From positions 34,093 to 98,092 of the forward strand of contig JAIWNF010000100.1 in NCBI GenBank assembly GCA_025093555.1: DNA of 64,000 nt. Direction: 5' to 3'. The position numbers and the translations under genes are program-made. The notes beneath the pieces were generated by a model that saw only the letters and a list, made by a program, of their open reading frames with translations, was not told the origin of the DNA and made no database searches. This document shows positions 1 through 64,000 of this stretch, piece by piece (position 1 is the first letter of the stretch; every line of letters begins with the position of its first letter). This stretch comes from Circinella umbellata. Its lineage: Eukaryota > Mucoromycota > Mucoromycetes > Mucorales > Lichtheimiaceae.

Positions 1-591
1 CAAGAAGTATCAAAATTTGTACCATCTTTTAGGGTAAAACATTGTTTGTCTGTTTTTTTTCCAAACTATAAATGTATTTCATTTAAGCTAAATTTTATTA
101 TTTTTCAATTTATAGGCTTTACCATATTGGGGTAATCCAAAGGATCGTAAAGTACTTCGACAATTTTGGAATCGTAAACAACTTTATGGCCGTGATGCAC
201 CTTTTCATGTTGTCATTACAAGTTATCAACTGGTAAGAAAGAAAAAAAAAACAAGTTACATGATATTCTTCTGTATTTGGAAAAAAACAGGAGGGATTTA
301 CTGATCCTGATATATATATATTTAGGTCTTGACGGATGTGAGTTATTTCCAACGTGTCAAGTGGCAATATATGGTTCTTGATGAAGCTCAAGCTATTAAA
401 AGCTCTTCTAGTGCTCGATGGAAACAATTACTCGGATTCCATTGTCGTAATCGTTTATTATTAACTGGTACACCTATTCAAAACAGCATGCAAGGTAAAA
501 AAAAAACTCATTTTCTTTTCTATTTATTCAATATTATTTAAAAGGTAAATAACTAATCATTGGATGGATGGGGTTTTCATGTACGCATATA

Positions 592-629
<38 letters not shown>

Positions 630-3191
630 TATGGGCTTTACTTCATTTTATTATGCCAACCTTATTCGATTCACATGAGGAATTCAGTGAATGGTTTTCA
701 AAAGATATTGAAAGTCATGCTGAAAACAAAGGAACATTAAACGAACATCAATTAAGACGGTTACATATGATTTTAAAGCCATTCATGTTACGACGTATCA
801 AACGTAATGTTCAACATGAATTGGGTGAAAAGATTGAAGTAGAAGTCTATTGTGATTTGACAGCACGACAACGAGCATTATATAAAGGACTCAAACAAAA
901 GATTTCGATTTCTGAATTGTTGGAGAAGGCTACTTCTTTAAATGAAGAAAGTATGGATAGTTTGATGAATTTGGTTATGCAATTTCGAAAGGTTAGTTTA
1001 TAACTTTATATTTTATGAACTATGCTGTATGTGTGTATATTGTTTATAGATGGGGTATATTAAATATACGTTTAAACATTTTATTATTATTAGGTGTGTA
1101 ACCATCCAGAATTATTTGAACGTGCTGATGTTCAATCACCTATGGCTTTCTGTGGTTTCAGTGAAACAGGTTCATTGACAAAGGAAACTTCTTTATATTG
1201 TCCTTACTCATCTAAAAGTCATATTAAATACCATATTCCCAAACATCTTTATCGTAACGGAGGAATTTTACAAGTTCCTGGTCCTCATTCCAATGCTGGA
1301 TTTTCTACACGATACCTCGATAATTTGATGAATATCTGGAATCCAGATTATATCCATGAATCCATGTTCTCTGATGAAAAAGGTAAATATCTATCTTTAT
1401 ATATATTTTTTTATGTATCTCTTTTAAAGAAAACCGTGATAAATTTCTCTTCCCACTCGATTGTATAATGATGGATTATTTAATTTTTCTTTATTTTACA
1501 CTATAGATCCTGCATTTTCTTTCCTTCGATTTACTGATACATCACCACAAGAAGCAAGCTATTTGTTTAAAGAATCTTTAATTGCACGATGGATTTATTA
1601 TTTATCACAACGAGATAATCGAGCAAGACGACGATTTTATGCTTTGGATAATGATAATAAGGAAGAAGAACAAGATTATGATGATAATAATAGTTATCTC
1701 AATGCACCTATACATACCTATGCAAGTTTCATGATATGCGAATCAAGTACATCAACAGATAGACTTGTTATAACACCCGGAAGTGTCATGGATCATTTAA
1801 CAAGTATTGGAGATAGTATGAACTATATGACTGAACAATTCGATCAAGCTTATATTCCAGGGGTAAAGATTTTACTGGACAATTGAATACAATCTGCTTT
1901 TTTTTACTTACAAACTTGAAATTATTTTTATAGGCACGTTCTGTACCTATTGATGCAGTTTGTATAGATCGATCATTTACATTTGAACAAACCAACTTAA
2001 TGTTCAATCCATCCATTCGAGCATGTTTATTTGGTAATCCTAGTTATATCAGTACATCTCAACGACCCGAAGCCATGGAATTATCTATTGTCAAACGTAA
2101 ATCATCTTCTGAAAATCAAGGTATCATGACTATTCCAACATCAGGTCATGGTTATTCTATGATGAAGGTCCCTGCTATGCGAGATTTGATTTTGGATTCT
2201 GGAAAATTAGCTACATTGGACCGATTATTAGAAAGACTCAAGTCCGAAGGTCATCGATGTTTGGTTTATTTCCAAATGACACGTATGATTGATTTATTTG
2301 AAGAATATATTTCATATAAACAATACAAGTATTTACGTTTGGATGGTTCTTCTAAAATTTCTGATCGTCGTGATATGGTATCCGATTGGCAAACACGTCC
2401 TGAGATTTTTATCTTTTTATTAAGTACACGTGCTGGTGGTCTTGGTATTAACTTGACTGCAGCTGATACTGTCATTTTTTATGATAGTGATTGGAATCCT
2501 ACAGTAGATCAACAGGTAAGCATATATATTTATATATCAAGAATTTGAACGTATAAAGTTTACACCCAGTTGATTATAACTAAATCACCTATTTTTTTTA
2601 TTAAAGGCTATGGATCGTGCACATCGTCTTGGTCAAACGAAACAAGTGACAGTATATAGACTTATTACCAAAAGTACCATTGAAGAAAGAATTTTACAAC
2701 GTGCAAAACAAAAGGATGAAATTCAAAAGGTGGTTATTTCTGGTGGTGAATTTAAACAAGTTGACTTTAAACCACGTGAAATTGTATCCTTATTATTAGA
2801 TGATGAAGGTAAAAAAAAAATTGAAATTATTATTTATTTATTTTGTTCACTTAAGTGAAGATAACTAAACGACTATATATATTATATAGAAATGGATCGA
2901 AATCTTCAAATGCAACTTAAACGAAAAGCAGAGGAAGAAGATAAAAAGAAAGAAAAAGCTTCACGACCTACAAAACGATCCAAAAAAGCACAAGCAGTAG
3001 CTGAAAAATCATCAAATTCTGAAGCAGCTATGGAAAAATTAATGAGTGCAGGAGGGGATACATTACCGGAAGATGATTCTTCTTCTTCTGGTCCTAATAA
3101 TAGTAATAATAATAATAATGGCTCCAATGCAGCAAATAAGAAGAAGGGTAGAATCGGCCGGCCGAGAACAAATATTTCTTTTACTGGATAA
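1..3191 (+). CDS. INO80: INO80 chromatin-remodelling ATPase, C-terminal part (5' truncated by window)
   Basis: Snf2-family ATPase of the nuclear INO80 complex, which slides nucleosomes and exchanges H2A.Z. I read nine exons: 1-33, 116-232, 326-494, 627-991, 1094-1382, 1507-1862, 1934-2515, 2607-2808 and 2890-3191. Phases agree throughout and give 804 residues. Visible helicase motifs are DEAQ (motif II, in [10 protein letters not shown]), LLTGTPIQN (III), [11 protein letters not shown] (V) and DRAHRLGQ (VI). The segment [20 protein letters not shown] is typical of INO80 rather than SWI2/SNF2 or SWR1. The first exon fragment (1-33) continues from outside the window, so the DBINO/HSA half is missing. 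The C-terminus is lysine-rich and ends with an AT-hook-like GRIGRPR. Family identity is very secure; single splice sites are inferred. Confidence 0.96.
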
Positions 3192-3505
3192 AAAAAAATA
3201 AACTAAAAAAAAGATTGGCGGGAAAGCCATTCTTTACCTTTATTTTTCATCTTGTTTTATTATACATATATTTCTCCTACTTATATATATAGTTGCAAAT
3301 TCAACCTTAAAAAAATTACACATATATATAAAAGAAAACTACTACTTTATAAAATTTGTGTGTGAATAATATTAAATGATTATAACAAAAAAGAATTATA
3401 TACAACTTATCAAAAAGAAATTATTTATTTATTATTAATTGCAATTCACAAGAACAAGTTATTTTAATTATTATTATTAGTATTATTAGTATTATCACTG
3501 TTTTT

Positions 3506-4856
3506 TTAAGGTATCTCATTATAATTTCGAACGCGTCGAGATCGACGTTGACGTATTTTTTCACATCTATACAATAAACTTGTAAAGTCCTATATAGAAT
3601 TATTTTTATATATGTTAAGAAAAAGAAAATCTTTCATGTATACACATAGACACAACGGAAGATTTTATATACCTTGATAATAACATAAAGGCATCCACCT
3701 AATGTATTTCGTTGAAATGGTTCTGGAAAATAATGTCGAACCCATTTCATATGGTTCAAACAACTGTTTATATAGATAAAAAGATGATTCATGTTAATAA
3801 ATAATAAATCCTTGCTGATAATTATAATTATTACCTTCCGATCCAACTACTAATTAATGGCCACATTAATGCACCAATAATAGAAACACCTGTGTTAGTA
3901 CTAGATCGAGTTAATATCTCAAATTCACGTCGATCAAGGACACCACTTCTCTGTTCTTGTTGTGAAGAGTGCGATTGTGAACATTTGGTTCGATATCGTA
4001 AAATAAATCGAGATAATCGAAATTGTAATAATAAAAATAAATTATTATAAATCAGTCTAAATAGTTCTCCCCACCACCACCCGAAATTGATTAATAAATA
4101 TGTGGCAACTCCCTTTTTATTTTAACAATACTAAGTTAATTTCTAATAAAAATTAATGACATTTTACCTTATCCATGGGAATAAACCTATCGTTGCTACA
4201 GGGGATGGTGGCCATGAAATTTTTGTTTGATGCAATGGACTTCCTATAGCTCTTAATAATAATAATGTTGCAAAAGGTAAAAATCCATCTGCCCAACGAT
4301 ATCGAGAAGATATCAATATCACTGGAATCATGGGTAAACTAATCCAAACATGCCATGTCCATTGGGCAGGTACACCTATAAGTTGTTCACTTTGTTCTCG
4401 TCCCAAAAAATTCATTATTGTATAGGCACCATACGTGGTAGATGTCACTAATGCAGAACAACCTAGACCCAAAAGTGTTATGTAAGGAGTGGCTGCATGA
4501 ACTAAACGATCCATTGTCGTTAATACAATTAATAATTGACTTGTGTGGTCAGCAATAACATAAGGTGTTCCACATTGTGGACAAGACACTTTGGTTTGTC
4601 GACTATTATTATTTTGAGGTGATTGTATAGCTTCTGTTATTACTGTCCTTCTTCTTGCTGCTGTTGTTTTTTGATTTTCAGCAATCCAATCCAATAAACA
4701 TTGTTCATGAGAAGTTAATGAACATTGACATGGTTTTACCCATTCATTATTATGGATTGTATCGTTTTTAGTTTCTTCGTCAAAACAAATCCAACAACGT
4801 CGTCGTCCTTCTTCTTCTTCTTTTGGTGGTATTTTTGCGAAAGAAGAAGAAGACAT
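3506..4856 (-). CDS. RING-CH (MARCH-type) membrane E3 ubiquitin ligase
   Basis: Four exons read on the minus strand: 4856-4168, 4056-3835, 3763-3673 and 3589-3506. They give 361 residues with consistent phases. The N-terminus has a C4HC3 RING-CH finger: CWIC, a CQC pair, HEQCLLDWI, then CPQCGTPY. RING-CH proteins are membrane-bound ubiquitin ligases. The rest has several hydrophobic stretches: around ATPYITLLGLGCSALV, WISLPMIPVILI, FLPFATLLLL and IIGALMWPLISS. The first intron acceptor was placed at CTATTTAG so that PWI-R-LIYNNL continues as in related fungal proteins; a more upstream acceptor is out of frame. The C-terminus is basic (RQRRSRRVRNY). It converges on INO80, with 314 bp between the stop codons. 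The substrate is unknown. Confidence 0.85.
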
Positions 4857-6821
4857 AGGGTATAGTTAAATATATTATAGATATGACAAACAAAGTTTTG
4901 TTGTTTTGTGTTTGGGGGGGAAAGAGTGATGAGCTTTAGTAGTTATGGGAAGGCATAAACCCTTTTTTTTCTTACACACATAAGCTTTTTTTTCTAAAAA
5001 AAGAAAACAACTCCGATCATACAATTTTCATGCTTTTTCTTTTTCACTCCAAAATGTTTAAAAAAGGAGATGAATGGAAATACACCTTAAAATGAAAATG
5101 TTATTTACAATATAAGAACTAAGTTTCCAAGGTTATTTTTTTTCTTACTGTTATTATAATTGAAGACATTTTGATGAATATATTGAAATATATAAAAATC
5201 TTTTCGTTACTTGGTTACTAGGCATATAATAGAAGACTAAAATGGAGGGGGGAGGTGTGTTTTTTAACTTATGTTTTGGGATATACTATTTTTTTTTCTT
5301 TCAGACTTCATCAGTCAAATCATTTTCTTCTTCAACAGATGTATTTTAATTTTTTAATAGATTCTTGTTCAAATCCGTCCAGCAATCCATTTCATTGATT
5401 ACAATAAGCTTTATTTTCCGTGTTACTTTTTTTCATAAAAAAAATAGTTTTCGCCTTATCGGTTGTTGTTCTGTTTTAAATAGCTTGCATAACTGGCAAT
5501 TCAATGATCATTTTCTACAAGATGAAAGTATATTAATTTTTTTCAAAATTCAACCGTCTCTTCTATCTTTTTTTTATCCAACAATCTTACCATTATCCAA
5601 TCCAAGCTACAAAGAAATTCTAGCAGCATGACAGCACCATCTTTCACATCGGGCGTATGTATAGTATCAGGATATCGGAAAACACATACATCTTTGTCAT
5701 GTATATAATTTCTTTTACGTATCAATCAGAGACATTGAGTAAACGTAACGAAGTGGTACCTGATAAAGAATGATCGGTAATTGAACGCTTTTTCTTTGGT
5801 ATGTTGGGCATTAGAGTGTTTTTTTGAGAGTTGATATTTTCGATTCCACATGGGGTGTTTGTATGAATAACGCTAAAATCATTCCCCGTTCCAATAATAA
5901 CTAGTTTTCATATAGCATTGTTGTGTTACCCAAAACAAAAGCTCCTCAGCAAAATCATTTTAGCATTTCGAACTCTACTAATACTAGAACATATTTTGAC
6001 AATTTCACCTGTTGCTTTGCTTCGATGCTGGTAGTGTTATATATGTTGACAATACATGGAGATCAAATGTTGTACTTGTTGGATCGTTGAACTCGATATG
6101 TTGCATCTAATAAAAAAAAATTTAAATGTCTTGCTCCATTCTCCCTGACCACTCCTAGAATCCAATTCCTTATTTACCACTGCAATTGAATATATCGATG
6201 GTATAAAAAGTAAGAACTCAAAAATCATTCTCCGGTACTTGACTGTTACAGACTTGGTAACAAACAGGAGAAGTTGTGGGTCTGAATTTGGAGAGAACAC
6301 ATTAGACTAGCTAGTTCTCAATAGTCACTCCTAGACTTTGGGGGAATAATTAGTGATTTTGACTTTTGGTCAAACTGTAGGAGAACGTCTAGACTAAAAC
6401 TTTTGCTGTGAACAAGCACACTATTCAAAGGAACTTTGCTCTGGATTTGGATATGTTCCAGACTGAAGAACCTAGTAAAAATAAAATAAAAATTTATTGA
6501 CATTATATTAGGGGAGAAAAATTATTCTTCCATCAATTGCTGGTATCTTCGTACCGCGCTTTGGTGTCTGCTCGAAGCACAGTATATTGTGGTATGCACC
6601 CACACGTGCTTTACTGGTGTCCGTAAGCTGCTCAAAGTTGCTGGGCGAGTTAAAGCTTCAAATGTAAAAAAAGTGCGCAAAGATACGAAAGGCATGATTT
6701 ATTTTTTCATACCCTTTCCGCTTCTTGTAACTGTCGCAAGAATTGCTCGCCTTGATCCGAATACAAGGTATTATATATGTTTAATAGTACATTGTTATGA
6801 GTCTATAAAGATATTTCTGGG

Positions 6822-6857
<36 letters not shown>

Positions 6858-8951
6858 TTAGATGATCATTCCTTATTATAACGTACATTTTCTAAGCAGC
6901 GAGAGAGCTCAAAGTTCTTCAACCCGATGTTTTCTCTGATTAGCTACTTCTCAGAATTCGCTGCGAATATCTATTTGTGAATATTTGCCAAAAATTTAGC
7001 CATCCTGTAGAGAAGCAAACGTCTACACGTGGTATCCGAGGTAAGTTCATCACATTTAATAGTAGTAAGTTTGAATTTATAATATTGCTGTTGTAAATCC
7101 TGGTAGTTTATCAAAAGTGATAAATTATCTTTTGGGTGAAGCTTAAAATGTAAAAATATAAAAGATTAATATTTTTACCTTTTTTATCAGATCCGCGAGG
7201 ATCCCGGCACGCAGAGAGATGAAGATTATTATACAGGTTTTTCGATAACCTCCCTCAGTGAAGAGATTCATCATTACAATAACTTTTTTTTAATTGTACA
7301 AGGATCTCTATATGATTTAATGAATTTAAAGTTAATGAGTCTTTTGCTGTTGAATTACAGAGTGTAGTTGCGATTTTTTTTTTTGGATAGGGTCGGTCGG
7401 GAAGGTGTACTCTTTTTCGGTTGCGTAGAAGAAGGTTGTTGTTAATGGTATGTAAAGTTGGAGCTGAGGTTGACGATGTTGAAAACATGGTATTGATATT
7501 TATAATCCGTTGGATGTAACCATTCATTGATAACGGTTTTTGTAAATAAGGTTTAACTTGTAGAGGTTCGTGGATATAAATGAAGTGCGTGTTTTTCTAG
7601 AAAAGAAAATTACCTTTTTTGCTTTTTGAAAAAAGCACTTGGTATTTTTTGTTGTTTTTATTTGGGAACGATGCTGAAAGTAGCGCCATGACATAGAGTA
7701 GGAATAAGTAAATGTAAGTGAGATTTATTGTACGTATTTTTATAGTATATTGCATCACAAAAACTGCCCACCGGAGTTTGGCTTCCCAAACCATTTGAGA
7801 CGTGAAGGGCGTAATCTGTCAAACTTGCGATGGATGAAATACAACTGGATGGGATACAAGAGCCGAACACACCAGTCATCGCCATTTTTGCATTTCGCTT
7901 TCTTAAACTAACATCGATCGTAATTGACATCTCTCTTTGACTAAAAAGGAATCAATTATTATAATATTTGTTTTGATCATAGACGCGTTCTTTTTTATAT
8001 ACGCAAAACGTTAAAAAGGCCTAAGATTATGCTTTGGGCATCTTAAAAAGCAAAACGGCTGTTATTTAATTTGATGAAAGACTATTTATAAAGAGTAATA
8101 ATAATAATATTTAAGCATTAAAGAGAGAGAAAAAACATCTCTTGAATACCATAGACGAATGAGTGGTTGAAAAGTTAACAAATACGTACAGTATAAGAAT
8201 TAATATATGTATTTTGTACAAGAATATCTGGAAATAAAAACTCCATGAGAAAAAACTATCAGTAAATATAACGTGGATGACAAGTAAACTCGAAAATAAA
8301 TCTAGTTTTTCTTTGAAAAATGTGGTATAGATACATATGTTCTGCATCCACTTGTTCTTGGTTGACTCTGAAAAATTTACCACGAAAAAAAAATACAAGA
8401 AGATACCATTCTTTTGTTTTGTTTATTTACGCGAATATCACCACAAACTCTAACCCCAAAGATGATGGACGTGCATGTGATATGGAAATGGAACAAAAAA
8501 TCGTATTTACTTATAGATGTCAATGAAAACAAAAAAAAAGTACTCTCATCTACTTAAAAATTACTCAGCAATATCTATCTCCTGATGCCGGACCTTCTAA
8601 ATAAATCAAAATAATCTTCCAAAAGAAAGTATGTGTTACTATGAAATAGTAATAAACTCTCTGTTAGTGATAGTAACAAAAATACAGGCGTTGCGGGCCT
8701 AAATTCATTTTTTATTATTCTTTCGGACTTATGGTAACAACAAATATGCAGCATCCGAAGTAAGATAATTACAAAACAAAAAATAATTTGAGCTTTTCAA
8801 TAAATCCTTTCTTTGTTCCGTTTATTTTTTTTTTATTTCTGTTGGAGCTTCTTGTGATTTTCTTTTTTCATGGCTAATAGTTATGAATCCAGAAGCCAAA
8901 AACGCTAGTTTCGCTCAGATGAGAAAGAAGATGTGTTCTTTGGAATACATA
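4857..8951. other. Gene-poor spacer, no supported gene
   Basis: About 4.1 kb of mostly AT-rich DNA. It starts with the upstream region of the RING-CH gene (homopolymer T and A runs, a G8 run near 4915). Several 60-95 codon ORFs occur (for example 5365-5631 plus, 6589-6861 plus, 7255-7527 minus, 7658-7930 minus). I recognise none of them, they do not join through convincing introns, and they lack biased codon use. A locally GC-richer patch at about 6540-6760 and 6940-7050 could be old mobile-element debris, but no motif supports this. No tRNA was seen. Confidence 0.6.
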
Positions 8952-8953
8952 TA

Positions 8954-9500
8954 CAGTAAGGCCCCGTTAATTTCATCCATGTTTAATATCAACCCCCGTT
9001 AATTTACTTGTTTTTGTCAGGAATAGTTACAAAACATAGTGTCAACTTTCACATCCCCTTTATTTTCACTTTCACAATGATTTTGAGGGCTTGAAAATAA
9101 GCGGCCTTACAAAACATGACTTGAGGAAGGCTTTTATTGGTTCTCTATGATAAAAAAGTTAAACAAAGTTGTTTGTTTAGAAGACAGAAGCTGTAGTTGA
9201 GAATCAAGGTAACTATAACAGCTCTACTATAGTACTAATATTGAATGTATCTATGATACTCACATACTTTTTATTCAGTGATTGGTCTTATTACAAAAGT
9301 CCTCAAAGAGAAATTAACCAATAATTATGAATCAAATTAGACACCCACTAATATATACATTGATCTTTTTTATACTACTATTTTTTGAAAAACTTTTTAC
9401 CAGTTTTTACCTCCAACATAATCCACCGATAATTTCGTTCCATCGTTAATTTCACAGAATAGCCAGGAATGAAGTGCATGAAATTAACGGGGGCCTACTG
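8954..9500. mobile_element. Non-autonomous pogo/Tc1-mariner-type MITE
   Basis: A 547-bp element with terminal inverted repeats. The left end reads CAGTAAGGCCCCGTTAATTT. The reverse complement of the right end reads CAGTAGGCCCCCGTTAATTT, followed in both by CAT. Both ends are flanked by TA (8952-8953 and 9501-9502), the target duplication expected of Tc1/mariner/pogo transposition, and CAGT- ends are common in pogo/Tigger-like elements. Second copies of the GTTAATTT motif lie about 40-60 bp inside each end, suggesting sub-terminal repeats. There is no transposase ORF, so it would depend on a transposase elsewhere. The family assignment rests on ends and target duplication only. Confidence 0.8.
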
Positions 9501-9502
9501 TA

Positions 9503-12500
9503 ACTAGAGACAGAAAAAAAATAAACCATATAATATCTACAAGTTCGGCAGAATAGTACAGTTACTTCAAATAATAATAGAGGCAATGTTCTTCTTATGA
9601 ATAATAAAATAAGAGTTGAAGATCAATATTGTTTGGTTAATAAGCATATTTTCAACCGAATACGTAATGAGTGTTCTTTTTCTCCATTTGGTTTTTCATT
9701 AACAAATGGAGATATTCAAGGATTATCAAATTATCCTAGGACTGAAATTAACATTGAAAAAAGAAGTCTGACAGCAAAAACTACGCGACTTTGTGAGAAA
9801 ACTAAAGATGTAATTTGGTATAATAATTATTTTAATTAATTTTTTTTTCAAAAAAGGACGTTTTACTGTATTGCCAAACTCTCCTATCGTAAGGATGAAC
9901 CGCTACGTAATCAGTCAAGGTTTTACCATCGACTCAGATTAGACCAGGATATTCTTGATGCCGAATTTTCGGTACTGCTGGCCTCAGCTCCGTTATTTTG
10001 TTAAAAATGATCACATTTTCACTACTACCTTGGTGTTCGCTTGTATAAGGTCAGGAAGACAATCAAAGGTTAAAATAATGATTGATTTGCATTTTTTCCT
10101 CGCAACCTTGTCAAAGAATAATGACGATAATGAAAAGTAATTCTTATTATATGACTTATTACAAGTAGTTAGTAGTATAATAATTGTTATACTATTTCTT
10201 TTTGAAAAAATAAAGGTTAAATCATATTTGAATGATCACATGAGTAAACAGACTAGAACAGATTTTATTATACTTTACGTATCAATGAATAAGTAATTAT
10301 TGCTTACTGATCGAATCAAAAGACAAACGTATATTTGAAGTCCAAATAAATGATAACTGAATGAAACAAAGGACAAACGTATATTTCAAGTGTCAATGAG
10401 TGAACAATCACTGTCCAATGATTGTGCCTAATGAAGTGTCCATTCTCTTTTTGGCTTCTTATAGAATTTGGATCCATTGAAAGGGACCAAAACCTTTGGG
10501 ACCATGCGAAGAGGGGGTTAACTGTGTCAGGTCTTTGATGCCCTCCATGGTAAAAGATGATAGAGGGCAGTTTTTCTGATGAAGGGGACGGACAGCTGTT
10601 GGCCTCTCTTGATTGGGTAACAAACCAAGAAATAAAACAGTAGTTAGAACGAACCTAGGAGAAGCATAACATTAAAGAGGCTTATAAATCGCTTTGAAAA
10701 CCTTATACTAGATTTAAAAAATAAAATCAAATTCGTTGATATTGCTGCTCCATTTTTACTCAGTGAACGTCCCCAATGCCTTTAATAAATAATGGGGAGT
10801 TGACAAAACTCAAAGTACTCACATATAAGAATTTGATACGTAGTTTGTTTGAGGTACGTACCAACAAAATATAATGGCAGCTAAAAATACAAGCAACAGA
10901 AACGATTTTCTAGAAAATTCAACTTATTATGGTTATATTCACGGCTTTTATATACAGTTTATGAAAGATAACCATTTTGAAGTTATATATGCTAATTTCA
11001 GCCATTTTTGTCACGTTTTGGAAAAAAAAACAATGTCTGGGAAAGATGTTAATGTGATAGATCATGGCTAGCCATTCAGTACTGTGTAAAGAAAGTAAAA
11101 GTGAATTAGCGGAAAGTCTGTGGATTAAAAGATCACCGTGAAATCAACCTTATCGAAGAAGAGTTTGAAGGCAAGGAGTTAAATAACAGGACTCTTTGGT
11201 GCCTCCCCCCTCTGACTTATTAGTTCAGTCGATTAATTATAAATATACGACAGTAATGGGACGTCAAAATAAAATACATCCAATGCTCATATATCATAAT
11301 TATGAATGTGTCAAAAGTATAATTTATACAGTACCACATTGAAATTCTACTCTTGTGCCAAAAAAGTGGGAAATATGATTTGCATCAAAGTGTGTAGTAT
11401 AAAAAAATATCACCCAGTCCAAAGTTAAAAATTTCTTCCTCCCCATTGGCCAAATGGAAAAGCTAGGTACGCCAATCAAGAGTGTATTGAAGTTTCTTTT
11501 TAGACTATAAGATTTTGAGAACTTTAAAATTTTTCTACACAATGAAAACATTTCCCCCATCCCCCGTTAAACATGCTTGACAACCCTGAGTTGTTACACA
11601 CAACTGGTTTAATTTTCATTTGTGTAAACTTTTTTTTTTTTTACAAAGGGATGATAGCACTTTAATGAAATTTTGGAAATGATAGAGAGTAAATTATTTC
11701 TATTGTTTTACATTTATTGGTGCATATAATTTGACACCCTTTATTTAATGTATATTTCTACGTATTTATCCAAAATATACAAAGGTAATGAACTACTAGC
11801 TGAAATAGATGGATGATGGTGATAAAACTGGAGATGTCATGCTATTGTCTAATTAATTTTTTAAAAGTGAGTATAAGCCAAAGTACTAAAAAAGTTTTGG
11901 TGTTTTTCTTGAACCCGTTCCTTTTTATCTCTTTTTTTTACTTGTAATGTTTATTAAAATTAATGTTTGAAAAAGTATCATTAATATGACCTTGCTGTTA
12001 AAATTGCGGTCCTTGTGCTGGTAATGGAAGTGGTGGCAAGAATCGATCTTGGACAACCGACCTCTTTGAATAAAGGGACGTAGCTTCTTCAAAGATGGAA
12101 TTTTAAGATTCAAGTTGATTGAATATCAAGATTACCGCTAAAGCGATTCCACTTCTTAACAGTTTTTGCTTTTCTAAAAAAGAAACGACTTCACAATTCG
12201 TAAATGTTGAGTGTATTTACTGAATTGATATTCCCTATAAGTTTAACAAAAAAGGGTTGAGTGATGGTGCTTTTCTGATAAACTAGTTATCTCTGGAGTA
12301 AACAGTTTCTGTCATTATGATGATCAATGGTCCAAGACAAGTGACACTTTAGACCTTACGACACAAAATTTGGACTACTTTTATGGAATTCAAATACATC
12401 TTCTCCCAAGAATGGAAATTGACTGAGAATGTTTCCCAACCAACGTTCCATAGTGAGTCGGATCCATGTGTTGCAAAAGTTAAAATACAAGCGAAAGGTC

Positions 12501-14365
12501 CACTAGTAAATATAAATAGTTGTTGTTCATGTTGTTATTGAGGTTGCTTTACAATAATACGTTCCAATGTCCCAAACATGTCAGTAAGAATATTGGGGTC
12601 GAACAAATATAAAACTTACGCCTTTTTTTTTATTTATATATGACTACGTAGACTATATTTATATATTGCTTAGTTATTTTTTTCAATCTAAACCATCGCA
12701 GCTACTGCCGTGCTTGTTGATAAGATATGAAATTAACGCGAATAACATTCGGTTGTATTTGTTATAATACAATAATAAAAAAATAACAAGTATGAACGAA
12801 GAACAGCTTGCTTGAATTTTAATGATAATATGTAGGCGATATATATAATGCTTATATACGAACGACGTAGATCAATCAATAAAAAAAAAGCAAAGAGTAG
12901 TAGCCATATACCCGTTTTCTTGTTACATTTATTGTTTCATTAGACATCAAATCTCTAAGCATGCAACTTCAATTTTTGGGAACATGTGACATTAAAATTG
13001 CTGCCCAGCGACATTATTGGCCTGGCGACATTACTACTTGTTGAAAACCCTGCAGACAAATTCAGTTTTTTTTGTACTACATTTCCGTCACCCTTTTTTT
13101 TGTCATTAAACTCCCTCCCCCCCCCCTTTGTAACACTCAGAAGACAAAATAACTTTTATTATTAGAATACTTTTTTACAATGAAATAAACCACAGATAAC
13201 TCAAAGGCGAATTTATTTATTTATTTTGATCGCGTGCTCAATTAAGATTTTTTTAAACCCCCAACCCACATTTTACATATTCCTTACATCAGCCTCCGAA
13301 AAAGAATCATTGACTCGTTCTCCTCTCTCTCTCTCCCCCCACTAACATTAGCATTTTTCTTGAAGGATTGTATATGTGCATGCTTAAAAAAAGAAGAAGA
13401 AAAAAATGGTTAACTATACGAATGCAATATTTCAATAACAATGATTTCATTTTTTACTATTGACACTAACAGTAAAGAAGAGGGGGGGGGGAAAGGATAG
13501 CACAAGCGAGAAGTGAGGAATACCAAATTAAGATACTTGAATGATTTAAGTTATATAATTTGGATTGTGATCAATATTTATTTTTATTATTGTTATTGTC
13601 ATTTTTGTTGTATTGGGATTGATAAAAATAAAATAAAATAAAATATTATGATATTATACGTCTGTACGTACACTTTTAGAATCGTTTTTTATTATTATTT
13701 GGTTGCAGTATAATAAATAAATTATGTGGGGTTTCCCGGAAGGAAACTCTCTTTCTCTCAAGTAACAAATGTACTACGTACATCGTTTATATCCCATTTT
13801 CTTTATTCGAGTCCTTCCCCCCCCAAAAAAAAAATATAATGATTTCCTTTAAACAATAAATCTTTTATTTGTTCTTATTCCCTGTCAAAATAAAAATAAA
13901 CTTTTTTGTTGTTTCGATACATCTTTCACACTTTTGATAGTTTTACTGGAAAATAGTAACATGATTTTCTTTTTTTTGTAACTGGGAAAAAATTATAATT
14001 GGGAGTCAATGTCAAAAATAAGAGATTTTAAAGGTCAGAATCTTTTTATTTTTAGTGTTACCATACAATACATAAGATGTAGTACCAGAAAAATACCGTA
14101 TTAATATTCTTAATAGTTATATACTGTGGTTTCCCCTCTTTTGTTCTCGCCCAACAAAAAAAAAACTCTCTCTCTCTTTCTTTCTTTCGACTTTTGAATG
14201 AATACAACTTTAATTCTTTCGTTTTTTTTTGTAACTTAGATACCCTTCCATTTTATTATTTTGTTACAAAAAAAAAAGTTACCATAGAAACATAACTTTT
14301 GAGAACAAACTCCAAACTTTAACGCAACTAGAAGAGCCAAAAAAAAAAAATTCACTTTACACATT
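9503..14365. other. Gene-poor spacer upstream of the YANK kinase
   Basis: About 4.9 kb with no gene I can support. An 80-codon ORF at 9597-9839 (+) is unrecognised. Near 10323-10395 a 19-bp motif (ACAAACGTATATTTGAAGT and a one-base variant) occurs twice about 50 bp apart. A GC-richer block at about 10460-10640 has no recognisable coding motif. From 12900 to 14365 the sequence is dominated by homopolymers (C runs at 13118, a G run near 13480, A/T runs) and is the likely upstream regulatory region of the kinase gene. No TATA box or binding site stands out with confidence. Confidence 0.55.
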
Positions 14366-17001
14366 ATGGGAGCAGTATGTTGTTCTCAAGTGGGTCTCGA
14401 TCTTGAAGGCGAAGGTAAAAAAAAAAAAGATAAAAACATTCTCTTTTTATTTATTTTGCATATGCAAAGAATACTAATTAAAATAAATAAATATTAGTTG
14501 ATCTTTCTCATTTTACGTTATTACGTTCTGTGGGTAAAGGTGCATTTGGCAAAGTTCGAGTGGTTCAACATAAAGGCAGTAAAAAACTGTATGCTTTAAA
14601 ATATATAAACAAAACTAAATGTATACAAATGCGAGCTGTTGAAAATATAATATCTGAACGACGCATTTTAGAACAAGTGTCTCATGGATTAATTGTTAAT
14701 TTACGTTATGCATTTCAAGACGACGATAATTTATTCATGGTGTTAGATTTAATGTTGGGTGGTGATTTAAGGTTTCATCTCGATCGATTAGGTGTTATAC
14801 CAGAACCTTATGTTCAATTCTATGCAGCTGAAGTGGCAATAAGTTTAAAGCATTTGCATAATAATAAAGTGATTCACCGGTAACTAAAGGAGTCAAAAAA
14901 AAAGGGGGTGTTTGAGCGGGAAAAAAATCAAGATCAACATATATATATATAGAGAGCGTTGATGATTGATAAAAGTTGTAATTGATCAAGAAGACTCACA
15001 TACCTTTTTTTTTCTTTATGTTAGAGATATTAAACCAGATAATATTTTATTAAATGAACATGGTCATGCCCATTTAACTGATTTTAATATTGCTGTTCAA
15101 TTTACTGATTCAAAACCTTTAACATCCATTGCTGGATCAATGGCCTATATGGCTCCAGAAGTATTAGCTAAACGTGGTTATAGTACATCTGTTGATTGGT
15201 GGTCTCTTGGTATTGTTTGTTTTGAATTAATGTTTGGAAAGGTAAGAAAAAATCAAGAATGAACTTGATATCTAAACATTTGTTTTTTTGTTTTATCCCT
15301 TCCTTTTAATGAATCAGAATATCTTTATATTATATTTAGCGGCCTTTTCGTGGAAAGACGAATGATGCACTTCAACATGCTATTATGCATGAACCACTCT
15401 GTTTTCCAGAAAATAGTCGTATTTCTCCAGAAGCAATGGATTTTGTTAAAGGATTATTAACAAGGGATATTAATCGAAGATTAGGTTTTAAAGAAAAAGG
15501 GTTTAATCAGCTTGTGAGTCATCCATGGCTTCGAAATATACAATGGGAATTATTAGAATCAAAACAAGCTTCTCCTCCATTTATACCTGATGTAAGTTTT
15601 TACATCTATTTCAACGAAAAATAATAATAATAATTAAAAACTGAACCGTCGTCTATTTATTAGAGCAAACGTGCCAATTTTGATCCTACACACGAACTAG
15701 AAGAAATTTTATTAGAAGATAATCCATTAATTGTACGAAAACGCAATCCAAAACGTAGTGGTATTTCGAATGCCAATACATCTTTAAAAAGTCAATCAAC
15801 AAGTGATCATCAAGAAACATCCCCTGAACGACAAATTATGGATGAAAAATTCATTGTTTATGATTATACCAAACCTGAAGAAAATGAATTACGTAAAAGA
15901 GAATTAGAACAACAACGATGGGCACAAAAAATGACTAAAACAAATCAAGATCATTTTCCTCATCATCATCATTCACAACAACAACAACTACAGCAACACC
16001 ACCATTATGATGATGGTATCAGTAGAGGAAGTGAAAAAACATCTTATACACAATCACATCATCAACATTCACATCAACAACATAGTCATCACCATCATCA
16101 GCAACAACAACAGCATGTACCCCAATCACGACCATTTCATCAACAACAGACACCACCCCGTGTATCAAGTGCTAAAGTAACTGGAACATACAAGACAAGC
16201 GTTATTGAATATGTTAAAAAAATGCCAGCGACGGAAATTACAGATGCTGATCGTGCAAAAATGGAAGAATTAGCTAAAATGGCACAAGCTGGTATTGGTA
16301 AAGACCAATGTACAGATTGGCGACCCCCTTCTGGCATCATACCCATCACTACTTCTTTCACGGATCAACCTACATCTTCCGGACTTTATAATGATTATCC
16401 TTCAAATCACAGATCACAACAAAGTCGTCATCACAGACGACAATCATCAGATGAAAGTTATCCAACATCTGCATCTCCAGAAACAAGTGAACGACCACTT
16501 GTTGGTACAGCTTCATCTTCTCTTGTATCATTAGATCAGACACATCATTATCAACAACAACGTTACTATAATAATAATAATAATCATCATCATCATCATC
16601 ATCAGTCATCATCATTACCTCAACCACCACCACCACTACAACAAACAGAATTACCACCCCTTCCTCCAGATCCACCTTTTTCTCGTATGGCACCAACACC
16701 TCCATTATCACAAGCGGGTGAAGAAGATTCAGGAATATACTATAATAAATCGTATTCTTCAATTCAACATGCAATGAACAATAATAATAAACCATCCCAT
16801 CAATTCACAACATCTAGTAATAATAATTCATCCGTTCAACAATCGTCATCATCCATATCATCATTATCACTTCGACAATTAGAACAGATCCCCAATGCTT
16901 TACCACCACCCAATAGTGCATTACCTCCTCCACCTATTAGTTTACCACCTCCTCCAGCTATTATTTCATCTCCTTTACATTATCGACGTTCACCACCTTA
17001 G
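14366..17001 (+). CDS. YANK (STK32-like) AGC-family serine/threonine kinase
   Basis: Five exons: 14366-14414, 14498-14879, 15025-15241, 15340-15591 and 15664-17001, giving 745 residues. The N-terminus MGAVCCSQ has Gly2 for myristoylation and Cys5/Cys6 for palmitoylation, so membrane attachment is likely. The kinase domain covers about residues 22-290. It has the glycine loop GKGAFGKV, the catalytic lysine in ALKYINK, HRDIKPDN, and DFN in place of DFG, which is characteristic of YANK/STK32 kinases. [11 protein letters not shown] and SVDWWSLG follow. The C-terminal extension [14 protein letters not shown] matches fungal YANK relatives. After that come about 380 residues of low-complexity His/Gln/Pro/Ser-rich sequence, probably disordered. 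The start is the only ATG before the short first exon and fits the acylation motif. Pathway and substrates are unknown. Confidence 0.92.
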
Positions 17002-17578
17002 AAACGAAAAAAAAAACCATTTTTTTTGATATACCTTTTAATGTAATTTTATTATATTTCTTTGTAAAACTCCCAACACACACACAACTCCTCCTTTCTA
17101 CTCTTTTACTTTAATACAATTGTTATTTATTTATTAGTTAGTTTTTTTTTTTTTTGCTCTCTCTTTCTCCTTTTATTTTCATAATATTTTGGTATACCTT
17201 TTTTTCTTCTTCTTCACTTTCTTTCTTCTTCTTCACTTTCTTTCTTTACACTTTTAATATAATAAAAATAGTTTGCGTTTTCTTAATAAAGTGGGAGGGG
17301 GAGGTTTTCTATAATAATAATAAAAAATCTTTTATTGCAAAAGTATATTGCTTCACAATAAGATTATGATTCTTTTTTGATCACAAAAATAAAAAAAAAG
17401 TACATTATGAATAGATATATATTATTAAAAAAAAACCTGAGAAAATAAAACCATTATATAATATATATATATATGTGAATAGATGCGTTATGTATATGGA
17501 TATAGATACATTGGAGGAGTGAAAAAGCAAGTGGGGTGAAAAAAGAGAGAGTGAAAAGGTCGTCTACTCCTTTTTTTT
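17002..17578. other. Convergent 3' intergenic region
   Basis: 577 bp between the stop codons of the kinase (+) and the RapGAP protein (-). It is T/A-rich with CT-rich microsatellite-like stretches (TTTCTTCTTCTTCAC repeated near 17205-17245) and an AT dinucleotide run near 17460. It presumably carries both 3' UTRs and polyadenylation signals. No gene is seen. Confidence 0.6.
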
Positions 17579-20223
17579 TTATGAGGTAGATTTTTTTAAA
17601 CTAGAACGACCCATTCTTCTAGTAAATGTATTAGACCTAGCGATTGTACTTTGACTTGTTTTCATTTCTTCTGAACGTATATTAGTAGATGAAATAGATC
17701 GATTACGCATAACATTAGAAACTAAACTAGGTGACTTTATAAATCGTGTTGTCGTAGATGATTCATTAAGTTGTTGTTGTTGTTCTTGAACTATTTTTAT
17801 ATTATGATATTTTTGTTAAAAAAAAAGAGTTCTATAAAATGGGGGAACCAGTTATATATATTTTACCTTTTGTTTCATCTTCTTTATTTCCACTTGAACG
17901 ACGCCCGCGTCGAGTAAAGCCAGCTGTCAAATCACGAAGCATATTGGATCGTGAAGGTGCGGGCATAGGTGGAAGTGGAGGAGGTGATGCATGAGGTGCA
18001 TCTAATGAAGGTCTACTTCGCCATGGATGAGCTGCTCTTTTTGCAAAACTACTATTCTGTGTTGCACTTGTAGATCTAGGTCGTTCATTTTTGGTTGATC
18101 TAGTAGTTGTTGTTGTTGATCTATTATTTGTTGCTTGTACTTGATCTAATAAACTAGCCATGTTTCTTAATATACCCGCTCTTGCTTTATTATTAGGGAT
18201 TGAAAATTTATCTGATTTTAATGCTGCAATTTCACCATTAACCACTTTTTTAAAGCATTTGTTCAAGTTAGTTTATATATAAGAAAAACAACAACAACAT
18301 AAAAAATAATAATAAACAGAAAAACTTACTTTTTAAAAGTAAAAAATCACGTAACTGATTTGTAGAAAGTTGACTTGCCATTGGAATGATGGGACCAAAA
18401 GGTTGAACATTCGGATGATGAACCACTTCAATAAACCATTGTTCATTTCCTTCTTTATCATAATCCAAATGAACAACAACAAATACATGTAAAAATTGGG
18501 ATCGAATAGCCCTTGGATCAAATTTACCATTTCCTTCAACAAAAACAAGAGATACAATATCTAAAATTTGAGAGAGGGGAGGTATTGAGTGAATAAATGT
18601 TTAAACTATATATAAATAGATATTGAATAGATTACCATTGCCAATATGTCGTTTACGATGAATTTGTTGTTTATCTTGTTCTCTCCATGGCATCAATGAG
18701 GGCACATGAAACATAATTTCTTGATTATGCCAACGAGATATGTATGAATATTCACCCGTTTCTCCAGCTACAGAAAAAAAAAGAAGCGGGGGAAAAGGGG
18801 TTATTAAACTTTGTCAATAAAAAAAAATTATGCAAAAAATTAAAATGCGGGAGGGAAAGGGGGAAAGGGGGGAAAGGGGGGGGGGAGAAACAAATAACTT
18901 TACATTTTGTATCCAATCCAGCTGCATAACATGTATATCCCTGAAGTTTAATACGTTTACCGATTAAATCCAAAAATCTTTGAAATGAAGAAGATATTTC
19001 GGTATTATTTAGCCATTCTTCTTCACTTGTTTGATTTTCTTTTACATTTAAGACACCAAATTTATAATGTTTGGGTGCCTTTTTTTTTATATAGAGCGCA
19101 AAAAATTAAAAAAAAAACAAAGTGATTTATCAGCATAATTTTTTTATAGAGAATAAAAGAAAAAACTTTTTACGTACCACTAATTCATCAAAGCGTAAAA
19201 GTTCTTTTTCTAAACCTGCTAAAATACTTGCTTCGGCTGAAAATTCTTTGAATGTACTCATATCAAGATCAGGACATGTTACTGCTACAGCATGTCGATA
19301 ATAAAGTAAATCATGATCACCTGCCACTATTCTGAGACGCTCAGCATCAACAAAATAATGTCCCGTATACTTCAAAAATATATATATGTATATTAGATTT
19401 CGAAAAGGTGAAAATCCCCCCCCTTGAACCTAACACCCTTTTTGTTTTGTTATATACCTTTTTGTTATTAGATCGGATGATCACACGACAAGCTTCTGAT
19501 TGATACTCCTTGACGACAGAAATGAGAATGGTTTCATTTTCTGTCATACGAACCAGTGTTGTATAAGGTTTACCCACAAAATGAGCTCTAAACCAACCAA
19601 ATGAACGTTCCATATGATCCGGCCACATTTTTACATAATTTGGTAGTAAAGGTGTCTTTTGAGTAATAAATAAATGATGACTCATTTCATGTTTAAATAC
19701 ATTCTGTTCAAGTGGTTTGTCTGTCACAGTAATGACTGAATTTTTATTAAGGTCACTGGTACAACATACACTGGTTGCTATAGCATGACACATCTTTTCA
19801 ATATCACGTAACTAATAGAGTAGAATTTGTTAGAAAATAATAGATTATGGTTTTGATAAAAAAAGGAAGAGTGAGAGAAAAAGTTGTCAAAGAACAATAT
19901 ATTTACCACTTGAGTAACATGAACTCCTGAAGAGTCTACTTGTTGAAGTTCCATCATTCTTCGTCGAAATAAACCTTTAAAAGAATGAGTTTGTACAAGA
20001 ATATATTCTATACTTTCAAGAAGAGTATCAATTTCTTTCCATACATGATCTGAATGAATATCTAGTTGAGTACAATAATTGGCTATCCATGTACAACATT
20101 CATGTACAGTAACAACATAATCGGGCTGTTGATATTGTTTTTTAGCAATCCATCGATCCAAAAGTAATATAGTATTATTATTATTATTATTACTGTTACT
20201 ATTACTGGTGTTGGTGTTGGTGC

Positions 20224-20254
<31 letters not shown>

Positions 20255-21082
20255 TTTTTTAGTTGGGGTCGTTGAAGACGAAGAAGAAGAAGAAGAGGAG
20301 GAGGAGGAGAGAGTCGTACCTACTGACGATGTTGTTGATGATGCAGAATGAGTTGACCATGGGGTTGATCCACGACGATCAAGGAATGGAGGTGCGATGG
20401 GAAGTGTTTTTGTAAAAATGGAAGACGAAGACGTTCCATTTTTATTATTATTATTATTATTATCGTTATTATTATTAAAATTATTCTTTGTATTAATATT
20501 ATTATTATTATTGATAGCAGGTGGTGTCGAGTGTTCGTTTATGGTATTCATTGAAGATGATGGTACTTGATCAGTTGGTGTAACACTAGGTCTCCTGCGA
20601 CGTAAGGATATGGATCGTTTCGGTATATGAGGTGTGTTGTCAATAGTATGTTTCAATGATTGAATTCCTGCAGAATTATTATTCGATAAAGAAGATGGAG
20701 AAGAGGGTATGGTTCTTGATGGTTCAAAACGAAGAGTTGTAGTATTGTTTTGTAATTCATGATGATTATTCAATTGTTCTTGTCGTTGTTTTGGTGGTGA
20801 AGAAGAAGAAGAAGATTGTTGCCAAAATCGTGGTAATCGACGTTTAATAGGTTGTTGTGGAATATTTGGAATAGGTACAGCAGCAGTAGTTGTTGAAGAT
20901 GAGAACGGTGTCGTATTAATATTTTTATTGGTATTGATTGATGAAGGTTCTTTGGGTGGAACTGGAGGAGGAGGATGAAGAGAAGAGGATGATTTTACAG
21001 TAGAAGAAGTATGCATATTAGTAGTAGTATTATTAGATGATGATATTACTCTTGTTGAATCGTCTTTTTGGGAATTAATCAT
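17579..21082 (-). CDS. RapGAP-domain GTPase-activating protein
   Basis: Eight exons on the minus strand: 21082-19907, 19811-19458, 19369-19178, 19078-18904, 18767-18636, 18560-18330, 18244-17867 and 17790-17579, giving 949 residues with matching phases. The C-terminal half has the Rap/Ran-GAP signature KRHIGNDIVSLVF, then IRSQFLHVFVVV and PFGPIIP. The Asn in this signature (about residue 676) corresponds to the catalytic 'asparagine thumb' of Rap1GAP, so the active site looks intact. The N-terminal about 300 residues are Ser/Thr/Asn/Pro-rich with proline clusters (PPPPVPPKEP), probably disordered. The C-terminal tail is Arg/Ser-rich. Expected role: inactivation of a Rap/Rsr1-like small GTPase in polarity or growth signalling. 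The target GTPase cannot be read from sequence. Confidence 0.9.
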
Positions 21083-22465
21083 CGAGAAAAAATTATACTA
21101 TAAAACTGTTGAGGGGCATATCCTCTATCATATAGAAAATGAAAAAAAAAGAGAAAAAAAAACGAATGTATAATGTGTTCTTTTAAGTTATTTCAATAAT
21201 AAAAAATGAAAAAGGAAAAGGAAAATAAAGAAGGAGAAAAAAAGCAGGAGTAAAAAAAAAAAGTGTAATAAAAAAAAGAGCGCCATATTAAAAAATGTGT
21301 GTGCAAAACTGTTTCGGTGGGTAATCACACATGTGCTCTTGTTCCTCCTCAAGTTGTACAGGACCAGCCCGGTTCATGTCATGTCAGTAATTATCTTTAT
21401 TTTTTTTATACTAACTTTTTATTATTTATTTAATTATTTATTTTATACACTATATACGACGTTCTACGCCGAATCCCACACTTTAGTTTAACTGAAAGAT
21501 AGACATATAAAATATATATCACGGAACAAAAAAAGTAAGATAATAAAAGAGATCTGCAAGGTTAATTGGGGTTTTGTTTGTTTTTTATATTTATACGTAA
21601 AGTGCTGACTTTTAAAAACTTACATAAAAATCGAATTAATTTGTGTAGCGATCAAAAGATTCTTCTTTATTTTTTAGACAAATAAACTATATCTTTTTTT
21701 GAATGTTTTGAAGAAAAGAAAAGGGATTCTCAGGTACTGTCGATTTTATTACTACTAAAATAAAAAAGAAGTCAACTATGAACAAAATTTTTCATTCTGT
21801 AATATATATATATATATATATATAGAATATATAATATAGAAGAATATAACTAGTAAATCTGTAAAACATCAAGAATATTAATATATATTAATATATTATA
21901 TATATACTTGTATATATTGTAATTAGATATATATATATGAATTTTTTACTAGTAAGTTATATATTGATGACCCTCCCCTCTCCTCGCCTCACTTTTTTTT
22001 AAAAAAGAGATTTCAAATTAATAGCTTTTAAGGTCTTGTTACTTTATTATACGATACAATTCAGCAAAAAAAAAAAAAATAACCTGGTCATTCTTATTAT
22101 TCTTATTATTTTAAATTTAATTTTAAAAAAACCCTATCTTTCTGGGGTCTAAAAAAATTCCATTTGGGGATTGGGATAGGGAGAATTTTTTTATAGTAGT
22201 AGATCGATTCATTATAACCACCTTGGGTATAGAAAAAAAAATTAAGATTTTATCACATGATTTGTTCTTTTATCTAAAATAAAATACAATTATGGGAACC
22301 TTACAATATGAAATGTTTTGAACTTGGAAAAGTCGAAAAAAAAAGTTGGAGGGGTAGATATCTAACATGAAAAATATAGATTATATAAGGTACTAAATCA
22401 AAAAAAAAATTCTTATTTTATGTGATCGTATATACCCTAAAATGTAAAAGTTATAGGGTTAGTCA

Positions 22466-22480
22466 TTTTGGCGCGCAAAA
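22466..22480. promoter_or_regulatory. E2F-like palindromic site
   Basis: The 15-bp sequence TTTTGGCGCGCAAAA is close to the animal/plant E2F consensus TTTSSCGCSAAA read from both strands. It stands out in a region with almost no G or C. It lies about 445 bp upstream of the dCMP deaminase start. Binding is an inference from motif similarity only. Confidence 0.4.
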
Positions 22481-22824
22481 GCCAAAAAAAAAAAGCTTTG
22501 TATAAATAAGTTATCTCCTATTTAGTAACTTGATCATTAGGTAATACCAAGTGGATTGAATACATTGGAATGTGCTCTCTAATATATATAAATAGTATTC
22601 GTTTTCAAATTAAAGCAGATCCAATTCAAATATACTGACTAAATGTGGGTATACCTTTAGAAATCATTCACCGACTTCTTTTACTCGTTTTTTTCAAACG
22701 ACATTCATTTCAGGGTTGATACAGAAAAAAAAAAGAAAAGAGTCGCATATGATTACTGCGTAAAGGGGTAAACCATTCAGCCATGAAGGGGGAAAAAAAC
22801 GCCACTTTATTTTTTGGAAAAAGA

Positions 22825-22848
22825 ACGCGTTCCTGAATCTCCGCACGC
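22825..22848. promoter_or_regulatory. MCB-like element (ACGCGT) and second ACGCG
   Basis: A perfect MluI cell-cycle box ACGCGT at 22825-22830 is followed by CACGCGC about 15 bp downstream. The pair is about 80-100 bp upstream of the dCMP deaminase ATG. In yeasts MCB boxes bind MBF and drive S-phase expression of DNA-precursor genes, which fits the neighbouring gene. No factor can be assigned here. Confidence 0.45.
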
Positions 22849-22924
22849 GCTCTCTCTTCCTCTGTTCCCCTCTCTGATTATTTTTTTTCCTCCCCCCAAA
22901 AAAAAGAACAGCCTCTTATAAACC

Positions 22925-24339
22925 ATGTTTATTGGTATTGTTGGAACACGTTGTAGTGGGAAACATTCGGTTGCTGAATATTTAATTGAAAAACATGGTT
23001 TTCAATTATTAAATATAAAAAATAGTCATCATGTTTTGGATCGACCTATATATCAAAATGGAATAGAGTTTTCCACTATAGAAGAAATGCATAATCTTGT
23101 TACTGAACGATGGAGAGAAAATTACGTTACTTGTGATATTGATGGTGAAAGTTTAAATCTATTAAAGTAAGTAATATATATATATATATATATATACACA
23201 AATGATATTATAAAATATTAATATATGTTGCTAGGAAACGACCTTTTTTTCTTCTTATTTCAATTGAAGCACCTTTATCCATGAGATATCAACGATTTAT
23301 AGAAAGGTTGTTTATTTAATTATTTAATATCTTAAAAGATATATTTCTTTTTGTTTTAACAGAATATAATTTATTAGATATGAAAATGATCATAATGTAC
23401 TTTCATTAGAGCAATTTATTCAACAAGATGATATAGCCATGTACAATACTGCTAGCAACAAAATAGCATCACCACAGCAACAACAACAACAACAACAACG
23501 ATCATTATTACCTTTACATCGTATTATATCCGTGTCTGATGTTACTATTACTAATATTTATACAAACAAGTGCGATTTTATGACTTGTTTAAATTCAATG
23601 GATTTAATCAATCCAGAACGATTACGACCTTCGTGGGATACCTATTTTATGCATTTATCTGATTTAGCTGCTCGAAGATCCAATTGTATGAAACGTCGAG
23701 TAGGTTGTATTCTTGTCAAAGATTCGCGTATTATTGCTACTGGATATAATGGTACCCCTCGTGGATTACGTAATTGTAATGAAGGTGGTTGTGGACGATG
23801 TAATGCCAACGCTCCTTGTGGAACAGGTTTAGATCGATGTTTATGTATGCATGCAGAAGAAAATGCACTTTTGGAAGCTGGCAGAAGTCGAGTAGATAAT
23901 GTAGCTGGTGTAGTTTTATATTGTAACACGTAAAGTATTATGTAAAATTTTCATATATATAAAAAAAAGGTATGTATATATATGTATATATATTAATTAC
24001 CCATTTTATATATAAATAGATGTCCATGTCTTGGTAGGAAATTCTTTTTTTTTAATAAGTATCATTCGAAAAAAAAAAGTAATTTAATAAGGGGTTGGGT
24101 GGGGGAAATGAAAAATATATTTAGGATGTGCTATCAAAATTGTACAAATTGGTGTAAAAGAAGTTGTATTTTCGAAATCTTATGGAATGGATGAAATGAC
24201 GGCCAAAGTTTTTGCCGAGGGTCAAGTCAAGTTACGTCAACATTCACCCCCTAGTATGCGATTAGAAGGTCAAATGTCAATGATGGAAGAAAAAATAATT
24301 GAACAACTGGGTTGGAAACAACAGCCATCCTCATCTTAA
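22925..24339 (+). CDS. DCD1: Deoxycytidylate (dCMP) deaminase with N-terminal P-loop-like domain
   Basis: Converts dCMP to dUMP, supplying thymidylate synthesis. Five exons: 22925-23166, 23235-23306, 23378-23929, 24020-24033 (only 14 nt) and 24125-24339, giving 364 residues. The N-terminal about 125 residues look like a nucleotide-kinase fold with a degenerate Walker A, GTRCSGKH (His where Ser/Thr is usual). A Gln-rich linker precedes the deaminase domain, which starts near RPSWDTYFMHLSDLAARRSNC. Zinc and catalytic residues are visible: HAEENA (His263, Glu265) and the PCxxC-type CPCLGC (residues 290-295). An additional Cys-rich insert (CNEGGCGRC) is typical of dCMP deaminases. The micro-exon carries the first zinc cysteines. 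Two cell-cycle-type motifs lie upstream. Confidence 0.93.
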
Positions 24340-25574
24340 TATAGCACAAATAATTATTTATTTTATTTATTATCATTTACTTATTTAAAATTTTGAAATA
24401 AAAAAAAAATAAAACCAATAAAAAACATGGAAATTATTTTTTTATGAATAAAAAATTATTGATAACCTCCTTTATGTTCCGCAGCCACGGAAATCTTTAG
24501 TAAAAGGCGAAAGATTTATCCGATCTGATTACAGAACAGAGGCATAGAGAAAATGTTTGAGGGTCTTGGAAAGCACCTCCTTTTATACTTTTTTTTTTAC
24601 GAAGGAACTGAACTGGGTTCCAAATGTAAAAAAAAAAAAGTCCCATAAACGTTCTCTGTTCCTGCGCCCACTATTTTTTCAAAATCAGAACTCAGAACAC
24701 GAGGAAAAAAGTTCCCACCACCCCCTTTCGCCTCCTTTTTTTTTTAGTTAATACAAAAATAGAATATACTTGCTGACACAATTAGAAGTATACATTTACG
24801 TAAAAACCTCGCGTCCAAACTAAAATCACTACAATCCTTTGTTAGTGTATTTACTTCAGATAGCCATACTTATTTTTCATGATAATATAAAAGAAAAGTA
24901 GAACTTTTATTTTTTGAAGGGAACCCCCTTTCTATTCACCCTAATTAGTTCAATAAGTAACACATTAATCATATCAACCAATCGTAGATTTAGTACTACT
25001 ACGTATAGACTTTGAAACGTGTTATGTGTGGCCTAAAGACAAAAAAAATGTAATATGTTGATATATAAACAATAAACGCGTCTTTTTAATACAAACATAA
25101 GAATCTGTCATCATATTTACACCGAGTGAGTAACGTACAGTTATGTGGGTTCAATCGCGTTTAAACACATAAGCTTATCATTCCTATCTATTTATCTTTA
25201 ATTATTAATTATTATATATTAGATGTTGGTTTTACACTTGAGACCACATCCTACTTGAATTGTTAGATTTTTGAACCCCCATGTTATTCTACCCATTTTA
25301 TTTTATTTATTTTTTGAAGAAAACATATAAAATCATCTATAAACACAAAAAAAAATCTGAATAGTAATCTCATTTCATCAGTCATTTTTTTAAGGCCAAT
25401 GCCCACCGCTGGCTTCAAATAACAAATTATCTTTGCATCCCACTATCCTCTTACTACATTTGTTTCGTTTTCTTTCTGATAGACACGTTTTAATTGAAAC
25501 TAACAAAAGACTGTAAATAGCTACGTACGTAGGAAACAAATTATATACCAAGACGTGTAATATTTATTTGTTTT
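24340..25574. other. Convergent intergenic region, no gene seen
   Basis: 1.2 kb between the dCMP deaminase and HET-domain genes, which converge. AT-rich with several poly-A/T tracts. One 64-codon ORF (24557-24751, +) is lysine/phenylalanine-rich and unrecognised. No repeat, RNA gene or regulatory site stands out. Confidence 0.55.
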
Positions 25575-27506
25575 TTATTGTATAAGATATGTTCTTGGAT
25601 TCGATAAATTATTACAATCCGAAAAAAGATAATCCGGATGAATTATTTCACACGTACCGATTGCACGATAATGATTTGTATCAACAGAGTCTTTAGTAAT
25701 GACAGGATAATAATTCTTGTTACGTTCTTTGAAAGATAAAGCGCGATTTGATTCTGTATGGTTCTTGAAAGGAATTCCAGAAAGTATTACATATTGAGCA
25801 GATGTATTAAATTTTATATCTTCAGTTAATAAAAAAGATATACTTGCAGGCTCATTTATATGGACTCCTTCTTCTGTTATACTACTACTACAACTTGTTG
25901 TTCCTGATATCATTTGTTTTTGCTCTACTCCGGTGCCTTCTTGTGTATACCAATAAAGGCTTTTTTTATTTATCTTCATAAAATTTGATAAATTACAAAG
26001 CGTTTTCGAGATTCGATTGAGATTTTTAATTTTTTTGGTATCAAGATAAGATGTATTTAAACTGATAGCTTTGGTAGCAACGTGATTTGGTTGATTAGAA
26101 AAAAGTTGGGCTGTGATACCAAGACGCCAAAAATGATGATTATCAGGTATAGGTGGTATATCTTCTTGTTGTATTGTGAATGAAGAAATAGTATCATTCT
26201 CCATCCTATACGATTGTTGCTCATTTGAAATTCCAGTACATTTCACTAACATGGATCTTCCAGATATACTATAGTCGGTAAAAGTAGAGGTGATGTGGTC
26301 ATCAATAAAGATATGTTCACCGTGAACAGAAGTCCAAGAAGGTAAATTAAATTGTTGAATTGGCACTTTATATTTATTATCCGTTGTATTTGTTCTTGTA
26401 GTAGTAGTATCCTTGACTCTTCCAATATGTTTATATTCATTGTGACCACCAAAAAATAATATGGTGATATCCTTTTCAGCCAAAAGACCATAAAATCGAA
26501 TTATCAAATCATTCAGTGATTGATCATAGTCAATATCTAATTTTTGCATAATATCAGGAAATAAATTGGCGAGAGCATAGACACGATCATGATCATTTGT
26601 ACTCGTTCTCATATGTGCATAAAATAAAATATGTCTCAAACTAAGCTCTTCTGATGATTTGTTGAAAATGGTGTGAACACGTTTGAAAGGATGTGTATCT
26701 TGTGCCCACACATGAACGTTTTGACCAATAAAAAGTAATTCTTGAGATTTAACTGTTTCTTCCAAAGTCCACAATCGTTTAAACCATTGGGATTCTTCGT
26801 GTATTTTGCGTTCGGCATCATCGTACATGAGAATATCCACATGGCTATTATTATTATGTTTCTTGGTATCATCCTGTACTTTTAAATTAAATTCAGGTAC
26901 GAGTGCAACTGTACAATAAGCATTATTATAGATTCGATGCATATGTTGTATTTCTTGATGCTTTTCTTGTTGATCATTTTGATTTATACACATTTGATCG
27001 AACCAAATGTACTTTATATTAAAATCATGGCATATATGTTTAATGATATCTTGGAATGGAACATAATAACTGACATGTTTAGGCTGTTCTTTTTCTTTTT
27101 CTTTTTGTTTCGTGCTTTTAAAATAGTCATTATTTATTATAAAAGTATGCCACCATTCTTCTATAGGGTTGTTGTTGTTGTTGCTGTACTGGTTGTTGCC
27201 ATGGTTATTGATGTTGGGGGTATAGTCACGTTTGATAATGTGTTTACCTTGATCTATTCGAGTACTTTTTCCTGTTGTTTTATCAAAATTAATTTCTCCC
27301 GATTGATTCCATGAATAAGATAATGCACAATATCCTTCATTGACTTGATTGCCTGGAACCACTTGCATGTCATAGGTACGCACCAATTTACTAGGCAAAA
27401 AATTGGGTTTAGGTATTTCAGTCGGAATTCGTTTGTGTGGTTGGGAATATTTTTTAATGATTCGATTTTCTATGGTCCATTGTGGAGACTCATAGGTTAT
27501 ATACAT
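25575..27506 (-). CDS. HET (heterokaryon incompatibility) domain protein
   Basis: Single-exon ORF of 643 residues with HET-domain motifs in order: YCALSYSW (about residue 60), IKYIWFDQMCINQNDQQEK with a following HRIYNNAYCTVALV (about 165-205), and WFKRLWTLEE (about 240-250). These match the PF06985 core blocks. In filamentous Ascomycota such proteins trigger cell death on fusion of incompatible strains. Whether that role holds here is unknown. The C-terminal about 350 residues have no domain I recognise. It has no intron, while nearly all its neighbours are intron-rich. The start ATG (MYITYESPQW) is the first in frame. Confidence 0.85.
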   Translation of the reverse strand: MYITYESPQWTIENRIIKKYSQPHKRIPTEIPKPNFLPSKLVRTYDMQVVPGNQVNEGYCALSYSWNQSGEINFDKTTGKSTRIDQGKHIIKRDYTPNINNHGNNQYSNNNNNPIEEWWHTFIINNDYFKSTKQKEKEKEQPKHVSYYVPFQDIIKHICHDFNIKYIWFDQMCINQNDQQEKHQEIQHMHRIYNNAYCTVALVPEFNLKVQDDTKKHNNNSHVDILMYDDAERKIHEESQWFKRLWTLEETVKSQELLFIGQNVHVWAQDTHPFKRVHTIFNKSSEELSLRHILFYAHMRTSTNDHDRVYALANLFPDIMQKLDIDYDQSLNDLIIRFYGLLAEKDITILFFGGHNEYKHIGRVKDTTTTRTNTTDNKYKVPIQQFNLPSWTSVHGEHIFIDDHITSTFTDYSISGRSMLVKCTGISNEQQSYRMENDTISSFTIQQEDIPPIPDNHHFWRLGITAQLFSNQPNHVATKAISLNTSYLDTKKIKNLNRISKTLCNLSNFMKINKKSLYWYTQEGTGVEQKQMISGTTSCSSSITEEGVHINEPASISFLLTEDIKFNTSAQYVILSGIPFKNHTESNRALSFKERNKNYYPVITKDSVDTNHYRAIGTCEIIHPDYLFSDCNNLSNPRTYLIQ

Positions 27507-28281
27507 TTTTGTTGTGTGTCGCGTATAAAAAAGTACTTGTTACTATTCTTTTATATATATATGTGAAACTAACTTGGTGAGAACAGATGAGTCTGGTTCC
27601 CCTCAGCTTAACAAGACTCTTGCTTTAAAAACAGCCTAATATATATATATGTATATAGAAAGACTTACAGTTGTAAAAAAAATAAGGTTAAAAGTAATAA
27701 TATGTTGCTGTTTGGGTATTTCAAAATCACGTATCCTTGTTATACATGGTAACGTATATATAGTATAATAACTTTTAGAGCCAAAAATATTCAATCTAGA
27801 GTATAAAGTGGATGTTATCTCACCAAAGGTAAAGGACGATATGACAAAATAAAATAATTTAGAGAAAGGAAAAATAAAAAGGAAGAACTTATTTTAAACA
27901 GCCTTTTTTTTTTCTATTTTTACACCGCTCAGGTGATAGCTTTTGTGTGACATTCACTCTATAAGTGTTAACTTAAGCATTTCATGATTTTCAAGGATAC
28001 TTTTTAACTTACTAAAACGTAATAATTTATAATTTGAGCACGATTCCAATCTTGTTATATTTAAAGGGTAATCAAACTTACAAAAAAAAATAGGATGCTA
28101 TTTAGAATGCGCATACGTACTTACAAAATAGAACAAAAAACGTCAAAAGTTGAGGATACGTCGCGTAGTGAGTGGGAGCGTGTAATTTTTTTTATATATC
28201 AGATACATTCAACGTTTTATTAAATAGACAAAATGATTATAGATGATATATATATATATATATATATTTATATAAAACTGA
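27507..28281. other. Intergenic region upstream of the HET gene
   Basis: 775 bp, AT-rich, with AT-dinucleotide runs (27551-27562, 28246-28270). It contains the upstream region of the HET gene and the 3' end of the two-TM protein gene. No ORF or motif is supported. Confidence 0.5.
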
Positions 28282-29360
28282 TTAATTGTATCGTAAAAAC
28301 TGATTTTTTTTCTCAGTATTAAAACAATAATCATTTACTACATTTTGTTGTAGTTGTAGTCCCTTTTTTGAAAACCTTTTCACTTTGTCAAATGAATGAA
28401 TATATTCCGGTTCATTTAAAAGTATACTTTTTTCTTTTGTTTCATTATCTGTAATATTGTTAGATAATGGAATACTGACAAAATCATTCGTATGATATCG
28501 AAGTAGTGTAGAAAATCGTGGACTAGCAGTAGTCATTCTATTATATCGATTATCTTCAAATTCAATTACAATCATCTTTTTTTAAGATATAATAAATCTT
28601 TTTTTTAGCTCTTTTTGTTTCTTTTTTTTTTTTGATCTACGTAATAGCAATATCAGAAATAAATCTTACATAAAATGGTTTTGAATAAAATGTCGAATAG
28701 GTCTTGTTATTCGTTGTTGTTGATGATGACCATATTTTAGTTGTTGCAATAATATCATTACCATTTTTACTGAAACGATAGTTAATACCTCGAATATTTT
28801 CTGTTGTATTTATTGTATTACATGTATTTAAAACAGATTGTTCAAACTATATATATTAATACGTATGAGTTTTTTTTTCCAAGATTGTTTTAGGCAAAAA
28901 AAAATGTTTTCTTTTGTTTTACCTTGTAACGAATATGTTGATATCGCCAAATAAATATAGCAGTGGTTAAAAACATGAGAATAGGAATTATAATTGAAAT
29001 GAATACCAATTCAAAACTAAGCCATAACGTATACACTGTTAACGCCATAACAATCCATAATATGCATAATATACCCATCCAAACAAGTTTGTTACCAGGA
29101 GGTGGATTTGATGATACAGATTGATTAATTATGTTAATAGAACGTTGATAATCTTGTAATGTAAGCTAAAAAAAATAATAGTAATTTTTATAAAGTATCC
29201 GTTAGTCGAATAGATCCATAAAAGTCACGTTACTGTTTTTATTAATTTAAAAGAAGAAGATATGTTATTTTGTACGTATAATACATACATATCCATGAAG
29301 TTCAAAAGTGTATTGATCATCGAATTTTTTACTCATAAATTCAATTTGAATAGATTTCAT
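28282..29360 (-). CDS. Unrecognised protein with two adjacent membrane segments
   Basis: Four exons on the minus strand: 29360-29289, 29165-28923, 28846-28670 and 28575-28282. All junctions have GT-AG and are in phase 0, giving 261 residues. After a short N-terminus (MKSIQIEFMSKKFDDQYTFE) and the stretch LTLQDYQRSINIINQ come two hydrophobic segments: GILCILWIVMALTVYTLWL and FISIIIPILMFLTTAIFIW. The segment FEQSVLNTCNTINTTENIRG then INYRF and a polar C-terminus follow. The topology (helical hairpin with both ends on the same side) resembles small ER/nuclear-envelope proteins, but I cannot assign a family. The clean, phase-consistent exon set is the main reason to call it a gene. Confidence 0.65.
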
Positions 29361-30109
29361 TGTTTTTTTTGAAAGGATCAATAGGAGTGGGTGGAAGAAG
29401 GGTAGTACGTATCGTTGGTAACTCTTTTGACTTGTCAAAAAAGAGAGAAAATAAAAGAATAGACGAAAATTATTAAATGAATGGAAAGGGTTCTTACAAT
29501 AAAATAAGTAGAAAAAAAATTGGGAAAAGAAAAAAAAAAGATATTCAACGGTTCCCTCATTTGAAGACAATACGTAAAAAAAGGAGGGAAAAAAAATAAC
29601 AAACGAGAAGGAGAAAAGGATGTCATTGCATCTCATTAAAACAAATAATAATAAAAAATAGAGGAGGAGCGTAAATGTATTTACTCTAATATATAGAAAA
29701 TTAAGGGGGAGGGACATCAGTGTCCATCAAACTGAATTAATAACTAATTGTAACATTAACAAAAAGTTAGCAGTAAATAATAAATACACCTTATTTAAAT
29801 ATCCATCCATGCAATAATATTAATATCTTTATGTGATTTGTGACATGTATATATATATCATTAATAGATTCAAATTTGTTTATACTTATTGAAGGACTTA
29901 TCGGACTTGTGGTTGGAATAAATGTATAACGAAATATTAAAAGGGTTCTTACGTATTATAAAAAACCATTTTTTGTCTTAATTATAAAATACTTTGACTT
30001 TCTCCCCTTATGGAATTGTGTCTTTTTTTTGAACATCCATTCTTTGTATATTTTTGTACAAGAAGAAATGAAAACAACATTATGTATGGTTTGTATTTCA
30101 TTTTTATTT
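29361..30109. other. Intergenic region, no gene seen
   Basis: 750 bp between the two-TM gene and the GH15 gene, both on the minus strand. A 150-codon minus ORF (29265-29717) here is Phe/Leu-rich translation of T-runs and overlaps the first exon of the two-TM gene, so I do not count it. No repeat or RNA gene recognised. Confidence 0.5.
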
Positions 30110-33063
30110 TTATTGACGTCTTTTTCCAAGTACTCGATCAAGATTAAATGCAGCTAGGTATAGAAAAATAGTATGTAAATAATATAAACTACGTACAATC
30201 TGTTATTATAATAAAGAATAGAGGATTGTCTATCTATGATACTTTACCACTAATGAAAGATAAATGTGAAAAAGCTTGTGGTGTATTACCAAGCATTTCG
30301 CCTGATCTAGCCACTTCTTCAGAAAATAAACCAAGATGATTCCCATAGGAAACCATTTCTTCAAACATAACAACGGCTCTTTCTAAAAGTTTTTTATCAT
30401 ACATGCCTGCTCTTGTTAATGCTTCTACTAACCAAAATGTACACATAGAAAAGGCTCCTTCTAATCCACCAACACCATCATCTGTAGTTAAATAATTATA
30501 TCGAAAGACTAAATTATTGGCAACCAATCCACCTAAAATAATATATATATAGATAAAAGAAGGGGGAGAAGGTAAATACATATATAATAATTTTATATAG
30601 TACGTAGAAAAAAAAAACAAAGTTGGTATGAAAAAACCTTTTTCTGGAGGCAATAACATTTTTTGAATTGTTGATAACATTCTTGGATCATTGGGTGCAA
30701 CAAAAAAGACTAATGGCATAATTAATACACTTGAATCAAGAGCATCAGGTGATTCAATTCCTTGAGTAAATATTTGTAATTTTGGATTCCAACATTTTTC
30801 CATTATTTCTTCATAAATTTCATCTCGTACATTAAGCCATCGATACCTTTCTTTACAAGGAAACATACGTTTTTCTGCTAAACGTAAACCTGATTTTTTA
30901 TTTTTTGGGGGAGGGGGGTAAGTTATCTCATCATTATATAAATGTATATATGTATAACTTGATAATTATTACCTCTATCAACAGCCACCCAACACATGAC
31001 TCTAGAATAAGTAAAATGTTGTTTACTACCGCGTACTTCCCTATAAAGAACCATAAAATAGATACGTACATACTCTTATATGAGATAAAAAAAACAAGTA
31101 TGAAAGTATTAATTATATATATACATATATTACCAGATGGACATATCAGGTTGTTTATAATTATCACAGACATAATTAACAAGTTGCTTTACAGAACACC
31201 ACATATCATATGAAACAGGTTGCCCATGTTTGTTGTAAAGGTATATACCATCCAATAATTCACCTAATAAAAAGATTATATAAGACAATGTATTCTTATT
31301 TCTTTGTTTGTTTGTGTCAGAGAGAGAGAGAAAAACCAGTAATAGTTATATAACGAACCATAAATATCAAGTTGAAGATGATCATAAGCTCCATTGCCTA
31401 CTCTAACAGGACGTGAACCATGATATCCATCTAAATGATCCAATTCATATTCCTCTAATTTTTTAACACCATCAATACTATATTTAATGTTTTTTGTCAG
31501 CCAGTATATATATATAAGACCTTTCTTTTTTTAACAGCCAATAATGTTTTTTTTTACCTATACATAATATTTAAAGACCCATCCGCATTCTAAGTTTTTA
31601 AAATGTAAAAGTCAAAGAATGAATATATTAATCAACCACTTTATCCCTACTTGTTTTTTTTTTACTAACCAAATCATTACAACGATCAGAAATAAATTTC
31701 ATATAGTGTTGAGCTTCTTCTGTAAGACCCAAACGAAGAAATGCATATATGGTAAATGAACTATCTCGAATCCAAACAAATCGATAATCCCAATTTCGAG
31801 TTCCACCAATAGCTTCAGGAAGACTAAATGTAGGAGCAGCTACAACGGCTCCAGTATAAAAGACAATTTCTTTATTTTTTAGAGACAAAATACAGTAGTA
31901 AGGATAATAATTATTTTTCTTTCGTTACTTACCGGTTCATAGGTGAGTAACTTGAGAATTAATGCACTTCTCATAACACTTTCTCTCCAACGACCTTTGT
32001 AAGAGCTTCGATTAATCCAATTTTGCCAATATTTAGCTGTTTGTCTAAACAAGGCATCTACCAAACTAGCAGTTAAAGGTGGATCTTTTGCTTTACGTTC
32101 CTTTGCTTGAAGATGTGTTTCATGTTTAGGAATTTCATTATCAGGCACTTGTCTAAAAATAAATGTCACTTGTTGTGTTTCTTGTAATTCAAATGTGGCA
32201 GTAACACCAGGACCTTTTAAACCAGCACAAGTTGCCTTTTCATCTATTTTCATATTCACTGTAGGACATGAAAAATCACCACATTTCACCACATAACGTA
32301 AATCCATATCCATATCTTGTGATTTGAAAATAGCTCTTTTACCACCGACATAATAAGAAATATCATCTTCTGGATAAAGTTTAGGTGCATTGGTTTCATT
32401 ATTACCCGTAGGTGTTGTTGCTTGACCAAATCGTTCTAATTCAACGGTATGTTCATCTCTTGCATAATTGAAAGCGGGATAACATTCCATATCAAAAGCC
32501 ACTGTACCCCGAATAACATTCACCACACGAATAATCCAAGGTAATAAAGGTTTTGTACCCAGACGTTGGGATTGTACGGGAATATGCATATAATCAGTAA
32601 TTTGTCCAACACCTTCATCTGATAAAAATCGTGTTGTCAAAATATTTCCATTGGGTAAATATTGTTGTTTATTACTTGTGTGATTTCTTGGTGATATACA
32701 AAAATGACCTCCTTTATCTTTATCCAACATACGACAAAATATAGAAGGACTGTCAAATTTAGGATAACAACAAAAGTCAATAGAACCATCTGTACCACAC
32801 ATGGCAATCGTTCGCATATTGCCAATAATACCATAATTTTCAATAGGTAAATAACCTCTTGTTCGCATATTACAACGTGTATCCTCTGTCTCTGAAAAAG
32901 AAGGACGTCGACTCGGGAAACTTGGATTAATGGATTGACGTCGTGTATCAGCTACATAACGAACTCCTTCTGGTAATTCATCTGCAGGATGAAGTTTGGC
33001 TTTGATTTCGGAATCGAGTTGAAGTCCAAACGATTTATCTTCATTGTCATAATCATCACCCAT
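30110..33063 (-). CDS. GH15-family glycosidase (glucoamylase/trehalase-like, cytosolic)
   Basis: Nine exons on the minus strand: 33063-31933, 31855-31670, 31589-31558 (32 nt), 31477-31359, 31263-31134, 31040-30973, 30889-30638, 30532-30248 and 30153-30110, giving about 748 residues. GH15 hallmarks are [22 protein letters not shown] at the N-domain, [19 protein letters not shown] (about residues 393-411), [20 protein letters not shown] and a C-terminal [10 protein letters not shown]. Bacterial relatives are glucodextranases and trehalases; the substrate here is undetermined. No signal peptide, so probably cytosolic. Residues 41-44 RRQS and 52-55 RRPS are PKA-type sites. The first intron has a perfect GTAAGT donor, but the matching in-frame acceptor reads AT instead of AG; an in-frame GT-AG alternative (31928-31870) would insert five residues. 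Start chosen at [10 protein letters not shown]; an upstream in-frame ATG adds a poor leader. Confidence 0.9.
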
Positions 33064-33681
33064 TACGTTAATAAATAAAATAAAAGAAAAAGTAGTATGT
33101 GTATAATGAAACTTTTGCTTTATACACACAATAACAAGGGGTTCTTTTTTATTTATTTTTTGTAACTAGGGTTACTGTTATACCATCCCACTCCCTTGTA
33201 ATGAAGTTTTTTTAAAAAAAAGAAAGGATTTCCTCCCATTCTGATTTATGTCTTATCAACATTATAAAGAAAGGGAAAAATAAAAAGAATTGTTATACCT
33301 GTTCAATTTCTCTTTCTCCACCCCCAAACTTTTTTTTTCTCCACTCTAATAGCAAAAAAGTTAATTATTTTGTGTTGCATAAATGGGGGGGAGGGGGGTT
33401 GAGCGAGTGATTACTATTATTATCGAGCCGATGTGAGCACTTTTTTCTTTATTTGGTTGTTATTTATGAGCATTGTCATCTTTTTTTTAATTAATCATAT
33501 AGGATATCAATTTGACAGCAGTCAAGTTATTCATGCACGCACTAAATGTTGTAAACCATGTAAATTAATTATATGTCATATGCAGTGAAGAAAAAGTATT
33601 ATGTTATTTATATGATATAAGAAAAGCGATTACTACTAATTTTTTTTTTGTTTTTTATTTACTATGTTCTATTTTTATAAT
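33064..33681. other. Promoter region of the GH15 gene
   Basis: 618 bp, AT-rich with C and G homopolymers (33317-33325, 33386-33399). It separates two minus-strand genes and should hold the GH15 promoter and the 3' UTR of the CNNM-like gene. No clear motif. Confidence 0.45.
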
Positions 33682-36085
33682 TCATGAGTTAATAGAATTC
33701 GGTTTTGAAATAACGGTTGATTCAGAATCAGTACTACTACTACTACAACATCCTTTTATTTTTTCATTTTTTATATTGTTATTTGTTGTCGGTGAATGAT
33801 GATAAATGGGTTGTTCTTGTCGTATTGATGATCTTTTATTATCGGCATTGTCTTTTTCGTTTATATTAGTATCATGTATTAATATATTCGTCAAAAGAGT
33901 TTCTTCTTTTATATTTGATTTGATTAATTTATTTAATAATTCTTCAAATGTGATTATTCCAAGTACTTTTACGTCCTGCGTATAAGAAACATATTCTTTG
34001 TGATGCGATGATTCTGATGATGAACATATAGAAGAAGATGGTTGTTGTGTTGATGATGAAAAAGACGAAGATGATTCAATTTTTAAATCTTTTTGACCCA
34101 AGTCTTTTGTTTTTTCGTCTATTGTTGTTGTTAATTCTTTATTATCTATAGACCGATCACCATGCCGAAAACCTTTGTTTATATTACAACATCTAGTAGA
34201 TAATACAGAACTCCTTTTATAGTTTTTGTCGTAGTAATGATCCTTGTTATCACATTTAAAAGTATTATTATCTTTCATATTATGCGGAGAATTCGTGGAT
34301 AAAACAACTTGAACCATTCGATCTGTAATAATAATAAAAAACAACATTTTTAAATCTTATTTTCCTTTTTAAAACCCTCCCTATGATAAGTAGCATAGAT
34401 GAACATACTAGGGTCATTTTCAAGTATTTTTAAAAGAGTAATAGCTGAAGTATTTGCAGAAACTTGCTTTATAGGTTCAATTGTAATCTTATTTAATGGA
34501 ATTTTATCTTTTGGATTCAATACAGAAAGGTACTAGTAAAAGTTAAAAATGATGTCAGTGATATATATTATGGATGTCCCCCCCCTCCTTTTCTCTTTTG
34601 TTAAAGACCATCTCCCCCTTAGTTGAAATATGAATTATATATAAAGTAAATATAAACCTTAGTTTTTAAAACACCGAGAATAATTCGACAATGTGAAGAT
34701 GGATCATATTTATATACAGGAATATTAATACATTCATTTTGTAGAATTGTATTAATAATCATATTATCTAATTGTGTATCAATAGGAAGCATAAATGATT
34801 GTTCTTGTTCTTGTTGCTGAGTTGAATGTATAAAATCACTTGCGGAATACAACGATAAATCCAATGTATTATGAAGGATTTCAACCGTATCTTTTTGTAA
34901 CGGACCTCCTACTTTTCTTTCTTTTTCTTCTTTTTTATTATTATTATTCAATGATAATGGTTTTTCTTCACTATGTAGATGAATCAATTCTCGTAATTCT
35001 ATTATATACAATAGATAATTAAGTTAAAAGAGAATATAAATGTCTTTTATTTACACATATGATATATATATCTTACCTGAAACACCATATATAGTACCAT
35101 CATGTTTGCCTAATATACAATCCAATAATTTTGCAATGGGCCAAGCAAGAATGTACCAAAAACCAATAAGAATTCTTACAGGAATAGCAAAAAATGCACC
35201 TATTGCAAGACCATGTCTAGAACAAATAGCTTGTGGTATAATTTCTGCAAATATAAAAACGAGTGCTGTAGAAATAATCACTGCAACATATCCTATTTCA
35301 AAAAATAAAAGTGTGAGTGAGTTGAATGACGCCAATAGTTTTTTGGAACGATCAAAATCTTTTTTTTCCTTCTCCTTTTTTAACGTATGTTTGTGTGTTT
35401 GTGTGTGTGTGTGTGTGGGGGGGGGCTTTACCTTCTCCAAATAATCCATCACAAAGAATAGGAAGTGTTTCATTTAAAACAGTATTGGTAAGTAATAGAG
35501 ATGTTAATAATAAATGTGCATTTTTTCGAATAGGTAAAATTTTTGCAGCATGTTTTTGTTGTTTAGGTGTACCAGCTGTGGATAATATAGCTAAATTGGT
35601 TGCGTCTAATGACATCTATAATAATAATGTATATATATATATATATTTATATTCAATTCACATAATTCATCATGTAAAAACCTAAAACATCCAACTAAAT
35701 TTATATTTACCAAACCAAGTGTTAGACCTATATTGTTATTATTTTGATTTTAATTGATAGAAAAGAATCGTTTAGTAAAGAAAATAATAATAGTAGAGAG
35801 TACGTATGATTGCTATGGTAAAGAAATAACTCTTTATTGAATGTATATATATATATATTTGTTGTTGAAGTATATACCTGCAACAATTCCACTACAAATT
35901 ACAAGAGCAAAAATAGCCAAAACTTGACCCCAAAATCCAGCTGATAAAACTGACAATGTTTCTTTTTCTTCTTCGTTATTACCAATAGCATATACATTTT
36001 GTTGTAATAATAATATTGAAAATAAAAAGAATATTATTTTGAATTGATAATAATCACGGTAACGATACCTAAAGATAATTGACAT
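33682..36085 (-). CDS. CNNM/Mam3-like membrane protein (DUF21 + CBS pair)
   Basis: Seven exons on the minus strand: 36085-35878, 35727-35711 (17 nt), 35615-35432, 35292-35077, 34998-34658, 34532-34409 and 34322-33682, giving 576 residues. It starts with a signal-like hydrophobic segment (FKIIFFLFSILLLQQNVYA). The DUF21 transmembrane domain follows (GIVAGLTLGLMSLD, VAVIISTALVFIFAEIIPQ, IGFWYILAWPIAKLLD). A Bateman (CBS) module follows: INIPVYKYD.., ILGVLKTKYLSVLN.. and VLGIITFEELLNKL. CNNM/Mam3 proteins sit in plasma or vacuolar membrane and affect Mg/Mn homeostasis. The C-terminal part is Ser-rich and charged. The 17-nt micro-exon encodes the conserved LTLGL and is required for frame. The exact ion is inference. 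Confidence 0.88.
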
Positions 36086-36412
36086 TTAAAAAAAATGATG
36101 ATGATGATTTGTTTTGAGAAAGAAGAAGAAAGAAAGAATTTACATTCAAAATAATGTTGATAAAACTGTTATAATTATTATTATTTTTATGTGTGTCACA
36201 TGAAAGGGTTACTGCTTCTCCTTTCAAAAAAAAAAAGACTTCTCCTTTCTTTTTTTTGCGTCTTTCATGCAGCTAGAAATAAAAAAAAATCTAACGTAAC
36301 TTTTTTATTTTTCCTTTGCATACATTAAATTATTATAGAAATATAAACATAAGATGTATGTATGTCAATAGCATTATCATTATTATTTATTTATTTTATG
36401 ATTCTCTTCTAA
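36086..36412. other. Short intergenic region
   Basis: 327 bp between COG3 and the CNNM-like gene, same strand. It contains two near-complementary CTTTC/GAAAG-A stretches around 36204-36262 (CTTCTCCTTTC repeated with intervening poly-A), possibly part of the CNNM promoter. No gene. Confidence 0.45.
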
Positions 36413-39400
36413 TCAATCTTTTAATTGTGATAACCATACTGCCATAGATTCTATTGACATGATTGATACTTCTTTAATATTTAAATCTATTTGAACTTTT
36501 TGAAAAAATATTTTATATTGATCAAGAATATTTGTCTAAAAATAATAATAAACGGGTTGTTTTGATTTGTTTTTTTAGTTTGTTAGAAGGATCTTCATGA
36601 AAAAAAAAAAGCTTATTTGAGAAAAAAATCTTACTTGTATTGGTTTCATTAAAATATTTTCAATTTTATAATCGTTTACATATTCTCGTAGTTTCTTTAA
36701 TACAAATCTTATTCTTTCACTTGTTGATTCTTTAAATTGATCTGCAGTATCTTGAACATCTATATATATAATAATTAAAACAAATATAAATATGTCATTC
36801 ATATATATATATATATATATAATTTTACCTTTTATGAGAGTCTTTTGAGTTTCAATAGAGTCTGGTCGAACAGTTGATATCTGGGGAGGATGATATAGGA
36901 ATAAAAAGAAAAAGTAAGCTCATTATTTTTTTTATACTAGTCAAGATTAATATATAAATCTTTGTTTACCTTAATCATAAAATTAGTTAATGGTTCAGAA
37001 GCACCTTGAACACAGTCCATAATAAAATCTTCACATACTCTTTTTAATTCTCGATCAATATCTCTTCTAGAATCTAAACTGATCTCTACTACGCGTGGCA
37101 TTCCTTTTTGAGCCAAACCAATTAAAGCATTTGGATTAAATATAAGAGATCGATTTTGTTGAAAAGAGTTTAATGTATCTATATTATTTGAACAAATAAA
37201 CACATATAAGCTTTTATAATAATAATAATAATGAAACCCACTTCCAAATCGAATATCTTCTAACCTGTTACATGTGAAAAATCAAGTGTTTTCCCTGAGT
37301 GAACTAAATTAGCTTCAAATGGTGCTAATTGTTCTTTTAAAACTAAAAGATGTTTAATAAGAAATACTTGACTATCTAATCGAGACTATAAAAATAATAA
37401 TAGAAAAGCAATATTGTTAAAAAAAAGGTTCCATCCATTATTTTTTTTTTAATTATTTGTTTACCTTTTTCACTGTAATAATTTCTGCGGCATTTTTTAA
37501 AGATTCATTACAAAGTGATACAACATGCTGTGCTAAATCTTCAAAAACTACAGTCTAATATAACATATCAATATAGCAAAAAAAGAAAAGAAGTGCGAGG
37601 TGGGGAGGAGGGGAAGAACATATAGTTATTATCAAATATCAATTGGACCATCAAGAACAAAATGATCCGTTCATAAATTTCTTGAAAAACAAACAAACAA
37701 ACCTGAACACAATGATAAAGTTTAGATAGGATCCAAAGCGTTTTTTGTAATGTTGGAAACCATCCACATAAAGAATCCGTTCCTTGACCCAATGGTGAAT
37801 CAGAACTACTAACAGAAGAAGAATTCGTCTGTTGAGATTTTGTTGTATTGTCATCTTCATCAATAGAAAGAGTAGCAGGAACTTCTGAATTCATTATTGT
37901 GGTAGTTGTTCCCATAGCTTTTGATCCTTCTAAAACGATGGATGTTTTTGTGATATTATCATTTGCTGTGTAATTACAAAAACAAATTTAGTAATACTGA
38001 TCCACACACATATTCACATACCCACAAATGTTTTTTTTTTACCTGTAGCAGCATGCATTTCATAATCTTTTGAGTTAGGTTGATATTTCTGAATATCATT
38101 ATCAATATATGTTTGTGCTCTAAATACTAATCGAGCTTGTGCATCTTCAAGAACATTTTGAATCAAATGACCAAATTCTAATTTATGTCTTTCATTATCA
38201 TTCATTGTATTATCATCTAAAATAATACAATTACCATATATATATAGTTTTAGTAAGTTTAATATTTTTTTTGTCTCACTCCCCCCTTTGTTTAATTCCG
38301 TGGCAAAAAAAGGAGGCACGGGTACAATTATCTTACCTGCAGCAAGGGATTCATCCCTTAAAATATACATTTGAAATATACTACATAATTCGGAAAGAAC
38401 AGAGATATTATTTTCATGAATAATGCGTGGACGTAAATAATCGTAAAGATAACTAGTTAATAAATCTAGAAAAGAACTATAGATAACATATTATTTATTA
38501 GTTAATTTTTTTATAGTTTGAAGGGATGGGAGAGGGGAAATAGAATTCATAAGCATAAAGTTCTTGTGTATTACTTACTATAGTTCATCTTCACCCGATC
38601 GAAAAAAATTATAAAATAAATTAAATTCATCCATACACAAGTTCATCATATATGCACACCCATTTCGAGCCTATTAAAGAATATATATGTATTAGTGAGT
38701 ATATCTCAATTCTCCTTTTTTGTTATTGTTATTCACTTACAAATGATAAAAGATCACCATAAGGACTTAATTCTTGAATTTTTCTTGAAATGATAGGTCC
38801 CAAAAGATTTTGTCTCGTTTGAAAATAAGCATTAAGTGTATCTTGATATAAGGATTGATATCTATATATATAATTAGTTTATCTTACTTACAATATATAT
38901 ATATATATATATATGTACTTACTCTTTATGACCTTCACAGCGTTTCTCCAATTCAATACTTAAAGGTTTAATAGTTGAAGAAATCATTTTAAACTTTACA
39001 TAAAATAATGTTGTTTGTTTACTTAATGCAAGTGGTTGTTGATCTGTTGGCTGTATAAAACAATTATCAATATCCTTCCTTTTTGTTTGTTTGATTATAA
39101 CATTCGTGTTTAAACTTACTTTTGATATTTGTTTATAGATTTCATATCCAAGAGATTTAATGGTTGTGACTAAATACATTTTTACTACAGTCATACCACG
39201 CGTCATACATTGCCGGAATCGCATAAGATAAAGTTCGGCATCCCGGTATTTTAACTACAAAGGATAAAATCAATAATTAAAATCCCCTCCCTCTTCCCTC
39301 TCCCCCCCCCACGCAGACATATATACATATAAATCCTTTTCTCCCGCACTTACATGTTGTTGCATATATTCAATACATTCATCTAATTTTTGTAACATAG

Positions 39401-40382
39401 GTACAAAATCTTGATGTAAACAAATATCATCTCCAGGTGAATTAAATAATTTGGCAATAGGTTCTAATTGATTAAAATAAGCTAATCTTTCTGCTAATGC
39501 ATCTGCTAATTTGATCAACCGGTCCTAAATATTTATATTTTTTATTAGCCCATTACTATTCATTTTATTTATTTGTTTGTTATATATAAATATCACCTGT
39601 TCATTTAATAATTTTTCACATGCAGTCTGTAAAGAACGTGTTCTTTTTTCAACATAACCGTATTCACTTCCAAGTTCATCAAATAATTCAGACGTTGTTT
39701 TCAAATCCATTAAAAAATCATCACATGATTCACGGTATAAGGAGACAACAGATAAATAATTACTAATAATAAATGTCATCTTTTAGATTCATTCATGCCT
39801 CTCCTCCTCCCTTCTCCTCCTTCCCCTTCTTATATAATTTTTTTTACCGATAAACATCCTCTTGATCCTTTTCCATTTCTGATTCCATTATAGCAAACCA
39901 GTCAAAAAATTGTTGTAAACTTTCAATAGGCTTTTCTGAGCCAATACCATGAGCAGATCGTGTTTGAAATTCTGAATCAGCTGCTGTTGTTTCAACTAAA
40001 AGATTAGTACTTGATCTTGGACGTGTTGTAAGTGCTGTTAATCGACTTGAAAGTGCCCCTGCATTTAATGGTGTTAAGGTAGCATTAGAAAACGATTCAG
40101 GTGTTCTTACACCGGATGATGATTTAGCTAATGCAGGAGAAGAAGAAATCTATGAACATAAATATATTAACAAGATGAAAGAAAAAAAAAACCTCCATTA
40201 TATATATATATATATATATATATCCTCTCCCCCTTTTCAATTAATAAGAATTCATTTTTCTTAAATACCCAATTAGTTGGTAAAGGAAGTTCTTCACAAG
40301 CATCTTGTAAATCGTAAACACTTTGTAATTCTGTTTCTGTAAGTTGCGTTTTTTGTTCCCATTGTTCAAGTGAAATGGCCAT
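36413..40382 (-). CDS. COG3: Conserved oligomeric Golgi complex subunit 3 (COG3/Sec34)
   Basis: Subunit of the COG tethering complex for retrograde intra-Golgi vesicles. Seventeen exons, all phases matching: 40382-40269, 40149-39848, 39762-39597, 39524-39354, 39254-39120, 39050-38923, 38861-38741, 38670-38579, 38476-38337, 38216-38043, 37965-37703, 37554-37465, 37385-37265, 37178-36970, 36880-36829, 36759-36635, 36535-36413. The product is 841 residues, close to the size of animal COG3 (just over 800). Diagnostic segments are LQQFFDWFAIMESEMEKDQEDVY, the Sec34-domain YREFLMDL-like RESCDDFLMDL, YLRPRIIHENNISVLSELCS, VFEDLAQHVVSLCNESL and QVFLIKHLLVLKEQLAPFE. Coiled-coil-like helices dominate the N-terminus. 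The most intron-rich gene of the window. Confidence 0.93.
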
Positions 40383-40964
40383 AACCGAAATTTGAAAACG
40401 CCTATATAAAAAGAACGAAAACGCGGAGTGAAACTTGAGGGGGGAGAGATTTCATAAAATAATGTTTGCGGGGGAACAACCACATGCATTAATTTTTTGA
40501 AAAAAAATACTCAAGCATAAGATGCTACTCTAAACAACCTTTTAAATCGAAGTAGTCCTGTTTTTTTTATTTTTTCGAATGTCAATAGTCTTTGTTGAAC
40601 AAACTTAAAAATGTAATCTGTTAGATAAATATATTCATATTATAATAGCCATAGCAACAACAGCGTCTATTTAATCTTCTTCTTATAACCATAGCAATAG
40701 CAGCGTCTATCGAATACATATTATCATAACCATACCAACAACAGTGTCTACTTTATAACATTATCGAGTAATTACTGTAATATATATAGTTTATTATTGA
40801 TTAAAAGAATGAAACGCTATAAGAATTAAAATATATGGAGATTAGAGTATTTTTTATAATTTATAAACAAAATTTTACTAATATGCACAAGGAGGGGGAG
40901 AGTGGAAGATGAATAAAAGTAATGATATGTATTTCTTTTTAAGAATCCCACGTTATAAAATATT
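40383..40964. other. COG3 upstream region with short tandem repeat
   Basis: 582 bp without a gene. It contains the COG3 promoter region and the tandem repeat at 40642-40752, listed separately. Confidence 0.5.
40642..40752. repeat. Three imperfect tandem copies of a CATAGCAACAACAGCGTCTA-type repeat
   Basis: Copies start near 40642, 40684 and 40725. Each contains a version of CCATAGCAACAACAGCGTCT followed by an AT-rich tail, with a period of about 41-43 bp. Substitutions (AATAGCAGCG, ACCAACAACAGTG) separate the copies. The repeat is non-coding in all frames and its function is unknown. Confidence 0.65.
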
Positions 40965-41144
40965 TTAAAAATCATTATCACAAGTTAATGATCCATCCAT
41001 TTCAATCTTGTAAGCTTTACACCCAGATTGTTCTTGTCTTTTATCAACGGCGGGTTGACCGCTAACCAAAATAGAGGAAATCGTAAGAATAATAAACATT
41101 ATGGTTATGAAGAATGTTCTTGAAGTAATTATTAAATGACTCAT
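40965..41144 (-). CDS. Small secreted peptide precursor with Kex2-type site
   Basis: A 59-residue intact ORF starting MSHLIITSRTFFITIMFI. It has a polar/basic start, then a long hydrophobic core (FFITIMFIILTISSILV) and a small-residue end (SG), as in a signal peptide. A short pro-segment (QPAVD) ends at KR, a typical Kex2 cleavage site. The remaining 23 residues begin QEQSGCKAYK and contain two cysteines (CKAY.. and ..LTCDND). This architecture (signal, pro, KR, small Cys peptide beginning with Gln) is that of secreted peptides or pheromone/effector-type precursors. No homolog recognised. Its shortness makes chance occurrence possible, but the ordered features argue for a gene. Confidence 0.5.
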   Translation of the reverse strand: MSHLIITSRTFFITIMFIILTISSILVSGQPAVDKRQEQSGCKAYKIEMDGSLTCDNDF

Positions 41145-42449
41145 TCTTGTTATATATTAGGATGATAAAAATAAAAATGCTAGTTTGATTTTTAGTTGAT
41201 GGATAAGATTACAAAGAGAACAAAAAAGAAGAAAGTTCTTTTTCTTTATATGGATTTTTTCCCCCCCGAAAAAATTGAGATTTGTGGAGTTAAACATCTA
41301 TATTTTGATTATCTTATCTATATTACTGTTTCCCTTATTTTTCTGCTATTCAACTTGAAGAAACCTCCTCTTTTCTCTCTCTTGCCCTAAGTCTAACCCC
41401 AAAACGATCGACAAAAGCTGCTTTTTTTTCTCCTGGATTCATTAACATTTACATGATCTTGAACAAAATAAAATGAAAGGTTGTATAATAAACATAATAG
41501 CATTCAAAATAATCGATTGCTTTTTTTTTCTTGCGAAGAATACTCCTGCATTGTTATTGAATGGAATAAATATAAATCACTCTCCTTTTTTAATCTATCG
41601 TCAAAAGCCAAATTTATTTTCGATACAATAAGTATATTATTACTCAGATGAAAAAAACCCCCCATCAAAAGTAACAGGGTCCAGAACATTCATATTCAAT
41701 ACTTATTTTATTTGTTGTATCCGAAAGAAATTAGTACTTTTTTTCCCTTATCGATCAACAATGATACAATCAATCGAGAGGTCACTGTACATAAATTTTG
41801 GTATTCCTAGAGTGAGATCATGATACTAAATATACCTTCAATCAATATTTATGTAGCGAATTATTATTACAAATGAAATCAATCATTAACGTAGTTATCA
41901 TGCTAAATACTAATAGCCAGGAAGCATTGTATTACGTAGTGAAATTTTTATCACTGCAAGTATACGTATCTTTACATTTTAAATTACTAGGCCTATAGAC
42001 TGTTTAATAAAATGTAACACTTCTTTGTTTGCTGATATCTTACTTGGGCTGGTATGATATAAAAAAAGGGGGAGAGGGTTTATTGTGATTAACAACTTGT
42101 TATAATCAAATTAATTGAACAAAATCATAACTTTGTATATAATGGATAAAATAGTTTTCATCTCGTGCGATTGATGTAAAATTTACATTCAAACTGTTTT
42201 TTTGTTTTGTTTTGTTTTGTTTTTGCTCTTTTGTATGATTACGGCCATGGCTTTATGCTATCGATTTTACAACAAGCATTGAATTTACGGGAAAATGTTC
42301 GTCAGGTGAGCCAAATGCCGTTATAATTCAATGCCGTGAGCTTTCTTAATTCAGACATCTGCACTTCCAAACGTAAATCCAATCAAGTATTTTTGGTTCT
42401 ACGTACTTTATATGATAATCACTGCTTATAAAATGTTGTATACACCAAT
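41145..42449. other. Gene-poor region
   Basis: About 1.3 kb, AT-rich, without supported genes. ORFs of 60-64 codons (41196-41390 plus, 41504-41689 minus) are unrecognised. (TTTTG)n-like stretch near 42200. Confidence 0.5.
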
Positions 42450-44910
42450 ACTGTTACAAATTTTGGTTTTTTACTTTTACGTCTCTGTTAAACACTGCAT
42501 TCTTGTTGAACATTCTTTGTTCAAGAAGAAAAGTACAGCGTAGAAAAAATAGAAGGAATTGGAATTGTAGGGAGAATTTAAAGAATACTTCTAACTTCCG
42601 TTGCAGAGGGAGGGCTGTGGAGAGCCATTTGTCAAAAGCTTGAATAGGAGAATCTTTATAATACAGTCATATATCTTTGCCTGGATGGTGGTAAGGGTTG
42701 AGTTCTACAATTATCTTACATATAATTGGTCAAATATTATTAAGATATTGTATTCTTTGTAAAGGTGGTTGCAGTTTTGGGAGCAGATTGAGAAAGGGGG
42801 TCTTTATGCTGCTATGATTACTAATAGTCGATGGTACATGTGAAAGCATTGAATTGCACCCTAGTTCTTTTTTTTGTAAAGCGTTGAGGGAGCACACCTT
42901 GAACATGACTTACTTCATCCACCTTCGAGCTAGCCAATTTTTTTTATCGAATGCAACGCATTTGTTCTTTATTAAACATTAGAATCCACATGATTGGATC
43001 AACACTTAGCTCAGAGCAACGGCAAGTTAAAAAAAGTTTGTGTGAGTGAATTTGAAACAAAATATTATCAAGAGTGTCAACCCGATGTTGACGGCGTAAA
43101 CAGAATGTTAGTACGTATGATAATAAATTAATCACGGTTCTAAAAACAACTCACACAAACACCATTCGTGTAACTTTTTGCCTCATCCATAATTTTTATT
43201 ATCATTGATCTTTAAAGAATACGTTTTTGAAAGGGAATGACTACGAGCGCGCCAATTCTGAACAGGAACTTTAGTAACGTGGCGCGTCCTTCGTCTACCC
43301 TTCATCTACCCTTCATCTACCCTTTTTCTCACTTATTCAAAATATTCACAATCTCAACAATACTTATTAACAATATATTTCCAATTGAACATAGAGTTTC
43401 TTTCTATTTCTACGTAATAAAATATACTCAAAAATCACTGAAGCAAAAAGCTATAAAAAAATGCAATACGTATACTTCTGTAACTATACAAAAAAGCCAA
43501 TAACAAAGAAGCGAAGCAGTATGTCATAGATCAAAAAATGGTACTAATTGTAGACATACACCTGTAATACGTAATATATAATGCTTGTGCTATAAATAAC
43601 GAAATTACAAAAAAAAGGACATATGAATTATAATATAGAATGGGTGGGCTTATAGGAGCAGCTGAAAAAAAGATTATCAACATATTACGTAGGATAAAAA
43701 GGAATAATCTGTATAATATAAATTACCAAGTAAGAGAGTACCATATAAATAGGGAAGAAGAAAGAATTTGGGTCATACGTAGTATAACGAAAAAAAGATG
43801 ATATAAATATACGTAATAATACAAAACGATAAAAAAATCAAATTAATCATACTAAATATGAATATCAATAGTTTCTAGAAATCTCTCTTAAAAGGCATAA
43901 TTTTCGTTTTGTGGCTGATCGTAGACTCTGGAGTCAAGATTTTGATTCTTAAACAAGAATTCTATTGCATCCTCATATGAAATATTGTTGTAGTCTTGTT
44001 GAATGAGTCAAGAACAAGAATTCTTTGTATGAAAGATAGCGGCATAGTCTTCAAATGTTATTGTTTTTTGTAATGAACCTATGTTAAAGAATCCTGCTGG
44101 TCCATGGATCCCATAATAGCAAACTTATATTAATATGTACAACACCTATTATTAGTATTTGTACAATATTTCCATTGCATAAATATTTCAATATGTTATT
44201 ACTAAAGCCTTTGAAAGTAAAAATAAAAATTGAATATGATGTTTTACTTTATAGGAATTAATTCTTAATTTGATTTGACCCATTGGATATAATAAATTAA
44301 AAAGAAATTGATATATATTTTTTAATAGTTTTCCAAATGGCTTGATATTTTTATTATCATAAAGTATTCAACAACTGATGAATTATGATGCTTCAACTGG
44401 ACTATCATATTTTTATTCGTAATTTTTTTTATTCAACGTAGAGAAAAATTCAGTTTGAATAAGATATGTTTCATATAGCAAACTTGAACAAGAGCAAGCA
44501 AAGTAAAACAGACGAAGGGCGCGCCATGTTACTAAAGTGCTGGCTCAGAATTGGCGCGCCCCTCGTCTGACTATAAATTTTTGGCGCGCCCGTAGTCATT
44601 CCCTATAAAAAAGACTCCCTTTCCAGCTACCAAAATTTCAATCGATTTCACAAAGAATACAATATCTTGATAATATATGACCAATTATATGTAAAAATAA
44701 TTGTAGGACCACCACCTAGGCAAAGATATACGACTGTATTATGAAGATTCTCTAATTTAAGCTTTTGACAAATGGCTCTCTACAGTCTTCCCTCTGCAAC
44801 AGAAGTACAAAAGTATTCTCTATAATTCCAATTCCTTCTATTCTTTTCTACGCTTTAACAGAGTCGTAGAATAAAAAAAAACCAAGATTTTAACTGTTCA
44901 AATAATTATC
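42450..44910. repeat. Large nested inverted-repeat structure (fold-back-like element)
   Basis: An outer arm at about 42455-42775 is the imperfect reverse complement of about 44635-44905. Shared blocks include GAAGGAATTGGAATT, GAGAGCCATTTGTCAAAAGC, TATATCTTTGCCT and AAGATATTGTATTCTTTGT. An inner arm begins GGGAATGACTACG at 43233 and matches in reverse to CGTAGTCATTCCC ending at 44603. It includes GCGCGCC boxes (near 43247, 44520, 44554, 44583) and ACTTTAGTAAC. The inner arm abuts the outer arm on the right but is separated by about 450 bp on the left, so one side has an insertion. The roughly 1.2 kb centre has no ORF I can support. It resembles a non-autonomous fold-back or two nested DNA elements. 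No target duplication was identified. Confidence 0.65.
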
Positions 44911-44929
44911 TATAATACTAATTTTATAG

Positions 44930-45237
44930 TCCACAAAGAGAAAACATAATTGATGTATCGCTTTTATTTAAAGATGATGCGTTGGGAACAACGGTCGTTG
45001 ACTTTCTTTTTTCCGACAAAGTTTTGGATGTCAGTGCTGCATTAGTCAAGTACGACCATGTAAACATCTGTTTGAAAGAAAATATATTATTCTAGTAAAT
45101 TTAAAAGACATTTATTTAGTAAGCTTGATCACCGATTACGTATACGAAGACATATTGATGCGTACCTTGCATTGTTCCATCTATATTTTTCAGTCCGTTC
45201 ATTATCATTGGTCCCATTAAAATTTTTTGATATCTGA
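44930..45237 (+). pseudogene. Coding-like fragment, unrecognised
   Basis: Two open segments, 44930-45094 and 45120-45237, can be joined by a tiny GTAAAT...TTTAG gap (25 nt). They read ...ENIIDVSLLFKDDALGTT.. and ..LDHRLRIRRHIDAYLALFHL. The amino-acid composition looks protein-like, unlike the surrounding translations of AT-rich DNA. There is no start codon upstream and the implied intron is shorter than any other here. Most likely a relic exon of a duplicated gene or mobile element. Family not recognised. Confidence 0.25.
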
Positions 45238-46841
45238 TTGAGGAGAAGAGACCTCCCGCCTCAATCCACTTGTTATTGCAAGGAAGGGATCACATATTGA
45301 AAGTTTATTGCGTCAGTATGGTCTTTCGCTTGATAAATAAAAGTTGAAAAAATCAACCTCTTTGCGCATTAGGTGAGGTAGCTGCAAATAATGTTTTTCA
45401 TTTTATTCATCGGCACCTGACGGTCGCGAACTTTCTTATATATTTCCAACCATAGTGTGTAATTGTCATTTATAAACGAAGTTTGACAAATATATTGTTA
45501 AATGTTTTCTGCAACAATTTACATAACGAGTTTTTTTTATTCTTAGACCATTTACGAACTTTCATTGTAGGTCAATAATATATAATGGTTTAGCAGCCTT
45601 ACTATTACTTTTATAAAGAATAATATAGCGGATTATTTTGAAAATAAAATCGAATACGTAAAAGAAATGCAAATCGATTTTTTTTTGCTTCATCATTTGA
45701 TTCATAATATGAAACTCTTCCTTTTAACATGAATATTTCAACAATTGTCTGATGTGTTGTCAAAGTTGGATAGAGAAATGATAACCATTTTCTTGGCTGC
45801 TCAACTAAGTTTCAATTTCATTGTAATAGTAAAAAAAAATTGAGTGTTTCTTTGTGTTTTCCTCTTTTGTATATGTTTTACAATACCGTCCAAAGATATT
45901 GAGGTATTGAGGTTGTCAGCTATTTGAAAAGATGTCAACTATTTATAAGATTGTTGATTCTGATAAACGAATTTATGCCAAGTCACCGTCAAAGCAATAA
46001 TAATAGAGACTTCACCTCATATAGACTACCAATAATAAACTTTATTCAAAGCGTAATATGTAAGTTTATAATGCAAATTATATTTCTTTCATCAAGTTTC
46101 TTTGTACATTCTTATCAAAATATTTCTTTTTCCTTTCCCCTATCACTTGAAATTTCAACTTTTTAAATGGTGGGGCCTTCAAACAGAAACTTTCCCAGAC
46201 AAACGTATTGTCCATGACAACAAGAACCACCAGATCCACAAGATATGATAAGGTCTAATTGCCTATAACTTTTTTTTCCTCTAGAAAAAAACAGATTATT
46301 TTTTATTGTTGCTATTGTTTTGATATAATATCCAAATTCGTGGCAAATTTCCAAATACGTTTCAAATTTTCTATTTTCATTTTTTATTGTTATTAATACT
46401 AGTTAGACTATCTCATTTTATTGTACAGTAGTGTCATCTAAAAATAGACCATGTGGTCTACGATCGTTTTTTCCACACAATTTCGTTGCCATGGAATCTC
46501 TAATAATTCAAAGGAACAAGGGAATGTTCTGGCGTAGCACCAGCAAACAAATGTTTATTCTTAAAAAAAAGGGAAATCAGTACACAAACTTTAATTAGCA
46601 AGTATAAACAATAACATAACGTAGATGGGAAAAACTCAGAAAGGGAAAATTATAAAGCCCCATGCATGGATATGAACGGGCGTATTTTTTTTTATACCAA
46701 TAATTGTAATGTGTGAATTTTAAGTTACTTTACATAATCGTAGCACATCACTTAACTCCTTCTTTCCCTCCCTCCCCTTTCTTTTACTTTCCTTTTCTTT
46801 TTTCTTTTTTTTTTCTGTAAAAAAATGACGATTTTGAACCG
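45238..46841. other. Gene-poor region upstream of the USP gene
   Basis: 1.6 kb, AT-rich. ORFs at 45924-46166 (+, 80 codons) and 46163-46354 (-, 63 codons, ending in a Cys/Gly-rich segment CGSGGSCCHGQYVC) are unrecognised. The last 100 bp before 46842 are CT-rich (TCCCTCCCTCCCC, CTTTTCTTTTTTC), a common fungal core-promoter feature. Confidence 0.5.
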
Positions 46842-49108
46842 ATGAAACCTTTTACTTTGTTCAAGGAGAACAGTCTTGTTCGTAAATGGTCAACCAGAAA
46901 ACGAAATAATAATAATAATAATAAAAAGAATAGCAAACCACCTAAACGAACATTACTAAACAGAGAACAAGAATCGTCCATTGTTTCACTATCAGAATAT
47001 GCAAGTCGAAATTTTGAAATTGTTATTGAACAAGATAAATTACGCTCATTATTAGAAAATAATGCTTGGAATTTAAAACGAGCCATGGCCGAATTGGATG
47101 ATTGTGAAGAAGCACATCATGGTTTATTGCACGGACCACCAGCAGCCAATGATTCTATACTTGGTTGTGAAAATGACGGAGGAACAAGTTGTTATATTGA
47201 TTCTTTACTCTTTGCAATGTATACTTCTTTAACAGTAAGTAAAACAAACAAAGAAAGAAAAAAAATAAATCTTTGTTTTGTTAATTGTATGTATAAGAGA
47301 AGGGAAGAAAATAGGGTTTTTCTAGATAATTTATATGTAAATTTTCGATATTAGGCATTTGACCCGCTACTCACAGCAGATACATCTTCGGACCAAATAG
47401 CAAAACGAGATTTACAAACGTCACTTCGACTTTTTATTAACATTATGCGTCGAGGAGGTCTTGTTAAAAAACATATTGTACGTCGTTTACGAAAATCATT
47501 AGAAGAAGCAACCTGGCGAGGAAGAAATGAAAGAGGATTATGGAAACAAGAAGATGCAAGTGAATTACTCTTATTCTTAACCGAAACATTTGATCTTCCA
47601 TTTTTACCTGTAAGTATCAAAAAAGGCAGACTTTTTTTCCTGGGGAAATGGATGATAAACGTAAAAATTATTTCATTTTAGTTTCAAATGCGACTATTTC
47701 ATGGCGCCAATAGGGATGTAGACGACGATCGTGTAACCACTGACCGAGTTCTGTCATTATCCATACCATCTGAATCTAATAAAACTCTTCGATTAGAAGA
47801 TATATTATTCGATCATTTTTATAGCAGTATTGTAACAGGTGTGAAAAGGCAAATTGATTGGCAAGGTCAACAACAACGACAACAAAAGCAAAATCAATCG
47901 TCACCTCCTGGTTCACCTACAAGTGCCATCAGTACATCATCCATTGCAAAAACAAACATTCTTTTAAATGAACAACAAAGACAACAAGAGATAGCAGTCA
48001 ATGCATGGCAGGTACTAGAACTATTGCCTTTCTACAGTGGAATTAATGAACAAGGAGTACGGATAGAATCCCAAAACCAACGATCATTTCCGGATTCTCG
48101 AATGGTATTACCCGTGATCCTCAAACGATATCGATGTACAACGTTAGGTCGATATGTAAAAGATCAACGAAGTGTAATAATTCCACCGAATATCCATTTT
48201 AATAAATTTCTTAATCAAAATGCCGAAGATCCAATATGTGAAGGATGTGGTCGTAAAGTGGAAGGAATTATGCGATTGCGAAGTGTGGTTTGCCACAAAG
48301 GTAACTCACCTCACAGTGGTCATTACATTGCCTATTCAAGAACGATAGATCGTGATAACGAGGTCTGGTTGAAACTAGGTAAATCAAAAATGGAAACGGT
48401 TAAAAAAATTAGCTGTGAGAAAACTACATATTATAGATATAGTTAATATAATAAAATGCCAATACAAATCATATTAATTTTTATTGGGAACAACGTTATT
48501 TCTATGTAGATGATTTGTCACCTACACAACGAGTAAAAAGACTTACTGGGCGAGAACGTGAAGAAGAAATATATCGTGAACTTGGAAAGGATGGATATTT
48601 GTTTTTTTATGAATTGGATAAAACATGTCAACATTTATCATCAGAACATGAAACAACAGTTGATGACCGTCGAGCATCTAGTAGTAGTAGTAGTAGTAGT
48701 AGTAGTAGCTATACAAGTAATAAAAATGAAGAAACAACTGGGATATTAGAACAAATTGATAAGGTTGCCAAAGGAGAACAAGAAGAAACCAATTCAACAT
48801 CTGTTGTACCAAAACTAAATCCTGCACCACTCACCCTTCCAAATCGACGACGGGTATCTCTTGTGGTACCACCAGAGTTACCACCACGATCTCCACCTCT
48901 ATCGGTACGTCATGATAAATCATCATTAAAATATCAATCTTTAGAAGCTATTGAAGGCGACATATCCCCAACTATTACTGTAGCACCATCTACATTAACA
49001 CCAAATACTTTAACATCACCCTCACCCTCACCATCCAACAATGCTCCCCGGTCATCTCGTCGAAAATCGTTACGGAAAAGTAAAGATATCTCATGCAAGA
49101 CCATGTAA
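46842..49108 (+). CDS. Ubiquitin-specific (USP/UCH) cysteine protease
   Basis: Four exons: 46842-47234, 47355-47609, 47682-48378 and 48510-49108, giving 647 residues. The Cys box is GCENDGGTSCYIDSLLFAMY (Cys117), a divergent form of the usual GNTCYMNS. The His box is SPHSGHYIAYSR (His430). VLPVILKRYR and a zinc-type CEGCGRK/CHKG set lie between, and DGYLFFYEL closes the domain. Such enzymes remove ubiquitin from proteins. A helical region before the Cys box (residues 50-95) has a UBA-like look (LRSLLENNAWNLKRAMAEL). The C-terminal about 150 residues are Ser/Pro-rich, with a serine run coded by AGT repeats (48676-48711). Substrate unknown. It converges on the dehydrogenase gene, with 160 bp between stop codons. 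Confidence 0.88.
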
Positions 49109-49268
49109 AAAAAGAAACAAACAAACAAATAAGAACCTCTTTCTTTTTCCGTTTCATCTACTTTATTAATATTATTCCTTGCAATAGAAACAAAAACTTT
49201 TCTTTAAAATATATATTTGTGATGTGTATATATTACTATACATTTACAGTCTAAAATAGTATTTTTTT

Positions 49269-50444
49269 CTACTTGCTATAGTCATATACACCTTTACCAC
49301 TCTTTCTACCCAATGAACCTTGTTCAACAAGGCTGTTAAGAGTCTTGGAGGGTGTTACTAAAGCTTCTTCAATCTTTCCTTCCTTTGCCCAACCATCAAT
49401 AATAAATTTCATAGTATCTAAACCAACAAACTATTGTTTTTTTTCTTATTAGTATTTTTTTTTCTTTTTACATCAAAAATATTTCTTTTGTATCAAACCC
49501 CAATAATAATAATAATAATCAGCTTACATCAGCAAGTTCCAATGGACCCATTGGCATACCAGCACCTAATTTCATAGCAACATCAATATCCTTTGCCTTG
49601 GCATCACCGCGATCCAAAACACGGAAAGCTTCCATCATATAAGGAACCAATAATCGGTTAACAATGAAACTATTATTATTCCAAAGAAATCCGCTATTAA
49701 TATATTGAAAATCCTTATATTTTTTTTACACTCTTTGTTACTGTTCAAAATATAAATATCAAAAAAAACTTACCCAGGTGTATCCTTGCATTCAACAGGT
49801 GTCTTTCCAGTATTCTTTGCAAATGTAGCCAAAGAATCATATACTTCATCCTTAAGTACTTCTGTACGAACAACTTCAACCAATTTCATAGCAGGTACAG
49901 GGTTAAAGAAATGTAAACCACCAAAACGTTCTCGTCTAGCAGCGGATGTAGCTTCAGCAATGGATGTGATAGGTAAAGATGAAGTGTTGGAAGTGAAGAT
50001 GGTATCTGCAGGAGCAGCTTGATCCAGTGCTTTGAAAAGAGCTTGTTTAACATCAATATTTTCAACAATAGCTTCAACAACAAGATCTGAACCAGCAACA
50101 GCGGCAGGACCGTCAGTAGAAACAGCAATATTTGATAAAGCTTTATCAATAAAAGCTTGTTGTTCAGCAGCATTTTCCTCACCAAACTTCTTTTTAGCAA
50201 CACGTTTGATAGATTTAGTAATAATAGCCTGACCATTCTTTAAAGCGGCATCGGTGGTATCAACCATGGTTACTTTATAATTGGCTTGAGCAGCAACCTG
50301 AACAATGCCAGAACCCATGAGACCAGCACCAATGACGGTAACACTGTTAATGTCTTTAAGATGACGTGCACTGCTTGAAAAAGCTGCTTTACGAATATAT
50401 GTTGAAATGGAGGTTCGCAATGTATTAGCAGTGGTGAACAACAT
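49269..50444 (-). CDS. Mitochondrial 3-hydroxyacyl-CoA (3-hydroxybutyryl-CoA) dehydrogenase
   Basis: Three exons: 50444-49774, 49669-49528 and 49430-49269, giving 324 residues. NAD-dependent oxidation of 3-hydroxyacyl-CoA to the 3-keto form in fatty-acid beta-oxidation. The N-terminal about 30 residues ([26 protein letters not shown]) look like a mitochondrial presequence. The Rossmann motif is [11 protein letters not shown]. Catalytic His lies in [18 protein letters not shown], with Glu in VVEAIVEN and Asn in FTSNTSSLP. The C-terminal domain has [18 protein letters not shown] and [15 protein letters not shown]. Start chosen at the presequence rather than the much longer upstream-open frame. 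An upstream AG (49695-49694) would add eight residues in frame at the exon 2 start. Confidence 0.95.
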
Positions 50445-51488
50445 GGTTTCTTTTTTGTTTTCAGACAAGTGGAAAAGTAACGAAAAAAAAAGGTGTGTGG
50501 AAGAAAAAAGTAAATAAAAAGAGAAAAAGGTTGTGTGTGTGTGTGAGTATATACTGGGACAAAACAAATAATTGGTGATGAATGCTTTAGCGTTGTTTTT
50601 CACATGTTTCTCACACGGAAGAAGAACTTTTATTCGCTTCTTTGGATACTTTTCTTTTGTACAACTTGACATATATAATGCCTACTTGATGGAAAAACAA
50701 TCTCGCGATCCCATAAAGTGAACTTAATTTTTCATGTTTGTCCTGATTTGATGACTGATGACCTATATAGCAAACTACTACAACGGATATTCGCGGAAAG
50801 GGCAATAAAAAATACCTTCAAATCAGTAAGTTAGTTATAGGAGCATGATGTATGTTCATTTTAATACATAACATCTGAGTGTTCAGGCACTAGGTATTGC
50901 AAAAGGACCTAATGAATAAATTAAGTCCATTAATTCATAAATGAAAAGAAAACATTATGAGGGGCAACTAATACCCACGAGAGCATATTAAGGACTTTTT
51001 GTCTTAATAACAAGTTTAATAATAGTGATAATACAGTCAACATTTTTTTGAGGGAAATGTTAATGGGTTTGCAACTCGCACTTTATCGAAGGTGAAACTG
51101 TGCTGTCATTTTTTTTTCAATGTAGTAAAATTATTACACTATGGGATTTAAATCACTTGATTTTACTGTATATCTAAAAAAATCTTTTAACACTGAGAAT
51201 CTTCACTTAAAATTTATTGCAAATGCTTCTCTTTTGTGACAACATGCTCAATTGGTGTTTTTTTAATTTGAATTTATTTAGTTTATAATACATAAAGTAC
51301 AAAACAGTAAAAACAAAGATGTCTCCTTGGAAACCCGAATAATCTTCAGGAAAAATATGCGTGAATTGAATCCTCCGTAAAAAAGTCTCGGATTTCAAAA
51401 AAGCAATAGTCACCAAAAATTGAAATTAAGTCCACATGCAATAAAAAAAAACGTCTAAGTCATTTTATATGTTTGAAAAACAAAAAGT
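50445..51488. other. Intergenic region between dehydrogenase and MULE relic
   Basis: 1.04 kb. The first part should contain the dehydrogenase promoter, with a GT repeat/CT-rich stretch (50520-50550). The rest is AT-rich and may include the end of the Mutator-like element. I could not find its terminal repeat. No gene. Confidence 0.45.
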
Positions 51489-53959
51489 TTAAAATCTATT
51501 TTGGTGATTTCTTTCTTGGGCTGATCTACTTTGCTCCCAGGTCTTCAATATTGACCATGAATTCTCAAGGGACTGAGATACTTGATTCAGATAACGAGCT
51601 ACAACAGACGAATAATTGTTTGCATCAACTCTCTGTGCTTGCTCAGATAATCTTTCGAATGCTTGATGAAATCTTGCTAAGCTTTCTTCAAATAATGCAT
51701 CTTGTGAAGGAGGTCTAATTTGACCTTCAGATGCTAACAATGGGAGGGGTGATGAATATTGTACTACAGGCAAGTTCACATTCTCAATCCTGTTAAGTAA
51801 GTACATATGCTTACACATTGCACCTCTCTGTACAAAATCAGGACAAGTACAAGTAATCATTGTATTATCATCAAGGAAAATCGTATATACTCTTTCAGGG
51901 TCAGTAAGTGACTTAATCTTAACATGATTTTCATCCTCCCAAACAATAAGATCAACTGCAACAACATCTGGAATATTTCCAGGAAACAGGGCGAAAATAA
52001 TATAATGGATAAGGAACAGCTTTATTTACTAAAAAAATTAAAATCTAAACTACCAAAAAAAAGACTTACTTGGAATCGCGTCTGCAGCATTACGGCGTGC
52101 TACTTCACTTTGATTGCTGATGTTTGCACGTATTCTAAGCCTTGTTTATACATGCTCTGCCATAATGTCATTTAGTACATTATCCCAAAGGATATATACT
52201 AATACATCTGCACGTTGTCCCTTGAGTTTTCCAAGGTAAGCTTCCTTGAGGGTACGGTGCCATGCTTCGACGTAGTTATTCGTGTTCATATGACCTTGAT
52301 ACTATTTATAATAGAATGTAAACTTTTGAGCACTACTTTTACACTACTTCAAAAACAATTTATATTACCTGACGCCAAGCATTGCACCATTTTTCTTTTT
52401 TGGGTAAATACTCTGCATCGAAATATGCTTGTAAAGCAGACATATCCCACTCCCCTTCATGTTCTATACAGAATATCTGTAACTCGTCATATGCCAGGTC
52501 AAAATCTTCTTCTGTTCCTGCTCGTAACATATCGTTCAACCTATTGAAGGCTTCATCTCGAATCATCTTCACTTCATGTGAAGATGTTGAGAGACCTGGA
52601 CGTACACATACTTTCTTTGCAATGTTTTTACGCCATGCCCTTTTAATATGCCAATGACAAATCAACACTTGCACAGACTCGCCATATGCTGAGCGGATCC
52701 CAGCTATCTCTGTATCAGAGTTGTCAACCATTATTGATTGTGGCTGAAATCTCATTTCTTCCTTAATCCACTTGAGCCAGAATTCTACTGGATATTGAGA
52801 ATCTGAATTCGTCAACATCCAGCAAAGTGGGGCACCTTTACCAGTTTCTTCGCAGCGAACAACAAGCGAGTAAAGATAACAGTAAGATCCTGCTCCATTA
52901 ACACAAGTATGATGGGTCGAATCAAGACAAACAGTTCTCCCATTGATAAAGAGCTCCTAAATAGAATGAATAGCATAGTCAACATATAGCTGGTATTATC
53001 ACTCTTCTGCATTTTTACATTTTTCTTACGTCAATTGCCAATCAGACATAAAAGCAAAGAAAAACATGCCCTCTTGGTAAGTAGACAGGATTTTTGATGT
53101 CTAATGACCATTGTGTTGTGCAATGCGATCACCCCAAAGACGAAGACTTTTATCAAATTGTGGGGACACTTGGGATCGCTTTTTCATAACCCTCGTCATA
53201 GCATAATATACCTCTTGATAGGTAATACGCAAAACAGGAGGTATGTTTGTAAAGTCCATACAAAGAATTTGACCTAAGCGATCTTTATCTAGGCGAATCA
53301 TACTCTTAATGTTTTCATGTCATATCCTTTTCTACTATCTCATGGATCGGGTCTTTGATTTCTCTCGATACTGGTGCAGATTGTCAATCCTCAACGCTGT
53401 TTGATCGGTGACCTTCGTGCCTCCAGTAATACTTGATGGAAACCATATCAGGAGCATTGTCTGTTGATCGAATAATAATTTCCGATGTGCAGCCAGACGC
53501 GAGACGACCTTTCCCAATCCTAGGCGGATTATTGGTTGGTGTACACCATCTTTGGCATACAAAGTGCTAAACGATAATTGTTATTATCATAATTCTATTA
53601 TTGCTTACTATATTGATATGGTAATTAATGGCAATTGGCCATAAATGAACAAAAGATACGGTTTCGGGACGACCTATTCTAACCACTCTAGTTTCATCTG
53701 TTTGTTGACGTGCTGGTGAAACAGGATGCTGATGAGGTCCATATTTTGAAATAAAAGCAGAATTTCTTTCTTTAGTGTAAACCCCACTAGTTTTATCAAT
53801 AAACTTGCATCCTACACGGGTTTCCTCATTGTTAATAAAGCTTTCATATTGGGAACGTAAAATCTCAAACCCAGCAGGGTGAGCAGCAGTAAATCGTGCA
53901 GGTTCAGAAGTAGCACGCTCATGTAAGAGACGGACAGCATTGTCAATCAAGTTGGACAT
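51489..53959 (-). pseudogene. Mutator-like (MULE) transposase with SWIM zinc finger, decayed
   Basis: Reading right to left: an N-terminal segment (MSNLIDNAVRLLHERATSEP..), a FAR1/WRKY-GCM1-like zone in several frames, then the MULE domain. Its marks are CLDSTHHTCVNGAGSYCYLYSLVVR, IMVDNSDTEIAGI, and LICHWHIKRAW, where the WH motif is typical of MULEs. NNYVEAWHRTLKEAYLGKLKG follows, and finally a SWIM finger CTCPDFVQRGAMCKH. Plausible introns remain (donor at 53614 region; acceptor before ELFINGRTV). The frame is broken by stops at 53396-53394 (TGA), 53044-53042 (TGA) and 52148-52146 (TAA), and by apparent small deletions near 53320 and 53105. A relic, not an active gene. Element ends not located. 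Confidence 0.8.
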
Positions 53960-54112
53960 CGTAAGATGATAGATTAATATAAATAAATATTATAATAAAA
54001 GAGCAAGGAGCAAGGAACGATATGTTTTCGCGACAGCCTTTTTTTTTCCCAGTCTCATTTTTTTCGAGATCCGAGACTTTTTTACGGAGGATTCAAGTTT
54101 CCCAATAGGCGT

Positions 54113-56215
54113 GTAAAAATTTCTGCCCCCTTTTTTTTTTCTTTTCCTGCTCTCTTTATTATAACCAAGCTTCACTTTCTTCGCGCTGCCTTTACTGCTT
54201 GTCCTTCTTGTACTGAACACCATAATAACCATGGTTCTTTTACAAGATAATACAGCGGTTGTGCCATACTGGTGGACGAAAAGTGAGGTTTATGATATAA
54301 AAAGACCACAGCCGTTTTTTTTTCTTCATCTTGTTTACTAATCTCCAACTTTTTTTATTATTTTTTATATAACAATCTCCATGGTCAACGATCACTTTTT
54401 GTGATCTGTTGACCTAACAACCACCAAGGTCCAACGGTTTCAAGGTTCCAGGAGTACCAGCTGCCGGTTTAAACTTCCAGGTGTACCTGACACCAGTTTA
54501 GACGTCCACGCGAGCTGTCAAGGCCTTACGTTGCATAATAATAAGCACAGGTAAGGTTATGCTATAGTAAAAATTTCTGCCCCTTTTTTTTTTCTTTTCC
54601 CGCTCTCTTTATTATAACCAAGCTTCACTTTCTTCGCGCTGCCTTTACTGCTTGTCCTTCTTGTACTGAACACCATAATAACCATGGTTCTTTTACAAGA
54701 TAATACAGCGGTTGTGCCATACTGGTGGACGAAAAGTGAGGTTTATGATATAAAAAGACCACAGCCGTTTTTTTTTCTTCATCTTGTTTACTAATCTCCA
54801 ACTTTTTTTATTATTTTTTATATAACAATCTCCATGGTCAACGATCACTTTTTGTGATCTGTTGACCTAACAACCACCAAGGTCCAACGGTTTCAAGGTT
54901 CCAGGAGTCCCAGCCGCCAGTTTAAACTTCCAGGAATACCAGCCGCTGGTTTAAACTTCCAGGTGTACCTGACACCAGTCTAGACTGCCACGCGAGCTGT
55001 CAAGGCCTTACGGTGCATAATAATAAGCACAGGTAAAGTTCCACTATAGTAATAATTTCTCCCCCCCCTTTTTTTTTCTTTTCCTGCTCCCTTTATTATA
55101 ATTATGCTTCACTTTCTTCGCGCTGCCTTTACTGCTTGTCCTTCTTGTACTGAACACCATAATAACCATGGTTCTTTTACAAGATAATACAGCGGTTGTG
55201 CCATACTGGTGGACGAAAAGTGAGGTTTATGATATAAAAAGACCACAGCCGTTTTTTTTTCTTCATCTTGTTTACTAATCTCCAACTTTTTTTATTATTT
55301 TTTATATAACAATCTCCATGGTCAACGATCACTTTTTGTGATCTGTTGACCTAACAACCACCAAGGTCCAACGGTTTCAAGGTTCCAGGAGTACCAGCCG
55401 CCAGTTTAAACTTCCAGGAATACCAGCCGCTGGTTTAGACGTCCACGCGAGCTGTCAAGGCCTTACGGTGCATAATAATAAGCACAGGTAAGGTTATGCT
55501 ATAGTAAAAATTTCTGCCCCCTTTTTTTTTTCTTTTCCCGCTCTCTTTATTATAACCAAGCTTCACTTTCTTCGCGCTGCCTTTACTGCTTGTCCTTCTT
55601 GTACTGAACACCATAATAACCATGGTTCTTTTACAAGATAATACAGCGGTTGTGCCATACTGGTGGACGAAAAGTGAGGTTTATGATATAAAAAGACCAC
55701 AGCCGTTTTTTTTTCTTCATCTTGTTTACTAATCTCCAACTTTTTTTATTATTTTTTATATAACAATCTCCATGGTCAACGATCACTTTTTGTGATCTGT
55801 TGACCTAACAACCACCAAGGTCCAACGGTTTCAAGGTTCCAGGAGTACCAGCCGCCAGTTTAAACTTCCAGGAATACCAGCCGCTGGTTTAAACTTCCAG
55901 GTGTACCTGACACCAGTTTAGACGTCCACGCGAGCTGTCAAGGCCTTGGGGTGCATAATAATAAGCACAGGTAATATTCCGCTCTGCTAAAAATTTTACC
56001 CCCCTCTTTTTTTTCCCACTCCCTTTATTATAACCAAGCTTTACTTCTTCGTGCTGCCTTTACTGCTTGCACTTGTTGTACTGAATACCATAATAGCCAT
56101 GGTTTTTTTACAAGATACTAAAGCGGTTGTGCCATACTGGTAGGTGAAAGGTGAAGTTTATAGTATAAAAACCACAGCCGTTTTTTTGTCATCATCTTGT
56201 TTACTAATCTGGAAC
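54113..56215 (+). repeat. Tandem array of about 4.5 promoter-like monomers (453-484 bp)
   Basis: The conserved anchor ACACCATAATAACCATGG recurs with its ATG at 54231, 54684, 55168 and 55622, plus a diverged last copy at 56099. Spacings are 453, 484, 454 and 477 bp. Each unit contains a T/C-rich tract, a GATATAAAAAGACC TATA-like box, CTCCATGGTCAACGATCACT.. and a GC-richer end with short sub-repeats of the form TTCCAGGNNTACCAGCCGCY. Units with two sub-repeats alternate with units with three, which explains the length alternation. The first four units are nearly identical; the last, next to ORF1, is diverged and truncated at about 56215. Confidence 0.9.
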
Positions 56216-56220
56216 TTTTC

Positions 56221-56285
56221 ATGTCTCTTTCCAACTTTCAATAGGAACCACCTCCTGAGGTGAGTCCAACCAGAACCACAGCCGC

Positions 56286-56319
<34 letters not shown>

Positions 56320-57948
56320 TCGCTAATAATACAACTACAACACCCCTGATGGAAATCAATTCCCCACCACCACCCAACCTTGCTACAACAACGTAATGAA
56401 AAATTATCAATTGAATCCAAAATAGGATTAATCACATTTGGGTATTTTTCTTTTTTAGCGCCTACACCGGCAACTAATGCATTTGTTGAACGAGGAACCT
56501 TGGTATTTGTCAATAATAATTGTAATGATTGGAAACCTTCTAATGGTACAAATCATTCCGTTCATATGCTCAAGTTACCAAAGGTCAACATATGACTAGC
56601 TTGAATACTATTTCAAAGATAGCTGCATTGTCAACGTGAACCAATTCAACAGACCGTACCGATTTTGAATCTTTATTTCAGATATTACGTCATGGTTCAG
56701 AAACGTTAAGCGTTATCTATGATGTTACTGGGGATAAAAGTGACCCACCATCATTTTAGAAACAAGCTCGCCAAGTCTTTCCCCAAGGTATCAGCCTTCG
56801 TATCACCACTCATTATGCCAATGGGCGTACATTGATAGAAATTAGCTGGAATTCTGAAGAAGCTTGTACTGAAGCTTATAAGAATCCTATTGTAGTTCCT
56901 GCTACCAACAAGTCATATTAAGCATACCATTCTTTGCCTCCAGATCACTAAGTTACCAGAGTTCGTTTGGAGAAACTACCAATTTTATCCAAACAAGAAC
57001 TTGAATCAGGCCTTCGTGCTAATTTGTCTCAATATAGTTGAATTCTGCAAATGGGATTATTTGAAGAGCCTAATGGTGGATGGTTTTATGGAAGAGGATT
57101 CGCAATCTTATGTAAATTGCCCTCTGATAAATTTTGAAGAACTATCTCACCGAATGGATTGGGGTTCTACCGAGGACGGAACTGTATATAGCTTTTATGC
57201 TACTTGGGCAGATATAGGGAAGTACTGCCATTATTGCCACGAAACGACCCATACAATGAATGACTGTCTGCTCCAGCCTGCTCGCTGATGTTTCAATTGC
57301 AATCAAAAGAATCATGTGGCGAAAGCATGCCCATACCCTGCAAACTCTCTCCGCCATAAGAAAGTCAAAAACAATTCAGGTCAGTCTTCGTTGGCTAAGA
57401 CTCCTACAGAGGCTCCGGAGGGTTCTTTTAAAACAAGGAATAATTCAGGCACTACTAACCTCACCCCTAAAATTAATGACTCCCCAACAAAAAATAAAAG
57501 AGGAGGAAAAAAGAATTCTGGTAAGGGAAAACAAAGATCTTTAATTCCGAAAACCTTGGTGTCACCTGGTAAGAGTGTTGAAGAATCTATAGGTTCTTCA
57601 TCTTCTAACACATCATCTAGTAAACATCAAGACCACCGGAGTGGGGAAAACGAGTCAACTCATGACCAAAATATTGTTAAAGCAACGGGCAAGAACGAAG
57701 CCAACAAACTAAACGATACCACAGCCTCAGATGCAGAGTCAGAAGATGTAGTATATTCTCCAGTTGATGATGATGATGATCCAGATTCTGATGCCTCTTG
57801 CATCAATGAAGACGAAGACATAAGAGAAGCAGAAAATGACGAAGGTTCTATACATCCCCCTCTTTCTTCTGATAACATTCTCACTCCTATTTCTTTAGGT
57901 ATAACAGCCCATTCAGGCGGCGTTTTAGGATCTCTATCCCCAGTATAA
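56221..57948 (+). pseudogene. LINE ORF1 (gag-like, CCHC knuckles), decayed
   Basis: Starts MSLSNFQ directly after the last monomer. It then has a Thr-coding ACA repeat (56283-56319) and a middle domain (LFQILRHGSETLSVIYDVTG.., VFPQGISLRITTHYANGRT..). Two zinc knuckles follow: CHYCHETTHTMNDC and CFNCNQKNHVAKAC. A Lys/Ser-rich then acidic tail (SPVDDDDDPDSD..) ends at TAA 57946-57948. In-frame stops at 56242 (TAG), 56347 (TGA), 56757 (TAG), 56919 and 56949 (TAA), 57039 (TGA) and 57286 (TGA), plus frameshifts near 56580, 56635 and 57140, make it a relic. The product in active elements binds the element RNA. Confidence 0.75.
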
Positions 57949-57994
57949 CGTACTGGTCTATTTCACTTTATATTATATTTTTTTTAAAAAGAAA

Positions 57995-58250
57995 ATGATA
58001 AAAGTTGCATCACTTAATTGTCGCCGTCTTGCTAAAGTTGGAAGCAATTTTGAAGAAAAACAAAAAAAAACAAAAAAATTATATACACTATTTACATACC
58101 ATGAATCATGATATTTTAGCACTACAAGACACCAAAATGCCAGATCAACAAATAGAAAAAATAATCACTAAACAATTTCAAGCCAATTCTTGTCACTGGT
58201 CTACACACTGTGGTATTGTTTCTATGTGTTCTGTTGTATTATAAGAACAT
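57995..58250 (+). pseudogene. LINE ORF2 start (AP-endonuclease domain), truncated and frameshifted
   Basis: Begins MIKVASLNCRRLAKVGSNFEE. A frameshift in the A-rich tract at about 58045-58080 moves the reading to MNHDILALQDTKMPDQQIEK.. and ..HWSTHCGIVSM. Blocks SLNCR and LALQD correspond to the first endonuclease motifs of L1/Tx1-type LINEs. The ORF stops at 58244; the catalytic rest and reverse transcriptase are not in this window. Confidence 0.6.
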
Positions 58251-58739
58251 TATCTCTTTATCCCAGATGAAATAAGAAATCATATTTAAAATATTTAAAA
58301 TACAGACGTGAACAGAACTCAATTCTAAAAAGGAAACTGAGTAAAATCGCATAACGATGTCCTGCGCCTCGTCAACTTAAATTAAAGAATAAAAGAGAGT
58401 ATCATGGCTAAGCCCAATATACTTCAGAACAGTAGCTATAGTAACCTTCTCAATATTAATGACTAATATCAAGTACCCGACTTTACTATCAATCACCCAC
58501 ATCATTCTATTAACTAAGCCCCATAACTCATAGAATAGAAATCATATAAATACGGGTTGTAAATATTATTTTAAAGAAATAACTTTATTCTAGTTTCAAA
58601 ATTATTATTAAAGATATATAACAAAGTCTCAAAGGATTTATACCTTGTCTGTTTTTATTTCCTACTTTTATTAAAATAACCAAATATCACATTTTTTTCC
58701 TTTGAATACTCCTATTATATTATTTTAACTTACCTTATC
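58251..58739. other. Presumed 5' LTR/leader of the Ty3/gypsy element
   Basis: 489 bp without ORF between the LINE fragment and gag. It contains CATATAAATACGGG (TATA-like, 58543-58556) and AT-rich sequence up to the gag ATG, consistent with an LTR and leader. I could not fix LTR ends or a primer-binding site because the partner LTR lies outside the window. Confidence 0.4.
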
Positions 58740-60437
58740 ATGTCCCAACAAACAAACTCTTCCAAGATCCAACAAGATCGTACTCCTCTTGTCGACTATC
58801 AGGATGAAAGCGACTATAGCTCCAACGTCGAAGAGTATGAAGACTTAATCCGGTCAAGTAATGAAGGTACACCGATGGACGAGGATAAAGAAGAACAAGA
58901 AGTGGTAAACCATGGCTCTCACCGTGAAGAAAAATCCACCTCCACTGTTCGTTCCCCTGGTTCTCTCTTTTCTGATTACGCTGATCTAAAAGCTGTGATG
59001 GAAAACATAATCCATCATTATAAGGTAAAGCTCGACAGGTTGTTAGTACAATACAATCGTGCGCTTCCCTCCGCTGGTAGTGAAATGCTCCAGTCGCGAC
59101 AAGCTGATATAATAAAAACCCAAAAAACTCTATTCCAATTCCGTGCCGCTTATAAACAAGAATACGTTGATGGTCAAGACCAAGGCAATACCATGGCAAG
59201 ATCCACTGATCGTATGACGGCTAAGGACGTTCCTCTGTTCCAAGTAGTTGGTTCACTTATTAAAAATAATAAAAAAGATGTCTTCGAATCAGTTGACCAT
59301 TTTTTATTACAATTTAAGAAAGTCGTTGAGGCGAATACTGGTGGCAAAATAGATAAGCACTGGTCGAAGTAGCTCCCATTGGCTTTCCCTCACGAACATG
59401 ATCATTGGTATGAACAAAAGTTGGCTGGTCGTAACTATGGTTGGTCCAAAGTATGTAAAATTATCAAAAGAAGGTTCCAATCAAGTGATTTGAAAATGTC
59501 CAAAGCTACCGAGGCATACACCATGACAATGAATAAGGGTGAAACCGTAGCTGATTATGGTACTCGTTTTTTGAACGTTTGCCGTGATGGTGGTCTCAAA
59601 GATAATGAAGGTTTGGCGTTGCGTTTCTTGGGTTCTATGGACGAACACATTCAGGAGAACGTAAAGATCGCTTGGAGTGGTCGTTATGGTACAAGAATGC
59701 CGCGTACAGTTGAAGAAGTTCTACGTGTTGCTAATGCCGTATCTTTGAACAAAAGAAGTCGTCGTCAAGACGATAATGTTGGTTCGCCAAGTCAACGACG
59801 TCGTCACAACAACAATGGTGGTTCCCAAGGTTTTCAAGGTTCCAAGAAAAACTGGTGTCCTCACCACAAGAAATACGTGTCACATAAGCCTCAAGATTGT
59901 CATTTACATATTGAAAAGGTAAATGCGTCGTTGTCCTCCGTGGCTGAAAAACGATTTAAGAGAGGTGAATGTGTACATTGTGGGTCGAAATGGACCAAAG
60001 AACATCGTTGTGAAGAATACCGTAATGCTCAAAAGAAGAAGAGGGAAGAAAAACAAAACGTAAGTTTGAACGCGATTTCTACCTCTACCCCGAATAATTC
60101 CGATACTGCCAATCAATCAGAGCAGATGGAAATTAGCCATCCCGGTGATACAGTTTTGGAAGAACTATTAGCCGAAGAATATGATAAACTCGAGGCTTTT
60201 GCAGCTGGTAAGAACTTGAACAATACAAGTCTACAAAAATCAAATAAAATTAAAAAAGAAAAAGATTTAAATGATTCCTCGCAATCACTAATCAGATCTC
60301 CTATTTTAATACAGAATAAACGCTGTTTCGGCTTGGTCGACTCTGGTGCTGAAATTTCAGTTATAGATAGGAAACTCTGTATAAATAATAATTGGTCAAT
60401 AAATTATATTAATGGAAAAAATAAAATATGCTGGTAG
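58740..60437 (+). pseudogene. gypsy gag-protease, one in-frame stop and frameshift
   Basis: Starts MSQQTNSSKIQQDRTPL. The capsid-like retrotransposon gag region (ADYGTRFLNVCRDGGL.. LALRFLGSM) is followed by a basic stretch. Zinc knuckle: CVHCGSKWTKEHRC. The protease signature is CFGLVDSGAEISVIDRK (DSGA, about 60325-60375). The frame is interrupted by TAG at 59370-59372 and continues in the same frame. It shifts by one at the A-rich tract near 60410-60430, where the pol frame takes over. The TAG could be a lesion or, less likely, a programmed readthrough. Confidence 0.75.
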
Positions 60438-60985
60438 TGGTGATCAACGTGCTAGAATTGGTACTTGTGGCCCATTAAAAATTAGCTATAATAATCATAA
60501 ACCTATGTTTACTTTTGAAGTGATGGATTTGGAATGTGAAGAGATGATTATTGGAAAAGATTTGATGCCTCACATCGGTCTTGCCATAACTGGAATAGCG
60601 GTTAAATGGGATGATATGGGAAATAATTCTGTAAAAAATAATAATCCAATAGACCCTGATCAAGAACTAAATACTGATCATCCAGTGGGTACTCCAGATC
60701 AAAGAAATACTTTTTTTAAAGAAGTTCAACCTTTACTGGATCAAAATGCAAAAATTCCATTATCCTTATATTGTCCTCTTGAAGAATCAATAATTGAATT
60801 ACCAACATCAGAAGGTCTGCCTTCATTTCAAAGACAATATCCTCATCCATATCATTTAAGACCGGTTATCGATGAAACTGTTAAAAAATGGTTAGATGAT
60901 GGTGTTCTTGTAAGAGCACCTGTTAATACTACATGGAATAGTCCTCTTACTATAACTGATAAAAGAAACTCACAAGGAGAAGTTA
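60412..60985 (+). pseudogene. gypsy pol, protease end and N-terminal RT segment, cut by transposon
   Basis: Reads MEKIKYAGSGDQRARIG.. through a protease flap-like region (IIGKDLMPHIGLAITGIAV), a linker (HLRPVIDETVKKWLDDGVLV) and the RT start WNSPLTITDKRNSQGEV. The natural frame stops at the TTA target site (60983-60985) where the Harbinger-like element begins; the apparent extension to 61026 is transposon end sequence. It continues at 62806. Confidence 0.75.
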
Positions 60986-62805
60986 GAGGAACAAACCCAT
61001 TTTATAAAATCTTATTTATTTTATAATATTTTATTATTTTTTAATATATAATTTTATATAAAAAATAAAACTAAAATTGAATTTTTCTATATTTATAAAA
61101 ATATGATACAACATGACTTCTATGGACTTTATGGCTGATGAATATATTTATGAAAATTCTGAACAATATGAAAAATATAAGACTGATTTAAAAAAAGAAA
61201 TTGATAATATTGTATTAAATAAATGGGGTTTTTTAGATAAAGATTGGGGTAAAATTACAAAAAAATATAAACATCGAACTGAATTAAAAGAAATTAAAGA
61301 TATAAATGCTATTAAAAATGAATTAAAAAATAAATTAGGGTATATTTCTGTTTTCTTCTTTTTAAATGAATTATATACAAACAAAGAATATCCAGGACCT
61401 TATTTAGAGATAGATAAAGGTTTATATTTAATATATCATCTTATAAATGGTCATTCTCATATTGAAATAAATAAAGATATATCTTCAACATCATATTATA
61501 GATTATATAAAAGTTTTTGGATTAATAATTATGAAAAATTAAATAAAAAAGTAAATGGTTATTTATTAGATATGTTTAGTAATATTAAAATAAGAATTTT
61601 ATCTGCTCTTATAAAAAATCCTAAATATTTTAAACATATAACATTATTATTAGATGGGCATGATAGTACTATTAAATATAATAAACCAGATATTTCTTTA
61701 CAAAAAAAATGGTCGTATAAATTAAAAACAAGTGGATTACGTACACAAGTTGTAATAGATATTAATGAAATGGTTATAATTGTTAGTAAAAGTGAATTAT
61801 GTGGTGAAAGTAATGATGGTTCAATGTTTCTTAATATGAAATTATATAATAAAATTTATAAACATGACTGCATTGCTTTTGATGGAGGATATACTTTATT
61901 TATAAACCAATTTATTGAATTATGTATTAGTAAAGGATATGATGATATAAGTGATAAAAACTTTTTTTATCCTATACGGAAAGAAAATAATATTGAATTA
62001 AATGAACAAGAAAAATATTTTAATAAAGTGTTTGGGAAATTTAGAAATACAGTAGAAAATCAGTTCTGTGAATTACATAATACATTTAAAAGATTTAGTA
62101 ATAACAATTCAACAATTAAAACATCTGATTATAAATATATAAATTTACAATTAAAGGTTTCTTTTTTATTAAAAAATATTAAACGGTTTTCTGAAAAATT
62201 TAATATAATTACTCAACCACATCATAAACTTTGGGAAATAAATAATTTTGAATTTCCTTGTGAACAAAGATTAATTGATATTGTTTATATAAATGAAATG
62301 GAACAGTTAGAAAAAATAAATGAAATAACAAAATTACAAAAAGAAATTATGAATTTAACATTAGATAATAATATGATATTAGATATTGAAGAAGATGAAA
62401 ATGAAAATGAAATTAATGATGAAAGTGAGGATGATTTTCCAGAATTAAAAGGTAAAATAAAAAAGAGAAAATATAGATCAAAATCAATAAATAAAATTAA
62501 AGATATAAATAAAGTAAGAGATAAAAATAAAGTTGATAATATATATGAAATAGAAAATATTATTGAACATAAAATTATTGATAAAAGTTATAAATTTTTA
62601 GTAAAATGGAAAGGATTTAATAGTAATGATAATTCATGGATATCTTTGTCTTCTTTTAATGAAAAAGAACTATTAGTCGATTATTTATCAAAGAAAAATA
62701 TACTGATACCAGGAATTAATTTATAATTTAAAAATTTAAAATTGTATTAAGATATAAGTAATATTTCAAGTTATATTATTATTTTATATTTATGGAATAT
62801 TCCTC
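60986..62805 (+). mobile_element. PIF/Harbinger-like DNA transposon, apparently complete, with chromodomain transposase
   Basis: 1820 bp, flanked by TTA at 60983-60985 and 62806-62808, the 3-bp TWA duplication expected for PIF/Harbinger. Ends are imperfect inverted repeats of about 25 bp: left GAGGAACAAACCC then ..TATAAAAT; right, reverse-complemented, GAGGAATATTCC then ..TATAAAAT. Removing the element and one TTA rejoins the host RT frame, giving GEV-T-RKRICLN, which strongly supports these boundaries. The element carries one intact ORF and is markedly more AT-rich than its host. An intact ORF inside a decayed element suggests recent insertion. Confidence 0.88.
61113..62726 (+). CDS. DDE (DDE_Tnp_4/Harbinger-type) transposase fused to a C-terminal chromodomain
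   Basis: Intact 537-residue ORF starting MTSMDFMADEYIY. Candidate catalytic acids are Asp181/Asp184 in TLLLDGHDST, Asp257 in CIAFDGGYT, and Glu315 in NTVENQFCELHNTFKRF. The spacing and the VE..F..LH..F block fit the DDE_Tnp_4 fold of Harbinger/IS5-like transposases. A YYRLYKSFW helical region (residues 105-150) may be the DNA-binding part. An acidic linker (IEEDENENEINDESEDDF) and a basic stretch (KKRKYRSKS, likely nuclear localisation) follow. A chromodomain sits at about 478-526: YEIENIIEHK..YKFLVKWKGFNSNDNSWISLSSF. Aromatic-cage-type residues Tyr/Trp/Trp are present. Codons strongly prefer A/T at third position. Typical Harbingers have a separate Myb-like partner; none is seen here. Confidence 0.85.
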   Translation: MTSMDFMADEYIYENSEQYEKYKTDLKKEIDNIVLNKWGFLDKDWGKITKKYKHRTELKEIKDINAIKNELKNKLGYISVFFFLNELYTNKEYPGPYLEIDKGLYLIYHLINGHSHIEINKDISSTSYYRLYKSFWINNYEKLNKKVNGYLLDMFSNIKIRILSALIKNPKYFKHITLLLDGHDSTIKYNKPDISLQKKWSYKLKTSGLRTQVVIDINEMVIIVSKSELCGESNDGSMFLNMKLYNKIYKHDCIAFDGGYTLFINQFIELCISKGYDDISDKNFFYPIRKENNIELNEQEKYFNKVFGKFRNTVENQFCELHNTFKRFSNNNSTIKTSDYKYINLQLKVSFLLKNIKRFSEKFNIITQPHHKLWEINNFEFPCEQRLIDIVYINEMEQLEKINEITKLQKEIMNLTLDNNMILDIEEDENENEINDESEDDFPELKGKIKKRKYRSKSINKIKDINKVRDKNKVDNIYEIENIIEHKIIDKSYKFLVKWKGFNSNDNSWISLSSFNEKELLVDYLSKKNILIPGINL

Positions 62806-63986
62806 TTACCAGAAAACGGATCTGCCTTAATGTGAGATTACTCAACAATAGACTGTTGACCAATGATAAACATCCACTCCCATTAATTAAAGATATTTTT
62901 AATGACCTTGCTGGATCAACTGTTTTTACAACGATCGACTTGTCCAGTGCATATCATCGTTTTCGTATAAAAAAAGAGTTTCAGGATCGTACTGCCTTTA
63001 CTCATAATAATAATCAATTTGTGTTTCAAGCATGCCCATTCGGATTAAAACCTATTGCATCTCGTTTCCAAAGAGTTATGAGTCGTATCTTTTATGATAT
63101 GCCATTCGTAAGATGTTACATTGATGACATCGTAATTAAATCAAAATCAATAGAATCTCATAAAGATCATGTCATACAAGTCATAAAAGCATTAAGCAAA
63201 AATAATATGATCATTAATCATAAAAAATCTAAATTTATGCAAACACAAATTTATTTATTGGGATTCCGTATCTCACAACATGGACGTCAAATAGAACGCA
63301 GTAAAATAACAAACGTACTTAACTGGCCCATACCAAAAACAGGAAAACAAATTGAAAAACTTCTTAGTACTGTTAATTTTCTACGGGATTTCTTACCAAA
63401 TGCATCAAAAATGTGTGCTAAGCTTGATTCCTTAAGAAAATTAGGTTCTTTACATAATGTTTGGAATAACGAACATCTTCAAAGTTTTAATATGATCAAA
63501 CGAGCATTAACATATAATGTTTTACTTGAATTTCCTAATATGAATGAGCCTATGTATGTAGCAACTGACGCTAGTTTATTTGGCATAGCTGCTTGCTTAT
63601 TTCAACGTATAAATGGAAAAGATCATTATATATCTTTCATGGCACGTGCATTAAATAAATCGGAACGTAATTATCCTGCTACAAAACGTGAATTACTTGC
63701 AGTAGTATTTGCATTAACAAAATTCCATACATATCTATGGGCACATCCATTTACACTTTATACCGATTGCAAAGCTTTAACGTATTTACATACACAAAGA
63801 ATAGCCAATCCCATGATGATAAATTGGTTTGACATTATTCTTAATTACACATTCAATGTTGTACATTTACCAGGATTACAAAACGTACTACCTGATAACC
63901 TTTCTCGCTTGTTCACCCCAAGTGAACCGCTGGAGGGGGCATCCACTTATTTCACCCCGGTTGAGTTTGAAATAATTTCAAAGTAG
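62806..63986 (+). pseudogene. gypsy pol, RT core and RNase H
   Basis: Continuation of pol after the transposon. RT motifs: STVFTTIDLSSAYHRFRI, FQACPFGLKPIASRFQRVM, the catalytic YIDD in RCYIDDIVIKS, and LLGFRISQHGRQI. RNase H motifs: VATDASLFGIAACLF (Asp), RNYPATKRELLAVVFAL (Glu) and LYTDCKALTYL (Asp). The reading ends LEGASTYFTPVEF.. with TAG at 63984-63986. No integrase zinc finger is visible in the remaining 14 bp. This segment is itself open, but the gene is broken upstream. Confidence 0.85.
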
Positions 63987-64000
63987 GTGGCTTTTTGAAA

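Follow-up and report, generated by a model that had tools for sequence, protein, structure and literature searches.

The element and its host gene

The window analyzed here is a 64,000-nucleotide stretch of Circinella umbellata contig JAIWNF010000100.1 (positions 34,093 to 98,092 of the forward strand). Within it lies an 1820-bp transposon of 18.4% GC (60986..62805, + strand), bordered by TTA target site duplications (TSDs) at 60983..60985 and 62806..62808; a second copy lies on contig C96. The terminal inverted repeats (TIRs) lie at 60986..61010 (GAGGAACAAACCC..., + strand) and 62781..62805 (reverse complement GAGGAATATTCC..., + strand) and are imperfect, with 17 of the 25 outermost bases agreeing between the two ends. 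The sole open reading frame (ORF; 61113..62726, + strand) is intact and encodes a 537-aa fusion of a transposase and a chromodomain. Only 127 and 79 bp of the element fall outside it, leaving no room for a second ORF. The C96 copy is 99.2% identical to the window element across 1826 bp, and similarity stops at the element and its TSD. Because this copy shares the borders exactly and is flanked by a separate TTA duplication at a different genomic site, the ends of the window element can be considered proven. The preliminary description, which had been made from the window sequence without database searches, had placed these ends and the TTA duplication exactly.

The flanks of the element form one reading frame once one TTA copy is left out. 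The left part of this pol frame (60403..60984, + strand) is continuous with the right part and yields no Pfam match on its own, while the right part (62808..63986, + strand) contains RVT_1 (5.2e-24) and RNase H. The single frame across the junction and these downstream domains place the element inside the reverse transcriptase gene of a retrotransposon, here of the Ty3 type. The earlier proposal that excision would restore the host reverse transcriptase frame is thus borne out.

Both domains of the predicted protein are recognized by Pfam above their curated cutoffs. DDE_Tnp_4 matches residues 188-338 (3.3e-10; 40.2 bits, compared to a cutoff of 24.8). We let the catalytic region begin at D181 and close with this match (residues 181-338; 61653..62126, + strand); it carries the triad D181 (LDGHD), D257 (DGGY) and E315 (VENQF). 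A variable linker (residues 401-474; 62313..62534, + strand) separates this part of the protein from a C-terminal chromodomain (residues 475-528; 62535..62696, + strand), in which Chromo matches residues 478-520 (2.2e-8) and Y478, W499 and F502 form the aromatic cage. No domain beyond these two was found in Pfam at E values up to 1, and a single-sequence AlphaFold model of the protein was unusable (mean pLDDT, 36.9). The preliminary description had read a DDE transposase and a C-terminal chromodomain in one intact ORF and had named the absence of either domain as grounds for abandoning that reading; Pfam finds both. A chance chromodomain-like stretch is ruled out by the Pfam matches, together with the match of the family profile to HP1-class structures described below.

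A constrained fusion shared by a transposon family

A search of its own 50.8 Mb genome with the window protein gave 88 matches, and the fusion is therefore not a chance event at one locus. Merging matches within 3 kb of one another gave 74 family loci, many of them fragments. A Chromo match lies within 2.5 kb of 57 of these 74, compared to 1 of 29 other DDE_Tnp_4 loci; this is a measure of closeness rather than proof of fusion, which is seen directly in 13 rows of our alignment. The one other DDE_Tnp_4 locus with Chromo nearby (C189:320277) looks like a missed relative, and L056, which encodes a transposase with a strong DDE_Tnp_4 match (3.3e-31) in the same genome, lacks any match to a chromodomain. 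The preliminary description had counted further copies without the chromodomain and with divergent ends as evidence against its reading. In this family list with its many fragments, 17 of 74 loci have no Chromo match within 2.5 kb; the other subfamilies do differ in end sequence, yet they carry the chromodomain.

We distinguish subfamilies A (the window element, the C96 copy, a damaged copy on C90 and a split copy on C189), B (L003, L007), C (L004/L005), D (L013 and others), E (L016 and others) and F (L024, L027). The ends of subfamily C are not definable, and resolved copies in subfamilies A, B and F measure 1.8-2.0 kb. Among the four copies of subfamily A, only that in the window retains a full ORF; the C96 copy has one stop. 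On contig C3, the window element is the only family transposase match among the matches listed. Inverted pairs of family matches occur on C130 (496942/508994), C198 (3752/7261), C79 (356957/363167) and C52 (361/16536). Those on C130 and C198 belong to near-perfect palindromes of several kb, of biological origin or an assembly artifact, which inflate local clustering.

Our alignment comprises 14 members, some of them near-identical, with 10 distinct sequences reaching the C-terminus. Apart from the near-identical C96 copy, the aligned relatives share 41-59% identity with the window protein. DDE_Tnp_4 and Chromo are each matched in 13 of the 14 (Pfam, E up to 0.1). In the rows covering each position, the catalytic triad is kept almost throughout: D181 in 13/13, D257 in 13/14 (N in L026) and E315 in 14/14. 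The aromatic cage, whose positions we assigned by what we take to be the HP1 numbering, is likewise retained (Y/F478, W499, Y/F502) in all 13 rows that reach the C-terminus, representing the 10 distinct sequences. When the family profile was compared with solved structures, HP1-class chromodomains were the best matches (CBX5, 1.5e-12; HP1 entry 1kna, 1.6e-10). Chromo_shadow matched only weakly, in 4 of 14 scanned members (best, 0.013), and Chromo was the stronger match. The residue after W509 (position 510) is I, V or L in 13/13 rows, while HP1 presumably has Glu at the corresponding residue; the specificity for the histone mark may therefore differ from that of HP1.

Constraint on the chromodomain is also apparent at the level of divergence. 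Among 7 representatives, the DDE region is best conserved (mean pairwise identity, 0.55), followed by the chromodomain (0.44) and the linker (0.32). We estimated NG86 dN/dS for 11 hand-chosen pairs that share sequences; the estimates are rough, as the DNA is so rich in AT and synonymous sites in some pairs approach saturation. The chromodomain gave values of 0.19-0.66, the linker 0.27-1.80 and the DDE region 0.19-0.46. In this set, the chromodomain value was lower than that of the linker in 11/11 pairs and higher than that of the DDE region in 8/11.

Target sites, partner genes and classification

An exact 3-bp TSD was present at 13 of the 14 sites with both ends defined, the exception being L036 of subfamily E, which has no matching TSD. 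The duplicated sequences were TTA (twice), ATA (three times) and AGT, AGA, TAC, ATG, AAT, ACA, CAG and CTT (once each). TTA occurs only at the window and C96 copies, and the 11 other exact TSDs do not fit TWA. PHIS groups described to date, among them ISL2EU, Spy, Pangu, Nuwa and PHISTA, include some that lack a TSD (available sections of PMC4482050 and PMC12730594); the fixed patterns given there are TWA, AT, ANT, CWG and CTNAG (PMC4482050) and, for one group, TA (PMC12730594). Single TSDs of our family fit TWA (2), ANT (2: AGT, AAT) or CWG (1: CAG), and no pattern fits the whole family. None of the rules of Nuwa, Pangu, PHISTA and ISL2EU (CWG or CTNAG, ANT, TA, AT) holds across the 13 exact TSDs.

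Second genes differ among the subfamilies. In subfamily E, a second ORF of 163-169 aa lies tail to tail with the transposase. Its small protein belongs to an ORF family (L036:5349-5858, L041:6038-6529, L039:2556-3047 and others) whose full members run to about 160-172 aa, and a genome search with it gave 96 matches. Of 12 partner loci retrieved, 7 have a match to a chromodomain transposase, always tail to tail, and 5 have none within the stretch; the same arrangement, with the partner in at least fragmentary form, recurs at L010, L019, L026 and L008. It is rich in Cys and His, with C87, C104, H107 and H111 invariant in 9 aligned copies. Three of these ORFs were scanned and gave no credible Pfam match and no Myb/SANT domain at E up to 1. 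This protein may bind zinc or stand in for the Myb-like protein. No partner match was found inside the resolved elements of subfamilies A, B and F.

Subfamily D is organized differently. Its 4036-bp element (L031:2501-6536 on contig C146, with sisters on C66, C75, C94 and C162) is present in at least 5 near-identical copies with five different 3-bp TSDs; one of the copies is itself interrupted by an insertion. The second ORF encodes a 699-aa geminivirus-type Rep and is convergent with the transposase ORF, 9 bp apart. Because a Gemini_AL1 profile search of the genome returned nothing at threshold, this assignment rests on a Pfam match of the protein to Gemini_AL1 (0.00098, below the curated cutoff), on matches to Rep chains of known structure (5.7e-7) and on the motifs HVH, YCMK and GPSNVGKT, read by eye, which we take to denote HUH and helicase functions. 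Gemini_AL1 was the only Pfam match, and PHROGs gave none. In NCBIfam, neither the transposase nor the Rep nor the partner ORF had a match. Outside the window, contig C3 carries a stretch (12081-13529) that is 93% identical to part of the Rep gene of subfamily D and contains stops.

A combination of Rep and transposase is not new, as it is already described in truffle: the geminivirus-like transposon of Tuber melanosporum has TIRs and combines a Rep gene with transposase ORFs (PMC3198968), and it resembles subfamily D, alone in our family, in these respects. The TIRs of the Tuber element are 37 bp long, its ORFs are interrupted or truncated and a TSD is not obvious; its transposase type is unnamed in section 8 of the paper; subfamily D, in contrast, has 3-bp TSDs and a chromodomain transposase. 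A full-text search of the open-access literature found no report of Rep together with a chromodomain transposase.

At the superfamily level, these features agree with PHIS transposons: DDE_Tnp_4 scores above its cutoff, and the elements have short TIRs and a small TSD (within 0-3 bp). Like PIF/Harbinger and other PHIS groups, the family combines a DDE_Tnp_4-type domain with short TIRs starting with G and a 3-bp TSD; unlike them, it has a C-terminal chromodomain and an unfixed TSD, and no Myb/SANT partner was found. Judged by the strict PIF/Harbinger definition, the family falls outside on the TWA target (TTA at 2/14 sites), although the window element alone conforms to it, and neither the window element nor the three scanned partner ORFs supplied a Myb/SANT second ORF. 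We therefore reject an assignment of the family to ordinary PIF/Harbinger at the group level, by TSD and partner, and keep the superfamily. The term "Harbinger-like" used in the preliminary description holds for the catalytic domain and the superfamily, but not for a 3-bp TSD without fixed sequence or for a partner that is not Myb-like by Pfam. The window element is most appropriately assigned to a new chromodomain lineage within the PHIS superfamily. Within this lineage, with its loosened target sequence and changed partner gene, the fusion is real: it is repeated and constrained.

Insertion sites and the role of the chromodomain

We scanned 12 insertion sites (20 of 95 flanking frames, without a background set). 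Three of them fall inside or directly adjoin a gene of another mobile element that Pfam matches strongly: the reverse transcriptase gene in the window, a MULE gene at L003 (6.5e-17) with a frame that extends as far as the insertion, and a Tc1 gene at L039 (DDE_3, 3.9e-18), whose frame is continuous across the site. Two more lie beside a mobile-element gene (L037, DDE_3 at 1.3e-4, below the curated cutoff; L031, IS1595-type at 9.9e-10, ~1.2 kb away). L002 gave a weak hint (0.0037), and nothing informative was found at the other 6.

We also compared the family with chromodomain-free Tc1 elements, using locus lists that are lower bounds (the Tc1 set derives from 150 of 164 matches). A sister copy lies within 10 kb of 32 of the 74 family loci (2.1 expected at random) and, among the matches listed, of 35 of 147 Tc1 loci (8.2 expected; Fisher p 0.005 between the two). 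The clustering signal vanishes once loci within 15 kb are merged, and transposition to nearby sites, palindromic duplications and selection may account for it. An LTR integrase lies within 10 kb of 9/74 family loci, compared to 4.2% at random (binomial p 0.004), and of 10/147 Tc1 loci among the matches listed (Fisher p 0.21 versus the family). Other comparisons of the two groups near LTR integrases gave p values of 0.14-0.38, none significant. As the family does not differ significantly from Tc1, its excess over random may only show where mobile elements survive. The earlier suggestion that the chromodomain targets silenced chromatin is favored by the cage and the constraint on the domain, while the map of insertions near LTR integrases does not separate the family from Tc1.

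The reading that we prefer, and think somewhat better than even, is that this is a chromodomain-bearing PHIS-type lineage whose predicted methyl-lysine reader steers insertion to silenced, repeat-rich DNA. In such a model, the transposase would excise the element at its inverted repeats and join it to a 3-bp staggered target. The chromodomain would hold the transposase on nucleosomes with a methyl-lysine mark, most likely H3K9me, such that insertions would be biased toward silenced, repeat-rich DNA, where harm is small. A transposase that both docks and catalyzes might let the window subfamily manage with a single gene or borrow the partner of a sister subfamily. A broader version, on which we are distinctly more tentative, would have target choice in this lineage shift from DNA sequence to chromatin, with the 3-bp target unfixed and the Myb partner replaced by the Cys/His-rich protein, by the Rep of the 4-kb subfamily, which might amplify excised DNA, or by nothing in the single-gene window form. 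Chromatin-guided insertion is compatible with the insertion map and remains our leading reading, plausible but unproven.

The main competitor, to which we give appreciably less credence than to chromatin targeting, holds that the chromodomain does not choose targets and instead serves regulation or complex formation, by binding the element's own silenced copies, recruiting or evading HP1, dimerizing, or binding RNA or DNA; the position of copies would then reflect survival, with genic insertions lost. Such a role would fit the lack of a significant difference from Tc1 in closeness to LTR integrases, the weak Chromo_shadow match in some members and the departure at position 510 from the presumed HP1 residue. 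It accords less well with a methyl-lysine cage kept in 13/13 rows and with Chromo, not Chromo_shadow, being the stronger Pfam match. It is improbable, in our estimation, that an ordinary PIF/Harbinger element gained its chromodomain by chance and without a conserved role: 28 of the 29 other DDE_Tnp_4 loci do lack a Chromo match within 2.5 kb, but the fusion is common to 10 distinct sequences, with relatives as divergent as described above, and its chromodomain is more constrained than the linker. Less probable still is a domesticated host gene. The window copy being the only full ORF among four close copies could be taken to suggest one, but we reject this on account of the TIRs, the TSDs and the near-identical second copy at another TTA site.

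Several known systems resemble this arrangement in part. Chromoviruses, which are Ty3 retrotransposons, also have a DDE recombinase with a C-terminal chromodomain, in their case the integrase, and Gao and colleagues reportedly proposed in 2008 that this chromodomain targets heterochromatin. In Maverick/Polinton elements, the chromodomain belongs to the integrase of giant elements. These elements are, like the present family, DNA transposons with a chromodomain (PMC10799480, in the passages available). Precedents for chromatin- or DNA-methylation-related modules acquired by PHIS transposons are HarbingerS, with a SET domain, and PHISTA, with TET/JBP (available sections of PMC12730594); as described there, these modules are enzymes (a SET histone methyltransferase and a TET/JBP dioxygenase), while here a reader domain is fused to the transposase. 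A full-text search of the open-licence literature found no chromodomain-bearing Harbinger transposase. In the portions retrieved of open-access papers naming chromodomain, harbinger, transposase and fungi, the chromodomain referred to Ty3 elements, host proteins or references, and the corresponding portions of PMC10799480, PMC12730594, PMC4482050, PMC4007536, PMC7060042 and PMC3145265 contain no such transposase.

If chromatin-guided insertion holds, Ty3 integrases and a DNA transposase would have solved the problem of safe landing by gaining the same reader domain, and a small single-gene element would make chromatin-guided DNA transposition testable. It would also suggest that a reader domain can loosen the sequence preference of a transposase, a point of relevance to programmable insertion tools.

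Searches for relatives found no match to the transposase in viral contigs or phages and none to the Rep in viral contigs or plasmids. Base composition differs within the family: elements of subfamilies A, B, E and F have 18-22% GC and a transposase GC3 of 8-11%, while the GC3 of the subfamily D transposase is 26% and that of three window ORFs compared is about 24%. Subfamilies A, B, E and F may have entered this genome recently, from a donor very rich in AT. Elsewhere in the window, an ORF whose HET domain (1e-17) points to a fungal host, perhaps an early-diverging one (Mucoromycota), lies at 25575-27506 (- strand).
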